Assembly (NCBI GenBank): GCA_902547755.1
Contig: CACCPA010000001.1
Location: forward strand, 248,001-312,000
Direction of reading: 5' to 3'
Length of the DNA stretch: 64,000 bases
Origin: Halieaceae bacterium
Lineage (GTDB): Bacteria > Pseudomonadota > Gammaproteobacteria > Pseudomonadales > Halieaceae
Below the pieces are notes generated by a model that was given only the letters and a program-made list of their open reading frames with translations, had not been told where the DNA came from and made no database searches. Positions 1 through 64,000 of the stretch are shown here, in pieces (position 1 is the stretch's first letter; every line of letters starts with the position of its first letter). Position numbers and translations under genes: made by a program.

Positions 1-102
1 GAGCTGACCCGAGCCTCCTTTTCTTCTTGACCCAATTAGCCCAGCTAAAAGTTGTGTGGCTAGGACTTGATCTCACAACTAGTCATCGAGAAAGCAGGCG
101 CC

Positions 103-846
103 TCATAAATTCGACGTTAACCATTTTGACTTCGCGTTTCGCACGAACGGTGCTGGCGCCGCTTGCTGTTGTGATTTCGGGATTTTTAAGCGCTCCTCGA
201 CGACGTCAATCACCATACGCGTGATCGCGGGCAAATCGGTCTTTCTGGCTTCATTAAGGGTTAGCCAGTGCAGGTCGAGTAGTTCCCCTGAAGCACTTGA
301 CAGCTGTGAAGGATCCGATTGAATCGTTGAGTCGTGAACCATAAAAAATCGCGTGTCGAAGCGACGGTTACGGTAGGGCGGTGTTATGGCTCGCGCAATG
401 AAATCCATGTCCTCGAGTGGGGGAATGACGCCGTGCGAAAAATACTGGGACCAACTGTGGTTCGTTGTCCGAACCACCTCGTGTGACCGCCGCCCCACAA
501 CCAAGCCCGCCTCTTCAAACGTTTCACGAATAGCGGCCAATGCTAAGCCTCGTAGTTTGGCGTCCGATACGTTTGATCGAGTTTCTCGACGCAGGCGTGT
601 GAACACTGTTTTTGTGAGTTCGGACGGTACCTTTATGCGCTGATCGATGTAATCGAGTCGGCCGCCAGGAAATACAAACTTTCCCGGCATGAACTTATGC
701 TTCATCGAGCGCTTACCCAATAGGATTCTGGGCTCTTCTGCTTGCTGCAAGATAATGAGTGTTGCGGCATCGCGCGGTCTGACAGCTTTTTCTCCCTTCT
801 GTCGGTATTCCTCAGGTCTGCCGGGCGTCGTGCCGTATCGACTCAT
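103..846 (-). CDS. Nudix hydrolase
   Basis: A 247-residue Nudix (MutT-like) protein, expected to hydrolyse a nucleoside-diphosphate-linked or CoA-type substrate in the cytoplasm; the substrate cannot be read from sequence. The Nudix box is recognisable as GGRLD near residue 62 followed by RETFEEAGL around residue 107. About 35 extra residues, including an Arg-rich stretch, separate the glycine start from the REXXEE helix, as in larger NUDT/CoA-pyrophosphatase-like members. An N-terminal strand (RDAATLIIL) precedes it. The gene stands alone, divergent from the thioesterase at 1013. Family assignment is secure, specificity is not. Confidence 0.85.
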   Translation of the reverse strand: MSRYGTTPGRPEEYRQKGEKAVRPRDAATLIILQQAEEPRILLGKRSMKHKFMPGKFVFPGGRLDYIDQRIKVPSELTKTVFTRLRRETRSNVSDAKLRGLALAAIRETFEEAGLVVGRRSHEVVRTTNHSWSQYFSHGVIPPLEDMDFIARAITPPYRNRRFDTRFFMVHDSTIQSDPSQLSSASGELLDLHWLTLNEARKTDLPAITRMVIDVVEERLKIPKSQQQAAPAPFVRNAKSKWLTSNL

Positions 847-1012
847 GACTACTTTCCCGTGTTCTTTTTCTTATCCAAGAGCCCATACCATAACTCAGTT
901 TCTCCGCTATGGGTGATCGTCTTTTCTTAAGTCGTTGTCAGTTGGACTAAACCCGTGAGACGCTAGAGGCATCAAGAAGATCAGTAAATAATGGCTGCAT
1001 TAGGAGTAGGTT

Positions 1013-1462
1013 GTGGACTTAGTAGCATTTGAGGCGGGCGCGAAAAAGAACTGTCCGATTTATGAGTTTTTGGGCTTGCAGGTCTTGGAAGCTGAAGATG
1101 GCGTCTTTAAGGCGCTAATCCCCAATACCAAGGCTTCAGGAAATCATATTGGCATCATGCACGCGGGCGCGCTGTTCTCACTAGGAGAATTTCTTGGTGG
1201 CCTGATAACCGCGCGTTATCTGGATAATCCGCGAAAGTTTCAACCCGTCGTCAGAGATTTGAAAGTTGACTTCAAGGCGCCTGCTATGTCGAATATTACG
1301 GCGACCGCCTATTTTACTGCGGAGCAAGCGGTAGAGATGAATGCCAAGCTCGAGAAGACGGGTAAATACGATTTCCAGCAGAAAGCTGTACTCACGGATG
1401 AGAATGGAACCGTTGTTGCAGAGACCCTGGGCTCCTACGCGCTCCGTAACTTTTTAGGTTAG
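1013..1462 (+). CDS. Hotdog-fold thioesterase (PaaI/YiiD-C-like)
   Basis: A 149-residue single-domain protein with the pattern of the DUF4442/PaaI-type hotdog thioesterases: a central helix preceded by NHIGIMHAGALFSLGE and strands such as KVDFKAPA and ATAYFT. It probably cleaves acyl-CoA or acyl-ACP thioesters in the cytoplasm. The start is a GTG at 1013, supported by AGGAG at 1002-1006 seven bases upstream. It is monocistronic, convergent with the SDR pair that follows. The acyl substrate is unknown. Confidence 0.8.
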   Translation: MDLVAFEAGAKKNCPIYEFLGLQVLEAEDGVFKALIPNTKASGNHIGIMHAGALFSLGEFLGGLITARYLDNPRKFQPVVRDLKVDFKAPAMSNITATAYFTAEQAVEMNAKLEKTGKYDFQQKAVLTDENGTVVAETLGSYALRNFLG

Positions 1463-1482
1463 GAATAAGCCCGCGGCAGAGC

Positions 1483-2211
1483 CTAGAGGCTCAACCCACC
1501 GTCAACCACAAGTTGCTGGCCCGTGACATAAGCTGCCATCGGAGAAGCAAAAAATAGTACGCCACCGGCAATGTCCTGTGGCTTACCAAACCTTGGTATT
1601 GGGTTCACTTTACTGAACTGTGCTTCCTGTTCTGGGCCGGACTGATTTGCGGTCATCTTAGTCGGCACCATGCCGGGAGCTACCGTATTTACTCTTACAC
1701 CCGAGTGCCCCCATTTTTTTGCCAACGCTTTTGTCAGTTGAACTAAACCCGCTTTGCTTGCGCTATAGGCGGGGTTATTCACCGCCGGATTGATAGACGC
1801 GACAGAGTCGATGTTGATGATCGAGCCCTGAGACTTCATCAGCAAGGGGTAGAACTCAGTGCAGAGCTGCATTGCACCCGAAAGATTGATACTCAAAATC
1901 TTTTCAAAGCCTGATCGCTCAAATTCCGCTTTCTTCCAGAGCACCGCGCCCACGCAATTAGCCAACACATCCAGAGCCTCAAAGTGACTGGCCAGTTGGG
2001 TTATCGCGGCCTCATCTTGCACATCGAGCTGGTAATAGGTGAAGTGACTAAAATCATTATCGTAAATATCAGCGCTACGAGTCCCCGTAATGGAGACGGT
2101 GGCACCGGCTTCATAGAAAGCGGTTGCTACTCCGTAGCCGATACCGTCAGAGCCGCCACAAACCAAGATATGTTTATTAGAAAAATCAAGTGCTGCTACT
2201 AAGCTCATCAT
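1483..2211 (-). CDS. Short-chain dehydrogenase/reductase (SDR)
   Basis: A 242-residue classical SDR oxidoreductase using NAD(P)H. The cofactor loop GGSDGIG is at residues 19-25, the catalytic tetrad region has Ser136, Tyr149 and Lys153 (YSASK), and the PG motif follows at VAPGMVP. The C terminus VTGQQLVVDGGLSL is typical of FabG-like SDRs. It overlaps the upstream SDR by 4 bp (ATGA), so the two are translationally coupled and probably act in one pathway. Substrate unknown; carbonyl or 3-oxoacyl reduction is likely. Confidence 0.88.
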   Translation of the reverse strand: MMSLVAALDFSNKHILVCGGSDGIGYGVATAFYEAGATVSITGTRSADIYDNDFSHFTYYQLDVQDEAAITQLASHFEALDVLANCVGAVLWKKAEFERSGFEKILSINLSGAMQLCTEFYPLLMKSQGSIINIDSVASINPAVNNPAYSASKAGLVQLTKALAKKWGHSGVRVNTVAPGMVPTKMTANQSGPEQEAQFSKVNPIPRFGKPQDIAGGVLFFASPMAAYVTGQQLVVDGGLSL

Positions 2212-2987
2212 CGTGGCCCCTGGCCGTCATCGATTTTTATGACTGTTCCGGTCACACATTCCGAAGCGGGCGAAACCAGGAACAGTAGGGTGCTATCCAT
2301 TTGTGCTGGATCGCAAATTCGCCGGCGTGGAAAGCCCTGTGAGATATCGCCGACGCGTGACAGCATGCCGTCCATCATCTCGCTCGAAAAAGCTCCGGGT
2401 GCAATGCTATTAACATTGATGTGGTTTCGCGCCCATTCCACTGCATGCGACTCGGTCATGCGCACGACCGCACTTTTGGTAGTAGAGTAAAGCGTGGTGG
2501 CTATGGCGCCTGATATGTTAAACGCCGCAACCGATGCAATGTTGACAATGCGTCCCGGCATCTTTTGCTCAATGAGTCGCCGAGCGACCTCGCAAGACAG
2601 AACCCAGGGCCCTATTAGGTTGGTATCAAATACAGCATCAGTAAGCTCATCAGACATCTTAATGGCACGTTCAGCGTCGGGGATGCCTGCGTTATTAATC
2701 AAAATTTGAACGGTTCCAAGGCGCGCTTCAGCTTCAACCAACGCCGCCCGAATACTATCGCGTGAGGTCATATCGATCGCGATGGGCTCACAAATTCCCC
2801 CGTCCGCCCGAATCTCTTCTGCAAGTGCCTCTAATCGATCGACGCGCCGGCCCGTTGCGACGACTTTGGCACCACAGGCCGCAAGAACTTTTGCGAACCG
2901 TTTTCCCAGGCCTGAGGTCGTCCCAGTGACAAAAGCTACTTGGCCATTTAGGTCGGTAGACACGTTGGGTAATGGAAATTCAGACAT
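2208..2987 (-). CDS. Short-chain dehydrogenase/reductase (SDR)
   Basis: A 259-residue classical SDR, first gene of a two-gene operon with the SDR at 1483. It has TGTTSGLG at residues 21-28 for the cofactor, NNAG at 98-101, Ser152, and the active-site YSTTK with Tyr167 and Lys171. The C terminus contains VTGTVIKIDDG, the normal FabG-like end. The residues fit an NAD(P)-dependent alcohol/ketone interconversion in the cytoplasm. The diverging esterase at 3114 hints at a small catabolic locus, but this is inference. Confidence 0.88.
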   Translation of the reverse strand: MSEFPLPNVSTDLNGQVAFVTGTTSGLGKRFAKVLAACGAKVVATGRRVDRLEALAEEIRADGGICEPIAIDMTSRDSIRAALVEAEARLGTVQILINNAGIPDAERAIKMSDELTDAVFDTNLIGPWVLSCEVARRLIEQKMPGRIVNIASVAAFNISGAIATTLYSTTKSAVVRMTESHAVEWARNHINVNSIAPGAFSSEMMDGMLSRVGDISQGFPRRRICDPAQMDSTLLFLVSPASECVTGTVIKIDDGQGPR

Positions 2988-3113
2988 CGTATTTCTCTTG
3001 TGATTTATTATTCATAGACGTAAAGATGTCTCGCGTTGCCGCAGAAAGCAAGACAGCCTTTGTTTGAGCGAGAGCGTGGATGAGAGCTTAAAATCAGTCA
3101 AAAGGAGCGTGTC

Positions 3114-4085
3114 ATGCACATCAAGGTGAAGGATTTCCACCCTGAACTTCAACACCAAGTACCCCGGTTGCGGAGAGTGGCTAAACTGATGCGCGTCCCC
3201 GGTGTCATCAGAATCTTTGACTGGCTTCGGCGCAGAGAGGCAGGTTCAGACGTTGCGGGACTTGATTGCTCGACGGTCAACATACCCAGCACTTTAGATA
3301 ATTACTCGATAAGGACGCGCATTTATCGCCCCTCCAATGTTTCGGACCCCTTACCTTGCTTGGTCTACTTTCATGGTGGTGGGTACATCATGGGCGTACC
3401 CGAGGGATCCGCCGAGTTGATCGAACTCTTCATTCAGACGAGGCCTTGCGTTGTCGTGGCGCCCGATTACCGAAAGGCGCACCAAAAGCCATTTCCCGGC
3501 GGTTTTCAGGATTGTTACAATGCAATGATCTGGGCGCGTGACAATGCCGATGCCTTGGGATGCTCCGATAAAATAATCATTGGTGGACATAGCGCAGGCG
3601 GCGGTCTCACCGCGGCGGTGGCACTGAAAGCTCGCGATACGAGCGATGTCGACGTTGCCTTCCAAATGCCTTTTTATCCCATGATTGACGATACGCAGCC
3701 GACCGATCCACAGCGTGACATTGATCCTCCCGTATGGGACACGGCGCTTAACGCGATCGGATGGGGTGCTTATTTGAGCGAGCTAAAAGGCCGTGGCGAG
3801 TCCCCAAGCGCTTATGCAGCCCCTGCGCGCGCGGAGTCACTCGCTGGCTTGCCGCCCACCATCACCTATGTGGGCGATAAGGACCCCTTCTTTTGGGAAA
3901 CAGAGGCATACGTCGAGGGGCTGCGAACAGCTGGGGTTGACGTGGCACATACGGTTTACGAGGGCTGCTATCACGCCTTCGAGTACATTGGTGACGGGGG
4001 TGCGATCGGTGCCCAGGCCCGAGCCTTCACATTTGAAAACTTCGGTCTGTTTTACGACCGGTATGTTACGGGAACTTCAACTTAG
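3114..4085 (+). CDS. Alpha/beta hydrolase (HSL-like esterase)
   Basis: A 323-residue carboxylesterase/lipase of the hormone-sensitive-lipase group. The oxyanion-hole motif HGGGY is at residues 87-91, the nucleophile elbow GHSAGG gives Ser160, the acid is probably Asp257 (GDKDPF) and the base His287 (CYHAFE). There is no signal peptide, so it is cytoplasmic. AAAGGAG at 3101-3107 supports the ATG at 3114. Its stop overlaps by 4 bp the end of the convergent Coq4-like gene. Confidence 0.88.
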   Translation: MHIKVKDFHPELQHQVPRLRRVAKLMRVPGVIRIFDWLRRREAGSDVAGLDCSTVNIPSTLDNYSIRTRIYRPSNVSDPLPCLVYFHGGGYIMGVPEGSAELIELFIQTRPCVVVAPDYRKAHQKPFPGGFQDCYNAMIWARDNADALGCSDKIIIGGHSAGGGLTAAVALKARDTSDVDVAFQMPFYPMIDDTQPTDPQRDIDPPVWDTALNAIGWGAYLSELKGRGESPSAYAAPARAESLAGLPPTITYVGDKDPFFWETEAYVEGLRTAGVDVAHTVYEGCYHAFEYIGDGGAIGAQARAFTFENFGLFYDRYVTGTST

Positions 4086-4618
4086 GAAATTTCGCTCACT
4101 ATTGAGTAGTCGAATTCGGTAAGGCGACTGGGTACTTTTTGCTCGCTCGTCAGTACAGTAATGCCGTATTCCTCTCGCAGGTCATTGAGTCTTCGATCCA
4201 ATAGGGTCGAGGGTAATTCAAAGGGCCATTTTTTCTTCATTCGACGAGTGTGCCGGATGACTGTCCAAATAACCCGTTTATTTCGCCAATAGAGTCTCGG
4301 AACGAACGTGAGACCAAGCTCTGATACCAACGCTCGGCTGAGGTCCTTGATTTCCGGCAGTTGCTGATACTTTTTGAGTAACTTCCAAGAGAAGGTGGTT
4401 CCGAACAAGACCCAGAAATCCAAGGCAGCTTCACCCTCAATGGTCGTGTCTTGACCGAAGATGGCATGCGTCGCGTCGTGATAGAGCCAGATTGGATCCG
4501 CATCCTCAGGACTATCTGTCAGGATCTGCCGACCGATGTGTATGAGATACTGATGATATTCCACGATGGCCTCATGCAGGGTCTGATTACTGTTCTGATT
4601 CTGATATTCCAGGTACAT
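4082..4618 (-). CDS. Coq4-like protein
   Basis: A 178-residue protein carrying the signature of the ubiquinone-biosynthesis Coq4 family, HDxxHx(11)E: His47, Asp48, His51 and Glu63 (HDATH, then E after eleven residues). In eukaryotes Coq4 is needed for coenzyme Q assembly and its motif binds metal; bacterial relatives are mostly uncharacterised. No other ubi gene is adjacent, so a role in quinone synthesis is not shown by context. The C-terminal half is rich in Arg/Lys (residues 110-135). Assignment rests on the motif and length. Confidence 0.6.
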   Translation of the reverse strand: MYLEYQNQNSNQTLHEAIVEYHQYLIHIGRQILTDSPEDADPIWLYHDATHAIFGQDTTIEGEAALDFWVLFGTTFSWKLLKKYQQLPEIKDLSRALVSELGLTFVPRLYWRNKRVIWTVIRHTRRMKKKWPFELPSTLLDRRLNDLREEYGITVLTSEQKVPSRLTEFDYSIVSEIS

Positions 4619-4777
4619 GCCACAGCCCTAATCACCCACAGGGTTCCGAGCATCCTCTTATTACTGCCGATTTACAAGGTCAGTAGGGCGTTTTGGTCGG
4701 CGTATTGGTCGTGCGCGCTGTCTAAGCCTTGCAGGGCGCTGTAAGCTAGAAGGCTTTGCGATCAAGAGCATTGCCCT

Positions 4778-5038
4778 ATGCCTGGCTATTCTTACTTTGC
4801 CCTGTCAGTTATCTGTCTCCTAACGGTGTATATCCCGCTGTTTTGGGTTTTGGGAGAGTTCAAAGATACGTCGACGAACATGAAGCGCTTTTTTATTGGC
4901 TTTATGCCTATAGGGCTCGGCTGTATCGCCTGGATAGAGTTTGGAGGCCTTGATTGGAGTCGGGTGCTATCCAATCTCGCATACGCGGCTTTCGGGAGCC
5001 TCATTCTGGCCCTGATACACAAGTTCTCGCAGCCGTGA
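4778..5038 (+). CDS. Small two-to-three-TM membrane protein, unknown
   Basis: An 86-residue hydrophobic protein with likely membrane segments near residues 5-25, 38-55 and 65-80. I do not recognise the family. No strong Shine-Dalgarno precedes the ATG at 4778. It lies 54 bp upstream of another membrane protein in the same direction, so the two may form an operon. The hydrophobic pattern favours a real protein, but it could be a spurious frame. Confidence 0.5.
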   Translation: MPGYSYFALSVICLLTVYIPLFWVLGEFKDTSTNMKRFFIGFMPIGLGCIAWIEFGGLDWSRVLSNLAYAAFGSLILALIHKFSQP

Positions 5039-5092
5039 GCCCCGGGTAAACGTCTCATCACAGATTAACCACAAACTAAAAAAAAGGGGCAG

Positions 5093-5587
5093 ATGATGCC
5101 ACCAATGACGATGCTTGGATGGTTCCACACGATTATGGGCGTGCTGGCACTCTTGCTGGCGATAGCAGCGATACGAAGGTACCGATTTATTCGCTCCACC
5201 GACCGGGAGGGTGCGGCGTATCTCGTGGTGACTGTGGTGGTGGCCGGATCTGCACTGGGTATATACAACCAAGGTAGCTTTGGTATTGCGCATTATCTTG
5301 CCGTACTGACGCTAGCGGCGGCATTGGGTGGTTTTGTAATTGAGCGGCTCAATTTGTTTGGCCGCTTCTCGGTGTACTTTCAGGCGATTGCTTACAGCGT
5401 GACAATCCTGTTTCACATGATTCCTGCGATTACTGATTTCCTTCGTCGCTTGCCCGTGGGAGACCCGTTTATCGACTCGTTCGATTCACCGCTACTTAAG
5501 GGGTTTCATCTCGCGTTCGCAGCATTTTACGTGTTGGGCATTGCGGCTCAGATTCTAAAGTTACGACGTAGGGCGGCGGGTCTGTGA
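5093..5587 (+). CDS. Multi-pass membrane protein, unknown
   Basis: A 164-residue integral membrane protein with four to five predicted helices (about residues 7-27, 44-60, 66-84, 95-115 and 138-156). A GGGG Shine-Dalgarno at 5086-5089 lies just ahead of two consecutive ATGs, so the start may be 5093 or 5096. I see no catalytic motif. A short basic tail (KLRRRAA) probably faces the cytoplasm. Conserved-looking but of unknown function. Confidence 0.7.
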   Translation: MMPPMTMLGWFHTIMGVLALLLAIAAIRRYRFIRSTDREGAAYLVVTVVVAGSALGIYNQGSFGIAHYLAVLTLAAALGGFVIERLNLFGRFSVYFQAIAYSVTILFHMIPAITDFLRRLPVGDPFIDSFDSPLLKGFHLAFAAFYVLGIAAQILKLRRRAAGL

Positions 5588-5754
5588 GCCGTCAAAAGTT
5601 GTTCCTTGGCTCCTCAAGCGCGCCAAGGCGGAGTTTTCACCGGGAAGCAGACTTTGAAGTCGAATTCTGTAAGTTTTTTTGTCTCGATTGCTGTATCCAG
5701 AATTTCTTTGCCAAACTGACGTGGCAATGATTACGAGAGACTTGGAGTAGACCC

Positions 5755-6093
5755 ATGGACGAACGATTCGGACGTTTTAAAGATGAGGCTGACGCCTTTG
5801 CTCAGTGCGAGGCGGCAGGTTATACCGCACACAAATTTGATTTCCCCGCAGATGACAATGAGTTTCACTGGCACGATTTTGATTCGCTGACCTTTATCAC
5901 TGCGGGTGAGTTGACCATTTTCGATGTCGATAGCGGTCAGTCGCGAACCTGTGGTGCGGGTACTAAAATTGTTGGACGCAAAGGGGTGGTTCACCGAGAG
6001 CAGACGTCTGGATTTAACGCCATCATTGGCTTTGCAGAAGATCCTAAGATTTTGAGTCAGCCCATCAATAAACCGTTGCCTCTACCGGTTTAA
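5755..6093 (+). CDS. Cupin-domain protein
   Basis: A 112-residue single cupin barrel. The first cupin motif is visible as HWHDFDSLTFITAGELTI (His38, His40), giving metal ligands; the second motif is weaker, with VVHREQT providing one more His. Such small cupins bind a metal and either sense or convert a small ligand. It lies 57 bp upstream of the phosphatase-like gene at 6151 on the same strand. No specific substrate can be assigned. Confidence 0.78.
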   Translation: MDERFGRFKDEADAFAQCEAAGYTAHKFDFPADDNEFHWHDFDSLTFITAGELTIFDVDSGQSRTCGAGTKIVGRKGVVHREQTSGFNAIIGFAEDPKILSQPINKPLPLPV

Positions 6094-6150
6094 ACAGCGC
6101 TAATTAGGTAGCTGAGATTTTCAGCGGACTCGCTAAGGTCGGGGAGTAAG

Positions 6151-6672
6151 GTGGCGAATACGTTTACGACAGTTCTCGGCTACATGGGAACCAGGGTGCG
6201 GCAACGCTTGGGTGTCGAGGGTAAACTCGAGTCACTCAGTGATATTTTCAATTTCATCCAGTTAGACGACCGTGTGGCGACGTCAGGGCAGCCGACCGAG
6301 GCCCAATTTAACCTCGTGAAGGAGGCTGGCTACACCACAGTCATCAATCTAGCGCCAAAAAGTCACGAGAACGCCCTGGGTAATGAAGATGAAATCCTAG
6401 AGAGCATGGGAATTCGTTACATCCATTTGCCGGTGGTTTTCACAAGCCCCACTCGTAACGACTTCGAGCGCTTCATCCGTGCATTGGAATCCTCTGATGA
6501 CGATCGCATCTGGGTGCATTGTGCTGCCAATATGCGTGTTTCGGCGTTTTTTTTTAAATACCGCACTGAACGACTGGGGTGGACTACGGAGCAGGCCCAA
6601 GCCGACTTACACAGAATTTGGGAGCCTGGAAAGTTGATGGGCGTCTGGCAGGACTTCATTGACAAGGCATGA
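6151..6672 (+). CDS. Protein-tyrosine/dual-specificity-phosphatase-like protein with CX4R loop
   Basis: A 173-residue protein of the DSP-like group (DUF442/beta-lactamase-hydrolase-like). It shows the family lead-in RVATSGQPTEAQF and a P-loop region VHCAANMR near residues 127-134. The usual PTP signature is CX5R; here only four residues separate Cys and Arg. A GTG start at 6151 follows GGGGAG. A nine-T run near 6548 codes for FFF without disrupting the frame. It may be a phosphatase on a small or protein substrate, or an inactive relative. Confidence 0.72.
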   Translation: MANTFTTVLGYMGTRVRQRLGVEGKLESLSDIFNFIQLDDRVATSGQPTEAQFNLVKEAGYTTVINLAPKSHENALGNEDEILESMGIRYIHLPVVFTSPTRNDFERFIRALESSDDDRIWVHCAANMRVSAFFFKYRTERLGWTTEQAQADLHRIWEPGKLMGVWQDFIDKA

Positions 6673-6933
6673 TTGGCATTTGCTCGATATCACTGCATAT
6701 TTAAAAAATAATCATATAAAACAATGGCTTACAAAGGACAGCTTATAGCCTTTTTAGATCTCTGTAGTAGGTTCCCAAAAGCTGCGTCAAGCGACGAAAT
6801 GATCGGTTTTTGGGTTATTGTGATCATGAATGATATTACTGGCTTGGTATGAGGCAGAAATACGGTCCGTTTTGCCAAGCAGCTAGGCAAATAACAGCAA
6901 CTCCAACACGAGTACAAAAGGGAAATCAGGCTT
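6673..6933. other. AT-rich intergenic stretch
   Basis: About 260 bases, clearly AT-richer than the flanks, between the phosphatase-like gene and the M24 peptidase. A 42-codon open frame (6723-6851) is present but has no recognisable content. It probably holds the promoter of the peptidase gene; I see no clear terminator hairpin. Confidence 0.4.
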
Positions 6934-8280
6934 ATGTGGTTAGTGCATCGACGATCGTTCATTTGTGGAGCTTTGTTGCTGGTTTTGCTGACAGTTAAGT
7001 CAGCTTTTGCAGGAGTCGCAGTAGAAGACTATGAGCGGCGTCCCGAGATTCAAAACCGTCTACTAGAGGAGCGGCTTGATTCGTTGTTACCAACACTCAT
7101 GCGTGAGACCGGTGTGGACATGTGGCTCGTCATTGCTCGTGAGTACAACGATGATCCCGTGTTCCTTTCCCTCGTCCCAAAACCCCGTTTCACTGCTCGT
7201 CGCACGACTATGTTGGTGTTTTTCGACCTCGGGGACGCGGGCATAGAGCGTTTAACCGTCAGTCGCTATCCGCTTGGCGCCATGTATGAGGCAGCGTGGG
7301 AGGGCGGTGATCTGGACGCACAGTGGCAACGACTTGCCCAGGTGATAGCGGAGCGAGATCCACAGACGATTGCTGTCAATACGAGCGACACCTGGCCTGT
7401 GGCCGATGGCATTAGCCACAGCTTGTACAGCAAGCTTGCGGCGTCACTGAGTCCTAAGCTGCGAGCTCGCTTGCAGTCATCCGAGAGGTTAATTGTTCGT
7501 TGGATGGAGACCCGCACTCAGGGGGAAGTTGAGGTATGGCAGCGTGCGGTCGCCATTGCACGCGAGACCATTGCTAGCGCATTTAGTAGCGAAGTCATTA
7601 CCCCCGGCGTCACGACCGTGGGTGACGTCTCTTGGTTCATCAGGACTCGCTTTGAGGAGGAGGGCTTGGAGCCATGGTTTCACCCGGATGTAAATCGCCA
7701 GTGGGAAGGTGCTGATTTTGGCGAAAACGCGCCGTTTCTCGGTGACGGGTCGAGGAGTGGGATTATTCGACGTGGTGATGTGCTTCATACCGATGTTGGG
7801 CTCTGTTATCTCGGTTTATGTACCGATACTCAGGAGATGGGTTATGTCCTCAAACTAGGTGAGTCAGAGCCGCCCAAAGGCTTGGTAGAGGCCATGCGCA
7901 CTGGCACCCGTTGGCAAGACGCGTTGACGGCAGAGTTTGTCACGGGTCGGACAGGGAACGAGATTCTTGCCGCAGCACAAGAGAGTCTGAAGAAATTGGG
8001 CATTCAACACGCCATCTATACGCATCCATTGGGTGTCTTTGGGCATGCCCCTGGCCCTACCATAGGCATGTGGGACAACCAGGGACCCACGATTGGACGC
8101 GGAGACTGGCCCCTGTATCCGATGACGGGGTATGCCATCGAAGGAAATGTCGTGGTCAGGGTTCCCGAGTGGAATAACCAGCGGGTACAAATGAAACTTG
8201 AGCAGAGTGCGCTATTTGATGGAAATACGGTTCATTACTTGGCGGAGAGGCAAAAAGTATTGCATGTTATAGGGTTTTAG
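6934..8280 (+). CDS. Exported M24-family metallopeptidase (Xaa-Pro aminopeptidase-like)
   Basis: A 448-residue protein with an N-terminal signal peptide (RRSFICGALLLVLLTVKSAFA), so periplasmic or outer-envelope. The C-terminal two thirds is a pita-bread fold: metal ligands are visible in HTDVGL, CTDTQEM, the GHAPGP histidine and the YAIEGNVV glutamate. The N-terminal domain resembles the creatinase-type non-catalytic domain. It likely releases N-terminal residues ahead of proline, or acts on a related amide. AAAAGGGAAA before the ATG may serve as ribosome site. Confidence 0.85.
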   Translation: MWLVHRRSFICGALLLVLLTVKSAFAGVAVEDYERRPEIQNRLLEERLDSLLPTLMRETGVDMWLVIAREYNDDPVFLSLVPKPRFTARRTTMLVFFDLGDAGIERLTVSRYPLGAMYEAAWEGGDLDAQWQRLAQVIAERDPQTIAVNTSDTWPVADGISHSLYSKLAASLSPKLRARLQSSERLIVRWMETRTQGEVEVWQRAVAIARETIASAFSSEVITPGVTTVGDVSWFIRTRFEEEGLEPWFHPDVNRQWEGADFGENAPFLGDGSRSGIIRRGDVLHTDVGLCYLGLCTDTQEMGYVLKLGESEPPKGLVEAMRTGTRWQDALTAEFVTGRTGNEILAAAQESLKKLGIQHAIYTHPLGVFGHAPGPTIGMWDNQGPTIGRGDWPLYPMTGYAIEGNVVVRVPEWNNQRVQMKLEQSALFDGNTVHYLAERQKVLHVIGF

Positions 8281-8515
8281 CCGTCCTCACACACGCGAGT
8301 TACTTGATGTTTGGATGATTGGCTTAGACGTGAAATTCAGGAGAGCAAAGGTGTTGCTATCGTTTTATGAGGAGAGTGTTGGGCACCATCTGCAAATATT
8401 GGGTGCAACGCAAAATATCCTGAGGATGGCAGAGGTCAATGCTGAAACTGGGGTGATTGATCTTGGTGCTATCGTCAATTTTCGACCTCATGGGTCAAAT
8501 GAAGGTAGGCATTGA

Positions 8516-9265
8516 ATGACTCAACCATTAGCGCTTTGGACGGCCCCTACGCCCAACGGCTGGAAGGTCAGCATCATGATCGAGGAGCTCCGGGAGCTGG
8601 GAATTGCGCTTCCGTCGGTTGAAGTCATAACGGTCGATATTATGAGTGGCGAGCAATTCAGCGACGTTTTCAGCGCCGTGTCAGCCAACCAAAAAATACC
8701 GGGTTTGGTGCATGGTGACATAAGACTCATGGAGAGCTGCGCGATCCTTCAGTACCTCGGGGAGGAGTTCCCCTCTAGCCTGTATCCAAGCGGTGCCGAC
8801 CGCTACTACGTTCTGCAATGGCTGACTTGGCAAGCTGCGGGTTTGGGACCCTCATTCGGTAATAAACTGAGCTACACCCGCTACATGGCCGACGTGCCGG
8901 AGGAGCAAAAGGTTCATCCGCTCACCCGTTTCAATGCGGAGTCTCAGCGCCTTCTCAGAGTGCTCGACAAGCAACTCGAGGGAAAGCGTTTTGTTTGTGG
9001 CGAGGACTTCACCATTGCCGACATCGCCATCTTCCCCTGGATCCGTGGGTACAAGTGGAGCAAGATCGACATTACTTTGCATCCCAACGTACTTGCCTGG
9101 AAGGAACGCGTTCGTCACAGGCCCGGCGTTAAGCGCGGTCTCGCCTACGGCGCGAAGTTGGGGGAGGAAGAGCAGTGGAGTGAGGAGACGAAGCGCAAGT
9201 ATGCGTCGGGAGGTTCGTTTATGGCATCGAATCAGACGATAGCAGAGAGTCATTCAGAGGAATAA
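8516..9265 (+). CDS. Glutathione S-transferase (Nu-class, YfcG/YghU-like)
   Basis: A 249-residue cytosolic GST. The N-terminal thioredoxin-fold domain has TAPTPNGWKVSI, with the T-x-N motif that binds glutathione or its disulfide in Nu-class enzymes, and MESCAILQYL at the glutamate-serine gamma-glutamyl site. The C-terminal helical domain has FTIADIAIFPW, the standard N-capping box. Nu-class members act as disulfide-bond reductases. The gene is followed after 5 bp by the glycosyltransferase at 9271, so they are probably co-transcribed. Confidence 0.88.
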   Translation: MTQPLALWTAPTPNGWKVSIMIEELRELGIALPSVEVITVDIMSGEQFSDVFSAVSANQKIPGLVHGDIRLMESCAILQYLGEEFPSSLYPSGADRYYVLQWLTWQAAGLGPSFGNKLSYTRYMADVPEEQKVHPLTRFNAESQRLLRVLDKQLEGKRFVCGEDFTIADIAIFPWIRGYKWSKIDITLHPNVLAWKERVRHRPGVKRGLAYGAKLGEEEQWSEETKRKYASGGSFMASNQTIAESHSEE

Positions 9266-9270
9266 AAGAG

Positions 9271-10254
9271 TTGAAGCTTGCTAAAACGATTGGATCCTCG
9301 CAAAAAATCTTCGTTTCGATTGCTTGTTTTTGCGATCCCGATGTTGTGGATACGGTAAAGGATTGTCTCGATAAAGCGGGCCGTCCTGGTCGCGTCGAGA
9401 TAGGGGTTTGCCTTCAGGCCAAGCCAAACGATGCGTCTTACGACGCGCTGAACGAGATTGTGCGAGTAACGGTAGATCGTATCGATGTCACCGAAGCGCG
9501 GGGACCTATCTATGCACGAGCGCGGTGCGACGCACTGATGACCGACGCTGATTACTTCTTGCAAATCGATTGTCATTCACGTTTTTTTGCCCGCTGGGAT
9601 GAAATTTTGATTCAAGAGTTCACCAAAGCCTCGGAGCTCAATGACAAAGCTGTCGTGTCGCACTATCCAATGAATATAAAAAATATGGCGTCATCCGATC
9701 ATCTTGATCGCATCGGCCACGTGAATCGTTATCGATATATCGAAGCGGATGCGGTTAAGAGTCACGGCTCATTGATCAAGTTGCCAGAGGTGCCGGTTAC
9801 GTCGCTCGGTATAAGCGCTGCGATGCTGTTTATGCGGGCAGAAGATCGCAGGCGTTTTCCCTACGACCCGGAACTTGATTTCGGCTTACATGCTGCAGAG
9901 CAAGTGTTGTACGCCGTGCGCCTCTGGACTCATGGCTTTGACATCTTTTGTCCTACACAGCACGCGCTCGCAACAGACTACGAGGGATCGCGTGATCGAA
10001 TTCCCGATGAGGTCAAACGTGTCAGCAATGCAAATCGAGCAGGCTGGCCTGAAGCCACGTGGTCGAAGGTGAAATACTTGCTGGGTCTAGACGACATCGA
10101 GCAGGTCGATCCCGTCTACGCCGATTCTCTCGACGACAGTCTGGAGCGCTTTGGTGTCGGCGATGAGCGATCGCTGCGAGCTTACTATGAGTTTGCAGGG
10201 ATACATGACGATATAAAGCGCGTCTTCCCAAACTATCGTTACGCTGAAGATTAA
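9271..10254 (+). CDS. GlcNAc-type glycosyltransferase (PF11397/GT60-like)
   Basis: A 327-residue protein resembling the family of polypeptide GlcNAc-transferases that includes Dictyostelium Gnt1, which glycosylates hydroxyproline on Skp1. Visible features are the start KIFVSIACFCD, GPIYARARCDAL, the metal/nucleotide site QIDCHSRF with a DxH triplet (Asp100, His102), and the late motif E210...RLWTHGFDIFCPT (residues 210-228). Start is a TTG at 9271, 5 bp after the GST stop. It ends 4 bp inside the convergent prolyl-hydroxylase-like gene, which makes a hydroxylate-then-glycosylate pair plausible. No signal peptide, so cytoplasmic. Acceptor unknown. Confidence 0.75.
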   Translation: MKLAKTIGSSQKIFVSIACFCDPDVVDTVKDCLDKAGRPGRVEIGVCLQAKPNDASYDALNEIVRVTVDRIDVTEARGPIYARARCDALMTDADYFLQIDCHSRFFARWDEILIQEFTKASELNDKAVVSHYPMNIKNMASSDHLDRIGHVNRYRYIEADAVKSHGSLIKLPEVPVTSLGISAAMLFMRAEDRRRFPYDPELDFGLHAAEQVLYAVRLWTHGFDIFCPTQHALATDYEGSRDRIPDEVKRVSNANRAGWPEATWSKVKYLLGLDDIEQVDPVYADSLDDSLERFGVGDERSLRAYYEFAGIHDDIKRVFPNYRYAED

Positions 10255-11270
10255 CTGGGTATCAAACTGTTGAGCGTCAAGCCCGCGACGTTTCGCTGTA
10301 CTTTGAAGCGATATCGCTCGCTGCCTTTTTTTTCGCTGGCCTCGGCCTCACCAAAAAAGAAACTGATGATGACGTAGCGATTCCCTGATCCGATTTCATT
10401 GACCTGATGAAAAAGCGATCCCGGAAAAATGACAGCGCCGTACTTGGGCACGCTCAGAACCTGTGAGTTGTATTCCGGGAACGCAATGCCACCGCCTTCA
10501 TAATCATCATTCAAAACCAGGGTCATCGCGTACCGGCGATGAAGGTGAGGAAAGATGGTGTCGCGATGCTTCCCAAACTTGCCGCTATTCTCCCCTACGT
10601 ATTTGCAGATTTTATAGGTCTCGCGATGGGTGATTTCAGAATAAAAAACCTTTTCTATCTCGGGTAAGACGGACTTGCTCAATTTGTCGTCGAGACGTTT
10701 TTCCAAAGCGGCCGATGGGTGGATATGGAGCCGTCGTTTGAAGTCTTTGTCTGCAACAAATCCCTCCTCCTGGTGCGCGTCGATATACTCGATAAGATCT
10801 TCTGCTAGCGCCTCATCGATCGCATTGTTGATCACTAGCACTGGGGCGGGTGATTCAGTACTAGGTAAAGTAAAGCCCGCTAGCTCCTCCTGCAGTTCCT
10901 CAAGGGTTTGCGCGTCAACGAAGTCAACAATCTTCAAATTACTGTCGGTGACGAACGCACTGATGGGCGCAAGCTCGTGCTGGAAGAGATGACAAAACTC
11001 GGCAGAGTGGAACCAGCGGCCATGCTCAATGTCGATTGACGACGGGGTGAACACAAAGTGTCTAAAATGTAGGCGCAACTGTAACGCTCGTGCGGTTAGC
11101 TCTAGATGACTGTCCTTGAGAAACAACAGGATATTGGGCTCGCCCGCTTTCCCTTGAACATCAAAAACTCGCTCGCATGTGTTTATGTAGGCATAGGGAA
11201 CGTAGTCGCCAGTCGACATTCGGGTGCTATAATCGATTGTGGGGTCTTGAGAGGGTGTTATGAGTTTCAT
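10251..11270 (-). CDS. 2-oxoglutarate/Fe(II) dioxygenase, prolyl-4-hydroxylase-like, with N-terminal redoxin-like domain
   Basis: A 339-residue protein. The C-terminal half is a P4H-type double-stranded beta-helix: iron ligands His235, Asp237 (HRD) and His288 (FHQV), and Arg298 for the 2-oxoglutarate carboxylate; GGGIAFPEY and FPGSLFHQV are classic P4H words. Residues 20-130 look like a degenerate thioredoxin/peroxiredoxin fold without a clear CxxC. Cytoplasmic. It probably hydroxylates a protein side chain, likely proline. Tail-to-tail with the GT60-like gene (4 bp overlap), which suggests a shared target, though convergent genes need separate promoters. Confidence 0.8.
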   Translation of the reverse strand: MKLITPSQDPTIDYSTRMSTGDYVPYAYINTCERVFDVQGKAGEPNILLFLKDSHLELTARALQLRLHFRHFVFTPSSIDIEHGRWFHSAEFCHLFQHELAPISAFVTDSNLKIVDFVDAQTLEELQEELAGFTLPSTESPAPVLVINNAIDEALAEDLIEYIDAHQEEGFVADKDFKRRLHIHPSAALEKRLDDKLSKSVLPEIEKVFYSEITHRETYKICKYVGENSGKFGKHRDTIFPHLHRRYAMTLVLNDDYEGGGIAFPEYNSQVLSVPKYGAVIFPGSLFHQVNEIGSGNRYVIISFFFGEAEASEKKGSERYRFKVQRNVAGLTLNSLIPS

Positions 11271-11327
11271 GACCCAAGTTTAAGCATAGAGCCAACATAA
11301 ATTAATAAAAACATTGGGGTGATAGCG

Positions 11328-12242
11328 ATGATTTCAGCAAGTGAGACGTTTAACGACACATGGCCATTTGAACCACACTTCACAAATGTAGCGGGCTTTC
11401 GTCAGCACTACGTCGATGAGGGCCCCTCTGCTGGAGAGGTGATTCTGTGTCTGCATGGTGAGCCTACCTGGGGTTACCTCTACCGAAACATGATTGGTCC
11501 ACTCGCCGAAAATTTCAGAGTTGTGGTGCCAGATCACATGGGTTTTGGAAAATCTGAAACACCACAGGACCGCGTTTACACACTGCAAACTCATGTTGAA
11601 AACCTCGAGCGATTCGTTGCTGATCTCGATCTGTCAGCAATCACGATCGTCTGTCAGGATTGGGGTGGCCCTATCGCCGGTGCGTTTACAGCCAGGAACC
11701 CTCGCCTTGTGAAACGGCTGTTTCTTATGAATACCGTTCTTGGTTACGGTGGTGGTCAGTCAGCGGGTGGAAAAACGCCGTGGTTTCAGTGGATTGAGAA
11801 GCACGAGGAGGCGGGCACACTCAACGGAATACTGGGCGAATTGGGTAGTACCGTCTTGTCCGTAATGAAAATTATCGGTTTTCAGAATACGGCTGCTGTG
11901 GATGACACCTGGATTGAAGCCTACTCGGCGCCGTTTCCGGATCGTGAGAGCTGTATTGGCGCGATTAACTTCCCCCTCGATGTGCATTACGGACGCTTCC
12001 TACCCTTTGTTATAGAAACCATGGAGAGCGGCGACATTGAGGGAATGAAATCAAAACCCGCGATGTTGATATCGGGCGACAAGGATTTCGGTATCGCGCC
12101 TGATCATACCATCAGTGATTTTCGAGGAATTTTTCCGTCTGCGCCGATCGTCGAAGTTTCCGGAGTTGGGCACTTCTGTCAGGAGGATATCCCCGACGAG
12201 CTTGTTCAGTTCATTAAAGAGTTTATTGCCGAGAATCCCTGA
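11328..12242 (+). CDS. Haloalkane-dehalogenase-like alpha/beta hydrolase
   Basis: A 304-residue alpha/beta hydrolase of the haloalkane dehalogenase subfamily. It has the oxyanion motif HGEPTW (His43-Trp48), the nucleophile elbow CQDWGG with Asp111 followed by the halide-contacting Trp112, a late acid in GDKDFG, and the base in GVGHFCQED. The HGEPTW and DW combination matches DhlA-type enzymes. A GTG at 11319 is an alternative start, but the GGGGT at 11316-11320 is better placed for the ATG at 11328. Epoxide or ester substrates remain possible. Confidence 0.8.
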   Translation: MISASETFNDTWPFEPHFTNVAGFRQHYVDEGPSAGEVILCLHGEPTWGYLYRNMIGPLAENFRVVVPDHMGFGKSETPQDRVYTLQTHVENLERFVADLDLSAITIVCQDWGGPIAGAFTARNPRLVKRLFLMNTVLGYGGGQSAGGKTPWFQWIEKHEEAGTLNGILGELGSTVLSVMKIIGFQNTAAVDDTWIEAYSAPFPDRESCIGAINFPLDVHYGRFLPFVIETMESGDIEGMKSKPAMLISGDKDFGIAPDHTISDFRGIFPSAPIVEVSGVGHFCQEDIPDELVQFIKEFIAENP

Positions 12243-12247
12243 CAACG

Positions 12248-12868
12248 CTAGAGCACGGCACCACTGAACACCCAAAGACCGGCTAGGCCGAGCATGGTGG
12301 CTGCTACGCGATTTGCATTCATCAACCCCTGAGAATCAGCGAGACGTTTGGCCAGCCACTGACCGCCCGTCGCATAAGTCGTCATAGCAATGAACTCTGT
12401 ACTCATCATGATGATGAGCATGGTGACAAATTGGGGGTAGAGAGCGGCGTCGTTTTGCACGAAGCCGGGTAAGAGTGCCATCAAAAAGGCCCAGCCTTTG
12501 GGATTGCTAACCGCTGTCACGAAACCCAGCAGTATGAGCGCACCTGCGTGGGTGTCGTCGAGTCTGCGTGCTTTAAGGTCTTCAGGAGTCTCATTAAACA
12601 GACGGATGGCAAGGTACAATAGGTATGTGCCGCCAACCAGTGAAATTACCTGGAAATAAATGGGATCTCGCGATAGTAGCCAGCCAAGACTCCAAAACGT
12701 CGCGGCAAAAACTGTTGCCACACCGGTCAATTCACCCATCATCATCCAGAGCGTGCGTTTGTAACCAATCGACAAACCCAGTGTGAACGCAAGTGTCATG
12801 CATAACCCGGGTGTGAAGGACACGGAGGCAATGGTTGGTATGAATAGAAGGATGAGATCTGGGGTCAT
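12248..12868 (-). CDS. LysE/RhtB-family amino-acid exporter
   Basis: A 206-residue inner-membrane protein with about six helices and the LysE-family opening, including SFTPGLCMTLAFTLGLSIG and a conserved VSNPKGWAF in the second half. It exports amino acids or related small molecules. The frame stays open further upstream, but the ATG at 12868 is preceded by GAGGT on its strand and places the first helix at the N terminus, so I prefer it. Divergent from the RidA gene. Confidence 0.85.
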   Translation of the reverse strand: MTPDLILLFIPTIASVSFTPGLCMTLAFTLGLSIGYKRTLWMMMGELTGVATVFAATFWSLGWLLSRDPIYFQVISLVGGTYLLYLAIRLFNETPEDLKARRLDDTHAGALILLGFVTAVSNPKGWAFLMALLPGFVQNDAALYPQFVTMLIIMMSTEFIAMTTYATGGQWLAKRLADSQGLMNANRVAATMLGLAGLWVFSGAVL

Positions 12869-12978
12869 GAGCACCTCGCGCGAGGCGGATGATAGCAGGA
12901 TTTGAATCTGTGTCTGTGGGCATGTAGGTTTTAACCGTGGGTTCAATAAATGGGCCTCGAATAGCGGGAGACTTGAGG

Positions 12979-13425
12979 ATGATGCGGATTCACATTGTGG
13001 TATTACTCACCATGTTTATGGCCCCTTTGAGCGCTGTTGCCGACCCAGAGTTTTTCGACGAGGGGCCAATGGCAGGAAAAGCTTATCCATTTTCTGAGTC
13101 AGTGCGTGTAGGCAATATTTTGTTTATCTCCGGTCAGGTTGGTGTCGACGAAAACAATGAGTTAGTCGAGGGCGGTATCGCCGGTGAGACTCGCCAAATC
13201 ATGAGCAATATCAGCGGTGCGCTCGAGCGGCGAGGGCTGGGCTTTTCCGATGTGGTTAAGTGCACCGTATTTCTGGCCGATGTCGCTGAGTGGGGCGATT
13301 TTAATACCATTTACACGAGCTATTTTGAGCCGCCGTATCCGGCTCGATCTGCCTTGGGGGCCAATGGCCTGGCCTTGGGGGCTAGATTGGAGGTGGAATG
13401 CATCGCTGCTTATCCGAGCAATTAA
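12979..13425 (+). CDS. RidA-family protein with signal peptide
   Basis: A 148-residue YjgF/YER057c/UK114 (RidA) fold preceded by a probable signal peptide (IHIVVLLTMFMAPLSAVA, cleavage before DPEFF). RidA proteins are trimeric and deaminate reactive enamines and imines; the cytosolic form has no leader. The core has LFISGQVGVD, the segment ending VVKCTVFLAD, and PARSALGANGLALGARLEVECIA with the conserved Arg. An exported RidA would act on periplasmic metabolites. It starts at one of two tandem ATGs (12979/12982). Confidence 0.8.
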   Translation: MMRIHIVVLLTMFMAPLSAVADPEFFDEGPMAGKAYPFSESVRVGNILFISGQVGVDENNELVEGGIAGETRQIMSNISGALERRGLGFSDVVKCTVFLADVAEWGDFNTIYTSYFEPPYPARSALGANGLALGARLEVECIAAYPSN

Positions 13426-13464
13426 TGAGTCTGTTTATTCAGGTAGACCAACAGTGAGGTAACC

Positions 13465-13803
13465 ATGATGAGTGACCCCAAAAATATCGCGCTAATCAGT
13501 ATTGAATCAGTACCCGATGGGATGCGTCCGTTAGGGTTGGTGAGAGGCAGTACCGCTCGCTCTAGAAATATTGCTCGTGATATCACCGCGGGCTTGAAAA
13601 ATCTGGTGGGTGGAGAGGTCATTTCTTATACAAAGCTTATGGCCGATGCTAGAGAGGAAGCGATCTACCGGATGCAGGAAGACGCGGCTCGAATGGGCGC
13701 AACAATGGTCGTGGGCGTTCGGTTCGCGTCGTCGATGGTGTCACAGGGCGTATCGGAAATGGTGGCCTGGGGTACAGCTGTTGGCCCTATGGATGGCCAG
13801 TAA
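13465..13803 (+). CDS. YbjQ/UPF0145-family protein
   Basis: A 112-residue protein of the YbjQ (DUF74, heavy-metal-binding-domain-like) family, seen from GLVRGSTARSRNIARDITAGLKNLVGGE and ARMGATMVVGVRF. Members form pentamers; the biochemical role is not established. It lies 39 bp after the RidA gene and 11-26 bp before a tiny membrane ORF, so it may be part of a short operon. Confidence 0.85.
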   Translation: MMSDPKNIALISIESVPDGMRPLGLVRGSTARSRNIARDITAGLKNLVGGEVISYTKLMADAREEAIYRMQEDAARMGATMVVGVRFASSMVSQGVSEMVAWGTAVGPMDGQ

Positions 13804-13814
13804 ACGGTCAGTAG

Positions 13815-13928
13815 ATGGAAAGTATCAATATGTGGACGCTAATTAGTGTCGGATTGTTATGTATCCCCATCATTTACAAACGCATCGGAGAAAAGAAGAC
13901 CGAGCGTTTCGAGGATAGGGACCATTAA
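13815..13928 (+). CDS. Small single-TM protein (37 or 32 residues)
   Basis: A short frame immediately after the ybjQ-like gene. It encodes a hydrophobic segment (WTLISVGLLCIPIIY) followed by a charged tail rich in K, E, R and D. Two starts are possible, ATG 13815 or ATG 13830; GGAAAG at 13817-13822 favours the second. The topology suggests a small inner-membrane peptide. It ends 4 bp inside the convergent glycosyltransferase gene. Confidence 0.45.
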   Translation: MESINMWTLISVGLLCIPIIYKRIGEKKTERFEDRDH

Positions 13929-15049
13929 TCCGTTGAGGACGGCACGCTCACGTTCATGAACGCCAGGTAGTGCTTGGCTGCTACCTCTGCCTTAAACGGT
14001 GCTACGGCCTCGTCGAGCAATGACGACGCAATGCCGCTGTTCAGCACATTTATACAGGCCGCTGCGAGTGCTTCTGCATCACCAACGGGCACTAAGGGAG
14101 CAATTCGTCCACCGTCGAGCATTTCACTGGGTCCTGAAGGGCAGTCGGTCGACACTACGGGTGTGCCTACAGCCATGGCCTCGGTCAGCACGTTGCCGGA
14201 TCCTTCGGCGAAGGATGACAGGACGAAGAGGCTCGATTTCGCCATCCAAGCCCAAGGTGTATCGACAAACCCAGGTAGCTGCACGCGATCTGCCAGGTCT
14301 GTCTCTGTGATAATTTTCTCCAATCTCGCTCGCTCCGGTCCTTCTCCGAGAATCAAAAGCCGAGAGGGTACTGTGTCATTAATGAACCGGAAGGCCTCTA
14401 ATAGCGTTTGGTGGTCCTTGTTCTTTGTTAGCCTGCCCACGGTAATGAGAACTGGCTCATCGAAGTCCTCACCTAGCCATGGATGATCAACGGACGTTTG
14501 CGCCTCTCGAATCATTTCTGCCGTGGTGACGGGGTTTTTGATCGCTATGACGCGATCAGCGGGCATACCGGTCGTGTTAAGTAGATCCTCTCGAACACCC
14601 TCTGACACCGCGATGATGCCGTTTAGTTTGGGGTACTCATTGCGCATTAACCAGCCCCAATGCCAACGTTGGAAGCGACTACGATGCGCGAGTGATTGTG
14701 TCACGTTGATACCAATAACGCCTGTAATCGGGGTATTGGTTCTCGCTTTTTTACGTGCTCTGAGAGCTGCCAGCATGGCCCGGTGTTTCGCGACAAGCAG
14801 TGCTTGTGGCGCCTCTTTTTTGAGGTAATCGGCGACCTCACTGACGCACGTGGCTGCGTGCTGGCGTTTGAGGGGAATTTGGTTAACCGCAGGCGATAGG
14901 GCAGCTAAGTGAGGACTTTTACGTTTGATCAGCAACAGATCCACGTCGACTCCCAAGGCTGCGATTTCGTTGACCAACAGCGCAAAACTTCGCTCAACCC
15001 CTCCTTGGCCTGAGAAAGATACGAGTACTGCGATTTTGTTGTTTGCCAT
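13925..15049 (-). CDS. Glycosyltransferase family 4 (GT-B)
   Basis: A 374-residue GT-B retaining glycosyltransferase. It has SGQGGVERSFALL at the N terminus, a second domain beginning VLITVGRLTKNKDHQTLLEAF, LLILGEGPER, and the EX7E nucleotide-sugar motif FAEGSGNVLTEAMAVGTPVV. Its neighbours make heptose precursors and ligate LPS, so it probably adds a sugar to the LPS core or another surface glycan at the cytoplasmic face of the inner membrane. It follows the DUF1330 gene by 5 bp in one operon. Confidence 0.88.
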   Translation of the reverse strand: MANNKIAVLVSFSGQGGVERSFALLVNEIAALGVDVDLLLIKRKSPHLAALSPAVNQIPLKRQHAATCVSEVADYLKKEAPQALLVAKHRAMLAALRARKKARTNTPITGVIGINVTQSLAHRSRFQRWHWGWLMRNEYPKLNGIIAVSEGVREDLLNTTGMPADRVIAIKNPVTTAEMIREAQTSVDHPWLGEDFDEPVLITVGRLTKNKDHQTLLEAFRFINDTVPSRLLILGEGPERARLEKIITETDLADRVQLPGFVDTPWAWMAKSSLFVLSSFAEGSGNVLTEAMAVGTPVVSTDCPSGPSEMLDGGRIAPLVPVGDAEALAAACINVLNSGIASSLLDEAVAPFKAEVAAKHYLAFMNVSVPSSTD

Positions 15050-15054
15050 GAGAC

Positions 15055-15489
15055 TTAAAACGTATCACCGAGCTCTAGTTCACCAAAGCGCTGCAATCGC
15101 GAAGTCAGAACAGCTGCTTGTCGATGTTTGACTGCTTGCTGGTATACAGGATCGGTGACCATTTTAAGGAAGGCCCCCGCATTGGGATAGCGAGCGATGA
15201 ATACCTGATCCCAGGATTCATCACGGGGTCCAATCACTGTCGATTCGAAATTGCCACGCCAGACAATCGAGCCGCCTACACAGGAAAAGATCGGCCCACT
15301 GTCTGCCCCATAGTTGGCGTAAGCCTCGGCGCCGGTCATGCGCGTGTCTGCTAACGGATGACCCGTCTCATAACGCGCTTGATCATAAAATTTTAGCTTG
15401 TTGAGCATGAAGATAGGCGTTGTCCTATCCAGCGCCTTAAAAGCATCGAAACTAACTCTTGAGGGGTCGACGTACTGCTCATCGAACAT
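15055..15489 (-). CDS. DUF1330-family protein
   Basis: A 144-residue protein of the DUF1330 ferredoxin-like-fold family, seen from TPIFMLNKLKF, EAYANYG and the late WDQVFIARYPNAGAFLKMVTDPVYQQAVKHR. Its function is unknown; related folds bind small molecules or heme. It is the first gene of a two-gene transcript with the GT4 enzyme but has no obvious link to glycan synthesis. Divergent from gmhA. Confidence 0.78.
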   Translation of the reverse strand: MFDEQYVDPSRVSFDAFKALDRTTPIFMLNKLKFYDQARYETGHPLADTRMTGAEAYANYGADSGPIFSCVGGSIVWRGNFESTVIGPRDESWDQVFIARYPNAGAFLKMVTDPVYQQAVKHRQAAVLTSRLQRFGELELGDTF

Positions 15490-15599
15490 GGTTTTTTGGC
15501 TCCGAAGGTATCCACGCGTGGTAACCTTACGCGGTCATGTCGGGCGAGACTAGGTCTCAGCCCGTTTGCTGCAAAATTTATCGTTAGAGGGACGTACGC

Positions 15600-16175
15600 A
15601 TGCGCGATCTGGTGAAATCAACGCTGGAAGAGCATAGGCAGGTAGTCGATAAAATGGCTGCGCTTGAAAGCGAAATAGCGTCGGCGGGTGAGTTGTGTGG
15701 GAACGCCCTCGCGCAGGGCCAACGAATCTATCTGTGCGGTAACGGCGGTTCTGCGGCTGACGCGCAGCACATTGCGGCTGAACTCATTGGTCGCTTTGTC
15801 AACGACCGTCGCGCGCTGCCGGCAATAGCGTTAACAACTGACACATCAGCGTTAACCGCCATTGGTAACGACTACGGCTATGACGAGGTTTTTAGCAGGC
15901 AGGTCGAGGGTTTGTGTCGGGAGGGCGACGTATTGATTGCTATCTCCACCTCCGGAAACTCCGGCAATGTCCTCAAGGCTGTCGACGCAGCGCATCGCGC
16001 AGGTGGCTCTGTCATTGGACTCTCGGGCAAATCGGGTGGTGAACTGAATGCCAAGTGTGACGTGTCACTTGTCGTGCCTTCGGACGTCACTGCGCGTATA
16101 CAGGAGATGCACATCGTGATTGGTCACCTCATTTGCGCGCTCGTCGAAGAATATCTGGGCTTGGATGCCGACTGA
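15600..16175 (+). CDS. gmhA: Phosphoheptose (sedoheptulose-7-phosphate) isomerase
   Basis: A 191-residue SIS-domain enzyme that converts sedoheptulose 7-phosphate to D-glycero-D-manno-heptose 7-phosphate, the first committed step to ADP-heptose. Diagnostic segments are [38 protein letters not shown], and [13 protein letters not shown] for the phosphate. Length matches the family (about 190). It is 3 bp upstream of gmhB, and hldE lies downstream, so the heptose route is complete here except for the epimerase hldD. Confidence 0.95.
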
Positions 16176-16178
16176 TCC

Positions 16179-16718
16179 ATGACAGTCGCCGCTGTGTTCC
16201 TTGACCGAGACGGCGTTATCAACGTCGACTCTGGCTATGTAGGCGATTGGGACAACTTTTTATTCTTACCGGGTGTGATTGAAGCCATGCGCACACTGTG
16301 CGAGGTCGGTTATGCCTTGGTCGTTGTGACCAACCAATCAGGCATAGGACGAGGGTTTTACACCGAAGAAGACTTCCACGGCCTAACTGAGCGCATGTGC
16401 AACGAGCTCACCCAATGCGGAGTCTCCATCGCGGGTGTTTATTTTTGTCCTCATCTACCGGATGCCACACTGCCTGACTATCGAAAAACCTGTGATTGTA
16501 GAAAGCCACGACCGGGGCTCATTCATCGAGCCGCGGAAGAGCTTGATATTGATCTGACACGCAGTGCCATGGTAGGTGATAAGGATTCCGATATGCAGGC
16601 TGCACTGGCGTCAGGTATTCCTCACCGCTATCACGTAAGCAGTGGCGAGCCTTATGAAGGCTGTACTGCTGTGGACGATTTATCGGACGCCTGCAGAGCA
16701 CTGCTGGGAACGGCTTAG
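16179..16718 (+). CDS. gmhB: D-glycero-beta-D-manno-heptose-1,7-bisphosphate 7-phosphatase
   Basis: A 179-residue HAD phosphatase that removes the 7-phosphate from heptose bisphosphate. The nucleophile motif FLDRDGVIN is at the N terminus, VVTNQSGIGRG is motif II, and VGDKDSDMQAA is the metal-binding motif. The zinc loop CPHLPD...CDCRKPRPG is present, as in E. coli GmhB. Its start lies 3 bp beyond the gmhA stop. The end overlaps by 4 bp the convergent sulfotransferase. Confidence 0.95.
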   Translation: MTVAAVFLDRDGVINVDSGYVGDWDNFLFLPGVIEAMRTLCEVGYALVVVTNQSGIGRGFYTEEDFHGLTERMCNELTQCGVSIAGVYFCPHLPDATLPDYRKTCDCRKPRPGLIHRAAEELDIDLTRSAMVGDKDSDMQAALASGIPHRYHVSSGEPYEGCTAVDDLSDACRALLGTA

Positions 16719-17380
16719 AACTCGTACCCTAGTATTTCGATATCGCGCGCAAAGACCTCGGTTACAAGCGCCTGCGTTCCTGGTGTGTAGTAGTCGCGGT
16801 AGGCGAGACGATCGTCTGCTTTACGACGATGAGGAAGCTCAATTTTCGGGATACCAATTCGCTTGCAGCATTCGTCGAAGTCCTGCTGAAGCGTTTCATA
16901 CTGGCCTATGAAGTCGACAATCAGATTGCCTTTCAGGTCAACTAGATAGTCGCTCTGCGGCGTAATTGAAGTGTCGATGTGGTATTGCCAAGGTCTTGAG
17001 GGATCAAGCTTTCGCCGCAAAAACTCTTCAAATGTCTCATTGGGCTTAAGCAACTGGGGGCGCTCTCGCCGTATGTGATGATAAGAGCTGACCTGTAGAT
17101 CCCAGGGGTTCCGAACAAATGCAAACTTGAACAGTGACTCATAGAAGTCACGCGGCAGCATTTCCTTGGCTGCGATTGCCTTAGCGTGTCGGGGCAATTT
17201 GATGCCAACTTCGTGATTTACGAGCCCGCTAAGCTTGCTGGCGATCCAGATGGGCGCGTAGTAGGGGTCGCGCCATCGATGCTTTTGTAGAGCTGCACGA
17301 ACACTAGTGCCGCCCGTTTTCGCGATGTGCACGAAAAGGAACTTTTTTTGATGAGATAACAGCATGACGCGATGAAACAC
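16715..17380 (-). CDS. Sulfotransferase-family protein
   Basis: A 221-residue sulfotransferase (PF03567-type). The 5'-phosphosulfate loop is FVHIAKTGGTSV near residues 16-27 and the 3'-phosphate motif is FAFVRNPWDLQVSSYHH near residues 85-101. It would transfer sulfate from PAPS to a carbohydrate. It sits in reverse orientation between gmhB and the O-antigen ligase gene, so a glycan acceptor in the envelope is a reasonable inference. A second start at 17365 is possible. Confidence 0.82.
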   Translation of the reverse strand: MFHRVMLLSHQKKFLFVHIAKTGGTSVRAALQKHRWRDPYYAPIWIASKLSGLVNHEVGIKLPRHAKAIAAKEMLPRDFYESLFKFAFVRNPWDLQVSSYHHIRRERPQLLKPNETFEEFLRRKLDPSRPWQYHIDTSITPQSDYLVDLKGNLIVDFIGQYETLQQDFDECCKRIGIPKIELPHRRKADDRLAYRDYYTPGTQALVTEVFARDIEILGYEF

Positions 17381-17524
17381 TCTGGCTATGACAGGCGCAA
17401 GTTAAATTGTTGATTTTTCGCTATTTTACAACGCTCAGCTGGAGTTCAATAGGTGATTTAGTTACTCTGCGAAAACTTTGGGGAGCCCGACATTCGGGAT
17501 CATGACCGTAATTAGAGTCACTGA

Positions 17525-18733
17525 ATGCCACAGCAAAACCTTATTCCTGCACCCCTTATGTGGGTGTTCCTGTTTTTCTCACTTGCCGTCAGTGTGGCCA
17601 CTCGCCAGCTGATCTGGTTGATGGTGGTTGTCAGCCTGCTGACATTAATTACCAATCGCGAGGCGATTCTCTCCACTCCGGGTATGAAAAAAGCGGCCAT
17701 GCTGTTTGCGTGTATTGCGCTGCCAGGTCTCATCAGCCTTCTGTTCTCAGTCAATCTCGACAGAGGAATTTCAGCTGTTTTTAGATTTGCCGCCTATGCG
17801 CTAGCAGCCTGGGTCGTATTGAGTGTGAAGATTGAGAAGGGCGACGCGAAGCGAATCATGTCGTTCCTAGGTATTTTGCTCGTAGCGTGGGCCGTCGACG
17901 GTTTTGTACAGCTATTAACGGGTGTGAGCCTGCTGGGTGACCCATTGGTAGAGCTGGGTGAGGAGGGCGCGATTGTAACGGGCTCTCTGCAGTTAGGTTA
18001 CGGTGCAACGCTAGCCATTCTATCTCCATTCTTTCTTGAAGCGCTTCGGCGTGCCGGCGGCATGGGCGTTGGTGTTCTCTCGCTTCCTGTTTACGCAGCA
18101 ATCGTAATGAGTGGGCATCAATCGTCTGCTGTCTTGGCTCTGATTGGTCTCGCTGGATGGACAATGCTAGCGCTGCGAAACAAAGAAGTCGGAGCAAAGC
18201 GACAAGTCACTGGTTTTGTCATTTCGGCGATAATTGGACTACTGCTTGGCGTGTATCTTTCTGTGGTTACTGGACAGGTAAGTACGCTTGCAGAGGCACC
18301 AGCGCGGTATCAGTCATTCTTGTATCAGTCCCAATTATGGGAGCTGTCTTTGCAGGCATTTATGGACCACTGGCTTACCGGTGTGGGTATGCGCGGTTTT
18401 GGTACATACGCGCTGGCAACCGACGCCAGCACCATCCCAGGTCTCGCCGAGACGTGGCACTCACACCTAAACATTCTTGAAGTGATTTCCGAGACGGGGT
18501 TGGTTGGGCTGATTGGTTACGGCTTACTTTTGCGGTGGCTGTGGGGTTATGTTCAGGACGAGCGAATGCATGTCGCTGTGGCTGGTTTGACGGCCTTGCT
18601 TGGGGTATTTCCGTTGGGAACAGCCGTTGGGATGTATTCCTACATTGGCGGTAATCTCATATTTCTTACCTTTACCTTGCTGATTGCGTTGGACAGGGAT
18701 TGTCCGCAAGTCACCGAGACCTCCGCACCCTGA
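17525..18733 (+). CDS. O-antigen ligase/polymerase (WaaL/Wzy family)
   Basis: A 402-residue multi-spanning inner-membrane protein with about ten to twelve helices. The large periplasmic loop carries a Wzy_C-type region: LWELSLQAFMDHWLTGVGMRGFG followed by ETWHSHLNILEVISETG, where the HSH and the later Gly-rich helix are characteristic. It probably joins a lipid-linked glycan to the lipid A core. Downstream GT9 and hldE genes on the same strand support an LPS role. Whether it is WaaL or Wzy cannot be decided from sequence. Confidence 0.85.
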   Translation: MPQQNLIPAPLMWVFLFFSLAVSVATRQLIWLMVVVSLLTLITNREAILSTPGMKKAAMLFACIALPGLISLLFSVNLDRGISAVFRFAAYALAAWVVLSVKIEKGDAKRIMSFLGILLVAWAVDGFVQLLTGVSLLGDPLVELGEEGAIVTGSLQLGYGATLAILSPFFLEALRRAGGMGVGVLSLPVYAAIVMSGHQSSAVLALIGLAGWTMLALRNKEVGAKRQVTGFVISAIIGLLLGVYLSVVTGQVSTLAEAPARYQSFLYQSQLWELSLQAFMDHWLTGVGMRGFGTYALATDASTIPGLAETWHSHLNILEVISETGLVGLIGYGLLLRWLWGYVQDERMHVAVAGLTALLGVFPLGTAVGMYSYIGGNLIFLTFTLLIALDRDCPQVTETSAP

Positions 18734-18748
18734 TCAGCGTTCAGAACG

Positions 18749-19768
18749 ATGATTGCTACTGAGCCCACGCGTGTTTTGATCATTCGGTTGAGTGCGATTG
18801 GTGACGTGGTCTTCGCATCACCTTTGGTTGCCGCGTGTAAAAAGCGATATCCGGAAGCCGATATTGATTGGCTAGCAGAGGGCGTGGTTCGTCCCTTGCT
18901 GACCGAACTACCCGGGTTGAACAAAGTTATTTTATGGCCACGCCAAGAGTGGCAAGAGCTCTGGCGCGAAAAGCGCTTTTTTGCCTTGGTTAGCGCAGTG
19001 GCGGCGTTCAGACGAAAGCTTCGTGCTCGTAACTATGATCTAGTGATCGATGCTCAGGGGCTGGTTAAAAGTGCTTTCCTCGCTTGGTTAACCGGTAGTC
19101 GCCAACGTATAGGTTTCAAGTCGAAGGAACCCAATGGCATCTTCCTTTCGGATCGTCACGAAAAGAGCATTACGTCACGCATCAGTTCCGAGTACCTCGC
19201 ATTGGCCGATACTTTGGGTTGGGATACCTCTAGCTTTAAGATGGTGCTTGGGATATCGGCATCGGATGATGCGCGAGCGAGAGATGTGGCGCCTGAGGCG
19301 CCGTATGTCGTTGTTGCACCGTTCACGACCCGACCCCAAAAGCATTGGACCCAAGCGCATTGGCGAACGCTCATTGGCCGCCTTGCAGATGCGGGGCACC
19401 AGGTGGCGTGCTTGGGCGGACCTGGTGACCGGGAGGAAGCGGTCGTTTTGTTGGACGGACTACCGGTACTTAACTGGGTAGGCAGCTATCCGTTGGGTGT
19501 GAGCGCTGGCCTTGTAAAACACGCTGCCGGAGTCATCGGTGTAGACACTGGGCTCACGCACATGGGCATTGCTGCAGGCATTCCGACCGTCGCGCTGTTT
19601 GGCTCCACCTGTCCCTATCTTGAGACGGGTCGCGATAATGTCAGAGTGATTTATCATGGGCTCGATTGTGCACCCTGTAAGCGAAGTCCTACATGCGCGG
19701 GGCGATTTGATTGTATGGTGGGTATCACGACCGATGAGGCCCTGAGGGCCTTTAACGAACTGGTCTAG
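18749..19768 (+). CDS. Glycosyltransferase family 9 (LPS heptosyltransferase, WaaC-like)
   Basis: A 339-residue GT-B transferase of family GT9. The N terminus RVLIIRLSAIGDVVFASPL and the middle VVVAPFTTRPQKHW are typical, as is the ADP-heptose-site segment GVIGVDTGLTHMGIAAGIPTVALFGST. It transfers heptose to Kdo2-lipid A or extends the inner core. It starts 15 bp after the ligase gene and precedes hldE, so donor synthesis and transfer are in one operon. WaaC is the closest reading but WaaF/WaaQ are not excluded. Confidence 0.88.
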   Translation: MIATEPTRVLIIRLSAIGDVVFASPLVAACKKRYPEADIDWLAEGVVRPLLTELPGLNKVILWPRQEWQELWREKRFFALVSAVAAFRRKLRARNYDLVIDAQGLVKSAFLAWLTGSRQRIGFKSKEPNGIFLSDRHEKSITSRISSEYLALADTLGWDTSSFKMVLGISASDDARARDVAPEAPYVVVAPFTTRPQKHWTQAHWRTLIGRLADAGHQVACLGGPGDREEAVVLLDGLPVLNWVGSYPLGVSAGLVKHAAGVIGVDTGLTHMGIAAGIPTVALFGSTCPYLETGRDNVRVIYHGLDCAPCKRSPTCAGRFDCMVGITTDEALRAFNELV

Positions 19769-19813
19769 AAGCATGTAGGCGCGAGATCAGGGCAACTGAG
19801 AGAGTGATATCGG

Positions 19814-21256
19814 ATGACGAAGCTTCCTAAATTCAGTGATGCCAAAGTACTGGTCATCGGTGATGTCATGCTTGACCGTTTTTGGCACGGTGCGGCGACG
19901 CGCATTAGCCCTGAGGCGCCAGTGCCCGTTGTTAAGGTGGCGGGCGTTGATGACAGGCCAGGTGGGGCTGGGAATGTGGCGATTAACCTTGCGGCGCTGG
20001 GTGTGGAAACGACGCTCTCAGGTCTTGTCGGTGACGACGAGCACGCAAAGCAACTTCGCTCAGCTGTTGAGGCAAAAGGCGTCCGATGGTCAGTGATGCC
20101 TTGCCCGGCAGATACGATCGTCAAGCTACGTGTGCTCAGCCGGAATCAGCAGCTTATTCGCATGGACTTTGAGGCGCCACTCGACGATTACGCGGACGAG
20201 TCGTTTTTGCAGTATGCGAGTAATCTAATCGCCGAACACGACTTGGTGCTCTTGAGCGACTATGCGAAAGGTACGCTTACCAATATCGAGGCGCTTATCA
20301 GCGCATGTCGCGCCCTAAATACGCCAGTTTTGGTCGATCCGAAGGGTGCGGATTTCTCCCGGTATGCCGGTGCAACACTCATCACACCGAACCTATCTGA
20401 ATTTGAAGCGGTCGTTGGTGCCTGTCATCAGGACGATGGGATTATTAGCGTCAGAGCGCGTGATCTTTGCGATCAGCACGGCTTTGATGCGGTGCTGATT
20501 ACTCGCAGTGAGCGCGGCATGACATTGCAGTCGAAGGAAGGTGAGCCTCTACATTTGCCAGCATTAGCGCGAGAGGTGTTCGATGTGACAGGAGCGGGTG
20601 ATACGGTTATTTCAGCCATGGCTGCTGGTCTTGCCAGTCAGGATAGCCTTGAGAACTCGACGCGCTTAGCCAACGTCGCTGCAGGGTTGGTTGTAGGCAA
20701 GGTAGGCACTGCATCGGTAACCCGCGAGGAGCTTGAGGGTGCCTTGCTGCAATCCGACGATGATGTCGATAAAGCACTGCCTGCGTTCGGCGTCGTGACA
20801 GAGCAAGAGGCGCTGGCGGCTGTGGCGAGACTCAAGACGGAGGGGCAACGTGTCGTGATGACAAACGGGTGTTTTGATTTATTGCACCCGGGGCATGTCA
20901 CCTACTTGAGCCAGGCTGCAGCGCTCGCAGATCTGTTGATTGTGGCTGTTAACGACGATGCGTCGGTGACGCGTTTAAAGGGCCCTGATAGGCCTATTAA
21001 CGGTATCGACTCTCGTATGTCGGTGCTTGCCGGACTAAGGTCAGTAAGTTACGTAGTACCCTTTTCCGAAGACACGCCGGCGCGCTTGATCGAGGCGATT
21101 TCACCTGACGTGTTAGTAAAGGGTGGGGATTACGCCATCAGTGAGATAGCCGGACACAAGCACGTGCTGGAAAGCGGTGGCGAGGTGATCATCCTCGAGT
21201 TTGTCGAGGGTTTCTCCACCACTGCTACGATTAAACGCATCAGCACCGATAGCTAG
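19814..21256 (+). CDS. hldE: Bifunctional heptose kinase/adenylyltransferase
   Basis: A 480-residue fused enzyme matching E. coli HldE in length and domain order. Residues 1 to about 320 are a PfkB/ribokinase-like kinase with GGAGNVAINLAALG and the catalytic FDVTGAGDT. Residues from about 345 are a cytidylyltransferase-like domain with TNGCFDLLHPGHVTYL (HxGH) and KGPDRPING. It phosphorylates heptose 7-phosphate at O1 and later attaches AMP, giving ADP-heptose. It is the last gene of the LPS core run. Confidence 0.97.
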   Translation: MTKLPKFSDAKVLVIGDVMLDRFWHGAATRISPEAPVPVVKVAGVDDRPGGAGNVAINLAALGVETTLSGLVGDDEHAKQLRSAVEAKGVRWSVMPCPADTIVKLRVLSRNQQLIRMDFEAPLDDYADESFLQYASNLIAEHDLVLLSDYAKGTLTNIEALISACRALNTPVLVDPKGADFSRYAGATLITPNLSEFEAVVGACHQDDGIISVRARDLCDQHGFDAVLITRSERGMTLQSKEGEPLHLPALAREVFDVTGAGDTVISAMAAGLASQDSLENSTRLANVAAGLVVGKVGTASVTREELEGALLQSDDDVDKALPAFGVVTEQEALAAVARLKTEGQRVVMTNGCFDLLHPGHVTYLSQAAALADLLIVAVNDDASVTRLKGPDRPINGIDSRMSVLAGLRSVSYVVPFSEDTPARLIEAISPDVLVKGGDYAISEIAGHKHVLESGGEVIILEFVEGFSTTATIKRISTDS

Positions 21257-21282
21257 TGCTGCGAGTTACTGGTTAATGCGCT

Positions 21283-22520
21283 TTACCGATTAATATAAGC
21301 ACGCCCCATTCCCGCATTTTCAGGCAGGTAACGTTCTAGCAACTTGCTTTGACGACTCTCCATAGACGTGAGTTCGCCTTCGATGACGACTGCAGTCGCG
21401 TAGCTCGTTACCTCCAGGGGATCACCGCTCCAAACGACGAGGTCCGCAGAATTGCCAACAGCCAAGGCGCGACTTCTGCTGCCGAAAACTTCGGCTGGAG
21501 TAGTGGTCATTGCCTGCAGCGCTAGATCGTAATCCATGCCATAGGCGACAGCAGTGCCTGCTCCTTGACGGATTTTTCGTGCGTTGTGCGTTTCGTCGCT
21601 AGTAAACATGACCGTTACCCCGGCGTTACTTAGTAACGCGGCGTTATCCAGTCGTGAGCCCAGCGAGTCAAAATCAGCCGGCAGGTTGTCCAAACCATTA
21701 ACCATGACGGCGATATCCGAGTCTGCAAGTTCGTCGGCTAGCATCCATGCCTCCCGAGCGCCCACAATCACAGCGTTAATGTCGTGTTCATCAGCAAATC
21801 CAATGACCTGTTTGATATCAGCGGCGCGATTAGCCGCGAATACAAAAACTCCGTCAGACTTCAATCGCTTCAAAACATCTCGACCCGCCTGGGTGAGATA
21901 CTCCTGTTCACTGGCGCGCCCATCGAGATCAGCCATAGCGCCCTCAAGCAGCATCCAGTGAGCAGCCCTCGAACCACCAACTTTTCGCGAGGCGTAGCCG
22001 TCAACATCAATGAATATGGTGTCATCCCCCGAGAAGCTGTCAAAACCGCCATCAAAATCAACCAGTGATCCGACACCCGCAATGGAATACTGCCCGCCGG
22101 TTGCCGCCAGCAGGGTATAACCAAAGCCCTCAGTTCGAGTGATGGCGTGTAGGCTAGAGAGAGGAGAGTAAGCTCGACGAACGTCAAACTCGACATGGAG
22201 CTTATTCAGCGGCGTTTCGCTAACTGAGCTGTCTACTGACTCTCTGACTGCATTGACCTCCACCAGACCCGTTGTGGTTGCTCCGGCAAACATCGCCGGG
22301 GTTATGATGGCGCCGTTCGCGTCGATGACACGATCTGCATCCTCTGATAAGTCGCTCCCGATGGCGGTGATTTCCCCGTCTTCGATAAGGATATCGGCAG
22401 CCTCAAGTGTACCCATGCTACCCATGGTCATGATGGTGGCGTTGTTGATTCTCAGGCTGTCAGCACTGGCGTTGATGCCTTGTAGACCCGCAGCAAGCGC
22501 TAGTAATACAGTCATTTTTT

Positions 22521-22524
<4 letters not shown>
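21283..22524 (-). CDS. Exported amidohydrolase-like protein lacking the metal HxH motif
   Basis: A 413-residue protein with a signal peptide (MKKMTVLLALAAGLQGINASA) and an amidohydrolase-type TIM-barrel pattern: DGEITAIG, and the C-terminal NSADLVVWSGDPLEVTS. Where active enzymes have PGxIDxHxH it reads TPAMFAGATTTG, so strand-1 ligands are missing; a late TSDETHNAR resembles the catalytic Asp region. It overlaps the upstream intact amidohydrolase by 4 bp. It may be a structural partner or have a different active site. Confidence 0.75.
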
Positions 22525-23906
<1,382 letters not shown>

Positions 23907-24042
23907 AGAATTTACCTAAGGTTTTCGACCGCCAGACGATAGATCGTCCACGCGAATTTGCCAACTACCAAAGCGGGTAGGACGTGTGGCAATGTCGAGT
24001 TAGAGTGGAGGCTCGTGGAATAGCAAGTACGGTGATGTCGAT

Positions 24043-24831
24043 ATGCGACGGTTTGTTGATTTATCAATATTCTTGGAGAACGACGTGATCAGCGATCCAC
24101 CGCCCATGCGTCCCAAAATTGATTATATCCGGCATGATACCGGCGCTGAACAAATGGCAGATTTCTTTGAAGGGCTTGATAAGAGCGAATTGCCCGACAG
24201 CGAGGGTTGGGCGATTGAAATGGTACAGCTGTGCACGCACAACGGTACCCACTTGGACGCCCCATACCACTACCACAGCACGATGAACGACAAGCTTGGC
24301 GGTGCTGAGCGGGCAATCACAATTGATGAGGTGCCACTTGAATGGTGTTTTCAGCCAGGAATAAAGCTAGATTTTCGGGATAGGCCCGACGGCTACGTTG
24401 TTACTGCGCAGGACGTAGAGGACGAGTTAGCGCGGATTGGTGTAACGCTAGAGCCGCTGAATATCGTTCTAGTCAATACCTCAGCCGGCAAGCGTTATGG
24501 TAGCGAGGACTATGTAAACGCAGGCGCTGGCATGGGTTACGAGGCAACGATGTACCTGTTAGAGCGCGGCATTCGGGTCACCGGAACAGATGCCTGGAGT
24601 TGGGATGCACCGTTTTCCTACACCGCCGAGCGCTACGCGGCCGACAAAGACGCCAGCATTATCTGGGAAGGGCACAAGGCCGGCCGCGATATTGGCTATT
24701 GCCATTTAGAGAAGATGCATAACCTCGAAGCGCTACCGGACTTTGGCTTTACCGTGAGCTGTTTCCCGCACAAAGTTCGCGGCGGCTCCGCCGGTTGGAC
24801 CCGCGCGGTTGCCATTATCGATGAGGGCTAG
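24043..24831 (+). CDS. Cyclase-family metal-dependent hydrolase (kynurenine-formamidase-like)
   Basis: A 262-residue protein of the cyclase/PF04199 family. The metal motif HxGTHxDxPxH is seen as HNGTHLDAPYHY around residues 66-77, and LSIFLENDVISDPP opens the chain. Members hydrolyse formamides, isatin or cyclic amides, often with Mn or Zn. No signal peptide. It ends 4 bp inside the convergent photolyase gene. The substrate is unknown. Confidence 0.85.
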   Translation: MRRFVDLSIFLENDVISDPPPMRPKIDYIRHDTGAEQMADFFEGLDKSELPDSEGWAIEMVQLCTHNGTHLDAPYHYHSTMNDKLGGAERAITIDEVPLEWCFQPGIKLDFRDRPDGYVVTAQDVEDELARIGVTLEPLNIVLVNTSAGKRYGSEDYVNAGAGMGYEATMYLLERGIRVTGTDAWSWDAPFSYTAERYAADKDASIIWEGHKAGRDIGYCHLEKMHNLEALPDFGFTVSCFPHKVRGGSAGWTRAVAIIDEG

Positions 24832-26273
24832 CTCGCTTTTTTGATGACCTCGTAGGCGTCAAGTGCCCCTTGTCGCGCTGTTTTGTGATCAACAATAGGT
24901 ATTGGATAGTTAGTACCCAATTCAACGCCTGCGCTGGCGAGCGTTAGCGCGGGCGCTTCCCAGGGCGCGTGAATAAATTTCTTGGGTAGCTCTGCGAGTT
25001 CAGGGCACCACCGACGTACGTAATCGCCCTCGGGATCAAACTTTTGCCCCTGCGCAATGGGGTTAAAAATCCGGAAGTAGGGCGCGGCATCCGCTCCTGA
25101 GCCGGCCACCCATTGCCAGCTGCAGGCGTTGGAGGCGATATCAGCGTCTAAAAGGCAGTCCCAGAACCATCGTTCACCTTCTACCCAATGAACCAAAAGA
25201 TGCTTGGTTAAAAATGAAGCGACAATCATTCGGACCCGGTTGTGCATAAAACCCGTCTGCTGCAGCTCACGCATGCCCGCGTCGACAATCGGGTAGCCGG
25301 TCTGACCGTGCTGCCATGCTTTGAGTTGCGTTTCGCTATTGTCCCAAGGAAAGGCCGCGAACTGGTCTTTAAATGGCGTGTTGGGCATTTCATCGAAAAG
25401 ATCGATGAGTTGATAACAGAACTCCCGCCAGCCGATCTCAGCCAAAAATTTATCAATGGCCGAGCTCCATTGGGGCGCTGATAGCTTTCGCTGTTGTGCT
25501 GCTGCCCAGACCTGACGGGGCGATATCTCTCCAAATTTAAGATGTGGAGAGAGTCTGGAGGTATAACGTTTTGCAGGAAGATCGCGGCCCTCTGAATAGT
25601 GGGCTACCGGGGCTTCAAGGAATGCATCTAACGCTTCTTTAGCGCCATCCTCGCCCGGTTTCCACAAAGTCGACCACCCGTCTGCCCAGTCAGGCATACG
25701 GTCTCGCGCCCTGGGTTGAAGTTGCCAGTCGACTAAGGCATCTGTGGGCGCCGCTGTTGCCGTCCAACTAACGTCAGGCAGCGAGACCGGCATCGCCACG
25801 GGTAATTTGTTAGCCGCGCGCCAGAATGGGGTGAACACTTTGAATGATGTACCCGAGCCTGTTAGGACCGAGCCCGGCTCATGCAGTAGTGTTCCGGGAT
25901 AACGCTTCACCTCAACATTTTTCTTGGTAAATTCCGCGTTAATGGACGCCTCGAGCCTCGTTGACCAGGGTTGATACTGGCGAGAAAAATAGATGGCATC
26001 GGCCTCAGTAGATGCTTGGAGCTCTATGAGCGTCTCCAGCGTGTTTCCCCGTCTTAAAAGGAGTTGGCCGCCGAGCGATGCGATGGAGGCCGATAGTGAG
26101 GTCAAACTCTCGTGCAACCACCACTGACTTGCGCCCCCAAACCCCCATTCGCCCGCCACCTGCTCGTCATGAATAAAAACGGGCAAGACATCACCGCGCT
26201 GTGCTGCAGCAGTAAGAGCAGGGTGGTCATGGATTCTCAGATCTTGTCTGAACAGTAAGATAGTCGTGCTCAC
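24828..26273 (-). CDS. phrB: Deoxyribodipyrimidine photolyase
   Basis: A 481-residue class I photolyase/cryptochrome. The N-terminal alpha/beta antenna domain starts LLFRQDLRIHDHPAL. The FAD domain has KRYTSRLSPHLKFGEISPRQVW, WREFCYQL, GMRELQQTGFMHNRVRM and the long stretch WQWVAGSGADAAPYFRIFNP. It repairs cyclobutane dimers using blue light. It overlaps the sirtuin gene by 4 bp. The neighbourhood (MerR, sigma factor, YfcH-like) is typical of light-response loci. Confidence 0.93.
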   Translation of the reverse strand: MSTTILLFRQDLRIHDHPALTAAAQRGDVLPVFIHDEQVAGEWGFGGASQWWLHESLTSLSASIASLGGQLLLRRGNTLETLIELQASTEADAIYFSRQYQPWSTRLEASINAEFTKKNVEVKRYPGTLLHEPGSVLTGSGTSFKVFTPFWRAANKLPVAMPVSLPDVSWTATAAPTDALVDWQLQPRARDRMPDWADGWSTLWKPGEDGAKEALDAFLEAPVAHYSEGRDLPAKRYTSRLSPHLKFGEISPRQVWAAAQQRKLSAPQWSSAIDKFLAEIGWREFCYQLIDLFDEMPNTPFKDQFAAFPWDNSETQLKAWQHGQTGYPIVDAGMRELQQTGFMHNRVRMIVASFLTKHLLVHWVEGERWFWDCLLDADIASNACSWQWVAGSGADAAPYFRIFNPIAQGQKFDPEGDYVRRWCPELAELPKKFIHAPWEAPALTLASAGVELGTNYPIPIVDHKTARQGALDAYEVIKKAS

Positions 26274-27118
26274 GCGGATTTGCTCTCTTGGGAAGGAATA
26301 ATTTGATCGACAGCGGCTACCAGACGGTTCATCGCCGACTGCTCGACCTTGAGGGTTGCCATGGCATCAGCACGGGTTTCACCCTCATTGACGATGACAA
26401 TGGGTATGCGCAGCTTTTCGGCCATACGACAAAAACGGAAGCCCGAATAGACTTGTAGAGAACTTCCTACCACGAGAAGCCCACCAGCATCGGCTAGTGA
26501 TGCGGTGCAAGTCTCAACCCGAGACATGGGCACGGTGCCACCAAAAAATACAACGTCAGGCATAACGACGTCGCCACAGTGCTTGCATTGAGGAATGGTT
26601 GTTTTCTCCACGTAGGTATCGGGTACATCGGCATCGCCATCAGGCCTCGCAATGTGCTGGTAATCGGTAACAAAGGGGTTGGCTTGCAAAAGCCGAGTTT
26701 GGAAGCTCTGTCGGGACTCTTGCTGCCCGCAATTCAAGCAGATGACCTGATCGAGTCGACCATGAAGATCGACGACGCGTTGCGCCCCTGCTTTCTGGTG
26801 CAATCGGTCAACGTTCTGGGTAATTAACAAGTCGATCTTGCCCGCGCGTTCCATTTCAGCGAGTGCGTAATGCGTTGCGTTAGGGCGCGCCCCATCGACA
26901 CCAACCCAACCGACCATTGAACGCGCCCAATAACGTTTTCGTTTGGCTTCAGATTCGACAAATTCTTTGTGCTGAATGGGGTCAACGCGCAGCCATCGTC
27001 CGGTGCGATCGCGGTAGGTGGGAATGCCCGAGTCGGCGCTGACGCCCGCACCGGTCAATACCGTCCATCGCTCGATGCGATGCAACCACGTGGACAAAGA
27101 TTCAACCGTTTGATGCAT
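26270..27118 (-). CDS. Sir2-family NAD-dependent protein deacylase
   Basis: A 282-residue sirtuin. It has the NAD loop VLTGAGVSADSGIPTYRD, the catalytic TQNVDRLHQKAG and DLHGRL (His), two zinc cysteine pairs (CLNC and CKHC), and the late VVGSSLQVYSG. It removes acyl groups from lysines in the cytoplasm. The residues WLRVDP soon after the NAD loop are common in bacterial class II-type sirtuins. Its stop overlaps the start of the photolyase gene, which suggests translational coupling. Confidence 0.9.
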   Translation of the reverse strand: MHQTVESLSTWLHRIERWTVLTGAGVSADSGIPTYRDRTGRWLRVDPIQHKEFVESEAKRKRYWARSMVGWVGVDGARPNATHYALAEMERAGKIDLLITQNVDRLHQKAGAQRVVDLHGRLDQVICLNCGQQESRQSFQTRLLQANPFVTDYQHIARPDGDADVPDTYVEKTTIPQCKHCGDVVMPDVVFFGGTVPMSRVETCTASLADAGGLLVVGSSLQVYSGFRFCRMAEKLRIPIVIVNEGETRADAMATLKVEQSAMNRLVAAVDQIIPSQESKSA

Positions 27119-27179
27119 TGGACGTATACGTTAGCTACTGTGTTTTGGTTGGCGTTAAAGGCCTAAGGATAAGTCGGCG

Positions 27180-28061
27180 ATGAAGGTATTTGTTACAGGT
27201 GGAACGGGCCTAATTGGACGCGCTTTGGTCAAGCGTCTCCTTATTGATGGACACGATATAACCGTGCTTACGCGGCAGACCCTCGACAGCTCAGAAGCTG
27301 TCACCTACATCAATTCGATTGACGACTTAAATACGCGTCAGGACATCGTCGTCAACCTCGCAGGGGCGGGTTTATCGGTCCGTCGGTGGTCGCCAGCCTA
27401 CAAAAAAGAGATACGTGCGAGCCGAATTAATCTAACGCAAGCCTTGGTGTCGCGACTACGAAACATTGGCATGCCGGATGTGTTCATCAGTGGCAGCGCC
27501 ATTGGCTTCTATGGTGAAAGCAAAGAGCGTGAGTTCAGCGAAACCGACCAAGTGGGTAGCGGTTTTTCGGCAGAACTTTGCCGTGATTGGGAAGCGAGTG
27601 TCAGCGACATTGGAAGCGAGGGCACGCGCTGCGTACTGCTTCGCACGGGTGTCGTATTGGATGACGCCCTCGGTGCTTACCCCCAAATGACCCAATCGTT
27701 TCGGATTGGTCTGGCTTCGTGGATGGGGCAGGGGGAGCACTGGCTTAGCTGGATCCATCTGGCGGACATGGTGGGCGCTATTATGCATTGCATCCAAAAT
27801 GCGGGGGTATCAGGCCCTGTCAACATGACCGCACCGAACCCGGTGACGCATCGATCATTTGCGGATGAGGTTCGCAGTGTCACAACCACGGTGATGGGCA
27901 TGGGAATGCCTGGCTGGGTCATGCGGCTCATGGTGGGGGAGATGGCAGATGAATTGCTTTTGACGGGACAGCGGGTCATGCCGAACAAACTACTGTCTAC
28001 GGGTTACGAATTCCTATTTAGCGACTTAAAAGGCGCTGTTGCCGACCTAGAGGCTCGTTAG
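27180..28061 (+). CDS. TIGR01777-family epimerase (YfcH/SDR39U1-like)
   Basis: A 293-residue extended-SDR protein. The cofactor motif VTGGTGLIG is at the N terminus; NLAGAGLSVRRWSPAYKKEIRASRI and the internal SAIGFYGE are family signatures, and the C-terminal DUF1731-like part has MPNKLLSTGYEF. It binds NADP; the reaction in YfcH-type proteins is not established. It is divergent from the sirtuin by about 60 bp. Homologues are often in light-inducible clusters with photolyase, which fits here. Confidence 0.88.
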   Translation: MKVFVTGGTGLIGRALVKRLLIDGHDITVLTRQTLDSSEAVTYINSIDDLNTRQDIVVNLAGAGLSVRRWSPAYKKEIRASRINLTQALVSRLRNIGMPDVFISGSAIGFYGESKEREFSETDQVGSGFSAELCRDWEASVSDIGSEGTRCVLLRTGVVLDDALGAYPQMTQSFRIGLASWMGQGEHWLSWIHLADMVGAIMHCIQNAGVSGPVNMTAPNPVTHRSFADEVRSVTTTVMGMGMPGWVMRLMVGEMADELLLTGQRVMPNKLLSTGYEFLFSDLKGAVADLEAR

Positions 28062-28073
28062 CAGGGTTTCTTG

Positions 28074-29360
28074 TCACCAATTACCGCTCTGCCGGTAGTC
28101 ATCGAACGCGTGTTGCACATCAATTTGGCCTTTGAGCTTCTTGAGTGCTGAACGCTCCAGTTGACGCACCCACTCACGACTAACACCCAGCTTATCGGCG
28201 ATTTCGGCCCGGCTTAGCGGCGGCCCGTTCTGCAGACCCCAGCGGGCCAGGACAACCTGTCGCTCGTTAGTTTCAAGCCGGCCGATGGCATTACCAAGGA
28301 AATTGCCGAGCGAGACCCGTTCAGCGTCGTCACCTGCTTCACCGAAGGTTTCACCGACGAGTCCGTCAACCAAGGTCTCGTCATCCTCATCAAACTTCGG
28401 AGCGTCTAGCGAAACAGTAAGATTTCGTAGTTGCAATAATTCTCGTGCCTTGTCGGGATCCATGCCCGCATTGGTAGCGATGGTCTCCGCGTCCCCCTCT
28501 TGTCCCGTTCGTGCTTGCTCGGCATAGCGCTCCTTGTACAGGCGCCCAATTTGCTCCTGCACATGGGTAGGGAAACGAATAAGCGTACCGGCATCGCCCA
28601 CATAACGCCTGACAGCCTGCGTTATCCAATTGAAGCAGTAAGTGCTGAACCTGAAACCTTTCTCGTACTCGAATTTCTCCGCAGCACGGATGAGTCCAAG
28701 CGTTCCTTCCTGCACAAGGTCGAGATAACCCACCCCTCTGCCTTTGTAGCGAGACGCGATCGAGTAGACGAGTCGAAGGTTGTGCATGACCAACCTGTCA
28801 CGAGCCTCGGTGTAGGTGCGTAATTGTTTCTTGATGGCGGACAGTAAGGCATGGTCCAGCGCAAATGATGGGACCGGCGTCTGCCAATGCCGCTGCCAGT
28901 GTCCAATGGCGTCTGCGACCGTATCGGCAAACTGGCCACCTGCGCGTCGTAGTATCGCGACGGCAATGCCGATGGTCAGACTCGCTGGTAGTTCCAGTGA
29001 TTCAACGTGCTTAAGTCGCGCCGCGCTCGTTTTGAGCTCTGACAGCTTTCTAGCGACGTTTCGTGCCTGATCGGCGTGCGACCCGTCACTGAATAGAACC
29101 GCCAGCTCGCGGCGCAAGACAAAATGCAGGTCTCGATTTGGAAAGCGTTGAATCTGTGGTGGATTCTCCAGACACTCTGAGCAGAACTGAGCGAGATACT
29201 GACTCAGCTCGTCATTTTCGGCGATGAGTGCGTATATTTCCCTAACAGCACTCCATTTGGTGCTATCTATCGACTGCTCCTGCTCGGCGGTCAGCAGGTC
29301 GTAACGACGTGCTTCCGCAAACATCAATTCGATGTCTTTTTCGTCTGTGTTGTCGATCAT
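28074..29360 (-). CDS. Divergent sigma-70 family RNA polymerase sigma factor
   Basis: A 428-residue sigma factor with region 1.2-like ARRYDLLTAEQE at about residue 17, a 150-residue insert-like segment, region 2 at about 187-256, region 3, and region 4 at about 365-415 with helix-turn-helix LSRAEIADKLGVSREWVRQLE. Region 2.3/2.4 reads STYCFNWITQAV where primary and RpoS factors have STYATWWIRQAI, so one promoter-melting Trp and a nearby Arg are changed while the Gln is kept. It is not an ECF factor. It is divergent from the MerR regulator across a palindrome-bearing 179-bp gap. Confidence 0.85.
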   Translation of the reverse strand: MIDNTDEKDIELMFAEARRYDLLTAEQEQSIDSTKWSAVREIYALIAENDELSQYLAQFCSECLENPPQIQRFPNRDLHFVLRRELAVLFSDGSHADQARNVARKLSELKTSAARLKHVESLELPASLTIGIAVAILRRAGGQFADTVADAIGHWQRHWQTPVPSFALDHALLSAIKKQLRTYTEARDRLVMHNLRLVYSIASRYKGRGVGYLDLVQEGTLGLIRAAEKFEYEKGFRFSTYCFNWITQAVRRYVGDAGTLIRFPTHVQEQIGRLYKERYAEQARTGQEGDAETIATNAGMDPDKARELLQLRNLTVSLDAPKFDEDDETLVDGLVGETFGEAGDDAERVSLGNFLGNAIGRLETNERQVVLARWGLQNGPPLSRAEIADKLGVSREWVRQLERSALKKLKGQIDVQHAFDDYRQSGNW

Positions 29361-29422
29361 CTGCGCTGCCTCGTGTGCGTCCTTTATCTATACGACTCAT
29401 CGCGAAGACTGCCCAGAGAAAA

Positions 29423-29437
29423 CTGGACAATGTCCAG
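29423..29437. promoter_or_regulatory. Perfect palindrome in the sigma/MerR divergent promoter
   Basis: A 15-base inverted repeat, CTGGACA-A-TGTCCAG, sits between the divergent sigma-factor and MerR genes, 63 bp upstream of the sigma ATG. Related half-sites TTGGACAG (29456-29463) and TCTGGACC (near 29480) follow toward the MerR gene. The arrangement suits an operator for a dimeric regulator, most simply the MerR protein itself, but this is inference. Confidence 0.5.
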
Positions 29438-29539
29438 CTGTTACATGAACAAGGCTTGGACAGAAATGCGAAAGACTGATCTGGACCCCGAAATCACCCG
29501 TAAATCACGACAATTGATGAACAAAATCCGGGGTAAAAC

Positions 29540-30541
29540 ATGAACGCACCAGCCAAGACCGCAAACCTCCTCGAACCAAGACCGCTGTATGGCATTGGAA
29601 CCGTCGCACGACTGACAGGGCTGAAGCCCGACACGCTTCGAGTCTGGGAGCGTCGTTACGGACTCGGTGCAAGCTACAAGTCGGCCTCTGGCCGGCGACT
29701 GTTTACCCAGTCGGACCTCGAGCATCTGCAGCTTATCACTGCTCTAGTCGAGGACGGGGTGCGTATCGGCGAGATTGCGTCGTCCGATCGAAAAACACTG
29801 GAGTTGCTGGTCAGTAATCGTGGCAGCCGCATGGCCAAGGCCATCCCCGCGGCAAAGTCACGGGTGGTGTTTATCGGTGCGGAGCTGTGTCAGTGGTTAG
29901 ACGGTCATCAAGGCTGCTTGTCGGGCATCAGCGCTTTTTTGTCGCGAATACCACTCGCAAACGCCGTTGACGCTTTGGACGTGAACGAGACGGCCGACAT
30001 GTTGGTCGTTCATTGCCCCTCGGTGTCGATGACCAATATTAATGCCATAGACACGCTGGCAAATCGACTCGGCGCAAAACGCACGCTGGTGCTTTATCAG
30101 CTGTGTAATAGCCGTTGGATTGAAGAGATTGAGCGTCGCGGTATGACAGCGCTGGAGTACCCGCCCGAGTCAGCGCGCCTTGCGTTCGAGCTTGGTCGTG
30201 TGGCTATTGACCATGAGGCTAAGCAGGGAGAGATTAACTTAGGCGAGCTCATTCAAGCGAAGCCACGAATGTACGATGACAGCACGCTCAATGCGGCAGC
30301 GGAGCTCAAGAGCTTGCTCGATTGCGAGTGTCCGAAGCACATCTCAGATCTGATCAAAACCCTCAGCGAATTCGAGACCTACTCGACTGCCTGTAGCGTT
30401 GAGAACTGGCACGAAGCAGCAGTTCACTCCTGCATTTATGCCTACACGGCACAAGCCCGATATCTCATGGAGAAAGCGCTTCAGGCGGCTCTCGAAGGTA
30501 GAGGCGAGGAGCTCACTAAGATCATGCGAAGCCCCAATTAA
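29540..30541 (+). CDS. MerR-family regulator with degenerate Rossmann-like domain
   Basis: A 333-residue transcription factor. Residues 18-90 form a MerR winged helix (ARLTGLKPDTLRVWERRYG, RRLFTQSDLEHL). Residues 110-220 look like a flavodoxin/B12-binding-type Rossmann domain, and about 230-325 is helical. The cobalamin DxHxxG triad of CarH/LitR is absent, and the Rossmann-like part precedes the helices, unlike CarH. It may regulate the photolyase/sigma region in response to light or redox through another ligand or partner. Confidence 0.78.
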   Translation: MNAPAKTANLLEPRPLYGIGTVARLTGLKPDTLRVWERRYGLGASYKSASGRRLFTQSDLEHLQLITALVEDGVRIGEIASSDRKTLELLVSNRGSRMAKAIPAAKSRVVFIGAELCQWLDGHQGCLSGISAFLSRIPLANAVDALDVNETADMLVVHCPSVSMTNINAIDTLANRLGAKRTLVLYQLCNSRWIEEIERRGMTALEYPPESARLAFELGRVAIDHEAKQGEINLGELIQAKPRMYDDSTLNAAAELKSLLDCECPKHISDLIKTLSEFETYSTACSVENWHEAAVHSCIYAYTAQARYLMEKALQAALEGRGEELTKIMRSPN

Positions 30542-30551
30542 TTCGAGGCTT

Positions 30552-31901
30552 TTACGCTATTGATCTTGCGAGAATTGTCACGATAATCGCAGGGCACACA
30601 AATCTCACGTACCAAGGCCACCAGCGCATAAATAATGTGCTGGAGGTCGCTTCCTCGTTCTTGGCGAGTTCTTTAAATAGGGCATCCCGTCGCCACACCC
30701 ATCCTGCATAAACGCACAGCGCCAAGCCGAGGAGCGGCTGCGAGTAGCGTGTGCTGATGGTAATAACCAGCCCGAACAGCGCGTCGAAGTTCATGACGAT
30801 GGCGGCGCTCATGGCTGTAATGATGGCTGTGGCAATGAAGGCAGCTCTTAGGCGTCCCCACTGGAAACGCTCAACCAAGAACGACACAGGCACTTCCAAC
30901 ATGGAGATAGACGAGGTTAGGGCCGCAATACTCATGAGTCCGAAGAAGGCCAGGGCAAGCACTGTCCCCGTTTCATTCATGGAGTCAAAGAGGGCGGGAA
31001 GCACCACAAATATCAGCGTATCCTCAGATAATAGGCCACCCGCTTCATTGAAAATCATGACGCCACGTTCGGCGGCGACGTACATTGCTGGTAGAATGAG
31101 GAAGCCGGCTAAAACGGCGATACCAACATCAACCAAGGCCACTTGAACACCAAGGCTGGGGAGATGCTCTTGATCTGAGACGTAAGAGCCGTAGATGAGC
31201 ATGGTGCCGACGCCCAATGAGAGTGAGAAGAACGCCGCTCCCATGGCGTTAAACACCAACTCGGTAGACCACAGCTTGGAGAGATCAGGTACGAGGTAGA
31301 TAGCGAGACCTTTGCCGGCACCTTCAAGCGTCATCACATAGAGTGACAGCAAAATAAGCGTCACAATGAGCGCCGGCATGAGGCGTTTCGACCAACGCTC
31401 GATCCCTTTTTCGACACCACCGGCAACCACGGCCATGGTCAGTGTCATGAAGATGAGCATCAACATGAGGTTCCGTGACAGACCGAACTCGGAGAGCCAG
31501 GTCGCTATTTCGGTCGCGCCCAGCGCATCCAGTGGATAGGCGGCGCCAAACCCGATCATCCAGCCCGATACAATGGCATAAAAGCTAAGAATCAGACTCG
31601 CAGTGAAGATGCCGACAATACCTACCAGCGTGCCAATGCCACGCTGTGTTCCGTTACGCGAGACCTTTGCGAGCGCGGCGATCATGTTGCCGTGCGCGTG
31701 GCGACCTAAGGTGAGTTCTGCCATTAACACGGGGTAGGCCAGAAGAAAGGCCAGCAGAAGGTAGACGACCACAAATGCGGCGCCGCCGTTACTGGCTGCT
31801 TGAGTTGGGAAGCCCCAGATATTGCCTAAGCCGACGGCGGATCCCGCCGCCGCCATGATGAAACCAAACCGTGATCCAAACTCGCCGCGTTGCGATGCCA
31901 C
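30552..31901 (-). CDS. Sodium-dependent NSS/SNF-family transporter
   Basis: A 449-residue LeuT-fold symporter with about eleven to twelve helices. TM1 is diagnostic: RFGFIMAAAGSAVGLGNIWGFPTQAASNGGAAF, containing the Na+ and substrate site unwinding GLGNIWGFP. A conserved FFSLSLGVGTMLIYGSY marks TM6/7. It imports an amino acid, tryptamine-like or related solute with sodium. Monocistronic; its start is 105 bp from the tRNA-Leu gene on the other strand. Confidence 0.93.
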   Translation of the reverse strand: MASQRGEFGSRFGFIMAAAGSAVGLGNIWGFPTQAASNGGAAFVVVYLLLAFLLAYPVLMAELTLGRHAHGNMIAALAKVSRNGTQRGIGTLVGIVGIFTASLILSFYAIVSGWMIGFGAAYPLDALGATEIATWLSEFGLSRNLMLMLIFMTLTMAVVAGGVEKGIERWSKRLMPALIVTLILLSLYVMTLEGAGKGLAIYLVPDLSKLWSTELVFNAMGAAFFSLSLGVGTMLIYGSYVSDQEHLPSLGVQVALVDVGIAVLAGFLILPAMYVAAERGVMIFNEAGGLLSEDTLIFVVLPALFDSMNETGTVLALAFFGLMSIAALTSSISMLEVPVSFLVERFQWGRLRAAFIATAIITAMSAAIVMNFDALFGLVITISTRYSQPLLGLALCVYAGWVWRRDALFKELAKNEEATSSTLFMRWWPWYVRFVCPAIIVTILARSIA

Positions 31902-31984
31902 TACTGCTGCCCTACTTTAATCGTTATTTTGCGAAACTGTACTGTAACACTCTCAAACGGGGTCGCGTATGCGTTGTGACGTGA

Positions 31985-31990
31985 TATGAT
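31985..31990 (+). promoter_or_regulatory. Probable -10 element of tRNA-Leu
   Basis: TATGAT lies 17 bases ahead of the mature tRNA 5' end and is followed by a GC-rich discriminator (CGCGCGC), as in stable-RNA promoters under stringent control. No convincing -35 is visible at 17-bp spacing. Confidence 0.4.
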
Positions 31991-32006
31991 CGCGCGCTCT
32001 CGCCCA

Positions 32007-32094
32007 CCCCGGGTGGTGAAATTGGTAGACACAGGGGACTTAAAATCCCCCGCTCATTGCGAGCGTGCCGGTTCAAGTCCGGCCCCGGGGACCA
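32007..32094 (+). tRNA. tRNA-Leu (anticodon UAA)
   Basis: An 88-nt cloverleaf with encoded CCA. The acceptor stem pairs CCCCGGG with CCCGGGG; the anticodon stem GGGGA/TCCCC encloses loop CTTAAAA with anticodon TAA; a long class II variable arm (GCTC/GAGC) and the T arm GCCGG-TTCAAGT-CCGGC follow. Its 3' 57 bases are duplicated at 40043-40099 and, with 7 mismatches, at 41721-41777, which marks it as the attachment site of the following island. Confidence 0.97.
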
Positions 32095-32132
32095 CATAAT
32101 ATTAAACAAAAACAATATGTTATATGAAAAAG

Positions 32133-32459
32133 CTAAACTCGCGATATGCTAATGGTCATTTGTATCCGGTAGCATTTTTTTAATTCTGTCACAAAGTGAA
32201 AATCGACGTCAGCGACAGTCAGAGACTTTTCGGCACTTTCGAGGCTGGAAAGGTAAAGAGCCTCGTTACCTGCTTTTTGCGCGATTTTCGCTTGCGTAAT
32301 TAACGGCCTGGCGCCATAGGGCACGTGTGAGTAATGTGATGGGGAAGGGTGGTCACAGACTTGTTGTCCCCGCATCCGACTCTGATAAAGAAAGAAGCCA
32401 AAAGCAAAATCATAAATATGGCTTTCTTGCGCACTCTGAAAAAGATTGGTCGTCGACAA
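32133..32459 (-). CDS. Possible small protein, unknown
   Basis: A 108-residue open frame immediately downstream of tRNA-Leu on the opposite strand. It is hydrophilic with a weak helical C-terminal half (KIAQKAGNEALYLSSLESAEKSL). I recognise no family and see no strong ribosome site. It lies where an integrase gene would be expected, but it shows none of the R-H-R-Y residues of a recombinase. It may be spurious or a remnant. Confidence 0.3.
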   Translation of the reverse strand: MSTTNLFQSAQESHIYDFAFGFFLYQSRMRGQQVCDHPSPSHYSHVPYGARPLITQAKIAQKAGNEALYLSSLESAEKSLTVADVDFHFVTELKKCYRIQMTISISRV

Positions 32460-32518
32460 ATGGTAACTTTCGCAGGCTAACGTCTCTTAAGAGGCAATAA
32501 ATATCAGGAGGCAAGGCC

Positions 32519-33244
32519 ATGCTTGTAGTTTACGGATTACCAAGCTGTGCGGGGTTGAGATCGCCCAGTCCTTGGGTGATGAAGGTGGAGCTTGCGATGC
32601 GTTACCTAAGGCTAGATTACCGCCTAAAACAGCCTGAAATACTCCAAGTGCGTTCTAAAGTTCCAACATCAAAAGTCCCCTGCCTAATTGTGGACGGTAA
32701 GCCTATTGGAGAGTCAGAACGGATTTTAACTGTAATTGAGCGACTAGCTGCTCCCTCTTCGTATCCACATCCTTTTGATGAGGATCAGATCAAAGGCGTT
32801 GCCTTCGTGCGGCTTGTTGAGGATCATCTATTCTTTATCATCAGCAAGGCTAAACACCTGGATGTCACGGCGTCTGCGATCATGTGGTCAGAGATGTTGC
32901 CTGATTATAGTTTGATATCGCAGTGGCTTGTGAGGAAGTATGTTCAAAGGAGCATGATGAGACGGATTCAGTGTACTTCTCTTTGCAATCTTAGCGAGGA
33001 AGAGCTTCGAGCAGAGGCGCTCAAGGATATCCGAGCATTATCGGCGCAACTGAGCTCAAGCAATTTCATAGCCTCAAGTAGTCTCACAATCTACGATTTT
33101 TCAGTCGCGGCACATATCGCGTCGATCTTGTACTGGAGGATAGATAATTGGTTGACAAGTCTCTTCACGAAGCATGACATTTTTGATCAATATCTAGAGA
33201 GAGTGGCGGAGGCTGTGGGAGGTTTCGATTATGAGGTTCAGTAA
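32519..33244 (+). CDS. GST-like (Fax/metaxin-type) protein
   Basis: A 241-residue protein with an N-terminal thioredoxin-fold GST domain: SPSPWVMKVELAMRYL, then KVPCLIVDGKPIGESERILTVIE, where the Pro and the E-S pair match GST glutathione-site positions. The C-terminal half is helical, with LTIYDFSVAAHIASIL resembling the N-capping region. Closest in style to the failed-axon-connections/metaxin-like group, usually of unknown substrate. AGGAGG at 32504-32509 supports the ATG. First clear gene of the island. Confidence 0.72.
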   Translation: MLVVYGLPSCAGLRSPSPWVMKVELAMRYLRLDYRLKQPEILQVRSKVPTSKVPCLIVDGKPIGESERILTVIERLAAPSSYPHPFDEDQIKGVAFVRLVEDHLFFIISKAKHLDVTASAIMWSEMLPDYSLISQWLVRKYVQRSMMRRIQCTSLCNLSEEELRAEALKDIRALSAQLSSSNFIASSSLTIYDFSVAAHIASILYWRIDNWLTSLFTKHDIFDQYLERVAEAVGGFDYEVQ

Positions 33245-33273
33245 TTCAACCTTGGGAGGAGGCAACAAAATCA

Positions 33274-33343
33274 CCCTCTAACGTCCCTACCCAGAACCAA
33301 CAGCAGCTAGACGAAAGCAATCATGGCCCTGTTTCTAAGAACT
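33274..33343 (+). repeat. Intergenic repeat family 2, copy 1
   Basis: About 70 bases that match 34619-34688 (copy 2) at most positions, including a shared CCAACAGCAG core and a GGCCCTGT tail. Both copies open with CTCTAA, as does hairpin repeat copy R3, so the two families may be related. Together they bracket the lipoprotein esterase gene. Confidence 0.55.
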
Positions 33344-33404
33344 TGAATACTTAGATGTACATAGTGAGTCATTTGATCAACGTATCTCAATGATCACTTT
33401 TATT

Positions 33405-34529
33405 TTAATCTCCTGGCAAACTTCGAGACAAAAATGACCATGCCTCTTGATGCACTTTGAAGTTAGATCCAAAGTTAATAGTGTGTTCGGCGCCTTCCAC
33501 AATAAAATATTGGACAGAGACGTCATCCCGGCAGCCCTCGAAGCTAAATCTGAAAACAGGGTGGTCACCCCAAATAAATTCATCGCTAACAGGTACAGGT
33601 TGGCACTCGAAAAATGAAGCCCAATTTTCAGCACTATCCTTTGCAGACATAAACATTGTACCCGCTACCCCGTTCCCACCTTCTATTGGAACTAAGTCAT
33701 CCTCATCTCCGTTTACCTGAAAAACTGAAAGCGTCCTTGGCGGAACTATGGTTCCTAAGTAGGTGGTTTGCTGACTAATTAGTGGCGCGATGCCCAGTAG
33801 CAAATTAGTTTCTTTACCAATTCGATTTACGATGCCAGCACCATTGGACACCCCCACAGCAAACGAGTACCTCAAATCGAAGACTGTGTCTTCTGACAGA
33901 ACGTGGAAGATTTCTGTTACGAAGGCTACGTCGTCGGCAGAAGTTTCGTTATTAACATTCCACCTATTCTGAAAGCCATCAGGGAAGACCCCTATAAACG
34001 ATCCTTCATCTATAAGAGTTAACACCTGTGGGTGACGGTTTAAGTAGGACTGACCGTCGCCACCGGCGCCATGAAAGAAAATGACGACAGGATAGGTCTC
34101 GTCTGTCGGGTTTTCCGGGTATCGAATTAGATATCGGCGTTCAAATATCTGACCGTCGATGGTCTGGTTGATGGTCCTTGATTCTGAAATGAAGCCCTCT
34201 ATGACGACGGATGCGGAGCTCGAATATTCCTGATTGCTGCATGACAGTGTGTATTGATTTTCACCATTCTCAGATACCACCACGGTAGCAGATCCATCAA
34301 GGCCTTGATCTCCACTCCATCCACCAGACGCCTCGCAGCTAATTGCGTTGTTGGTCGACCACTCCAAAAGTGCCGCGCGATTGCGCAGAGTTCGATCAAC
34401 TGATGCGTTTAAGGAAATAGAGATGGGCTCTGGGAAATCATGTGGTGGCAATGTCTCAACCACTTTCCCTTTGCACCCTAGCAGCGATAACGAACCGCAT
34501 ATCAGGAAAATGGGCACGATAAATTTCAA
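33405..34529 (-). CDS. Lipoprotein with PHB-depolymerase/feruloyl-esterase-like hydrolase domain
   Basis: A 374-residue exported lipoprotein. I choose a TTG start at 34529 because AGGAG lies seven bases upstream and the chain then opens with a clean type II signal peptide ending in the lipobox SLLGC; the frame continues 12 codons further up. Residues about 30-110 resemble a bacterial Ig-like domain. The rest is an LpqC/CE1-type esterase with VVIFFHGAGGDG, the nucleophile GVSNGAG and a late EGAEHTI histidine. It probably acts on ester-linked polymers at the cell surface. Confidence 0.78.
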   Translation of the reverse strand: MKFIVPIFLICGSLSLLGCKGKVVETLPPHDFPEPISISLNASVDRTLRNRAALLEWSTNNAISCEASGGWSGDQGLDGSATVVVSENGENQYTLSCSNQEYSSSASVVIEGFISESRTINQTIDGQIFERRYLIRYPENPTDETYPVVIFFHGAGGDGQSYLNRHPQVLTLIDEGSFIGVFPDGFQNRWNVNNETSADDVAFVTEIFHVLSEDTVFDLRYSFAVGVSNGAGIVNRIGKETNLLLGIAPLISQQTTYLGTIVPPRTLSVFQVNGDEDDLVPIEGGNGVAGTMFMSAKDSAENWASFFECQPVPVSDEFIWGDHPVFRFSFEGCRDDVSVQYFIVEGAEHTINFGSNFKVHQEAWSFLSRSLPGD

Positions 34530-34618
34530 TTCAGAACTCCTATGTCTCGTGATTGCTCTCCCCATTTAACCAATGTTAATGCTGAAATTTGACGCTCGCT
34601 CCTTTTTTAATTGCCAAC

Positions 34619-34688
34619 TTCCTCTAATGTTCCTAGACAAAACCAACAGCAGATCAACAACAGCAATCACGGCCCTGTCTCTCAAGAC
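34619..34688 (+). repeat. Intergenic repeat family 2, copy 2
   Basis: Second copy of the ~70-bp repeat described at 33274, located upstream of the esterase lipoprotein gene and 20 bases before hairpin repeat R1. The two families lie side by side here. Confidence 0.55.
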
Positions 34689-34708
34689 CTACTTTTTTCA
34701 AATTGGCT

Positions 34709-34762
34709 TCTAATGTATCGGGCAGGTGACTACTGCTATCGGATCAATGCGATAGCCCCCCC
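34709..34762 (+). repeat. Island hairpin repeat R1
   Basis: Copy of a ~54-bp element: TCTAATGTATC, then GGCAGGTGACTACT, then a 7-bp stem GCTATCG/CGATAGC with an 8-base loop, ending in a C run. It lies just beyond the 3' end of the TPR-like gene at 34784. Five further copies follow, all in the same orientation. Confidence 0.8.
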
Positions 34763-34783
34763 GATGGTGCCGAGATACGATCG

Positions 34784-35953
34784 TCACAATGCTCTGCTAG
34801 CAGACCCAACCTCAGACACTTGCTGGAGTAGACCCTGTAGTTGCTCGTCGATCTCGTGATCGAGATCTGCATAATTTTTTATAAATTCGAGCTCTTGAAG
34901 CTCGATCAACCCTCTCAAGGCTGTCGCAATTCTCGGCTGACTGACGTGGTTTAAGGACAATGAGTGTTGAAGTTGAGCTACTGCGGCCATCAACAACAAG
35001 TTCGCTGGAGCACCTGGCATTTTCAAAAAATCTTCTAAGGCAAACTGCTCACCTAATGCAGTAATCATTGAATGATTGCCCTCCCCACGAAAATACTTAA
35101 TTAAGCTACTTGCCGCAAAGGCTGAAAGCTCTGGATAGAGGTAGTTTGCCTCCTCCAAAAAAAAGACCCAGTGTTTCACTGCTTCATCTCTTTCACGTTG
35201 CTGATACATCGCCAAACCAAGGTAATAGTGGTATAGCATGTGCTGATCCAAATGTTCTTGAGCAAGCAGAGCTAGCTCATCCCATTTCTGCGACTCCGCC
35301 AACTTAACCAGAGACCTTAGTTTTCTCTTTGTAAGGCCGCTGTAGGTTCGATCTTCAAACCGGTAAACTCGATTTATTTGAATAGCTCTCGGGATCAGCC
35401 TGTATCTCGCGGGCATTGGCAACATTTTATTATTGGACAGCCATTCTTCAAAATTCATTGCCATAGCCGAACACTGCCTAGCTTCCGTGCGCTTGGCTTT
35501 TATTGAGTGTTCGGACACAGCAACCCCGCAGGACTTCATTACGGTCTGAATAAGCTCTCCGTCCATCCCAAAAAAAGTGACGACCTGCACAGCGACAGTT
35601 TTAGGGCGCGGAGTATTACGCGGCCAATTCCATCTGCTTTTGCGTCTCGGATCTATCGTCTCAGTCTGAAGATAGCCAAGCAACCAAAGATATGAGTTTA
35701 CTTCCTCGTAATTACCTGAAATATCATGGTTGTTTTCATCGAACTCATAATGTTCCAACTCGCGTTGAAATAAGACATGCAGGCCACGCTGTATTTCAGG
35801 CGTAATGAGGTCAGAAGGCGGTTCATAGGTGTACGCAGTTTCGTCATCAAGCGACTTGGCTTTAAGTGGCACCTCGATCTCTTTGCTCGTCACTACTTGA
35901 GATAGGAGCATCACCGATATGAAAAGAGGCGTTGTGAATCCAAAACCCGTCAT
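34784..35953 (-). CDS. Exported TPR-like protein, paralogue A, unknown function
   Basis: A 389-residue protein with a signal peptide (about residues 1-23) and helical repeats in the second half (for example QHMLYHYYLGLAMYQQRERDEAVKHW), suggesting a TPR/Sel1-type scaffold in the periplasm. Its first ~95 residues are almost identical to paralogue B at 38551-39792, including a stretch of about 95 bp with no DNA difference; the middle is unrelated and the tail only similar. I recognise no catalytic motif. Lies between hairpin repeats R1 and R2. Confidence 0.7.
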   Translation of the reverse strand: MTGFGFTTPLFISVMLLSQVVTSKEIEVPLKAKSLDDETAYTYEPPSDLITPEIQRGLHVLFQRELEHYEFDENNHDISGNYEEVNSYLWLLGYLQTETIDPRRKSRWNWPRNTPRPKTVAVQVVTFFGMDGELIQTVMKSCGVAVSEHSIKAKRTEARQCSAMAMNFEEWLSNNKMLPMPARYRLIPRAIQINRVYRFEDRTYSGLTKRKLRSLVKLAESQKWDELALLAQEHLDQHMLYHYYLGLAMYQQRERDEAVKHWVFFLEEANYLYPELSAFAASSLIKYFRGEGNHSMITALGEQFALEDFLKMPGAPANLLLMAAVAQLQHSLSLNHVSQPRIATALRGLIELQELEFIKNYADLDHEIDEQLQGLLQQVSEVGSASRAL

Positions 35954-36020
35954 TAAGAAAGCCCCAGTGCTTTACTTAATAAATTACCCCGCAACTATTT
36001 CTTTTATTTTACACCGTCGG

Positions 36021-36074
36021 TCTAATGTATCTGGCAGGTCACTACTGCTATCGCATAAATGCGATAGACCCCCG
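36021..36074 (+). repeat. Island hairpin repeat R2
   Basis: Same element as R1, with stem GCTATCG/CGATAGA and altered loop. It lies between the divergent TPR-like gene A and adenylate cyclase. The ~70 bases to its left are nearly the same as those left of R4, so the 5' flank of paralogues A and B was duplicated together with the repeat. Confidence 0.8.
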
Positions 36075-36193
36075 CTTGTTGGTTCCTTCTCTAATATGTT
36101 CTTGGTGGTGCAGTGCCGACTGGTAGTAATATTTTTACTGCGTGGAATTACAGATATGCTCAGATACGTAAATCGTTGGTCTGAAGGACAGCC

Positions 36194-37483
36194 ATGAAGA
36201 GCGTGGACGCTTGGGAAGTTAGGGGACTAAAAATTTTCTGCATATTAAGTGCTATCGTCGCAGGGCAAGCATTTGTGTTACGGCTTCTCGAAACTAACTC
36301 CTTGACAGCAATCAATGTAACCCAGCTTGGAGCATCTGTTGTATGGCTTCTGACCGCACTGTATGCATATGCAAGCGCTAATGCTGCGCGATATTCGACC
36401 CTGCTGACAGTAGCAATGACTGCAACCTTTATTGGCGTGTATGTTGTGACAGCCGCTGATATCATGGGGTTTTTAGAACGTTCGGGTGGTGAGTCGCTAA
36501 TAGCAGGAAGAGCCGCCGAGCACACATTTAGTACGTTTTATGCGATGATCCTGTTGGGCGTGTTTCTAGTGCGATTGCGCGCCGTCTTAGCTTGGTTTGC
36601 TCTTTGTTTAGTCTTTCCAGCACAAGCCGTGTTTGCGATAGCGATAAACCCGCAGGTTTATTTCACTAACGATCACCTAATCCTTGCGGTGGACGGGAAT
36701 GCTATCAATTCTGGGATGTTTCAGCAGAATCTTGTTATAGCGATTCTCTTGGCTGCGTGTCTTTACAGCCTGACGCTATTTTACCGCTGGGCTCTTAAAT
36801 CCTCGGTTGAACTTGAAAAATCAAAAGAAAATTATCGTCGATATTTCTCCCCAGCGATTGGAGATGAAATCGAGAATGGCGATCTAGTTATCGGGCAGGA
36901 CGGCTCTCGTGTAACCGACGTGGCAGTGCTGTTTACCGACATAGTAGGGTTCACAAAGCTTTCCGAGAAGATGGATCCGCAGGATGTATTAGATTTGCTG
37001 AGTGAGTATCAAACGCTAATGGTAGACGCGATCTTTCAGCATAAGGGCACCGTTGATAAGTTCATTGGAGATGCTGTTATGGCTAATTTTGGCACTCCCA
37101 GGTCGCATGGAAATGATGCCCAAAACGCATTTGATTGTGGCGTGCTAATGAATCACAAATTGGCAGAGTGGAATAAAGTGCGGGTAGAGAGGGGGCTATC
37201 CGAGATACAACACCGGATCGGCATTCATTACGGTAAATGCGTTGTAGGAAACATGGGCAGTGAGCAGAGACTTGAGTTCGCCGTCATTGGTGATGCTGTG
37301 AATGTAGCGAGTCGCATCTGTGACGCATGTAAAAACTTCGACACCAACTTCTTAATCAGCGCAGATGTTGCCAATCGAATTACATGTGATGTGCCTTCAG
37401 AGGACGCCCCCAACGTTGGCATGCGAGGGCGTGAGGGCAAGATAGACTTGGTCAAAATTTACACTGAGCGGCCCCGCACCTAG
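36194..37483 (+). CDS. Class III adenylate/guanylate cyclase with six-TM N-terminal domain
   Basis: A 429-residue membrane enzyme. Residues about 10-205 hold six hydrophobic segments (MASE/CyaA-like), followed by a catalytic domain: VAVLFTDIVGFTKLSEKM (first metal Asp), DKFIGDAVMANFG (second Asp and substrate-selecting Lys), GIHYGKCVVGNMGS and FAVIGDAVNVASRI. The lysine and aspartate pair favours ATP, so cAMP is the likely product. It sits alone between hairpin repeats R2 and R3. Confidence 0.9.
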   Translation: MKSVDAWEVRGLKIFCILSAIVAGQAFVLRLLETNSLTAINVTQLGASVVWLLTALYAYASANAARYSTLLTVAMTATFIGVYVVTAADIMGFLERSGGESLIAGRAAEHTFSTFYAMILLGVFLVRLRAVLAWFALCLVFPAQAVFAIAINPQVYFTNDHLILAVDGNAINSGMFQQNLVIAILLAACLYSLTLFYRWALKSSVELEKSKENYRRYFSPAIGDEIENGDLVIGQDGSRVTDVAVLFTDIVGFTKLSEKMDPQDVLDLLSEYQTLMVDAIFQHKGTVDKFIGDAVMANFGTPRSHGNDAQNAFDCGVLMNHKLAEWNKVRVERGLSEIQHRIGIHYGKCVVGNMGSEQRLEFAVIGDAVNVASRICDACKNFDTNFLISADVANRITCDVPSEDAPNVGMRGREGKIDLVKIYTERPRT

Positions 37484-37521
37484 GCCAATGAAGGCACGGA
37501 AAGCCGTTTGTAAAACCACCC

Positions 37522-37562
37522 TCTAATGTATCAGGCAGGTAACTACTGCTAGTGGATGAATT
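37522..37562 (+). repeat. Island hairpin repeat R3 (truncated)
   Basis: The left half of the element is well kept (TCTAATGTATCAGGCAGGTA and ACTACTGCT), while the hairpin part has decayed to AGTGGATGAATTTGCG. It lies between the convergent cyclase and epoxide-hydrolase-like genes. Confidence 0.65.
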
Positions 37563-37640
37563 TGCGTTGAAAACTAGAAGCGCAAATATTGCGGTCGCTT
37601 ACGAAGCCCCAGAAGCAGAGCTTTCGTGGGATTTGTGAAG

Positions 37641-38579
37641 TTAGTCGTTTGCCGTCCGCATCGTTTGGGTAACAAACTCTTCAATTAATTGGTTAACCTC
37701 GTCGGGACGCTCTTGTTGAACCCAATGAGAAGCGCCCTTGATAAATCTTATCTGTAGATCTGTCACATAACTATTTGTGTTGGTGGCTATCGCTTTGTCT
37801 AAAAATTTATCTCCATCGCCCCAGATTAAAAGCGTGCTTGTAGTTATCGGCCCGTGTAGGTTATCTCGCCATTGTCGCTCACGCTCCCACCACCCGAAGC
37901 GATAAGCCCGATAGAAGTTAATCATCGCTTTTAATGCCCCGGATTGTGACGCGTTGCGCCTGTAAACTTCTATAACCTCCGGAGGAAACGCGGCTTCATT
38001 TTTATTGTTTTTTTTGATTATATTGCCGATTGCGCGTGCGCCTTGCAACCCGACCAAGTGCTCCGGCAGCCACGGTATTTGAAAATAAAATACGTACCAA
38101 CTTTTAAGAAGTTGAGACCATCCAAAAGTATCGACGTAAGCGCGCATGTGCGGGCCGTTACAAATGATTAGCCGCTCCAAAGGTAAGCGATCAGTGATTG
38201 CGAATTCCCAAGCAATTATACCTCCCCAATCATGACCGATAAGGGTCACCTTTTTTTTCTCACTCGCAATAATCAGTTGCGCAACATCCTCGACAAGCTT
38301 ATCAAGCGCATAATCTTTTAATTTAGCGGGGCGTGTAGTGTTACTGTTACCGTAGCCTCTCAGATTTGGCGCCCAAGCCGTGAACCCTTGCTCAGCTAAC
38401 ACTGGTAATTGATGACGCCAAGAGAAACTGTGCTCCGGAAAACCATGCAAACAGAGCGCCAACTCATCACCATCTCCACAATGATCAACCTCAAATGTCA
38501 TACCTGAGCCGACAACAACCATAGATGTCCCTATTTCAGGATTCTTCAGCTCATCTGGCACGACCTTCAGCATGCGCAA
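37641..38579 (-). CDS. Alpha/beta hydrolase (epoxide-hydrolase-like)
   Basis: A 312-residue alpha/beta hydrolase with HGFPEHSFSWRHQ, APNLRGYGNSN, the nucleophile elbow GHDWGG (Asp), and late acid GDGDKFL and base GASHWVQQE. HGFPE with GHDWGG is the soluble epoxide hydrolase pattern. No leader peptide, so cytoplasmic. The start overlaps the end of paralogue B by about 29 bp, indicating one transcript; an alternative Met at residue 3 shortens the overlap slightly. Confidence 0.85.
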   Translation of the reverse strand: MRMLKVVPDELKNPEIGTSMVVVGSGMTFEVDHCGDGDELALCLHGFPEHSFSWRHQLPVLAEQGFTAWAPNLRGYGNSNTTRPAKLKDYALDKLVEDVAQLIIASEKKKVTLIGHDWGGIIAWEFAITDRLPLERLIICNGPHMRAYVDTFGWSQLLKSWYVFYFQIPWLPEHLVGLQGARAIGNIIKKNNKNEAAFPPEVIEVYRRNASQSGALKAMINFYRAYRFGWWERERQWRDNLHGPITTSTLLIWGDGDKFLDKAIATNTNSYVTDLQIRFIKGASHWVQQERPDEVNQLIEEFVTQTMRTAND

Positions 38580-39792
38580 CCTCCTTAATCTGTTCTAGTA
38601 GACCGTGTAATTGCTCGTTGACGGAAGATCTAATATCGGGATCGCTTCCTACAAGCTCGTCCTCTTGAAGTTGCACGAAACCCTTTAGTGCAGTGGCAAT
38701 TCTGGGTCTCTCCATAAGGGATAAAGAGGAAAAGTATTGTATCTGCCCGACTGTCACGGAGGTAGATAAACTACTGTCGGAGAAGTCTCTCCTGAACTGC
38801 TCCAAGTCGAAATGTCGCCCAGTTGATACCACCTTTTCATCTTCCCCTTGGCCATAGAAGTTACCGATGAGGGCGGTAGCCGCGTTCGCAGAGAATTTCG
38901 GATATTGGTAGCCCGAGTTCTCTAAAAAATAGAGCCAATGTGATTCTGCATCTTCGATAAAACCTTGTTTTGCCAAACCCAAACCAGCGTAATACCGATA
39001 TAAAAGATGCTGGTCTGCACTTTTAAGAGCTAAGTCTGCTAGCCGACTCCAATTCTCTGCTTTAATGGCATCATTGAGAGATCGTATTTGTCTTTTCGGC
39101 AAATCGGTGTAAGTGCCATCGTCAGATGACCAGTTCTCCCAACACCTCGTTTGCGACCAACATTCCCTGGTGACTCTGTTTCGAATATATCGTCTCCAAT
39201 CAGTGACCCGAGGGATTTTTGAATAGGAGCCTATGGCTGGTACCATCTTCCAATTATCGAACCACCGCTCATATGATCTGACCAGCGTTTTACAAGCACG
39301 ACCGCTAACATTATTGGCATCCAAAAGATCGGTGGAATTTCCCACTGAACAAAATTTCATCTCTATTTCCGAAATGCGCCCATCAACTCCATAAAATAAT
39401 TCCATTTGGATAAATGCGGCTTTTGGGAGTTCAACGTCGCTGTTTCTTCCTATGCTTCTAGGCCAATGCCATCTAGGTTTACTGTCAGGGTCTACAGGCT
39501 CAATTTCGAGGTAGCCGAGCAACCAAAGATATGAGTTTACTTCCTCGTAATTACCTGAAATATCATGGTTGTTTTCATCGAACTCATAATGTTCCAACTC
39601 GCGTTGAAATAAGACGTGAAGACCACGCTGTACCTCGGGCGTAATGAGGTCAGAAGGTGGTTCATAGGGGTACGCAGTTTCGTCATCAGGCGACTTGGCT
39701 TCAATTGGAACCTCGATCTCTTTGCTCGCCATTGCTTGAGACACGAGCATCACCGACATAAAAAGAAGCGTTCTGAATCCAAAACCCGTCAT
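38551..39792 (-). CDS. Exported TPR-like protein, paralogue B, unknown function
   Basis: A 413-residue paralogue of the protein at 34784-35953. The signal peptide and first ~95 residues are nearly identical (shared ITPE.QRGLHVLFQRELEHYEF), the middle is different and about 25 residues longer, and the helical repeat tail is recognisably related (QHLLYRYYAGLGL, ending PRIATALKGFVQLQE). It is followed by the epoxide-hydrolase-like gene. Lies between repeats R3 and R4. No known family recognised. Confidence 0.7.
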   Translation of the reverse strand: MTGFGFRTLLFMSVMLVSQAMASKEIEVPIEAKSPDDETAYPYEPPSDLITPEVQRGLHVLFQRELEHYEFDENNHDISGNYEEVNSYLWLLGYLEIEPVDPDSKPRWHWPRSIGRNSDVELPKAAFIQMELFYGVDGRISEIEMKFCSVGNSTDLLDANNVSGRACKTLVRSYERWFDNWKMVPAIGSYSKIPRVTDWRRYIRNRVTRECWSQTRCWENWSSDDGTYTDLPKRQIRSLNDAIKAENWSRLADLALKSADQHLLYRYYAGLGLAKQGFIEDAESHWLYFLENSGYQYPKFSANAATALIGNFYGQGEDEKVVSTGRHFDLEQFRRDFSDSSLSTSVTVGQIQYFSSLSLMERPRIATALKGFVQLQEDELVGSDPDIRSSVNEQLHGLLEQIKEVAHAEGRAR

Positions 39793-39859
39793 TAAGAGAG
39801 CCCGATTGCTTTACTGGATAAATTACTCCCAAACTATTTCTTTTATTTTACACCGTCGG

Positions 39860-40099
39860 TCTAATGTATCTGACAGGTCACTACTGCTATCGGATCAATG
39901 CGATAACCCCCCCCGGGGGTACTGACACGCTGTTGACACAAATAACCCGCGATAACCCTTCAAAACCCGACAAAACACAGCAAAATGACTAGAAGCGTAG
40001 GGGTTATGTTGTGTTATCTAGGGTTATATCGCGATCCAAGGAACTTAAAATCCCCCGCTCATTGCGAGCGTGCCGGTTCAAGTCCGGCCCCGGGGACCA
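39860..40099 (+). repeat. Att-like unit: hairpin repeat R4 plus tRNA-Leu 3' end
   Basis: This 240-bp unit begins with hairpin repeat R4 (39860-39913), continues with two TGACAC words and an inverted pair CGCGATAACCCT / AGGGTTATATCGCG (39952-40033 region), and ends with a perfect 57-bp copy of the tRNA-Leu 3' end (40043-40099). It looks like the outer junction of an integrated element with arm-type sites. A second unit of almost the same length is at 41538. Confidence 0.75.
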
Positions 40100-40184
40100 A
40101 AAAATTTTGAATAAAACCAATACATTTACCGTTGGAATTATGACGATTACTGCAAAAATGAATTTGTAGAGATGCGACTCGCTG

Positions 40185-41252
40185 TTAACGCTCAACAACC
40201 TTGCTGATCATCGCTACCGGCTCGCCCTCATTCACAGGGGGGGTGCTAATGACGTAGTTCACTACCCCGGCAAAAGGTGCTCGTATCGTTAACAACTCGT
40301 TCCCGAAAAAGTCCACGAGCACACCCAGCACCGCGTCCTCGGCCACAAAATAGCCGTCTTTGGTAAGTGCGCGGAAAATGCCAGATCGTGGGGTCGTTAT
40401 AACTTTGTAGTCGCTTAACCAGGTGATTCCTGTGTTGATCACTTCGTCCTCGGCGATCATGTCCAGGTGCCGCAACACATTCCATATCCCTCTCTCTGCC
40501 AGCCCTGCCCAGTAAGGAGCGTTAGACCCAGATTTGCCGGTCTCAGTTGTGATGGCTGGGATTCCTCTCTCAAGCGCTGTTTGATCTGTAAACAACGAGG
40601 GTCCGCTAGCGTGTTGTGGACCTGTGTCCATAACGATGTGGTCCAAACCAAAGGCTACCGCCAATCCTTCTATTTCGCTGTCAAAGACAGCGTTTCCGGT
40701 CACAGGCATATATACGTAAGGCCGCAGAGCCTCATTGCCGTCTCCTGCATGCAGATCGACAACGTAGTTAGCTTGGTCGATTACCTCGGTGGTAAGGATG
40801 TGGGCAATGCGTTGACTGATGGTGCCGTTCGGATCGCCGGGAAACATGCGATTCAAGTTTTTACTATCAACGGGGCTGTAATAAATCGTGCGACCCAAGA
40901 AGGATGGCATATTGGCGATATGTACCATGATTATGGTGCCGCTGAGAGCTGCAGGATCTACCTGCGTTCTCATTGCCAGTAGCGCGGTGATCGGGGGGTA
41001 CTCATAGCCGTGAATGCCGGCAATTAGAGCAAGCACCGGTCCATCACTGGCCCCATGCACAATAGTTACAGGTATTGTGGTGCCTTCGTCCGCACCCTCG
41101 GGCACAGTGATGAACCCTGACACACGCTCACCTCTAGGCACAGTAATCTCTCCTATGGTGAAGTCGTCAGCGCTAGCATAGAGATGCACCGCGCTAAGCA
41201 CCGATAACAGAAAAACCTTACTTAACGCTGTCATGATCTGCTCAACCTTCAT
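40185..41252 (-). CDS. Exported succinylglutamate desuccinylase/aspartoacylase-family hydrolase
   Basis: A 355-residue zinc carboxypeptidase-like protein (M14/AstE-AspA) with a signal peptide ending near YASA. Zinc ligands are suggested by GIHGYEYPP (HxxE) and VVDLHAGDG (His); NLNRMFPGDPNG carries the substrate Arg. The C terminus is a small beta domain. It probably deacylates an N-acyl compound in the periplasm. It is the only gene of island segment 2, lying between the two tRNA-Leu fragments. Confidence 0.85.
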   Translation of the reverse strand: MKVEQIMTALSKVFLLSVLSAVHLYASADDFTIGEITVPRGERVSGFITVPEGADEGTTIPVTIVHGASDGPVLALIAGIHGYEYPPITALLAMRTQVDPAALSGTIIMVHIANMPSFLGRTIYYSPVDSKNLNRMFPGDPNGTISQRIAHILTTEVIDQANYVVDLHAGDGNEALRPYVYMPVTGNAVFDSEIEGLAVAFGLDHIVMDTGPQHASGPSLFTDQTALERGIPAITTETGKSGSNAPYWAGLAERGIWNVLRHLDMIAEDEVINTGITWLSDYKVITTPRSGIFRALTKDGYFVAEDAVLGVLVDFFGNELLTIRAPFAGVVNYVISTPPVNEGEPVAMISKVVER

Positions 41253-41537
41253 TATACGTGTTGCTCGAGTTTACAGCGGCAACCAGGGCCGGGGCTTGAA
41301 CCGGCGCGACTTTAACCGTCGGGGACTGTTGAAGTCTTCCGCGCTACGACGTAACTCAGCGTAACTCTAGATAATTCAGGAACCAAGCCACTCTTAGTTG
41401 AGTTGAGGTGAGTTAAGAGCAGGCACTTCATAGACGATCATTCCGATGAGCTCCCTTAAAACCTATATCAAGCTATCGGGAAATCGAGTTTTAATCCGGG
41501 ATAGGGTAGTGACTTTGACGCCAGGAGTAAGTCCACC
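41253..41537. other. Intergenic stretch upstream of R5
   Basis: About 285 bases without a supported gene. It contains a TAACTC-rich direct/inverted repeat cluster (41340-41420) and short AC-rich stretches. I see no RNA gene; it presumably holds the promoter of the aspartoacylase-like gene. Confidence 0.35.
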
Positions 41538-41777
41538 TTCAGCGTATCTGGCAGGTGACTACTGCTGTCTGATCAGTGCGACAGCCCCAGCCGCGGGGTG
41601 CTGACACTTCACTGACACAAAAAAACCGCGATAACCCTTCAAAACCTTAACAAACAAAGCAAAGTCCGCGGACGAGTCTGAGGTATGTTGCGTTATTTGG
41701 ATTATGGCGCGATCCAAGGAACTTAAAATCTCCCGATCATTGCTAGCGAGCTGGTTCAAGTCGGGCCCCGGGAACCA
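41538..41777 (+). repeat. Att-like unit 2: hairpin repeat R5 plus degenerate tRNA-Leu 3' end
   Basis: A 240-bp unit collinear with the one at 39860: hairpin repeat R5, TGACAC words, CCGCGATAACCCTTCAAAAC, then a 57-bp tRNA-Leu 3' copy (41721-41777) with 7 mismatches. In R5 the hairpin stem is GCTGTC/GACAGC instead of GCTATC/GATAGC, a compensatory change that keeps pairing. The greater decay suggests this is the older junction. Confidence 0.7.
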
Positions 41778-41881
41778 CAAGCTTCATAGTATTTAGTTGC
41801 ACTTATCCTGGAACTGTTTGTCGAACAGTAAGTCACGCGATTTAGCATTTCCCTCGCCATGCAAATTAGAAGCTCACGTCG

Positions 41882-43066
41882 CTAACGACCTTTACTGATT
41901 GCCTCGCGAAGCACTATCTCTAGCTCCTTAAGCTTTGGCTTTCTTGGGTTGGTGGCGGTCGCACTGTCGCTATAAGCCCGAGTTGCGAGAGAGCTCACCT
42001 TGTTCGTGTCTACGCCAATGTCAGCCAGAGATTTCGGGATTTCCAAATGATCGAGAAGTTGGCAAGTCCAACGATACATAGCATCGAAGTCCCGCCCTTC
42101 GAGATTCAGCGCTTGTGAAATGTCGGGGCACTTGTCTTGAATCGACGCCGCATTAAATCTCATCACTGCGGGCAGGGTAATTGCGTTTGTAAGGCCATGA
42201 TGAGTGTCGTACTCGGCCCCAATTGCATGACTAATGGAGTGGACTAGACCCAAACCTTTCAAAAATGCGACGCCAGCCATGCAAGATGCGATTTGCATCG
42301 CACCACGCGCATTCAAATTCTGCGAGTCGAAGACTGCGTCAGGTAACCAGCGGGCAATAAGAGTTAAGGCCTTCAAGGCTATTCCGTCACATATAGGGTG
42401 AACACTAGGAACGCAATAGGCCTCTAACGCATGAACCAATGCGTCAACACCTGTCCAGGCGGTCAAATCTGCGGGCAGGTCGAGTGTAAGTTTAGGGTCT
42501 AAGATTGCGAGCTGTGGTTTCAGAAGTGGATGCCACACGCACAGTTTCATGCCGCGATCAAGATTAGTGATCATTGCGGTGCTTTCTGTCTCAGCTCCGG
42601 TTCCAGAAGTGGTTGGAATGCATATCAGAGGAGGGAATTTATCCGCAGGATCGAGTCTAGGCGGGACTTTTTCAAAGTCGTGTTGCCACAGCTCATGTCT
42701 GCTTCCTGCTAATAACGCAGTCGCTTTGCCCGCATCCATACCGCTGCCACCGCCAATCGCAATGACACCGTCATGATTACCTGAGCGAAATACGGAGTGC
42801 GCATTTCTAACATCACTCTCTGTCGGGTTCTGGGAAATGTTTTGGAAAATGGTACTAGCGATGCTCGCGTGCGCTAGTAAATCTACTGCGTCCGAGACGA
42901 ACTTCAGAGATGCAGTCCCTCGGTCGGTGATAATTAGGGGTTTGATGAGGCCCAAGCGCCGGCAGTGTTCAGGAAGTTCGTCAAGTCGCCCGGGGCCATA
43001 TGCAATGGGTACAGGGAACGTCCAGTCTGCGTTTTGCAGGAAGTCATTAGTAGGTGGCACTTGCAT
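41882..43066 (-). CDS. Iron-containing alcohol dehydrogenase
   Basis: A 394-residue group III (Fe-type) dehydrogenase. The NAD-binding GGGSGMDAGKATALL and the metal region GLVHSISHAIGAEYDTHHGLTNAITLP, with its histidines and Asp, are characteristic. It oxidises an alcohol or reduces an aldehyde in the cytoplasm. An upstream GTG at 43108 would add 14 residues; the ATG at 43066 gives the usual family length before WTFPVPIAYGPGR. It lies just outside the last tRNA-Leu fragment. Confidence 0.88.
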   Translation of the reverse strand: MQVPPTNDFLQNADWTFPVPIAYGPGRLDELPEHCRRLGLIKPLIITDRGTASLKFVSDAVDLLAHASIASTIFQNISQNPTESDVRNAHSVFRSGNHDGVIAIGGGSGMDAGKATALLAGSRHELWQHDFEKVPPRLDPADKFPPLICIPTTSGTGAETESTAMITNLDRGMKLCVWHPLLKPQLAILDPKLTLDLPADLTAWTGVDALVHALEAYCVPSVHPICDGIALKALTLIARWLPDAVFDSQNLNARGAMQIASCMAGVAFLKGLGLVHSISHAIGAEYDTHHGLTNAITLPAVMRFNAASIQDKCPDISQALNLEGRDFDAMYRWTCQLLDHLEIPKSLADIGVDTNKVSSLATRAYSDSATATNPRKPKLKELEIVLREAISKGR

Positions 43067-43152
43067 ACTCAGTAACGCCGCTCGATCGCATTTGGCCGGG
43101 TCACGCACAGTTCTGTTGAGCGTAATTCATTGAGGCGCTTGGAGCTAGTTAC

Positions 43153-43203
43153 CCTCCAATGTGTACGGTTAGCAATTACTGCTCTTGGATCAATGTGATA
43201 GCC
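43153..43203 (+). repeat. Island hairpin repeat R6 (degenerate)
   Basis: A weaker copy of the hairpin repeat: CCAATGTGTACGGTTAGCAA, then ATTACTGCTCTTGGATCAATGTGATAGCC. The stem is partly lost. It shows that the repeat family extends past the last recognisable tRNA fragment. Confidence 0.6.
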
Positions 43204-43307
43204 TTCATTTGACTACAACGTAAAAACTTATCGAAAGAATCCCGCAGGCGCCCTGACCGTCTATAGTTGGCGAATACAAGCAGTTTGAGCAGTAGGGAGG
43301 GTTGCGA

Positions 43308-44564
43308 ATGAAATTGTCTATTCACAGGTACCTAACAGCGATTCTTTTTTCGTTTAACACATTACTCTTTAACACGGGAACATCCGCGCAGGTTGTTGAG
43401 CCAACGTTTTGCAACAATCAAAACACCGAGGGATATCAAAGAATCGAGGATAACGGAGTAGGAAGAGAATACATCCTGTACCCTCCGACCCTCGAATCAT
43501 CGGATACCCCTTCAGCTCTGATAATTAATTTCCATGGCTACGGCGACTGTGCCAACGCTTATGCGGAGGATATAGGAAACCTTTACGGGCTGAATGATCT
43601 GGCTGATGACGAGGGTTTTTTAATTGCCTATCCCCAAGCAATGATTCGAGAGAAAGGTGATCCGTACTGGGAACCAGGGGACGTTGGGTCGGATATATCA
43701 ATTAATGATGTTTTGTTTGCTCGGCGCCTCGTCTCTGATGTTGCCAGCAAGGTGCAAATAGATATTGAAAAAACGTTTGCGGTTGGATTCTCAAATGGTG
43801 GAATGATGGCATACGACTTGGCGTGCACAGCGGCAGACGTTTTTGACTCTGTGGCAATCATGTCTGGTGTAAGGCTTGACGGTGCATGTGATGACTCGAT
43901 ATCGAAGTCGATCCTTCATTTTCACGGCAGCGACGACACCGTCATCCCTCTTGATGGAAGTGGAGACTTTCCCTCTGTTTATAGCTCCATAGATTTTTGG
44001 GTCGGGCAAAATCAGATACCAGAGGACTCCGGAGTTTCGTCCGTCCTAAATGGTGGAGAGGTCACGCGAGAGCGCTATATCGGCGGACGAGAGGGCACGG
44101 AGGTAAACTTATATGTCATAAACACGGAGTTTGATAAGCCTGCGGGCCACACTTGGTTTTCTGCCCAGATAGAAGGCAAAACTCCTAACCAGATCATTTG
44201 GGAATTTTTCTCGGACGCAACAAACTCCGGCGCGTCTTTGGAAGCCGCGCCAGTACATGTCGAGACAACAAATTTTCGCGAGGGTGATGGCGATAGTGTG
44301 GTGCTCGCGTTTGATCTCTTTGGAGATGTTGATGGGCGATTTGATGGGTTATCAATCACGGCGACGGGTGAGCTTGATGAAGTCAGCAATGTGGGTTTGG
44401 TAAAGGTGCACCTTGATGAAAATAACAACTTAGCTGCGGATCCATCAGAATTTTTGGACCAAAGTACCTACACTCTAGACGACGGTGTGATTCATTTTGA
44501 ATTCGCAAATCCTGTGTTTACTCGGGGCGCTGTCGTCCGCATCTTGATTACTTACGAGCTATAG
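43308..44564 (+). CDS. Secreted PHB-depolymerase/feruloyl-esterase-like hydrolase with C-terminal EF-hand-bearing module
   Basis: A 418-residue exported protein. GGGAGGG at 43294-43300 favours ATG 43308 over an upstream in-frame TTG. A signal peptide (to about residue 28) precedes a CE1/LpqC-type esterase: NFHGYGDCANAYAEDIG, nucleophile GFSNGG, acid HFHGSDDTVIP, base AGHTWFS. The last ~105 residues, from EGDGDSVVLAF to ILITYEL, match the C terminus of the metalloprotease at 47828 and contain DENNNLAADPSE, an EF-hand-like loop. It probably acts outside the cell on polyester or cell-wall esters. Confidence 0.82.
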   Translation: MKLSIHRYLTAILFSFNTLLFNTGTSAQVVEPTFCNNQNTEGYQRIEDNGVGREYILYPPTLESSDTPSALIINFHGYGDCANAYAEDIGNLYGLNDLADDEGFLIAYPQAMIREKGDPYWEPGDVGSDISINDVLFARRLVSDVASKVQIDIEKTFAVGFSNGGMMAYDLACTAADVFDSVAIMSGVRLDGACDDSISKSILHFHGSDDTVIPLDGSGDFPSVYSSIDFWVGQNQIPEDSGVSSVLNGGEVTRERYIGGREGTEVNLYVINTEFDKPAGHTWFSAQIEGKTPNQIIWEFFSDATNSGASLEAAPVHVETTNFREGDGDSVVLAFDLFGDVDGRFDGLSITATGELDEVSNVGLVKVHLDENNNLAADPSEFLDQSTYTLDDGVIHFEFANPVFTRGAVVRILITYEL

Positions 44565-44845
44565 AGCACCCCGTCGGCAGATGAAGCTGGGGTTAGCCTC
44601 GAGACGCTTGCATTGTTTCGCAATGGCGAATGGGATCAGGCTGGTCAAATAACACCAATCGGATTTAAGCATGGTTGCTACGCGGTACTTACAAACGACC
44701 GAAAATTTGTAACAAGATACCTGGATACTGGTACAGTCAAACGGGGGTCAGCGCCACAGATCATCATCTTGTTGATGGTTCCTCTGCTTTTTGATTTTCA
44801 GAAGATAAGCCGGCAAGTACTCCACGACATGGGGGTTGAAGTATT

Positions 44846-45208
44846 GTGAATGAAGTCCAAAGACTCGAGGTAAAATTCAAAGAAGCGTTAATTTCCGGAG
44901 ATGCGGCTACGCTGCATGAAATTCATGCAAGCGCCATAGCGCTTGTTACAAAGCATAAACGTCCGCCGATAATCGCTGCCAATAAGAAAGCGTATCAGCA
45001 ACTCATACACAGCTACGTATGTCACGTAGCCTCTAATGATGCGGGCCTACCTTACGTTTTATGGTGGAAGGCCTATCTTGGCGAGGCAAAAATGCCGAGA
45101 AAGCCTCGACATCCCGTAGGAAGAAGCCGCGCCCACCTGCGGGAGATGAGGAATCACTCCAGGTTCACCGCTCAGCTCTGCAACAAATTTAAAATCAAGA
45201 CGGACTAG
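44846..45208 (+). CDS. Hypothetical protein
   Basis: A 120-residue, strongly basic open frame with GTG start overlapping the end of a preceding 78-codon frame (44613-44849) in the GTGA manner. The N-terminal half is helical and acidic/mixed; the tail is rich in R and K. I recognise no domain. Both frames could be a degraded remnant between the esterase and amidohydrolase genes, so confidence is low. Confidence 0.35.
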   Translation: MNEVQRLEVKFKEALISGDAATLHEIHASAIALVTKHKRPPIIAANKKAYQQLIHSYVCHVASNDAGLPYVLWWKAYLGEAKMPRKPRHPVGRSRAHLREMRNHSRFTAQLCNKFKIKTD

Positions 45209-45299
45209 GGTGCCTTAAGAGAGAGTGTTGTGTCACGCACTCGAAAGTCATCGATGATTTCTTCCGTAGTGGTTACTGGGTTGAATTCTATTCGCAGTT

Positions 45300-46667
45300 C
45301 TAACGAGATGGCGGTTGTGTATGGTCTTTGATAACGACGCCATGTTTTATTACTAATGACACGCTTCGTAAGCTTGTGATATCGGCAAGAGGGTCGCCGG
45401 GGACCGCAATAATGTCGGCCTGCAATCCCACTCGGAGCGCACCCACTTCGTTATAGAGATCCATATGTTCTGCCGCAACAGAGGTGGCGGATTTGATGGC
45501 TTGCATGGGTGTCATACCACGCTCCACCATTGTCTCAAACTGCCAACCGCCCATGTCGTGGGGCAGTACTCCGGCATCGGTGCCATAAAGTAGCGTTGCA
45601 CCTGCGGCCACTGCTTTCTCAAATACGACCCGCTGGGCCTCAGTCGTATCGTAGTTACGCTGGATAAAGACCTCGGGATATCCGAGCTCTCGTCCAGCGG
45701 TATCCGTGTAAGTCCCGTTATAAACATCCATGGACAGCGCCACATTGTTCTCCACTGCCAGTGCAATGGTCTCATCGTAGAGCAGGGAAGCGTGCTCCAA
45801 CGAGTTCACACCTGCCAGGATGGCGTCTTGCCCCGACTGATCGCTGTGCACATGGGCTGTGACTTTTACGCCACGTTTTTTTGCCACTGCCACAATAGCT
45901 TCAATGTCATCCTGATGCATTTCTGGAGCGCCCGGTTCAGTGCCTGTCGAGAAAACAGCACCCGATGCAATAACCTTCAGAAAGTCAGCGCCGTTATCAA
46001 TTGCTTTTTTGGCTCTTTCAGCGAATTCCTCGGGCGTTGAGGCGATACCTTGTTGTGACTCAGTCGGTATCTTGTCCGTTGGTATCTCGGGGAAGGTCAA
46101 GTCTCCACCGCCACCCGGTACGGTGAGATAAGGCCCTGCGGATTGAATCCTCGGGCCAATGGCATGGCCCCCATCAATCTTCGCTTTTGCAATAGCGAGC
46201 GTATCGGGGAACCAAGCGCCTGCGTGTCGAACTGTCGTAAAGCCGGTACGCACCGTAGTCGAGGCGTTTTTGAGTATCAATGCCAGGTTGTCGGCTTGCG
46301 TCCGACGGGCATAAACGCCGTAGTCAGCGGCATCCTCAGGATTAGCATCGAAGTGAACGTGCGTGTTTATAAGCCCGGGGAGACAGGTGTAATCGCCGAG
46401 ATCCAGACCAACCGTTGACTCGGGCAAGTTCTCCGAAATAGAGATTATTATCCCGTTTTTTATGGTTATCGTGTGTGAGCCAAGTGGATGGTTCGAGATG
46501 CCATCGATTAAGCTACCGCAATAAATTCTAATTTGTTCTTTCAACAGTGCTTCACTGTCGACAGTAACGCTCGCGGAGGCGACGGTTATAGACAATGCGA
46601 GGCAGGCTATCGAGCTTAGAGCGTTTGATACGATCCTGCATATGTTTGAGTGCTTATGAGTCGGCAT
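45300..46667 (-). CDS. Exported amidohydrolase (metal-dependent, prolidase-like)
   Basis: A 455-residue periplasmic amidohydrolase with a signal peptide ending near TVASA. Metal site residues are in PGLINTHVHFD, VKVTAHVHSDQSGQDA, NSLEHASLL and YGTDAGVLPHDMGG. The segment DNGADFLKVIASGAV supplies the bridging Lys of the type seen in Xaa-Pro dipeptidase/arginine-carboxypeptidase-like members. It likely cleaves dipeptides or N-acyl amino acids. Monocistronic. Confidence 0.87.
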   Translation of the reverse strand: MPTHKHSNICRIVSNALSSIACLALSITVASASVTVDSEALLKEQIRIYCGSLIDGISNHPLGSHTITIKNGIIISISENLPESTVGLDLGDYTCLPGLINTHVHFDANPEDAADYGVYARRTQADNLALILKNASTTVRTGFTTVRHAGAWFPDTLAIAKAKIDGGHAIGPRIQSAGPYLTVPGGGGDLTFPEIPTDKIPTESQQGIASTPEEFAERAKKAIDNGADFLKVIASGAVFSTGTEPGAPEMHQDDIEAIVAVAKKRGVKVTAHVHSDQSGQDAILAGVNSLEHASLLYDETIALAVENNVALSMDVYNGTYTDTAGRELGYPEVFIQRNYDTTEAQRVVFEKAVAAGATLLYGTDAGVLPHDMGGWQFETMVERGMTPMQAIKSATSVAAEHMDLYNEVGALRVGLQADIIAVPGDPLADITSLRSVSLVIKHGVVIKDHTQPPSR

Positions 46668-46819
46668 ACCAGAGGATGCTAACGGTAATTAAGGCTGCAC
46701 GAAAGAGATTGCAACTCAATCCAACCAGCGATGAGTAGGCACCTGAGTGGCCTCACCTGCTGTGAAAATAGTTCGTCAGTTTGTAGGGATCAACAGTGTC
46801 AAAGGGTTGCTAGTGTCCA
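46668..46819. other. Intergenic stretch, no gene seen
   Basis: About 150 bases between the amidohydrolase start and the beta-lactamase-like remnant. It probably holds the amidohydrolase promoter; it may also include decayed sequence of the remnant. Confidence 0.35.
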
Positions 46820-47241
46820 ACTCGGGTCCACGTCACGAATCGGTCCGACTATGCGCGTTTCCCGGAGATGTTGCGGCGAGGGGGTACGCTTGATAGAGCA
46901 AGAATCCTTGGCCTAAATCTGTTGCGTTTATGACCAAAAATCATCTCACTGAAGACTCAATGTTGGACTCATGGGGTGAAAAGCCAACCGACGACATCGG
47001 ACGTCCCGGTTTTGGTTTTGGCTTGGGGTTTGGCGTAATTACTGATTGAACCGCCATTAGCATCATGGGCAGTGATGGCGAATACAACTGGGGCGGGGCA
47101 GCAGGGACAGTTTTTTGGATTGAGCCCGTCGAGGAGCTAGTCGTCATCAGCATGATCCAGCTAATGCAAAGTCCTTGGCCTTTGCGCTCAGACGTCAAGG
47201 TGGCGGTATATCAGGCATTGTCCGAAACCTACGAAAAGTAA
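46820..47241 (+). pseudogene. Decayed class C beta-lactamase/serine-hydrolase C-terminal remnant
   Basis: Reading three frames together restores the C terminus of a beta-lactamase-related esterase: DYARFPEML-RRGGTLDRARILG (from 46847), then after a one-base shift PKSVAFMTKNHL (from about 46910), then GFGFGLGFGVITD followed by an in-frame TGA at 47047-47049, and finally EYNWGGAAGTVFWI...VVISMIQLM to a TAA at 47241. The active-site Ser-x-x-Lys domain is missing. At least two lesions plus truncation show that the gene is dead. Confidence 0.75.
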
Positions 47242-47289
47242 CTTAGCTGGATAGCGCGGCTTCCCAGACCGGAGTGCCGCTGCTAATGA

Positions 47290-47661
47290 CTAGTTAAGCA
47301 CCCGGTAGCCTCTACCGCGGAGGCACTGCTTCACGACACGTTCCGTCTCGCGAATGCCTTCTTGCGCGCCTCGGACGCCGCCGGTGACGGCACCAACGCC
47401 CGCGCCTCGCTCTGCAGAGTTCGATTCCCGATCAATAATGGCGCCAATGGCACCACCAACAATCGCGCCACCAACCGCACCGCGGGCGACTTTCTGTTCT
47501 GTTCGAACTTCATCGGCATAAGCCTCGCACTCCGCCTTGTCGGCGTAGTAACGGCTCATGTCGACACCTTTACGATCGATAATAGGTTCATCGACGAAGG
47601 GGCGGCTACCCGCGCATCCCGTGATCCAAACGCTCAAAACCAGTATTAGAATACCTCGCAT
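47290..47661 (-). CDS. Glycine-zipper lipoprotein
   Basis: A 123-residue probable outer-membrane lipoprotein: signal peptide with lipobox ITGC at residues 13-16 (Cys16), then a glycine-zipper segment ARGAVGGAIVGGAIGAIID around residues 60-78 and a second Gly-rich repeat. Such proteins (SlyB/Rcp-like) insert in the envelope and have a structural or stress role. The C terminus has a conserved-looking CLRGRGYRV. Monocistronic. Confidence 0.82.
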   Translation of the reverse strand: MRGILILVLSVWITGCAGSRPFVDEPIIDRKGVDMSRYYADKAECEAYADEVRTEQKVARGAVGGAIVGGAIGAIIDRESNSAERGAGVGAVTGGVRGAQEGIRETERVVKQCLRGRGYRVLN

Positions 47662-47827
47662 ATCTATCTCTCAATCGCACGTTCTTTGCAGATTATACGG
47701 TGGAGGTGAGCCTTCCCGTCTACAAACTGAGTCGCTTTTTGAGATATGCCAGAGCGACTTTAATTGCTCAGGCGGCAATTTCTGCAATACTGTTTTATGA
47801 CAAATTCAACAAAATTCGAGGGTACGT

Positions 47828-50800
47828 ATGGTTGGTTTCTATCGACCTGTTCGGAAAACGCTAGCGGTTTTGGCTGTGGCTTTGATTGCGAATCTGGCGC
47901 AGTCCGCCGAGGTAGTGACCGGATACTGGAGTGATGTCAGCGACAATGAACCTGTAATTCAGGCGTCTCTATCTCCAAAAGCATCCCAAGATCCGAGTGA
48001 AAGTCGCCTGCTCAAATTCAATTTGGCGCAGTTACGCGATGCTCTCAACAGCGCAGAGGCAATCAACATTATGTTGCCTGACCCCTATGGAGGCGCGGTC
48101 GAGTTTGCTCTGCGTCCGTCGTCCGTCATGCCAAAGCAATTGGCGGCGCGTTATCCCGAGATTCGTGCTTTCGAAGGTGTGGCGCTCCATGACTCTGCTA
48201 CCACCATACGACTGGAACTCTCCTCTAAGGGTTTGACCGCGCAGGTACTAGGCGCAGGTAATCGCTGGCTGATTGACCCTGTGGAAGGTTTAAGCCCTGA
48301 ATTTGCCCGCAGTTATAAGTACTCCAAGTCTTTTCATACCAAAGATGAGGCCTTCTGCGAGTTGGATTCCGCCGTCGTTTTTGGATTGGGCAGCGCCCCC
48401 AATAATCAGTTTAAAGGCACGACCCGCCGAGCCAGGAGCACGGGCGAATCCGTAAAAACCTACCGTCTTGCCGTCGCAGCGACCGGTGAATACGGCGTAT
48501 ACCATGGTGGAACCACGACCTCAGCGCTTGAGGCTGTTGTCGCGACGATCAACCGCGTAGACGGCATTTTTGCGTCAGAGCTCGCTATACGATTTCAGTT
48601 AGTCGACGACAATGATGCTGTCGTATTTGCGGACCCTGCTACTGACCCATTTACCGGTAATAATGATGCTGGGACTTTGATTGATGAGTCTCAGGCTCAG
48701 ATCGACTTGCTGATCGGTACTGAAAATTATGACGTGGGACACACGCTAAGTACCGGCGCGGGCGGCCTTGCGGGACTAGGTGTAGTTTGCCGAGAGGGCG
48801 GCAAGGCTGAGGGCGTCACAGGGTCGAGTCGTCCAGAGGGCGATTTCTTTGACGTCGACTACGTAGCACACGAATTGGGACACCAGTTTGCTGCGGATCA
48901 CACCTGGAATGGATCGAATGGCGGCTGCGGGCCGCAACAGCGTGGACCCGATAGCGCCTACGAGCCAGGCAGTGGCTCATCTATCATGAGTTACGCAGGC
49001 CTATGTGGTGCAGACAACATCGCGAGCGCCGTTGACGCGTTGTTTCACCATCAATCGTTTGATCAGATTATTGGTTATACCACTGAGGGCATAGGGTCAG
49101 TCTGTGGCAGCGAGGCAGTCTCAGGAAATACGGCGCCGCAAGTTGATGCTGGCTATGACTATGTCGTCCCAAAGCAGACTCCATTGGTAGTGACCGGTTC
49201 AGCGACTGACCAGGAGCAAGGTTCATTGCTTTACAGCTGGGAGCAACGAGACTTAGGGCCGCAGGCGGCTCTGACCGACCCCGATGATGGCCGATTTGCA
49301 CTGTTTCGAATGTTGGACTCGTCATCTTCCCCGGAGCGTTATTTGCCAGCACTAGCAACAGTCGTCTCGGGCGCTCCTGATTTGAGTGAGCGAATCCCTC
49401 AGGTGGCTCGCGAGATGACCATGCGACTAACAGTGAAGGATGGTGCTGGTGGTGTTCAGTCCGATGACATTGTCGTCTCTGTCGATGGCGATTCTGGTCC
49501 TTTCGAGGTCGTTTCACCTAATGGTGGTGAGCAAGTAGGGCGCTCAAAAACGGTCGAATGGGACACGGGCTTTACCGAGCAAGCGCCAGTAAGTGCATCG
49601 ATGGTCGAGATTTATCTGTCCACCAATGATGGTGTGAGCTTCGACCAGCTTATCGACACGGTGGATAACACGGGGTCTGCCAACATCAATTTCCCCGCGG
49701 GAATCCAATCTCAAGACGCGCGTCTGATGATCAAGGGCGCGGGCAATATTTTCTATGACGTATCGGATGCAGCGTTTCAGCTAGATTCAGATCGTGCGGT
49801 TCCGCCTACGCCAGTGTTAGACCGTGTAGAGGCGGGAGATACAAAGCTAACTCTTTACTTTGACGAAGGGCAGCCCAACGGTGTCGTTGCTGATACCTAC
49901 GAGGCGCACTGCGCAACCGAGTCCATAGCGACGGAAACCGATTACTCAATCGAAGCACTGCTACCGTTTGATGAGAACACGCCAATTACGAGCGAGTTGG
50001 AAATTACGGATGACTTCACCATCGAACAGGACGGCATTCAGGTACCCGTTAATATCACGCACACCTGGCGTGGTGATGTGGTGGTTGACCTCTCATCACC
50101 AGCCGGAACAACGGTAAGGCTAAAGGAGACAGTAGGTACAGACGGTGACGACAATGTAATCGAGACCTATCCCATCACTGCATTGCCTGCTGAATCACTG
50201 TCGGCGTTTGAGGGCGAGAGCACGCTTGGCACGTGGGTTTTGGATGTCTCGGACACCCAGCTTGAGGACAGCGGTCAGCTAGAGAGCTGGGGCGTCACCA
50301 TTGTTTCGCGTTCTTCGGCTTCCGAGGGCACAGCGTCCGGAGAGTCTTCGCCACTTGTCGTTGAAGGTCTCATTAATGGCGAGACCTACGATTGTAGGGT
50401 AACCCCGTTCGCGGAGGGCTGGCCTGGTGAGAGCGTGAGCTTCCCTCCGGCGATCCCCGTGGGAGCAGGTGGTAATTCGCTGACTCCAACCTTTGCTGCG
50501 CTGACGAGCACCGCAGATGGCTTCACGGTGCAGGTCAGTAACTACGATGCGGAATTTACTTGGGCTGTAGCGACAACGGCAGGCTCCGCCAGCATCAGTA
50601 GCACCGGTCTCATTACTGTCACAGGTTTGGGCGCAGGTCATAGTGCCACTGTCACTGTTACGGCCTCTCGTGCAGGCTTCAATGATGGAGAGGCTGAGGT
50701 CACGGGTAGCGCCACTACAGGTGCTGCCCTGACACCTGAGTTCGGTGCAGTGAGCTCGACCGCTGACGGATTTACGGTGCAGGTTAGCAACTACGATGCG

Positions 50801-51565
50801 GCCTACGTTTGGGAGGTGTCTGTCTCGACGGGCAGTGCCGCTATCGATAGTGCTGGCTTGATCACGGTGACTGACCTAACGCCGAGCCAAAGTGCGACCG
50901 CGAGCGTGACTGCTTCCCGAACGGGCTACGAAAGTGGTGCGGCTGATGTTAGTGGGTCGGCGAGTGTCGGAGCGGCATTGACACCCGAGTTTGGTGGCGT
51001 TCTCTCGACAGCGGATGGGTTTACCGTTCAGGTGAGCAACTACGATTCAGGCTTCACCTGGGATGTCACTCCGACTGCAGGTACTGCCTCGATCAGTTCA
51101 TCAGGATTGATAACGGTAGCGGGCCTAACGTCGGGGCAGAGCAGTGTGGTCACTGTCGGCACCTCGCGCTCGGGTTACGAGAGTGGAAGTGCTGACATTA
51201 GCGGGTCAGCGAATGATACAGGTTCGAGCTTGAATATTACCTTTGCAGTGACCGAGCTTTCGTCGACTGCTTTTGAAGAGGGCGACGGAGATACGGTGGT
51301 CCTGGCATTTACTGTCCAAGCTGATGTTGCTGATGCTCAGATTAATGGTCTGACACTCTCTGCAGCGGGCGATCTCAACGACGCCAATGAAGTGGGTGCT
51401 GTGAAGGTGTTCGCCGATGCCAATGGCGATGGTGTTGCTGACACCTCAGAGCTGGTAGCTGAGGGCATCTATACTACTGACAATGGCAGCGTCACCTTTA
51501 CCTTTAACGAAGCATTGCCGATTACGACCGAGGCAAGTCAGGTCTTGGTCACTTACGAACTCTGA
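47828..51565 (+). CDS. Large secreted reprolysin-like zinc metalloprotease with P/homoB and repeat domains
   Basis: A 1245-residue secreted protein. Order: signal peptide (to about residue 27), propeptide, M12B-like catalytic domain with HELGHQFAADH (His348, Glu349, His352, His358) and Met-turn SIMSYAGLCG, a PKD-like domain (about 430-550), a proprotein-convertase P-like sandwich (THTWRGDVVVDLSSPAG...GTWVLDVSD, about 720-830), fibronectin-like residues, three 83-residue tandem repeats (885-1133), and a C-terminal EF-hand-bearing module ending VLVTYEL. It degrades extracellular protein. A small lipoprotein gene follows after 10 bp. Confidence 0.9.
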   Translation: MVGFYRPVRKTLAVLAVALIANLAQSAEVVTGYWSDVSDNEPVIQASLSPKASQDPSESRLLKFNLAQLRDALNSAEAINIMLPDPYGGAVEFALRPSSVMPKQLAARYPEIRAFEGVALHDSATTIRLELSSKGLTAQVLGAGNRWLIDPVEGLSPEFARSYKYSKSFHTKDEAFCELDSAVVFGLGSAPNNQFKGTTRRARSTGESVKTYRLAVAATGEYGVYHGGTTTSALEAVVATINRVDGIFASELAIRFQLVDDNDAVVFADPATDPFTGNNDAGTLIDESQAQIDLLIGTENYDVGHTLSTGAGGLAGLGVVCREGGKAEGVTGSSRPEGDFFDVDYVAHELGHQFAADHTWNGSNGGCGPQQRGPDSAYEPGSGSSIMSYAGLCGADNIASAVDALFHHQSFDQIIGYTTEGIGSVCGSEAVSGNTAPQVDAGYDYVVPKQTPLVVTGSATDQEQGSLLYSWEQRDLGPQAALTDPDDGRFALFRMLDSSSSPERYLPALATVVSGAPDLSERIPQVAREMTMRLTVKDGAGGVQSDDIVVSVDGDSGPFEVVSPNGGEQVGRSKTVEWDTGFTEQAPVSASMVEIYLSTNDGVSFDQLIDTVDNTGSANINFPAGIQSQDARLMIKGAGNIFYDVSDAAFQLDSDRAVPPTPVLDRVEAGDTKLTLYFDEGQPNGVVADTYEAHCATESIATETDYSIEALLPFDENTPITSELEITDDFTIEQDGIQVPVNITHTWRGDVVVDLSSPAGTTVRLKETVGTDGDDNVIETYPITALPAESLSAFEGESTLGTWVLDVSDTQLEDSGQLESWGVTIVSRSSASEGTASGESSPLVVEGLINGETYDCRVTPFAEGWPGESVSFPPAIPVGAGGNSLTPTFAALTSTADGFTVQVSNYDAEFTWAVATTAGSASISSTGLITVTGLGAGHSATVTVTASRAGFNDGEAEVTGSATTGAALTPEFGAVSSTADGFTVQVSNYDAAYVWEVSVSTGSAAIDSAGLITVTDLTPSQSATASVTASRTGYESGAADVSGSASVGAALTPEFGGVLSTADGFTVQVSNYDSGFTWDVTPTAGTASISSSGLITVAGLTSGQSSVVTVGTSRSGYESGSADISGSANDTGSSLNITFAVTELSSTAFEEGDGDTVVLAFTVQADVADAQINGLTLSAAGDLNDANEVGAVKVFADANGDGVADTSELVAEGIYTTDNGSVTFTFNEALPITTEASQVLVTYEL
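50480..51226 (+). repeat. Three 249-bp tandem repeats inside the metalloprotease gene
   Basis: Units start at 50480, 50729 and 50978, each 249 bp (83 residues), with the shared core STADGFTVQVSNYD and a GLITV...GYESG tail. The exact period and different third-base changes indicate old but uniform duplication. They form extracellular beta-sandwich-like repeats. Confidence 0.9.
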
Positions 51566-51575
51566 GGAAATATTG

Positions 51576-51839
51576 ATGTTACTGATGAATCAAATGAAGC
51601 AAATCTGTGGCGCTCTCTTCCTTAGTGCGGCTCTTTCTGCCTGTGGTGGTGGTGGCGGCGGTGGTTCTGCGCCGCCTTCAGGCGGTGGTGGTACAACGCC
51701 GCCCCCGCCAACGACAGTAACTAAAAACTTTACGGTTACTGTGTCGGAAATAGATGTATCGCAAACCAGCACCGGAGAGTCGGTGGTTGTTGATGCGTCT
51801 GACGTATCCGCTAGCGGAACGGTGGAAGTGACTCAGTAG
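51576..51839 (+). CDS. Small Gly-rich lipoprotein
   Basis: An 87-residue lipoprotein: ATG at 51576 with GAGGA upstream (51564-51568), signal peptide, lipobox LSAC at Cys24 or so, a flexible linker of glycines, then PPSGGGGTTPPPPTT, and a short Thr/Val/Ser-rich tail of about 40 residues. It begins 10 bp after the metalloprotease stop, so the two are co-transcribed. It could tether, chaperone or inhibit the protease at the outer membrane; function unknown. Confidence 0.65.
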   Translation: MLLMNQMKQICGALFLSAALSACGGGGGGGSAPPSGGGGTTPPPPTTVTKNFTVTVSEIDVSQTSTGESVVVDASDVSASGTVEVTQ

Positions 51840-51869
51840 CAAGTGAAGGCGGTACTTCTTTTCTTACGA

Positions 51870-52295
51870 TCATTGCCTGCTAATTTTGGCAACGCTCTGG
51901 GCGGTCGCGAGCAGCTTCCCATCTTCATCTAGAAGCTCTGACTCCATGAAGGCGGTTTTATAGGTCGCTTGGCGAATCCAGCCCTTGGCGTACACAGGGC
52001 CTTTGCCACCACGCGTGACCGCGTGGTATCGCGTTGTGACCTCGAGGCTTGAGAGTGCAACAACGCCCTCCGGGCCCAAATGCGCAAAGACGGCGTGTGA
52101 CATAGCCGCATCAAGCATTACGGTGATGAAGCCGCCCTGCACCACATTAATGGAGTGGCAGTGGTCCGTTGTTGGTCGAAACTCAAACGTGCAGCTCTGA
52201 GCCTCACTATCAGCTGCAATGATCTTACCGTTAAGCACCTCGATGAACGGCGGTTTGTGCTCATTCAGCCGTGCAATCTGATCATTGCTAGTCAT
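51870..52295 (-). CDS. PaaI-family thioesterase
   Basis: A 141-residue hotdog-fold thioesterase. The pattern HSINVVQGGFITVMLDAAMSHAVFAHLG has the conserved Gly-Gly turn and the Asp of the PaaI active site; LEVTTRYHAVTRGGKGPVYAKGW forms the central strands. It probably hydrolyses an aryl- or acyl-CoA in the cytoplasm. Monocistronic and divergent from the dUTPase operon, with about 80 bp between starts. Confidence 0.85.
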   Translation of the reverse strand: MTSNDQIARLNEHKPPFIEVLNGKIIAADSEAQSCTFEFRPTTDHCHSINVVQGGFITVMLDAAMSHAVFAHLGPEGVVALSSLEVTTRYHAVTRGGKGPVYAKGWIRQATYKTAFMESELLDEDGKLLATAQSVAKISRQ

Positions 52296-52375
52296 TTCTC
52301 AATCCTTAAATTACTGCCTAAAATATGGCGCGCCATGGTAACGTTTCCAGATCAAATCTAATAGGACCTCCCTCA

Positions 52376-52987
52376 ATGTTAAATGCTGTGCGTACCATGC
52401 TAGACCTGCAAGACCGGATGAATACGAAGGTTCATCCTGAGTGGCGCGAGCAAGGCTTTGAATGGTACCGGGCTGCATGGATCGAGTGCGCTGAGCTGAT
52501 GGATCACGCGGGCTATAAGTGGTGGAAGCACGCGGAGCCCGACATGGAGCAAATACAGCTTGAAGTCGTGGACATATGGCATTTTGGTATGTCTGCCATG
52601 ATCTGCCGCTATGACAGTCTCGATGGACTAGCGGCTCAGATTGCACAAGACTTATCCGCCACACCCAGAGAATCGTCCCTGCCAGAGGCCACCGAGATCT
52701 TGGCTGAGTCGTGCATTACGACCCAGTCGTTCTCTACCAGCGCTTTTTTGGGGCTCATGGCGGCGAGTGGCCTTAGCTTCGAGCAACTGTACCGCATGTA
52801 CGTGGGAAAGAATGTGCTGAACTTTTTCCGGCAGGACCACGGCTACAAAGACGGCTCATACATCAAAATTTGGGACGGCCGCGAAGATAACGAGCATCTT
52901 TCCGACTTGCTCGTTCGGCTAGATCCCGACCAGACAGACTTTGCGGACGTGGTTTACCGAGGTCTCGCCGAGGCGTATCCGGGCTAA
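52376..52987 (+). CDS. Dimeric all-alpha dUTP diphosphatase
   Basis: A 203-residue all-alpha NTP pyrophosphatase of the dUTPase/MazG type. Metal-binding acidic motifs are WIECAELMDHAGYKWWK and QIQLEVVDIWHF; FFRQDHGYKDGSYIKIWDGREDN is diagnostic for the dimeric dUTPase group. It removes dUTP and makes dUMP. ATG 52376 with AGGA at 52363-52366 gives the normal family start; the open frame runs 17 codons upstream. The downstream hydrolase gene overlaps by 1 bp (TAATG). Confidence 0.85.
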   Translation: MLNAVRTMLDLQDRMNTKVHPEWREQGFEWYRAAWIECAELMDHAGYKWWKHAEPDMEQIQLEVVDIWHFGMSAMICRYDSLDGLAAQIAQDLSATPRESSLPEATEILAESCITTQSFSTSAFLGLMAASGLSFEQLYRMYVGKNVLNFFRQDHGYKDGSYIKIWDGREDNEHLSDLLVRLDPDQTDFADVVYRGLAEAYPG

Positions 52988-53856
52988 TGTCGGAGCCGCA
53001 GAGCCGCAGTTACGAGGATTTGTTCTACCAAAGTGAGGACGGTCTCACATTGTATGCACGAGACTATCCTGCTCCTTCACGTGATGCTCAATGCGTGCTG
53101 TTGATGCATGGCTTAAGCCGCAACTCTCGAGATTTCGAAGTCCTAGCTGATCATCTATCTACGCATTATCGCGTATTGGTTGCCGAACAGCGGGGCAGGG
53201 GCAAGTCGGAGTGGGATTCGGATCCAACACGCTACGCGATTCCGCATTATGTTCGAGACATGTTTGCGCTTTTGCAGGCGGCAAATGTTTCCCGTGTTGC
53301 CACGGTAGGAACCTCCATGGGCGGACTCATGGCGATGGTCATGAACTCAGCGATGCCAGGTGTCTTTTCCCACGTTGTACTCAACGATATTGGCCCCGAG
53401 CTCTGTGACGGGGGCCTTAACCGAATCAAAGGTTATGTAGGGCAGGGCCAGCCAGTCACTACGTGGACTGAGGCAGTGGCCTACAACAGACGAATCAACG
53501 AGGTAGCGTTTCCGACCTTGTCAGATGAGGGCTGGGAGGAGTTCGCGCGACAGATCTTCAAGGAGATCGACGGTGTGCCCGTCTTGGACTATGACCCGAG
53601 GATCTCTGAGGCGGTAAATGCGGAGGATTCGGACGCCGTACCCCCAGATCTTTGGCCCGTATTCGATTTGCTAGGACAACAACCTCTGATGCTGATACGA
53701 GGGGCCTTATCAGACCTTCTTGACACCCGTATCACAGCCGAAATGCAGCGTCGTGTGCCGGCAATGGTTTATCTTGAGGTCCCCGATGTGGGTCATGCAC
53801 CGATGCTAAAGGATGAGGGGGTCGTTGCGGCGATCGAGGCGTTCTTCGACCGCTAG
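52987..53856 (+). CDS. Alpha/beta hydrolase
   Basis: A 289-residue alpha/beta hydrolase with LMHGLSRNSRDF at the oxyanion hole, the nucleophile elbow GTSMGG (Ser), an acid near LIRGALSDLLD and the base in DVGHAPML. The AEQRGRGKSEWD loop is typical of the proline-iminopeptidase/esterase group. Translationally coupled to the dUTPase gene (1-bp overlap). Substrate unknown; no leader peptide. Confidence 0.85.
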   Translation: MSEPQSRSYEDLFYQSEDGLTLYARDYPAPSRDAQCVLLMHGLSRNSRDFEVLADHLSTHYRVLVAEQRGRGKSEWDSDPTRYAIPHYVRDMFALLQAANVSRVATVGTSMGGLMAMVMNSAMPGVFSHVVLNDIGPELCDGGLNRIKGYVGQGQPVTTWTEAVAYNRRINEVAFPTLSDEGWEEFARQIFKEIDGVPVLDYDPRISEAVNAEDSDAVPPDLWPVFDLLGQQPLMLIRGALSDLLDTRITAEMQRRVPAMVYLEVPDVGHAPMLKDEGVVAAIEAFFDR

Positions 53857-53858
53857 AA

Positions 53859-54143
53859 CTAGGGCAACACTGAATCAATTGCGCCAGCCAGCTGGAAGTC
53901 CTTTTCGGTCAGGCCATCGGCGTCGTGCGTCGACAATCGGATGGTAACTTGGTTATACACATTGTCCCAATTTGGATGGTGGTCCATTGACTCGGCGAGC
54001 AGGGCAACGCTGTTCATAAAACCCCAAGCCTCGACGAAGTTCTTAAACACAAAATCTCGACGAATGAATTTGCCCTCAAGGCGCCATCGACTGTGTGTCG
54101 TCTTGAGTGCGTATTCTACCTGTACGTCAGTTAGTGCTTTCAT
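53859..54143 (-). CDS. phhB: Pterin-4-alpha-carbinolamine dehydratase
   Basis: A 94-residue single-domain protein with the DCoH/PhhB signature: AESMDHHPNWDNVYNQVTIRLSTHDADGLTEKDFQLAGAID, where the two adjacent histidines and the later His are catalytic. It dehydrates 4a-hydroxytetrahydropterin and so recycles the cofactor of phenylalanine hydroxylase; no phhA is adjacent. It overlaps the trmA end by about 17 bp on the same strand. Confidence 0.93.
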   Translation of the reverse strand: MKALTDVQVEYALKTTHSRWRLEGKFIRRDFVFKNFVEAWGFMNSVALLAESMDHHPNWDNVYNQVTIRLSTHDADGLTEKDFQLAGAIDSVLP

Positions 54144-55242
54144 GTGATCCTCGGCGTATCAGACTGACCCCACACTCCAGGTGATGTGTGTATGGGAACT
54201 GATCAAAAAACGCAAGCGTTTCGATTCGGTGCGTCACGGTCAATTCTTTAAGATTATCAATTAAAGTCAATGGGTTACAGCTGATATAAAGAATTTGATT
54301 GAATTTTATGCAGAGCCTTGTCGTGCCTTCGTCGAGACCTGCGCGAGGCGGATCAACAAGAACAGTAGCCAAATCATAGTCATTTAGTGGCGGTTCCAGA
54401 GACTTCAGTCGACGAAATTCGCGCTCACCGTTCAGCGCTTGGGTCACTTCCTCCGCAGCCAAGCGAGCGAGGGCGACGTTGTCGACTTCATTCAACACCA
54501 AGTTGTCCTGAGCCGCCCTCGTGGCCACTTTGGACACCTCGGTCGCCAAAACACGTCGATAGTGTTTCGACAGCGGAATCGTAAAGTTGCCAACGCCGCA
54601 ATAGAGCTCAAGAAGGTCTTGATCCGTATTTTGAGCGTGCGCGCATGCCCAGCTGAGCATTTCTTGATTAACCGTGGCATTGGGCTGTATAAACGCTTGC
54701 TCGGGTTGTTTGTAGGTAAACGGGCACCCGTCAGCCTGCAGCGTCTCAATAACCCAGTCATCGCTTACGACAAGCTTTTGGCCTCGTGATCGACCAATTA
54801 ACTTGATGTTAAGTGATTGTTCGACCTTGGTTGCTTCCTGACTCCACGCTTCGTCGAGTTTTCGATGGTAGATAAGAGTAACGAGACACTCACCGGATAG
54901 AGTGGAGAGAAACTCTACTTGGAAGAGCTTGGTGCGAAGTATTGCGTTGCCCCGCAGGAGCGCTCTCAAAGGCCCCAGCACAGATTGGATCCCCTCACTA
55001 ACGAAAGGAAAGGCGCTGATCTTGATTGGCTCTCGCGGTCTTTGGCGCTCGAACATGACGAAATTGAGGTCCTCACCATCATGCCAGACCCTGAATTCGG
55101 CTCGCATCCGAAAGCTATGGGTGGGCGAAGGGAATATCTGGGGCTCAGGCGCATCCAGCGCTTTAAAGACAGAGAGAACCGCCGCTACCTTTTCATTAAG
55201 TAGCTCCTGATAGCGCTCGGGTTGATAATCGTTGGGTAGCAC
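54127..55242 (-). CDS. trmA: tRNA (uracil-54-C5)-methyltransferase
   Basis: A 371-residue SAM-dependent methyltransferase that makes ribothymidine-54 in the T loop of tRNA. The SAM motif is ELYCGVGNFTIPLS, the catalytic region is LVDPPRAGLD and the nucleophile is the Cys in YISCNPLTLIDN; FLSTLSGECLVTLIYHRKL is typical of TrmA rather than RlmC/D. Length and the lack of a TRAM domain also fit TrmA. It is followed by phhB and lies just downstream of the tus operon. Confidence 0.93.
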   Translation of the reverse strand: MLPNDYQPERYQELLNEKVAAVLSVFKALDAPEPQIFPSPTHSFRMRAEFRVWHDGEDLNFVMFERQRPREPIKISAFPFVSEGIQSVLGPLRALLRGNAILRTKLFQVEFLSTLSGECLVTLIYHRKLDEAWSQEATKVEQSLNIKLIGRSRGQKLVVSDDWVIETLQADGCPFTYKQPEQAFIQPNATVNQEMLSWACAHAQNTDQDLLELYCGVGNFTIPLSKHYRRVLATEVSKVATRAAQDNLVLNEVDNVALARLAAEEVTQALNGEREFRRLKSLEPPLNDYDLATVLVDPPRAGLDEGTTRLCIKFNQILYISCNPLTLIDNLKELTVTHRIETLAFFDQFPYTHHLECGVSLIRRGSHESTN

Positions 55243-55248
55243 GAGAAC

Positions 55249-55575
55249 TCAGAGACAGTTTTTAGGCTTAGGTAAGCCCGCTATTCGACTCGCGACGCGC
55301 GCTGGAGAGCCCGGAAATAGGGACATCAAATAAATGCTCGATCCCTTTGAGGGCCCTAGTTTTAGTTTGGTGTATTTTACCAGCGCCCGATTGGCCGGTG
55401 ATGCATCGAACTCTTCGAAGTATTCACGGAGTAGATGAATGACTTCCCAGTGCTTATCCTGCAACGCAATGCCTTCCTCAGCTGCAAATACCGTGGCCAG
55501 GTCGCGCGTCCAAGCCTGTGGGTCTTTCAAAAAGCCGTGCTTATCGAGTGCTATGGATGACGGAAGCGTATTCAC
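55249..55575 (-). CDS. tusE: TusE-family sulfur-relay protein (DsrC-like)
   Basis: A 108-residue DsrC/TusE protein, the last sulfur acceptor before MnmA in 2-thiouridine synthesis on tRNA. It ends GLPKPKNCL with the conserved penultimate Cys. I choose a GTG start at 55575 because a GGGGA site lies about six bases upstream, at the end of the tusB gene; the upstream ATG frame would overlap tusB heavily. Length then matches E. coli TusE (109). Last gene of tusDCBE. Confidence 0.9.
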   Translation of the reverse strand: MNTLPSSIALDKHGFLKDPQAWTRDLATVFAAEEGIALQDKHWEVIHLLREYFEEFDASPANRALVKYTKLKLGPSKGSSIYLMSLFPGSPARVASRIAGLPKPKNCL

Positions 55576-55576
55576 A

Positions 55577-55834
55577 CTATCCCCAAGAGCAAAGGGTGAT
55601 CGAGTCGAGCACGCATTGTACCCACGCCTGATCACTGAGGACGGGAAAATTTTTATCCTCATCACTCGCCCCCTCGTCTGAAGCTAGACAGACGATCTTT
55701 AATCCTGTCGCCTCCAGCTCTGCAGACAGACTTCCGATGCCCGCTGTATCGGTCCAAACCACGAGGTCATCGGACGCGATGAATGGTCTAGCAGTAGGCC
55801 ATGCGTGTGCACCATTGATGACATGGACATTCAT
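55577..55834 (-). CDS. tusB: TusB sulfur-relay protein (DsrH-like)
   Basis: An 85-residue member of the DsrEFH/TusBCD complex in cytoplasmic tRNA thiolation. It is short like TusB, with HVINGAH at the N terminus and DDLVVWTD around residue 23. It overlaps tusC by 4 bp. Sequence alone is weak, but the order D-C-B-E fixes identity. Confidence 0.85.
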   Translation of the reverse strand: MNVHVINGAHAWPTARPFIASDDLVVWTDTAGIGSLSAELEATGLKIVCLASDEGASDEDKNFPVLSDQAWVQCVLDSITLCSWG

Positions 55835-56190
55835 GTGAAGGTCACCACGTGAGATGCATTGCTTATGAGTGAAGCGATATCCGAGGGCTCAAGACAGGTC
55901 ACAGGTAGATCAACGACATTGGTATTGGCGGTAGGTTCGTTTGAGCTTACGTAGAGATGATCTACGTCGTAGAACGGCAGTGACTGTAGAAGCTTCCGCA
56001 GATCGGTCTGGTCGGCCGGCGGTGATATGTCTTGGTCTAGATACTGACAACCCGCACCGGTAAACAACACTGAGGCGTTTTGCCCAAAGGCGCCTGCAGC
56101 CATTACCGCGTCGATGGCCGGGTCGCTGGGTAGCTCATGCACGTAGGGGCTACTACCGATGATAAAAAGCCACGTGCTGGTCTTATCCAA
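55831..56190 (-). CDS. tusC: TusC sulfur-relay protein (DsrF-like)
   Basis: A 119-residue DsrF-type subunit. The N terminus (STWLFIIGSSPYVHE...AIDAVMAAGAFGQNASVLFTGAG) has the sheet-helix pattern of the DsrE fold, and Asp/Leu-rich PFYDVDHLYVSS follows. It forms the heterohexamer with TusB and TusD. It overlaps tusD by 8 bp and tusB by 4 bp, in one operon. Confidence 0.88.
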   Translation of the reverse strand: MDKTSTWLFIIGSSPYVHELPSDPAIDAVMAAGAFGQNASVLFTGAGCQYLDQDISPPADQTDLRKLLQSLPFYDVDHLYVSSNEPTANTNVVDLPVTCLEPSDIASLISNASHVVTFT

Positions 56191-56497
56191 AACTCATCAC
56201 CTTGTCGCTGGCAAGCCCTGCCTCGATGAGGTCACCCAAACCTTCAACAGCAAAATTGTCGTCTGCTGTCAATCCAAAGGTTTCAGCGGAGGCACTGCAG
56301 AGAACCAGACGAGCGCCTACCGCGTGCGACCAGTCAGACCAGAACTGCTTTTCTTGGCCTGTGGCGTGTAGCACACCTTTGCCGTAGAAAAAGACGCAAT
56401 GCATACGCGCATCGGCATCGCTACTAGCCTTGGCAAAACGTAGAGCTGCCGAGGTGACAGCGGGTTCATTTTTGATCAGTAAGGACAGAGTGGTCAT
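56183..56497 (-). CDS. tusD: TusD sulfur-relay protein (DsrE-like)
   Basis: A 104-residue DsrE-type protein, a little shorter than E. coli TusD (128). The catalytic Cys that accepts persulfide from TusA is in LVLCSASAETFGL; CVFFYGKGVLHA is the fold signature. It passes sulfur to TusE. It is the first gene of the tusDCBE operon, preceded by a bidirectional terminator at 56516. Confidence 0.88.
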   Translation of the reverse strand: MTTLSLLIKNEPAVTSAALRFAKASSDADARMHCVFFYGKGVLHATGQEKQFWSDWSHAVGARLVLCSASAETFGLTADDNFAVEGLGDLIEAGLASDKVMSFG

Positions 56498-56515
56498 TGA
56501 AACTAAGTGCGCAAT

Positions 56516-56541
56516 AAAAACCCCGGCAAGCCGGGGTTTTA
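56516..56541. terminator. Bidirectional intrinsic terminator
   Basis: A-rich flank, 7-bp stem CCCCGGC/GCCGGGG with AA loop, and T-run. On the minus strand it ends the YccA-like transcript that enters from 57232; it stands upstream of tusD on the same strand. Confidence 0.85.
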
Positions 56542-56557
56542 AACATAAAACTCTGTT

Positions 56558-57232
56558 TCAGTCTTCACCGCCAAAAACACCTAGCAGGTGAAGTAGGTTT
56601 ACGAACAAGTTGAAGATGTTGAGGTACAGGCCGACCGTCGCGCGGATGTAGTTGGTCTCACCACCGCGAACGATACGGCTCGTATCCATCAGGATAAGCC
56701 CTGACATAATCATGATGATTGCGGCTGAGATCGTGAGTGAAAGCGCAGGTATAGCCAAAAAGATGTTGGCAATCATGGCAACGATGGCGACCAATAACCC
56801 CGCAAACAGGAATCCCCCCATAAATGAGAAGTCGCGTTTTGATTGTAGTGCATAGGCCGACAAACCAAAGAAGATGAGCGCCGTCCCACCCAATGACTGC
56901 AAGACCAACTCGGGGCCATTGGCCATAGACAGGTACTCATTGAGCACAGGGCCCAATGCGGCACCCATAACGCCCGTGAAGGCGAAGATAGCGGGTAACC
57001 CCTTAGCCGTATCCGCCATCCGGTTAACGACGAAAAGTAGGCCAAACCCAACTAGCACGAACACCAGATACATAATAGACGGTAACTGCAGCGCCATTGA
57101 AATCATTGCGGTCACTGCACTGAACGCCAGTGTCATCCCTAGTAGCATGTAGGTGTTGCGCAGAACTCTATTTGTCTCTCGTGCTGCAACATCCATTGGA
57201 GCAGTTGACACATCGACTCGTCTCTCAGACAT
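56558..57232 (-). CDS. Bax inhibitor-1/YccA-family membrane protein
   Basis: A 224-residue seven-helix inner-membrane protein of the BI-1/YccA-YbhL family. Recognisable segments are RNTYMLLGMTLAFSAVTAM, GPVLNEYLSM and the late LILMDTSRIVRGGETNYIRATVGLYLNIFNLFVNLL. YccA is a substrate and modulator of FtsH; BI-1 relatives leak calcium. Expressed alone and ended by the hairpin at 56516. Confidence 0.92.
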   Translation of the reverse strand: MSERRVDVSTAPMDVAARETNRVLRNTYMLLGMTLAFSAVTAMISMALQLPSIMYLVFVLVGFGLLFVVNRMADTAKGLPAIFAFTGVMGAALGPVLNEYLSMANGPELVLQSLGGTALIFFGLSAYALQSKRDFSFMGGFLFAGLLVAIVAMIANIFLAIPALSLTISAAIIMIMSGLILMDTSRIVRGGETNYIRATVGLYLNIFNLFVNLLHLLGVFGGED

Positions 57233-57328
57233 GTTTGGTTCCTCTCGTAAGTTAACTAATCAGTTAATAATTTCGTTGCATATCGTAATAATATAGGGGC
57301 GACTCAGTCCATATCCAAGCGAAAACAT

Positions 57329-58030
57329 TTATTCAGCCTCCGCTTGTGCCCTAACTTCTGCAACAAAGGTTAAATTTCCCGCCACGAAGGTGTTGGACGG
57401 AGCCGAATCGAGCGTCATCTCTGCGCGCATTAAAGTAGGTTGCGGTCTTAGGGAATAAGGCGCTATCTCGGAGATCTGAGTGATGCTAGAAAGAGACAGA
57501 CCTGCAGCCCTAGCAAGTAGTGTTAGCTTTTTGCTCGCATCTTCCACGGCCTTGCTCAGTGCTTCATCCCTTGCGTCAGGTGCGTCGGAAGACCCCATTA
57601 CGGGAGAGCTAATGAGGGTGGCTCCAGCACTGGCGAGCGCACTCAAGGCCGCTCCCACGCGGTCTATTTCAGCGATGGTGAAAGAGATAGTTCGAGTGAC
57701 TCTGAAGCCCATAAATTGCTGCTGATCGGTTGCTCGATCCCACCGGTATTCGGGGAGTAACGACAGCTCGCTCGCGTTCAGACTGTCTGACTTTAGTGAA
57801 AATGATTTTATGACGGAGAGCATTGCGTCGACTTCTTTTGACGCTCGTGCCTGTGCCTTGCCCGCGTCCCGATCAACCAGTGACACCTGTGCGGTGATGA
57901 TTGCTTCGTCAGGAGCAACTGAGACCATCCCCTTACCAGTGACATCAAGTTGTGTTGTGGCCAGTGAAGGTACACAGATGAGAAGCCCTAAAACGAGCTG
58001 ACTCGAAATGAAAATTCGTAGTTTTTTCAT
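57329..58030 (-). CDS. SIMPL-domain (DUF541) exported protein
   Basis: A 233-residue exported SIMPL/DUF541 protein: signal peptide MKKLRIFISSQLVLGLLICVPSLA, then LDVTGKGMVSVAPDEAIITAQVS and the characteristic GFRVTRTISFTI. Relatives (E. coli YggE) reduce oxidative stress and the periplasmic fold is known; the mechanism is not. I prefer the MKKL start at 58030; an ATG four codons upstream is possible. Divergent from the M28 peptidase. Confidence 0.85.
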   Translation of the reverse strand: MKKLRIFISSQLVLGLLICVPSLATTQLDVTGKGMVSVAPDEAIITAQVSLVDRDAGKAQARASKEVDAMLSVIKSFSLKSDSLNASELSLLPEYRWDRATDQQQFMGFRVTRTISFTIAEIDRVGAALSALASAGATLISSPVMGSSDAPDARDEALSKAVEDASKKLTLLARAAGLSLSSITQISEIAPYSLRPQPTLMRAEMTLDSAPSNTFVAGNLTFVAEVRAQAEAE

Positions 58031-58165
58031 GGCGCTATCCAAAGGGGGTACCCACGTTTTGATTGTGAGGCCCGCAAAAAAGTTCCAGTCAGTGTGATTT
58101 TCATCATACTGCGCCTGTTAAAGTAAAACGTATCAGCACGGATATTAGTACAGAGAGAAATCATC

Positions 58166-59578
58166 ATGCCAAAACTTCGCTTATACGCAGTCATCCTGGC
58201 GTTTTTGTGTGTACCCACAGGATGGGCTACTACCGACACGTCGTATTCACAAGCTGATGTCGAAACGGCGATCTTACTTCGTGATGATGCGATGTCGGGA
58301 ACACGCGCGTGGAATATTGTCGAGAGCTTAACTACCGAAGTCGGACCGCGACTTGCCGGCAGCGAGGCGGAAGCTCGAGCGAGGGACTGGGCGGTCGAAA
58401 ACCTTACGCGCTACGGGTTTGAGAATGTTCGTGTGGAGCCGTTCATGATCGAGGGTTGGCGTCGAGGCGCGGAGACGGCAGAGGTCGTATCACCGTTCCC
58501 ACAAACGCTGGCTATAACCTCGTTAGGCAACAGTGTGGCGACACCCGCAAACGGTGTTGAGGCAGAGGTCGTTCTCTTTGAATCCTTGGCCGCGCTCCGG
58601 GCTGCGCCTGATGATTCCTTGAAAGGCAAAATTGCCTACGTCGGTCACGCAATGAAGCGCACTCAAGACGGATCCTCGTATGGCCATTTTGTTCGACTTC
58701 GTTCAGCCGGTGCTGTTGAGGCGGGGCGCCGTGGTGCCATAGCGACACTCATTCGCTCGATCGGGACCGATAGCCACCGCATGCCGCATACAGGCAACAT
58801 GAGTTACTCGAGTGACGTAACCCCCATTCCTATTGCTGCCTTGTCTAACCCTGATGCCGATCAGCTGGAGCGAATGGCGCAGCGGGGTCAGAGTATCCGT
58901 GTCAAATTGACCTTAACGCCCAGCTACACGGGCGTGGTTGAGAGCGGTAATGTGGTCGCCGAGCTACCCGGCAGTGACCTGGCCGATGAGCTAGTCGTTA
59001 TCGGTGGTCACCTTGATAGCTGGGATCTTGGAACGGGCGCTATTGATGACGGGGCAGGTGTTGCCATCACAATGGAAGTGTTACGCCGAATTAAAGAAGC
59101 GGGTCTAAAGCCCCGCCGCACCATTCGGCTGGTTTTATGGGGCTCGGAGGAGGTAGGACTGCTCGGTGGGTACGCTTACGCAGACAAGCACAAAGATACC
59201 CTGCGAAATCATGTTGTCGGCACAGAGAGCGACTTTGGCGCCGGCCGGATCTGGAAGATCACTCGCAGCATCAATGAGCAAGCAAAGCCGGTGGCGGACA
59301 AGATTGCCGAGCTCGTCGAGCCGTTAGGTATTGCCCCGGGCAGTAACAGTGCACGATCCAGCGGGCCTGACCTTAGTCCCATGAACGCACAGGGCTTCCC
59401 TGGGTTCCGCTTTGTTCAAGACGGAAGCGACTATTTCGATTTGCATCACACGCCAGATGACACGCTCGACAAAATCGACCCTGCGGCAATGGACCAAAAC
59501 GTTGCGGCCTACCTCGTTTTCGTCTGGATGGCCGCCAACAGTAATGTGAGCGATTGGGGCTGGCCTGCGGAGCAGTAG
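58166..59578 (+). CDS. Exported M28-family zinc aminopeptidase
   Basis: A 470-residue exported di-zinc peptidase with a signal peptide (to about residue 21). Ligands appear in VVIGGHLDSWD (His, Asp), GAIDDGAG, GSEEVGLLGG (catalytic and bridging Glu), TESDFGA and HHTPDDTLD (last His). A PA-type insert occupies residues about 130-260. It removes N-terminal amino acids or dipeptides in the periplasm or outside. Monocistronic and read toward the tRNA-Ser gene. Confidence 0.9.
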   Translation: MPKLRLYAVILAFLCVPTGWATTDTSYSQADVETAILLRDDAMSGTRAWNIVESLTTEVGPRLAGSEAEARARDWAVENLTRYGFENVRVEPFMIEGWRRGAETAEVVSPFPQTLAITSLGNSVATPANGVEAEVVLFESLAALRAAPDDSLKGKIAYVGHAMKRTQDGSSYGHFVRLRSAGAVEAGRRGAIATLIRSIGTDSHRMPHTGNMSYSSDVTPIPIAALSNPDADQLERMAQRGQSIRVKLTLTPSYTGVVESGNVVAELPGSDLADELVVIGGHLDSWDLGTGAIDDGAGVAITMEVLRRIKEAGLKPRRTIRLVLWGSEEVGLLGGYAYADKHKDTLRNHVVGTESDFGAGRIWKITRSINEQAKPVADKIAELVEPLGIAPGSNSARSSGPDLSPMNAQGFPGFRFVQDGSDYFDLHHTPDDTLDKIDPAAMDQNVAAYLVFVWMAANSNVSDWGWPAEQ

Positions 59579-59637
59579 GCTCTGTTGCGACCGAGGTCTT
59601 TGGCACAGTTTATATGGTTGGTAGAGCGTCAGGCATA

Positions 59638-59662
59638 AAAAAACCGCCTTTCGACGGTTTCC
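59638..59662. terminator. Probable bidirectional terminator
   Basis: A run of A, then AAACCG...CGGTTT inverted repeat with short loop, then T-rich. It lies between the convergent M28 peptidase gene and the tRNA-Ser gene and could stop both. Confidence 0.6.
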
Positions 59663-59668
59663 TTAAAA

Positions 59669-59756
59669 TGGCGGTGGGCCAGGGATTCGAACCCCGGGAA
59701 CCTCTCGGTTCAACGGTTTTCAAGACCGCCGCTTTCGACCACTCAGCCAGCCCACC
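59669..59756 (-). tRNA. tRNA-Ser (anticodon UGA)
   Basis: An 88-nt class II tRNA with encoded CCA on the minus strand. The acceptor stem GGTGGGC pairs with GCCCACC, discriminator G; the anticodon loop CTTGAAA gives TGA; a long variable arm and T arm with TTCGAAT follow. Intact. Confidence 0.96.
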
Positions 59757-59815
59757 AAAACTCTCACGACTCTAGTCTCGAGACGCGCCGCATTATAGCG
59801 AGGCTTTTCCCTCGA

Positions 59816-62464
59816 TCAAGCGTCGGCCGCCTCATTTTCCTCGATTAATTCGTCATTTGCCGCAGGCTCATCGATTCTCGGGCCTCGGGGGTCATTTGCG
59901 GCTCGCGGTGCCGCGCTTGCGAAGTGCGGAGCGTCGGGGAATGCCTCGGTTCCAAACACGCTGCCAATCGCTGTTTGCACCTTGATCTTACCAACAGGTC
60001 GTGCGTCTACCCGTGGGTCATTAATGGCACGACCCTCGGCAGTGATGCCTGACACATCGCGTTCATTTCCGGCGTGATCAGAGCCAGCCTGAACCACCTC
60101 GGTCTCTGCTATCTCAATGATCTCAGCAGGCTCCTCTCCGCTCTCAGCGGACGGCGCATCGGTTGTCTGCGCCGATGGAATGGTTGCAAACAACGACTCC
60201 TCACCGTTTGTGCTCGATCCGTTGTCGCTATCGACAGCTGCGAGCGTAGCTGCGCTGGCAGACTGCACGCCCTCAGTGGCTGTGGGCTCCGTATTGCCAG
60301 TCGTCTCGGCTGCAGGCTTGGGACCACGTCGTCGACGGCGACGCCCCTCGGACCGCTTTTCTGTCGGTCGGTGACGGGGTTCCTGTGATGCATCTTGATC
60401 AGTATTTGCTCCGTCAATGTCTTCAGCAGCTGTTTCGCTTTCGCTGACTGCCTCCTCGGTATTCATCTGGTCAGAAGCTGCATCATTTCCAGAGCGTCTA
60501 CGTCCGCCTCTGCGACCCCGTCTGCGACGTTTTTTGGGCTCACCGTCGGCATTGGTTTCATCCGACGTATCCGCAGCGATTTGTGTAACTTCGGTAGTCT
60601 CCTCGACCGTCTCAGCTGCCTGGGTTTGTTTGGCAGGACGCTTTCGCTGTCGATTGTTACGACGCTTGGGCTTGTTGTCCGCTTTACTCTCATTCTTCTT
60701 GGATTCTGAGGATTCCTCTTCAGCGGCTTCCTCCACCTTTGGCATTGGAGCGAACAAGGCCGACCACAGACGCGGCAACAGGCCTGGCTTTGGACTGTCT
60801 GCGGCTTCAGCCGCCACAGGTGCCTGTTGAGATGCTGCTTCTGGAGCGACGGCGGGTGGTGGTGCGTCAGGTGTCACCCCACGAACTAACGCTTGAGGCG
60901 CGGCTGCCGGCTTTTCGGCGTCCTCATAGGATGGCTCGCGATCAAACTCACTAAGGTCAATTTCGAAGCTCTCGCGATCGTCCTGATCAATTTCGTCATC
61001 TCGTAGTCGGATAACCTCGAAATGCGGCGTCTGCATATTGGGGTTTGGAATCACGACCACACGCACTTTGGTGGCCTGCTCGATTTCGCCGACGGCAGCA
61101 CGCTTTTCGTTTAGCAGAAAGGCCGAGACATCGACGGGGACAATCACACGCACTTCGCCAGTACGCTCCTTGGATGCCTCTTCTTGAATTAATCGCAATA
61201 TGGCGAGCGCCAGTGACTTGGTGTCACGAATCGACCCTTGACCTGTACAGCGTGGGCAGACCATTCCGCTGGTTTCTCCCAACGATGGGCGCAACCGCTG
61301 ACGCGACATTTCCAACAGCCCGAAACGAGAAATCCGGCCCAGTTGTATGCGTGCTCGGTCAATCTCAAGTGCATCACGCATGCGGTTCTCTACAGCGCGC
61401 TGATTTTTCGACGCATTCATGTCGATGAAGTCGATAACAACTAGTCCGCCCATATCACGAAGACGCAATTGGCGTGCAATTTCGTCGGCAGCTTCAAGGT
61501 TGGTTTGAAGCGCTGTAGCCTCAATGTCACTTCCTTTGGTTGCTCGTGCCGAGTTGATATCAATCGATACCAAAGCTTCCGTTGGGTCGATCACGATAGA
61601 GCCGCCAGAGGGTAGTCTGACTTCGCGTTGGAAAGCGGTCTCGATTTGACCTTCGACCTGGAATCGATTGAACAGCGGAAGACCATCGTTATAGGCCTTG
61701 ATCCGGTTCTGGTACTTGGGCATGACCATGCTGACAAAGTCGAGCGCTTGCCGGTGCGCGTGGGGCTCATCGATCAACACTTGATCGATATCATCTTTCA
61801 GATAGTCCCGAATCGCTCGGATGATGACGTCGCTTTCCTGATAAAGCAGCGTTGGCGGTGCGTTCTCATCTGCCGCTTCCGAAATGGCTGCCCAAAGCTT
61901 CAAGAGGTAATCGAGGTCCCACTGGAGTTCTTCAGCCGTCCGACCGACACCGGCCGTACGAATGATGACACCCATACCGTCGGGTATTTCCAGTTGAGCC
62001 AGTGCGTCTCGGAGTTCAGAACGATCATCACCTTCGATACGACGCGAAATGCCACCCGCTCGCGGGTTGTTGGGCATGAGCACCATGTAACGCCCGGGGA
62101 GGCTGATGTAGGTCGTAAGCGCAGCGCCTTTTGTGCCACGCTCTTCTTTGTCTACTTGGACAATGACCTCTGTGCCTTCCTTGATCGCATCTTTAATTTT
62201 CATCTTGCCATCATCGGAAGATGAGGAGCGGTAGTACTGGTGTGCCATCTCCTTGAGAGGCAAAAAGCCGTGTCGTTCTGCACCAAAATCCACGAATGCA
62301 GCCTCTAGGCTGGGTTCGACGCGAGTAACTTTTGCCTTATAAATATTGGCTTTGGTCTGCAGTCGCGCCCGGTTTTCGATGTCCAGATCGTACAGGCGCT
62401 GGCCGTCTACGAGCGCTACGCGAACTTCTTCGCGCTCGGTGGCGTTGATCAACATTTTCTTCAT
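59816..62464 (-). CDS. rne: Ribonuclease E
   Basis: An 882-residue endoribonuclease, core of the RNA degradosome. The N terminus [20 protein letters not shown] and the S1 domain (residues about 40-120) precede the catalytic DNase I-like domain, with the Zn-link CPRCTGQG near residue 405 and ...VDINSARAT for the magnesium Asp. After about residue 520 it is a low-complexity tail rich in E, A, P and basic blocks (RRRRGRRGG), as in scaffold regions. E. coli RNase E is longer (1061). Divergent from rluC. Confidence 0.95.
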
Positions 62465-62822
62465 GTGTCAGGTTCCATAAGGCAACCCAACAGCGGGGGA
62501 GTGCACTGTAGTGCACGACATATCAGAAAGCGGACAGTGCTCTGTCACTTAGTTCGTCTTGTCGTGGCTGATATCACGGGGTAACTCAGCCTGAATCTCT
62601 CCGCGCTATCGGATCGCGGTGCTTACAAATAACTCTGAGCTGCCGTGCTTCGTTTCCATTTCCAATTCGCTGGCGCTTCGAGTTCGTTTTACTGGTTTTG
62701 CGGTCCGTATTTCGGGTAGTCTCCTCCCGGTCGCTTTCGCGTCATTGTCGGTGCGTCGCAAACCAGCGCGGAGGATAGCACTAGGGTGTTGATTCATCAA
62801 TCAAAGAGTTAAGTAGAGCACG
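62465..62822. other. rne-rluC divergent intergenic region (likely rne leader)
   Basis: A 358-base non-coding region between the divergent starts. In E. coli a ~360-nt 5' UTR of rne folds and mediates autoregulation; size and position fit here, but no shared secondary structure has been tested. It also has the rluC promoter. An open frame at 62606-62800 on the minus strand has no coding character. Confidence 0.5.
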
Positions 62823-63779
62823 GTGTCTAAATCCCAACCTGAATCCAGAGTTCAATTCATTGAGTTATCCGAAGAGGAATCGGGGCAGCGCCTTGATAAC
62901 TATTTGATGCGGATATTGGGTGGTGTCCCGAAAACACGAATCTACAAAGCGATCAGGACGGGAGAGGTTCGCGTCAACAAGGGACGAGCCAAGCCTGAGC
63001 GCAAATTGAATGCTGGTGATGTCATTCGAATACCTCCCATCGTGGTCGCCGCACGGGAAGAGGGGAGGCGTGTTCCAGATCGTTGGTCGCAACGAATCGA
63101 CCGCAGCATCGTGCACAACGACAACGAGCTGATGGTTATTGATAAACCCACAGGCCTCGCGGTTCATGGTGGTAGTGGTGTTCAGTTCGCGCTCATTGAG
63201 TCGCTGCGACAAATGTTTCCAGACCAGCGGTACATGGAGCTTGTTCATCGGCTTGATAGAGATACGTCGGGATTGGTCATGATTGCGAAACGCGCGTCGG
63301 TCCTGCGCGAACTTCATGCATTACTACGAGGTGATGGTGTCGATAAGCGTTATCTGGCACTTGTTGCCGGCAATTGGCCGGCTCATCGAGCGCGCGTTGA
63401 GGCTTCCCTTGAGAAATCCGCACTTCCGTCGGGCGAGCGCATTGTTCGAGTGACACCGGAGGGGCGGCGAAGCCTGACTGATTTTAGGGTTATTGAGCGT
63501 TATCGGGGTGCGACCTTGATTGAGGCCAAGCCCTTGACTGGTAGGACACACCAGATACGTGTTCACGCACAACACGCAGGTCATCCTATCCTTGGCGATC
63601 CCAAATACGGGTCTGAAGAGCAGCTCGCACTCGCAAAGGCACGCGGCCTAAAACGATTATTCCTACACGCACAACGTTTGGAGTTTCGCTTAGGTGGGCG
63701 ACGCTACTGTTTCGAGGCGCCACTCGACGATGAACTCTCTGCGGTATGTGATTCGTTTGGAAATAAAAGCTCAGGGTAA
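62823..63779 (+). CDS. rluC: Ribosomal large subunit pseudouridine synthase C
   Basis: A 318-residue RluA-family pseudouridine synthase. An S4 RNA-binding domain (SGQRLDNYLMRILGGVPKTRIYKAIRTGEVRVNKGR) is followed by the catalytic domain with HRLDRDTSGLVMIAKR (catalytic Asp in RLDRDTSG) and GRTHQIRVHAQHAGHPILGDPKYG. It modifies U955/2504/2580-equivalent positions in 23S rRNA. Start is GTG at 62823. Divergent from rne, and its end overlaps maf. Confidence 0.95.
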   Translation: MSKSQPESRVQFIELSEEESGQRLDNYLMRILGGVPKTRIYKAIRTGEVRVNKGRAKPERKLNAGDVIRIPPIVVAAREEGRRVPDRWSQRIDRSIVHNDNELMVIDKPTGLAVHGGSGVQFALIESLRQMFPDQRYMELVHRLDRDTSGLVMIAKRASVLRELHALLRGDGVDKRYLALVAGNWPAHRARVEASLEKSALPSGERIVRVTPEGRRSLTDFRVIERYRGATLIEAKPLTGRTHQIRVHAQHAGHPILGDPKYGSEEQLALAKARGLKRLFLHAQRLEFRLGGRRYCFEAPLDDELSAVCDSFGNKSSG

Positions 63780-64000
63780 CGCTAGGCCTTCATGACGCAA
63801 CATGTAGCAGAGGCTTATCAAGGGTAGGCCCTCCAGGGCAGTAGGGTCAGCGCCTTCGAGCGCTTGCATCAGAGAAATACCTAAACGCTCCCACTTGAAA
63901 GCGCCTGCGCAGTCCAGTGGCGAGTCGGCCGCAACGTACGCCTCAATTTCACGACGGTTAAGTTCTCGGAGCGTCGCCTTATACTGGACAACCTCGGTTT
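63771..64000 (-). CDS. Maf/YceF-family nucleotide pyrophosphatase (5' end outside window)
   Basis: The last ~75 codons of a Maf-type protein, running off the window; the stop is TGA at 63773-63771 within the rluC end. The reading includes REIEAYVAADSPLDCAGAFKWERLG, ALEGADPTALEGLPL and LCYMLRHEGL, the standard C terminus of Maf/YceF (7-methyl-GTP or dTTP/UTP pyrophosphatase). The 'DxPLDCAGAFKxE' form points to the YceF group. Position next to rluC matches E. coli gene order (rluC-yceF). Confidence 0.9.
   Translation of the reverse strand, partial: TEVVQYKATLRELNRREIEAYVAADSPLDCAGAFKWERLGISLMQALEGADPTALEGLPLISLCYMLRHEGLALP

Follow-up and report, generated by a model that had tools for sequence, protein, structure and literature searches.

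Two facing genes in the window, that is, the whole 64,000-nucleotide stretch of DNA analysed here, raise the question of whether a glycosyltransferase and a 2-oxoglutarate/Fe(II) (2OG) dioxygenase encoded side by side in a bacterium act on the same protein, the one hydroxylating it and the other adding a sugar. The initial annotation had read the pair as a two-enzyme bacterial hydroxyproline O-glycosylation system. The pairing of a hydroxylase-family gene with a GT60 gene stood, backed by gene fusions and by seven viral contigs, while the convergent orientation of the genes and the restriction of their co-occurrence to one genus speak against the proposal. The chances are about even, in our judgement, that the window pair is a bacterial two-step protein-modification module, with hydroxylation followed by HexNAc transfer and with proline favoured over lysine as the hydroxylated residue. 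The coordinates of the features are shown in Table 1.

Table 1. Features of the glycosyltransferase/dioxygenase locus, in positions of the window
Feature	Position	Strand	Basis
GST-like gene, directly upstream of the glycosyltransferase gene	8516..9265	+	sub-cut-off NCBIfam disulfide-bond oxidoreductase matches
PF11397/GT60-type glycosyltransferase, 327 aa, TTG start	9271..10254	+	ORF call and Pfam
DxH motif (D100, H102) of the glycosyltransferase	9568..9576	+	invariant in GT60 alignments
2-oxoglutarate/Fe(II) dioxygenase, 339 aa, convergent with the glycosyltransferase, 4-bp overlap	10251..11270	-	ORF call and relatives
Degenerate redoxin-like N-terminal domain of the dioxygenase, about residues 17-135	10866..11222	-	profile matches to peroxiredoxin and ResA
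2OG dioxygenase catalytic domain, residues 141-309	10344..10850	-	alignment; structural matches

Membership of the glycosyltransferase in GT60 was judged by PF11397, taken as a proxy for the CAZy assignment. The HMM search placed the protein in this family at 156.9 bits (Pfam gathering score, 21) and not in an unrelated one, in agreement with the earlier description of a GT60/PF11397-like protein of 327 residues, and the motifs were located at residues 98-105 (QIDCHSRF) and 217-229 (RLWTHGFDIFCPT). Residues D100, H102, W109, D110 and R217 were invariant in an alignment of 15 diverse GT60 sequences and in one of 62 sequences. The DxH motif, which we take to be present in GT27 as well, is presumably the metal site by analogy with that family. 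The YHxY...HWDDH C-terminal stretch is common in bacterial GT60 but unproven as a defining feature of the family; it is not present in the window genus, where ATDYEGSRDRIPDE is found instead, and the donor or the acceptor may therefore differ. A GT60 of Kordiimonas also departs from this stretch (YQCW). In a tree of 138 glycosyltransferase domains, the window genus formed one clade (support 1.0), and its sister was a viral GT60 (L270) with a support of only 0.41.

The AlphaFold2 model of the glycosyltransferase had a mean pLDDT of 80.5 and a pTM of 0.84. Polypeptide GalNAc-transferases (GT27) were the top matches to this model in Foldseek (best E 9.5e-12), and in VIA-align they took ranks 1-29 among the best 50 matches listed, with Z-scores of 20.2-22.2 against 17.4 for the next match. 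Going by its modelled fold, the window enzyme resembles protein HexNAc-transferases. It differs from GT27 in sequence, in that GT27 was not found by phmmer with the single window protein and reached only E 0.079 by profile. Most GT27 enzymes carry a lectin domain, whereas the 327 residues of the window protein leave no room for one.

The genes of the pair both end in TAA and are convergent with a 3' overlap of 4 bp, exactly as had been claimed, and the pair is therefore not one transcript. The TTG start of the glycosyltransferase gene lies 5 bp past the stop of the GST-like gene, with which it is perhaps co-transcribed. The GST-like gene is at most a candidate member of the system; its family (fam12) was found at 7 of the 13 loci compared. 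Both genes of the pair are intact and look selected, with dN well below dS between the window and G017 (0.047 and 0.336 for the glycosyltransferase, 0.045 and 0.275 for the dioxygenase).

Neighbourhood conservation showed that the pair was kept in 9 of 37 same-genus genomes, the window's own included (G000, G005, G007, G013, G016, G017, G019, G030 and G035). Each of the nine contained the glycosyltransferase and a full-length dioxygenase orthologue, convergent in every case, with protein identity down to 69%. None of the 37 genomes contained the glycosyltransferase alone or a full-length dioxygenase orthologue alone; G010, G018, G023 and G029 gave dioxygenase matches that were weaker or partial only. 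The glycosyltransferase was absent from all 21 same-order genomes searched. The genes flanking the pair were syntenic among the loci compared, and the next gene, coding for an alpha/beta hydrolase, had orthologues (71-78%) in the pair-less genomes G018, G015, G006 and G008, in a search of 23 of the 37 same-genus genomes. At the corresponding site in G018, flanked by the GST-like gene on one side and the hydrolase on the other, there are genes for two oxygenase-like proteins, a protein of the AMP-binding/carrier type, a weak match to O-FucT and a Cupin_8/JmjC protein. The pair therefore resembles a cassette at a site of variable content, and its two genes have probably been passed down together within a single subclade. 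The all-or-none occurrence in the genus is what such co-inheritance would give, and the confinement of the co-occurrence to one genus, probably to one subclade, counts against a module.

Evidence from outside the genus was sought through the distribution of PF11397, which was found in 4 of the 369 class genomes searched, in 28 of 398 from the phylum and in 5 of 385 from the class of G430, another proteobacterium (counts include G000 or G430). Outside the genus this amounted to 34 distinct genomes, of which 30 were searched with PF13640, the remaining four being read by eye or fragments. A PF13640 match at the glycosyltransferase gene was obtained in 2 of these 30. One is Kordiimonas sediminis (L037, the same contig as G730/L098), with an 875-aa fusion of a P4H domain (PF13640, E 2.5e-14), a GT60 domain (PF11397, E 1.6e-65) and a tubulin-tyrosine-ligase-like ATP-grasp domain (3e-13). 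Its P4H part matched P4H 2jig (E 9.9e-31) and human P4HA2 (1.5e-26) in the PDB; judged by these matches, it is the clearest, and among the linked cases the only, canonical P4H joined to GT60. The other, in G430, is a 595-aa fusion of GT60 and a C-terminal 2OG domain in which HKD...H...R was read. The PF13640 match of this domain (E 4.9e-5, 24.6 bits) is below the gathering cut-off of 27, with 26.9 bits (29.2 with neighbours) in a second search, and the domain alone matched no 2OG chain among the PDB sequences.

A local search for 2OG genes near GT60 with 48 seeds returned only L097 and L098, which are the two fusions, from 30 bacterial loci, and none from six phage and plasmid loci. Pfam scans covered 66 of 113 GT60 neighbours from bacteria, plasmids and phages, 74 of 151 viral neighbours and 79 of 81 neighbours of dioxygenase relatives, many of those left out being look-alikes of kept loci; as the best 25 families were listed of 72, 37 and 123 matched, single 2OG or glycosyltransferase matches may be hidden. 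The glycosyltransferase was fused behind a further domain in 5 of 11 loci read (L030, L032, L103, L104 and L106), and in the three cases tested Pfam assigned this domain to the FkbM methyltransferases; the window enzyme is without an FkbM-type fused domain.

Viral contigs scanned with the dioxygenase family yielded 80 loci, in 6 of which GT60 lay directly beside the 2OG gene, and a second scan with those 2OG genes yielded 53 loci, 7 with an adjacent GT60. Both scans combined gave seven contigs, likely phages, three of which had identical pairs, leaving five distinct pairs. In all seven pairs the two genes share a strand and are separated by -53 to +2 bp, and both gene orders occur, with identities of about 30% (glycosyltransferase) and 35% (2OG) between the most divergent pairs, and Pfam confirmed both partners in the three tested (L318, L336 and L360). 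GT60 genes are thus neighbours of, or fused to, 2OG oxygenase genes elsewhere, so that two of the three refuting outcomes named in the initial annotation, an unrelated glycosyltransferase family and a lack of such neighbours, did not occur. Around 80 viral GT60 loci, however, only two 2OG matches were found nearby (L270 and L229), L270 being without the full motif. Given adjacent viral pairs and two fusions, yet few 2OG genes near most GT60, the GT60-2OG linkage is repeated but concerns a minority of the GT60 loci examined.

This minority position is one of the points in favour of the strongest alternative, itself rather unlikely, in which the two genes are unrelated neighbours: GT60 would add sugar to Ser/Thr residues on a surface protein, while the dioxygenase would act elsewhere, on a siderophore, a small molecule or another protein. 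The convergent orientation would fit it, as would the 79 neighbours of distant dioxygenase relatives, in which no glycosyltransferase family was matched by at least two neighbours among the best 25 of 123 families listed. Viral GT60 can also follow Gly-Thr-X or Gly-Ser-X repeat proteins whose repeats are nearly proline-free. According to passages of PMC6939170 and PMC8724618, one GT60 member, from T. cruzi, is of the mucin (Ser/Thr) type, so hydroxylation need not come first. What stands against chance neighbourhood is the co-occurrence in all nine pair-bearing genomes, with orthologues diverged to 69% identity, together with the separate fusions and the adjacent viral pairs.

The identity of the hydroxylated residue depends on the dioxygenase. 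Its HRD...H...R, named in the initial annotation, was recovered with HRD beginning at residue 235, and H235, D237, H288 and R298 were invariant in a 19-sequence alignment. A Pfam search with the window protein gave no 2OG family up to E 1, and the match to NCBIfam PRK05467 (E 6e-10) was below the cut-off. The catalytic part of a profile built from the 19 relatives (A5) was compared with solved chains and matched LH3 at E 1.8e-10, mimivirus L230 at 1.9e-10 and PiuC at 9.7e-10, against 9.4e-6 for Bacillus P4H. On this profile evidence the window dioxygenase lies closer to PiuC and the lysyl hydroxylases than to the P4Hs, and the label 'prolyl-hydroxylase-like' was therefore too narrow. The structural model is modest (whole-model pLDDT 61), with the catalytic domain better, and residues 141-309 matched PKHD, PPHD, PHD2, lysyl hydroxylase and others at Z-scores of 15.5-16.9. 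With HxD...H...R present and the modelled fold in agreement, the protein can be placed in the prolyl/lysyl hydroxylase fold family. PPHD, the EF-Tu prolyl hydroxylase, shares this fold family (4j25, Z 16.5) but differs in sequence subfamily, and we know of no glycosyltransferase partner for it. Members of the dioxygenase family are scattered in the phylum, with some match in 30 of 299 genomes, many of them weak.

The redoxin-like domain at the N-terminus was borne out at the profile level, where the N-terminal part of A5 (profile positions ~8-150) matched solved peroxiredoxin and ResA-type chains (best E 2.4e-10). Redox sensing by this domain, which had also been suggested, was rejected. Reading of the alignment found no Cys at the peroxidatic position, Cys32 was present in the window sequence alone among the 19, and Cys93 was confined to the genus (3 of 4 same-genus sequences, 0 of 15 others); the family as a whole thus has no conserved Cys that would support such a role.

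The profile matches to LH3 and L230 are what a collagen-type chemistry would predict, with the dioxygenase as a lysyl hydroxylase and GT60 glycosylating hydroxylysine, like LH3/ColGalT or mimivirus L230; this alternative ranks second and is improbable. The two systems contain the closest solved profile relatives of the catalytic part and follow the same two-step logic, but their glycosyltransferases are not known to belong to GT60, and to our knowledge no GT60 enzyme acts on hydroxylysine. In addition, the clearest linked dioxygenase elsewhere, that of Kordiimonas, is a canonical P4H, and lysyl and prolyl hydroxylases had structural Z-scores within 1 to 1.5 of each other against the window model.

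Hydroxyproline-linked glycosylation is known mainly from eukaryotes. Passages of PMC6939170 describe how Gnt1 (GT60) puts GlcNAc on the Skp1 hydroxyproline made by PhyA, and a dual-function P4H/GlcNAc-transferase of a plant pathogen is cited in PMC8724618. Among bacterial enzymes, EF-Tu is described as hydroxylated by PPHD in part of PMC7864055, while sections of a review place hydroxyproline beyond the reach of most bacteria and report a B. anthracis P4H that acts on synthetic peptides (PMC8968730). The Skp1 pathway of Dictyostelium, Toxoplasma and Pythium (P4H and GT60, fused in many protists) has the glycosyltransferase family PF11397 in common with the window, where a 2OG hydroxylase-family enzyme and a GT60 are encoded together too, and bacterial fusions exist. 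It differs in that the window dioxygenase is of another subfamily, with an N-terminal redoxin-like domain, and in that the window genes are separate and convergent. We know of no Skp1 in bacteria. Fusions of a hydroxylase with GT60 have been described before in protists. In the open-licence literature we found no report of P4H paired with GT60 in a bacterium or a phage.

Candidate substrates were seen at the G430 fusion gene, which lies 154 bp downstream, on the same strand, of the genes for two adjacent, similar proteins (576 and 561 aa) matched by RTX and collagen models. The RTX protein nearer to the fusion contained 12 PTPEPT units (residues 170-253), and the farther one contained 35 Gly-X-Y triplets, 17 GPT and 12 GET among them. 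These RTX repeat proteins, presumably secreted, are a candidate substrate, rather than a cytoplasmic factor. The repeats are dense in both Pro and Thr and could therefore carry sugar on Hyp or on Thr. Among the window ORFs, none that is repeat-rich or of RTX type passed the filters.

Three more general substrate patterns were rejected. A collagen-like target in the genus was set aside, since PF01391 matched 3 of the 9 genomes with the pair and 6 of the 28 without it (37 genomes), with no association; one of the matches in G000 (L368) is a long protein with an acidic stretch of 17 Gly-X-Y triplets, encoded on a contig other than that of the pair. A GT60-RTX neighbourhood as a rule was not convincing, with 4 of 41 bacterial, plasmid and phage loci (G217, G430, Phyllobacterium and G1111) against 1 of 16 controls. 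Gly-X-Y proteins were not enriched near GT60 (3/80 viral, 1/30 bacterial, namely G430, and 0/8 genus loci, against 2/80 viral 2OG loci).

A Skp1-like signalling role, in which hydroxylation and GlcNAc on a cytoplasmic regulator or a translation factor such as EF-Tu would serve as an oxygen gauge, draws on analogy with PhyA/Gnt1 and PPHD/EF-Tu (passages of PMC7864055 and PMC6939170) and on the absence, by eye, of an obvious signal peptide from either window protein, but it is highly improbable, as no gene for a cytoplasmic target was seen linked to the enzymes in the loci read, the candidate targets in view are RTX repeat proteins and viral structural-type proteins, and the occurrence is patchy (4/369 genomes of the class).

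The favoured reading remains that the pair is probably a bacterial variant of the hydroxylate-then-glycosylate system, acting on a putative protein substrate. In the proposed mechanism, the dioxygenase would hydroxylate a protein side chain, most likely proline, with lysine as the main alternative, and the GT60 enzyme would then move HexNAc from UDP-HexNAc onto a side chain of that protein, either a hydroxylated one or Ser/Thr. Modification would take place in the cytosol, possibly ahead of export. Several elements of this scheme are our inference: which step comes first, that both enzymes act on one residue, that this residue is proline, which sugar is used, where in the cell the reaction occurs, and that the target is a repeat protein, secreted or on the surface.

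A wider proposal, which we hold tentatively and consider somewhat doubtful, is that bacteria and phages have a hydroxyprolyl (or hydroxylysyl) O-HexNAc system made of a 2OG hydroxylase and a GT60, sometimes in one polypeptide, of which the window would be the two-gene form. In G430, at least, it would decorate RTX proteins whose PTPEPT repeats are extensin-like and whose GPTGET repeats are collagen-like, as a bacterial counterpart of hydroxyproline-rich glycoproteins, and this prokaryotic or phage pool may be where the Skp1 pathway of protists came from. The single-polypeptide enzymes, one of them beside repeat-rich candidate substrates, make the two-step idea testable in E. coli. If true, the linkage of a hydroxylase to a protein HexNAc-transferase among bacteria and phages would be a prokaryotic form, and a possible source, of the Skp1 oxygen-sensing pathway.

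GT60 was common in uncultured viral contigs, and relatives were encoded in 586 of 600 stretches among the matches listed. Carbamoyltransferase genes were found near phage or viral GT60 at three loci, by annotation at L112 and by reading of the protein sequence at L318 and L327. The Pfam scan matched carbamoyltransferase models in 2 of the 66 neighbours of bacterial, plasmid and phage GT60 and in 3 of the 74 neighbours of viral GT60. On Burkholderia and Paraburkholderia plasmids (L116 and L278), GT60 adjoins a fimbrial-type gene within type VI secretion clusters.

The sister species G018 carried no GT60 pair in the slot equivalent to that of the window, and other genes were present instead (Table). 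A GT4-type glycosyltransferase gene lies about 2.7 kb past the GT60-dioxygenase pair in the window. An additional, partial GT60 copy (84% identical) was located at the end of contig C69 (L012) of the pair-bearing genome G016 and is either a strain variant or a paralogue. The redoxin-2OG dioxygenase was present as a tandem duplicate in one genome of the phylum.

Table. Coordinates of the features discussed
Feature	Sequence	Coordinates	Strand	Description
GT4-type glycosyltransferase	Window	13925-15049	-	Best NCBIfam match PglJ, far below cut-off
G018 slot genes	L173	188-10292		Two oxygenase-like proteins; AMP-binding/carrier protein; weak O-FucT match; Cupin_8/JmjC protein
P4H-like protein	L281, Thioalkalivibrio plasmid pTK9001	3722-5590		
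Redoxin-2OG dioxygenase	L188	6215-8337		Two copies

The C-terminal part of the pTK9001 P4H-like protein matches the tubulin-tyrosine-ligase-like (TTL) domain of the Kordiimonas fusion protein. Because the plasmid protein has P4H-like and TTL-like parts without GT60 between them, GT60 may be an insertion in the Kordiimonas fusion protein.

Fusions of GT60 to methyltransferases were recurrent (L103, L104, L106, L273, L076 and L087). An FkbM methyltransferase is N-terminal to GT60 in the fusions of the window's genus and C-terminal to it in that of genome G1131, while L076 and L087 carry a methyltransferase of another type, not FkbM. The sugar transferred by GT60 may be methylated.
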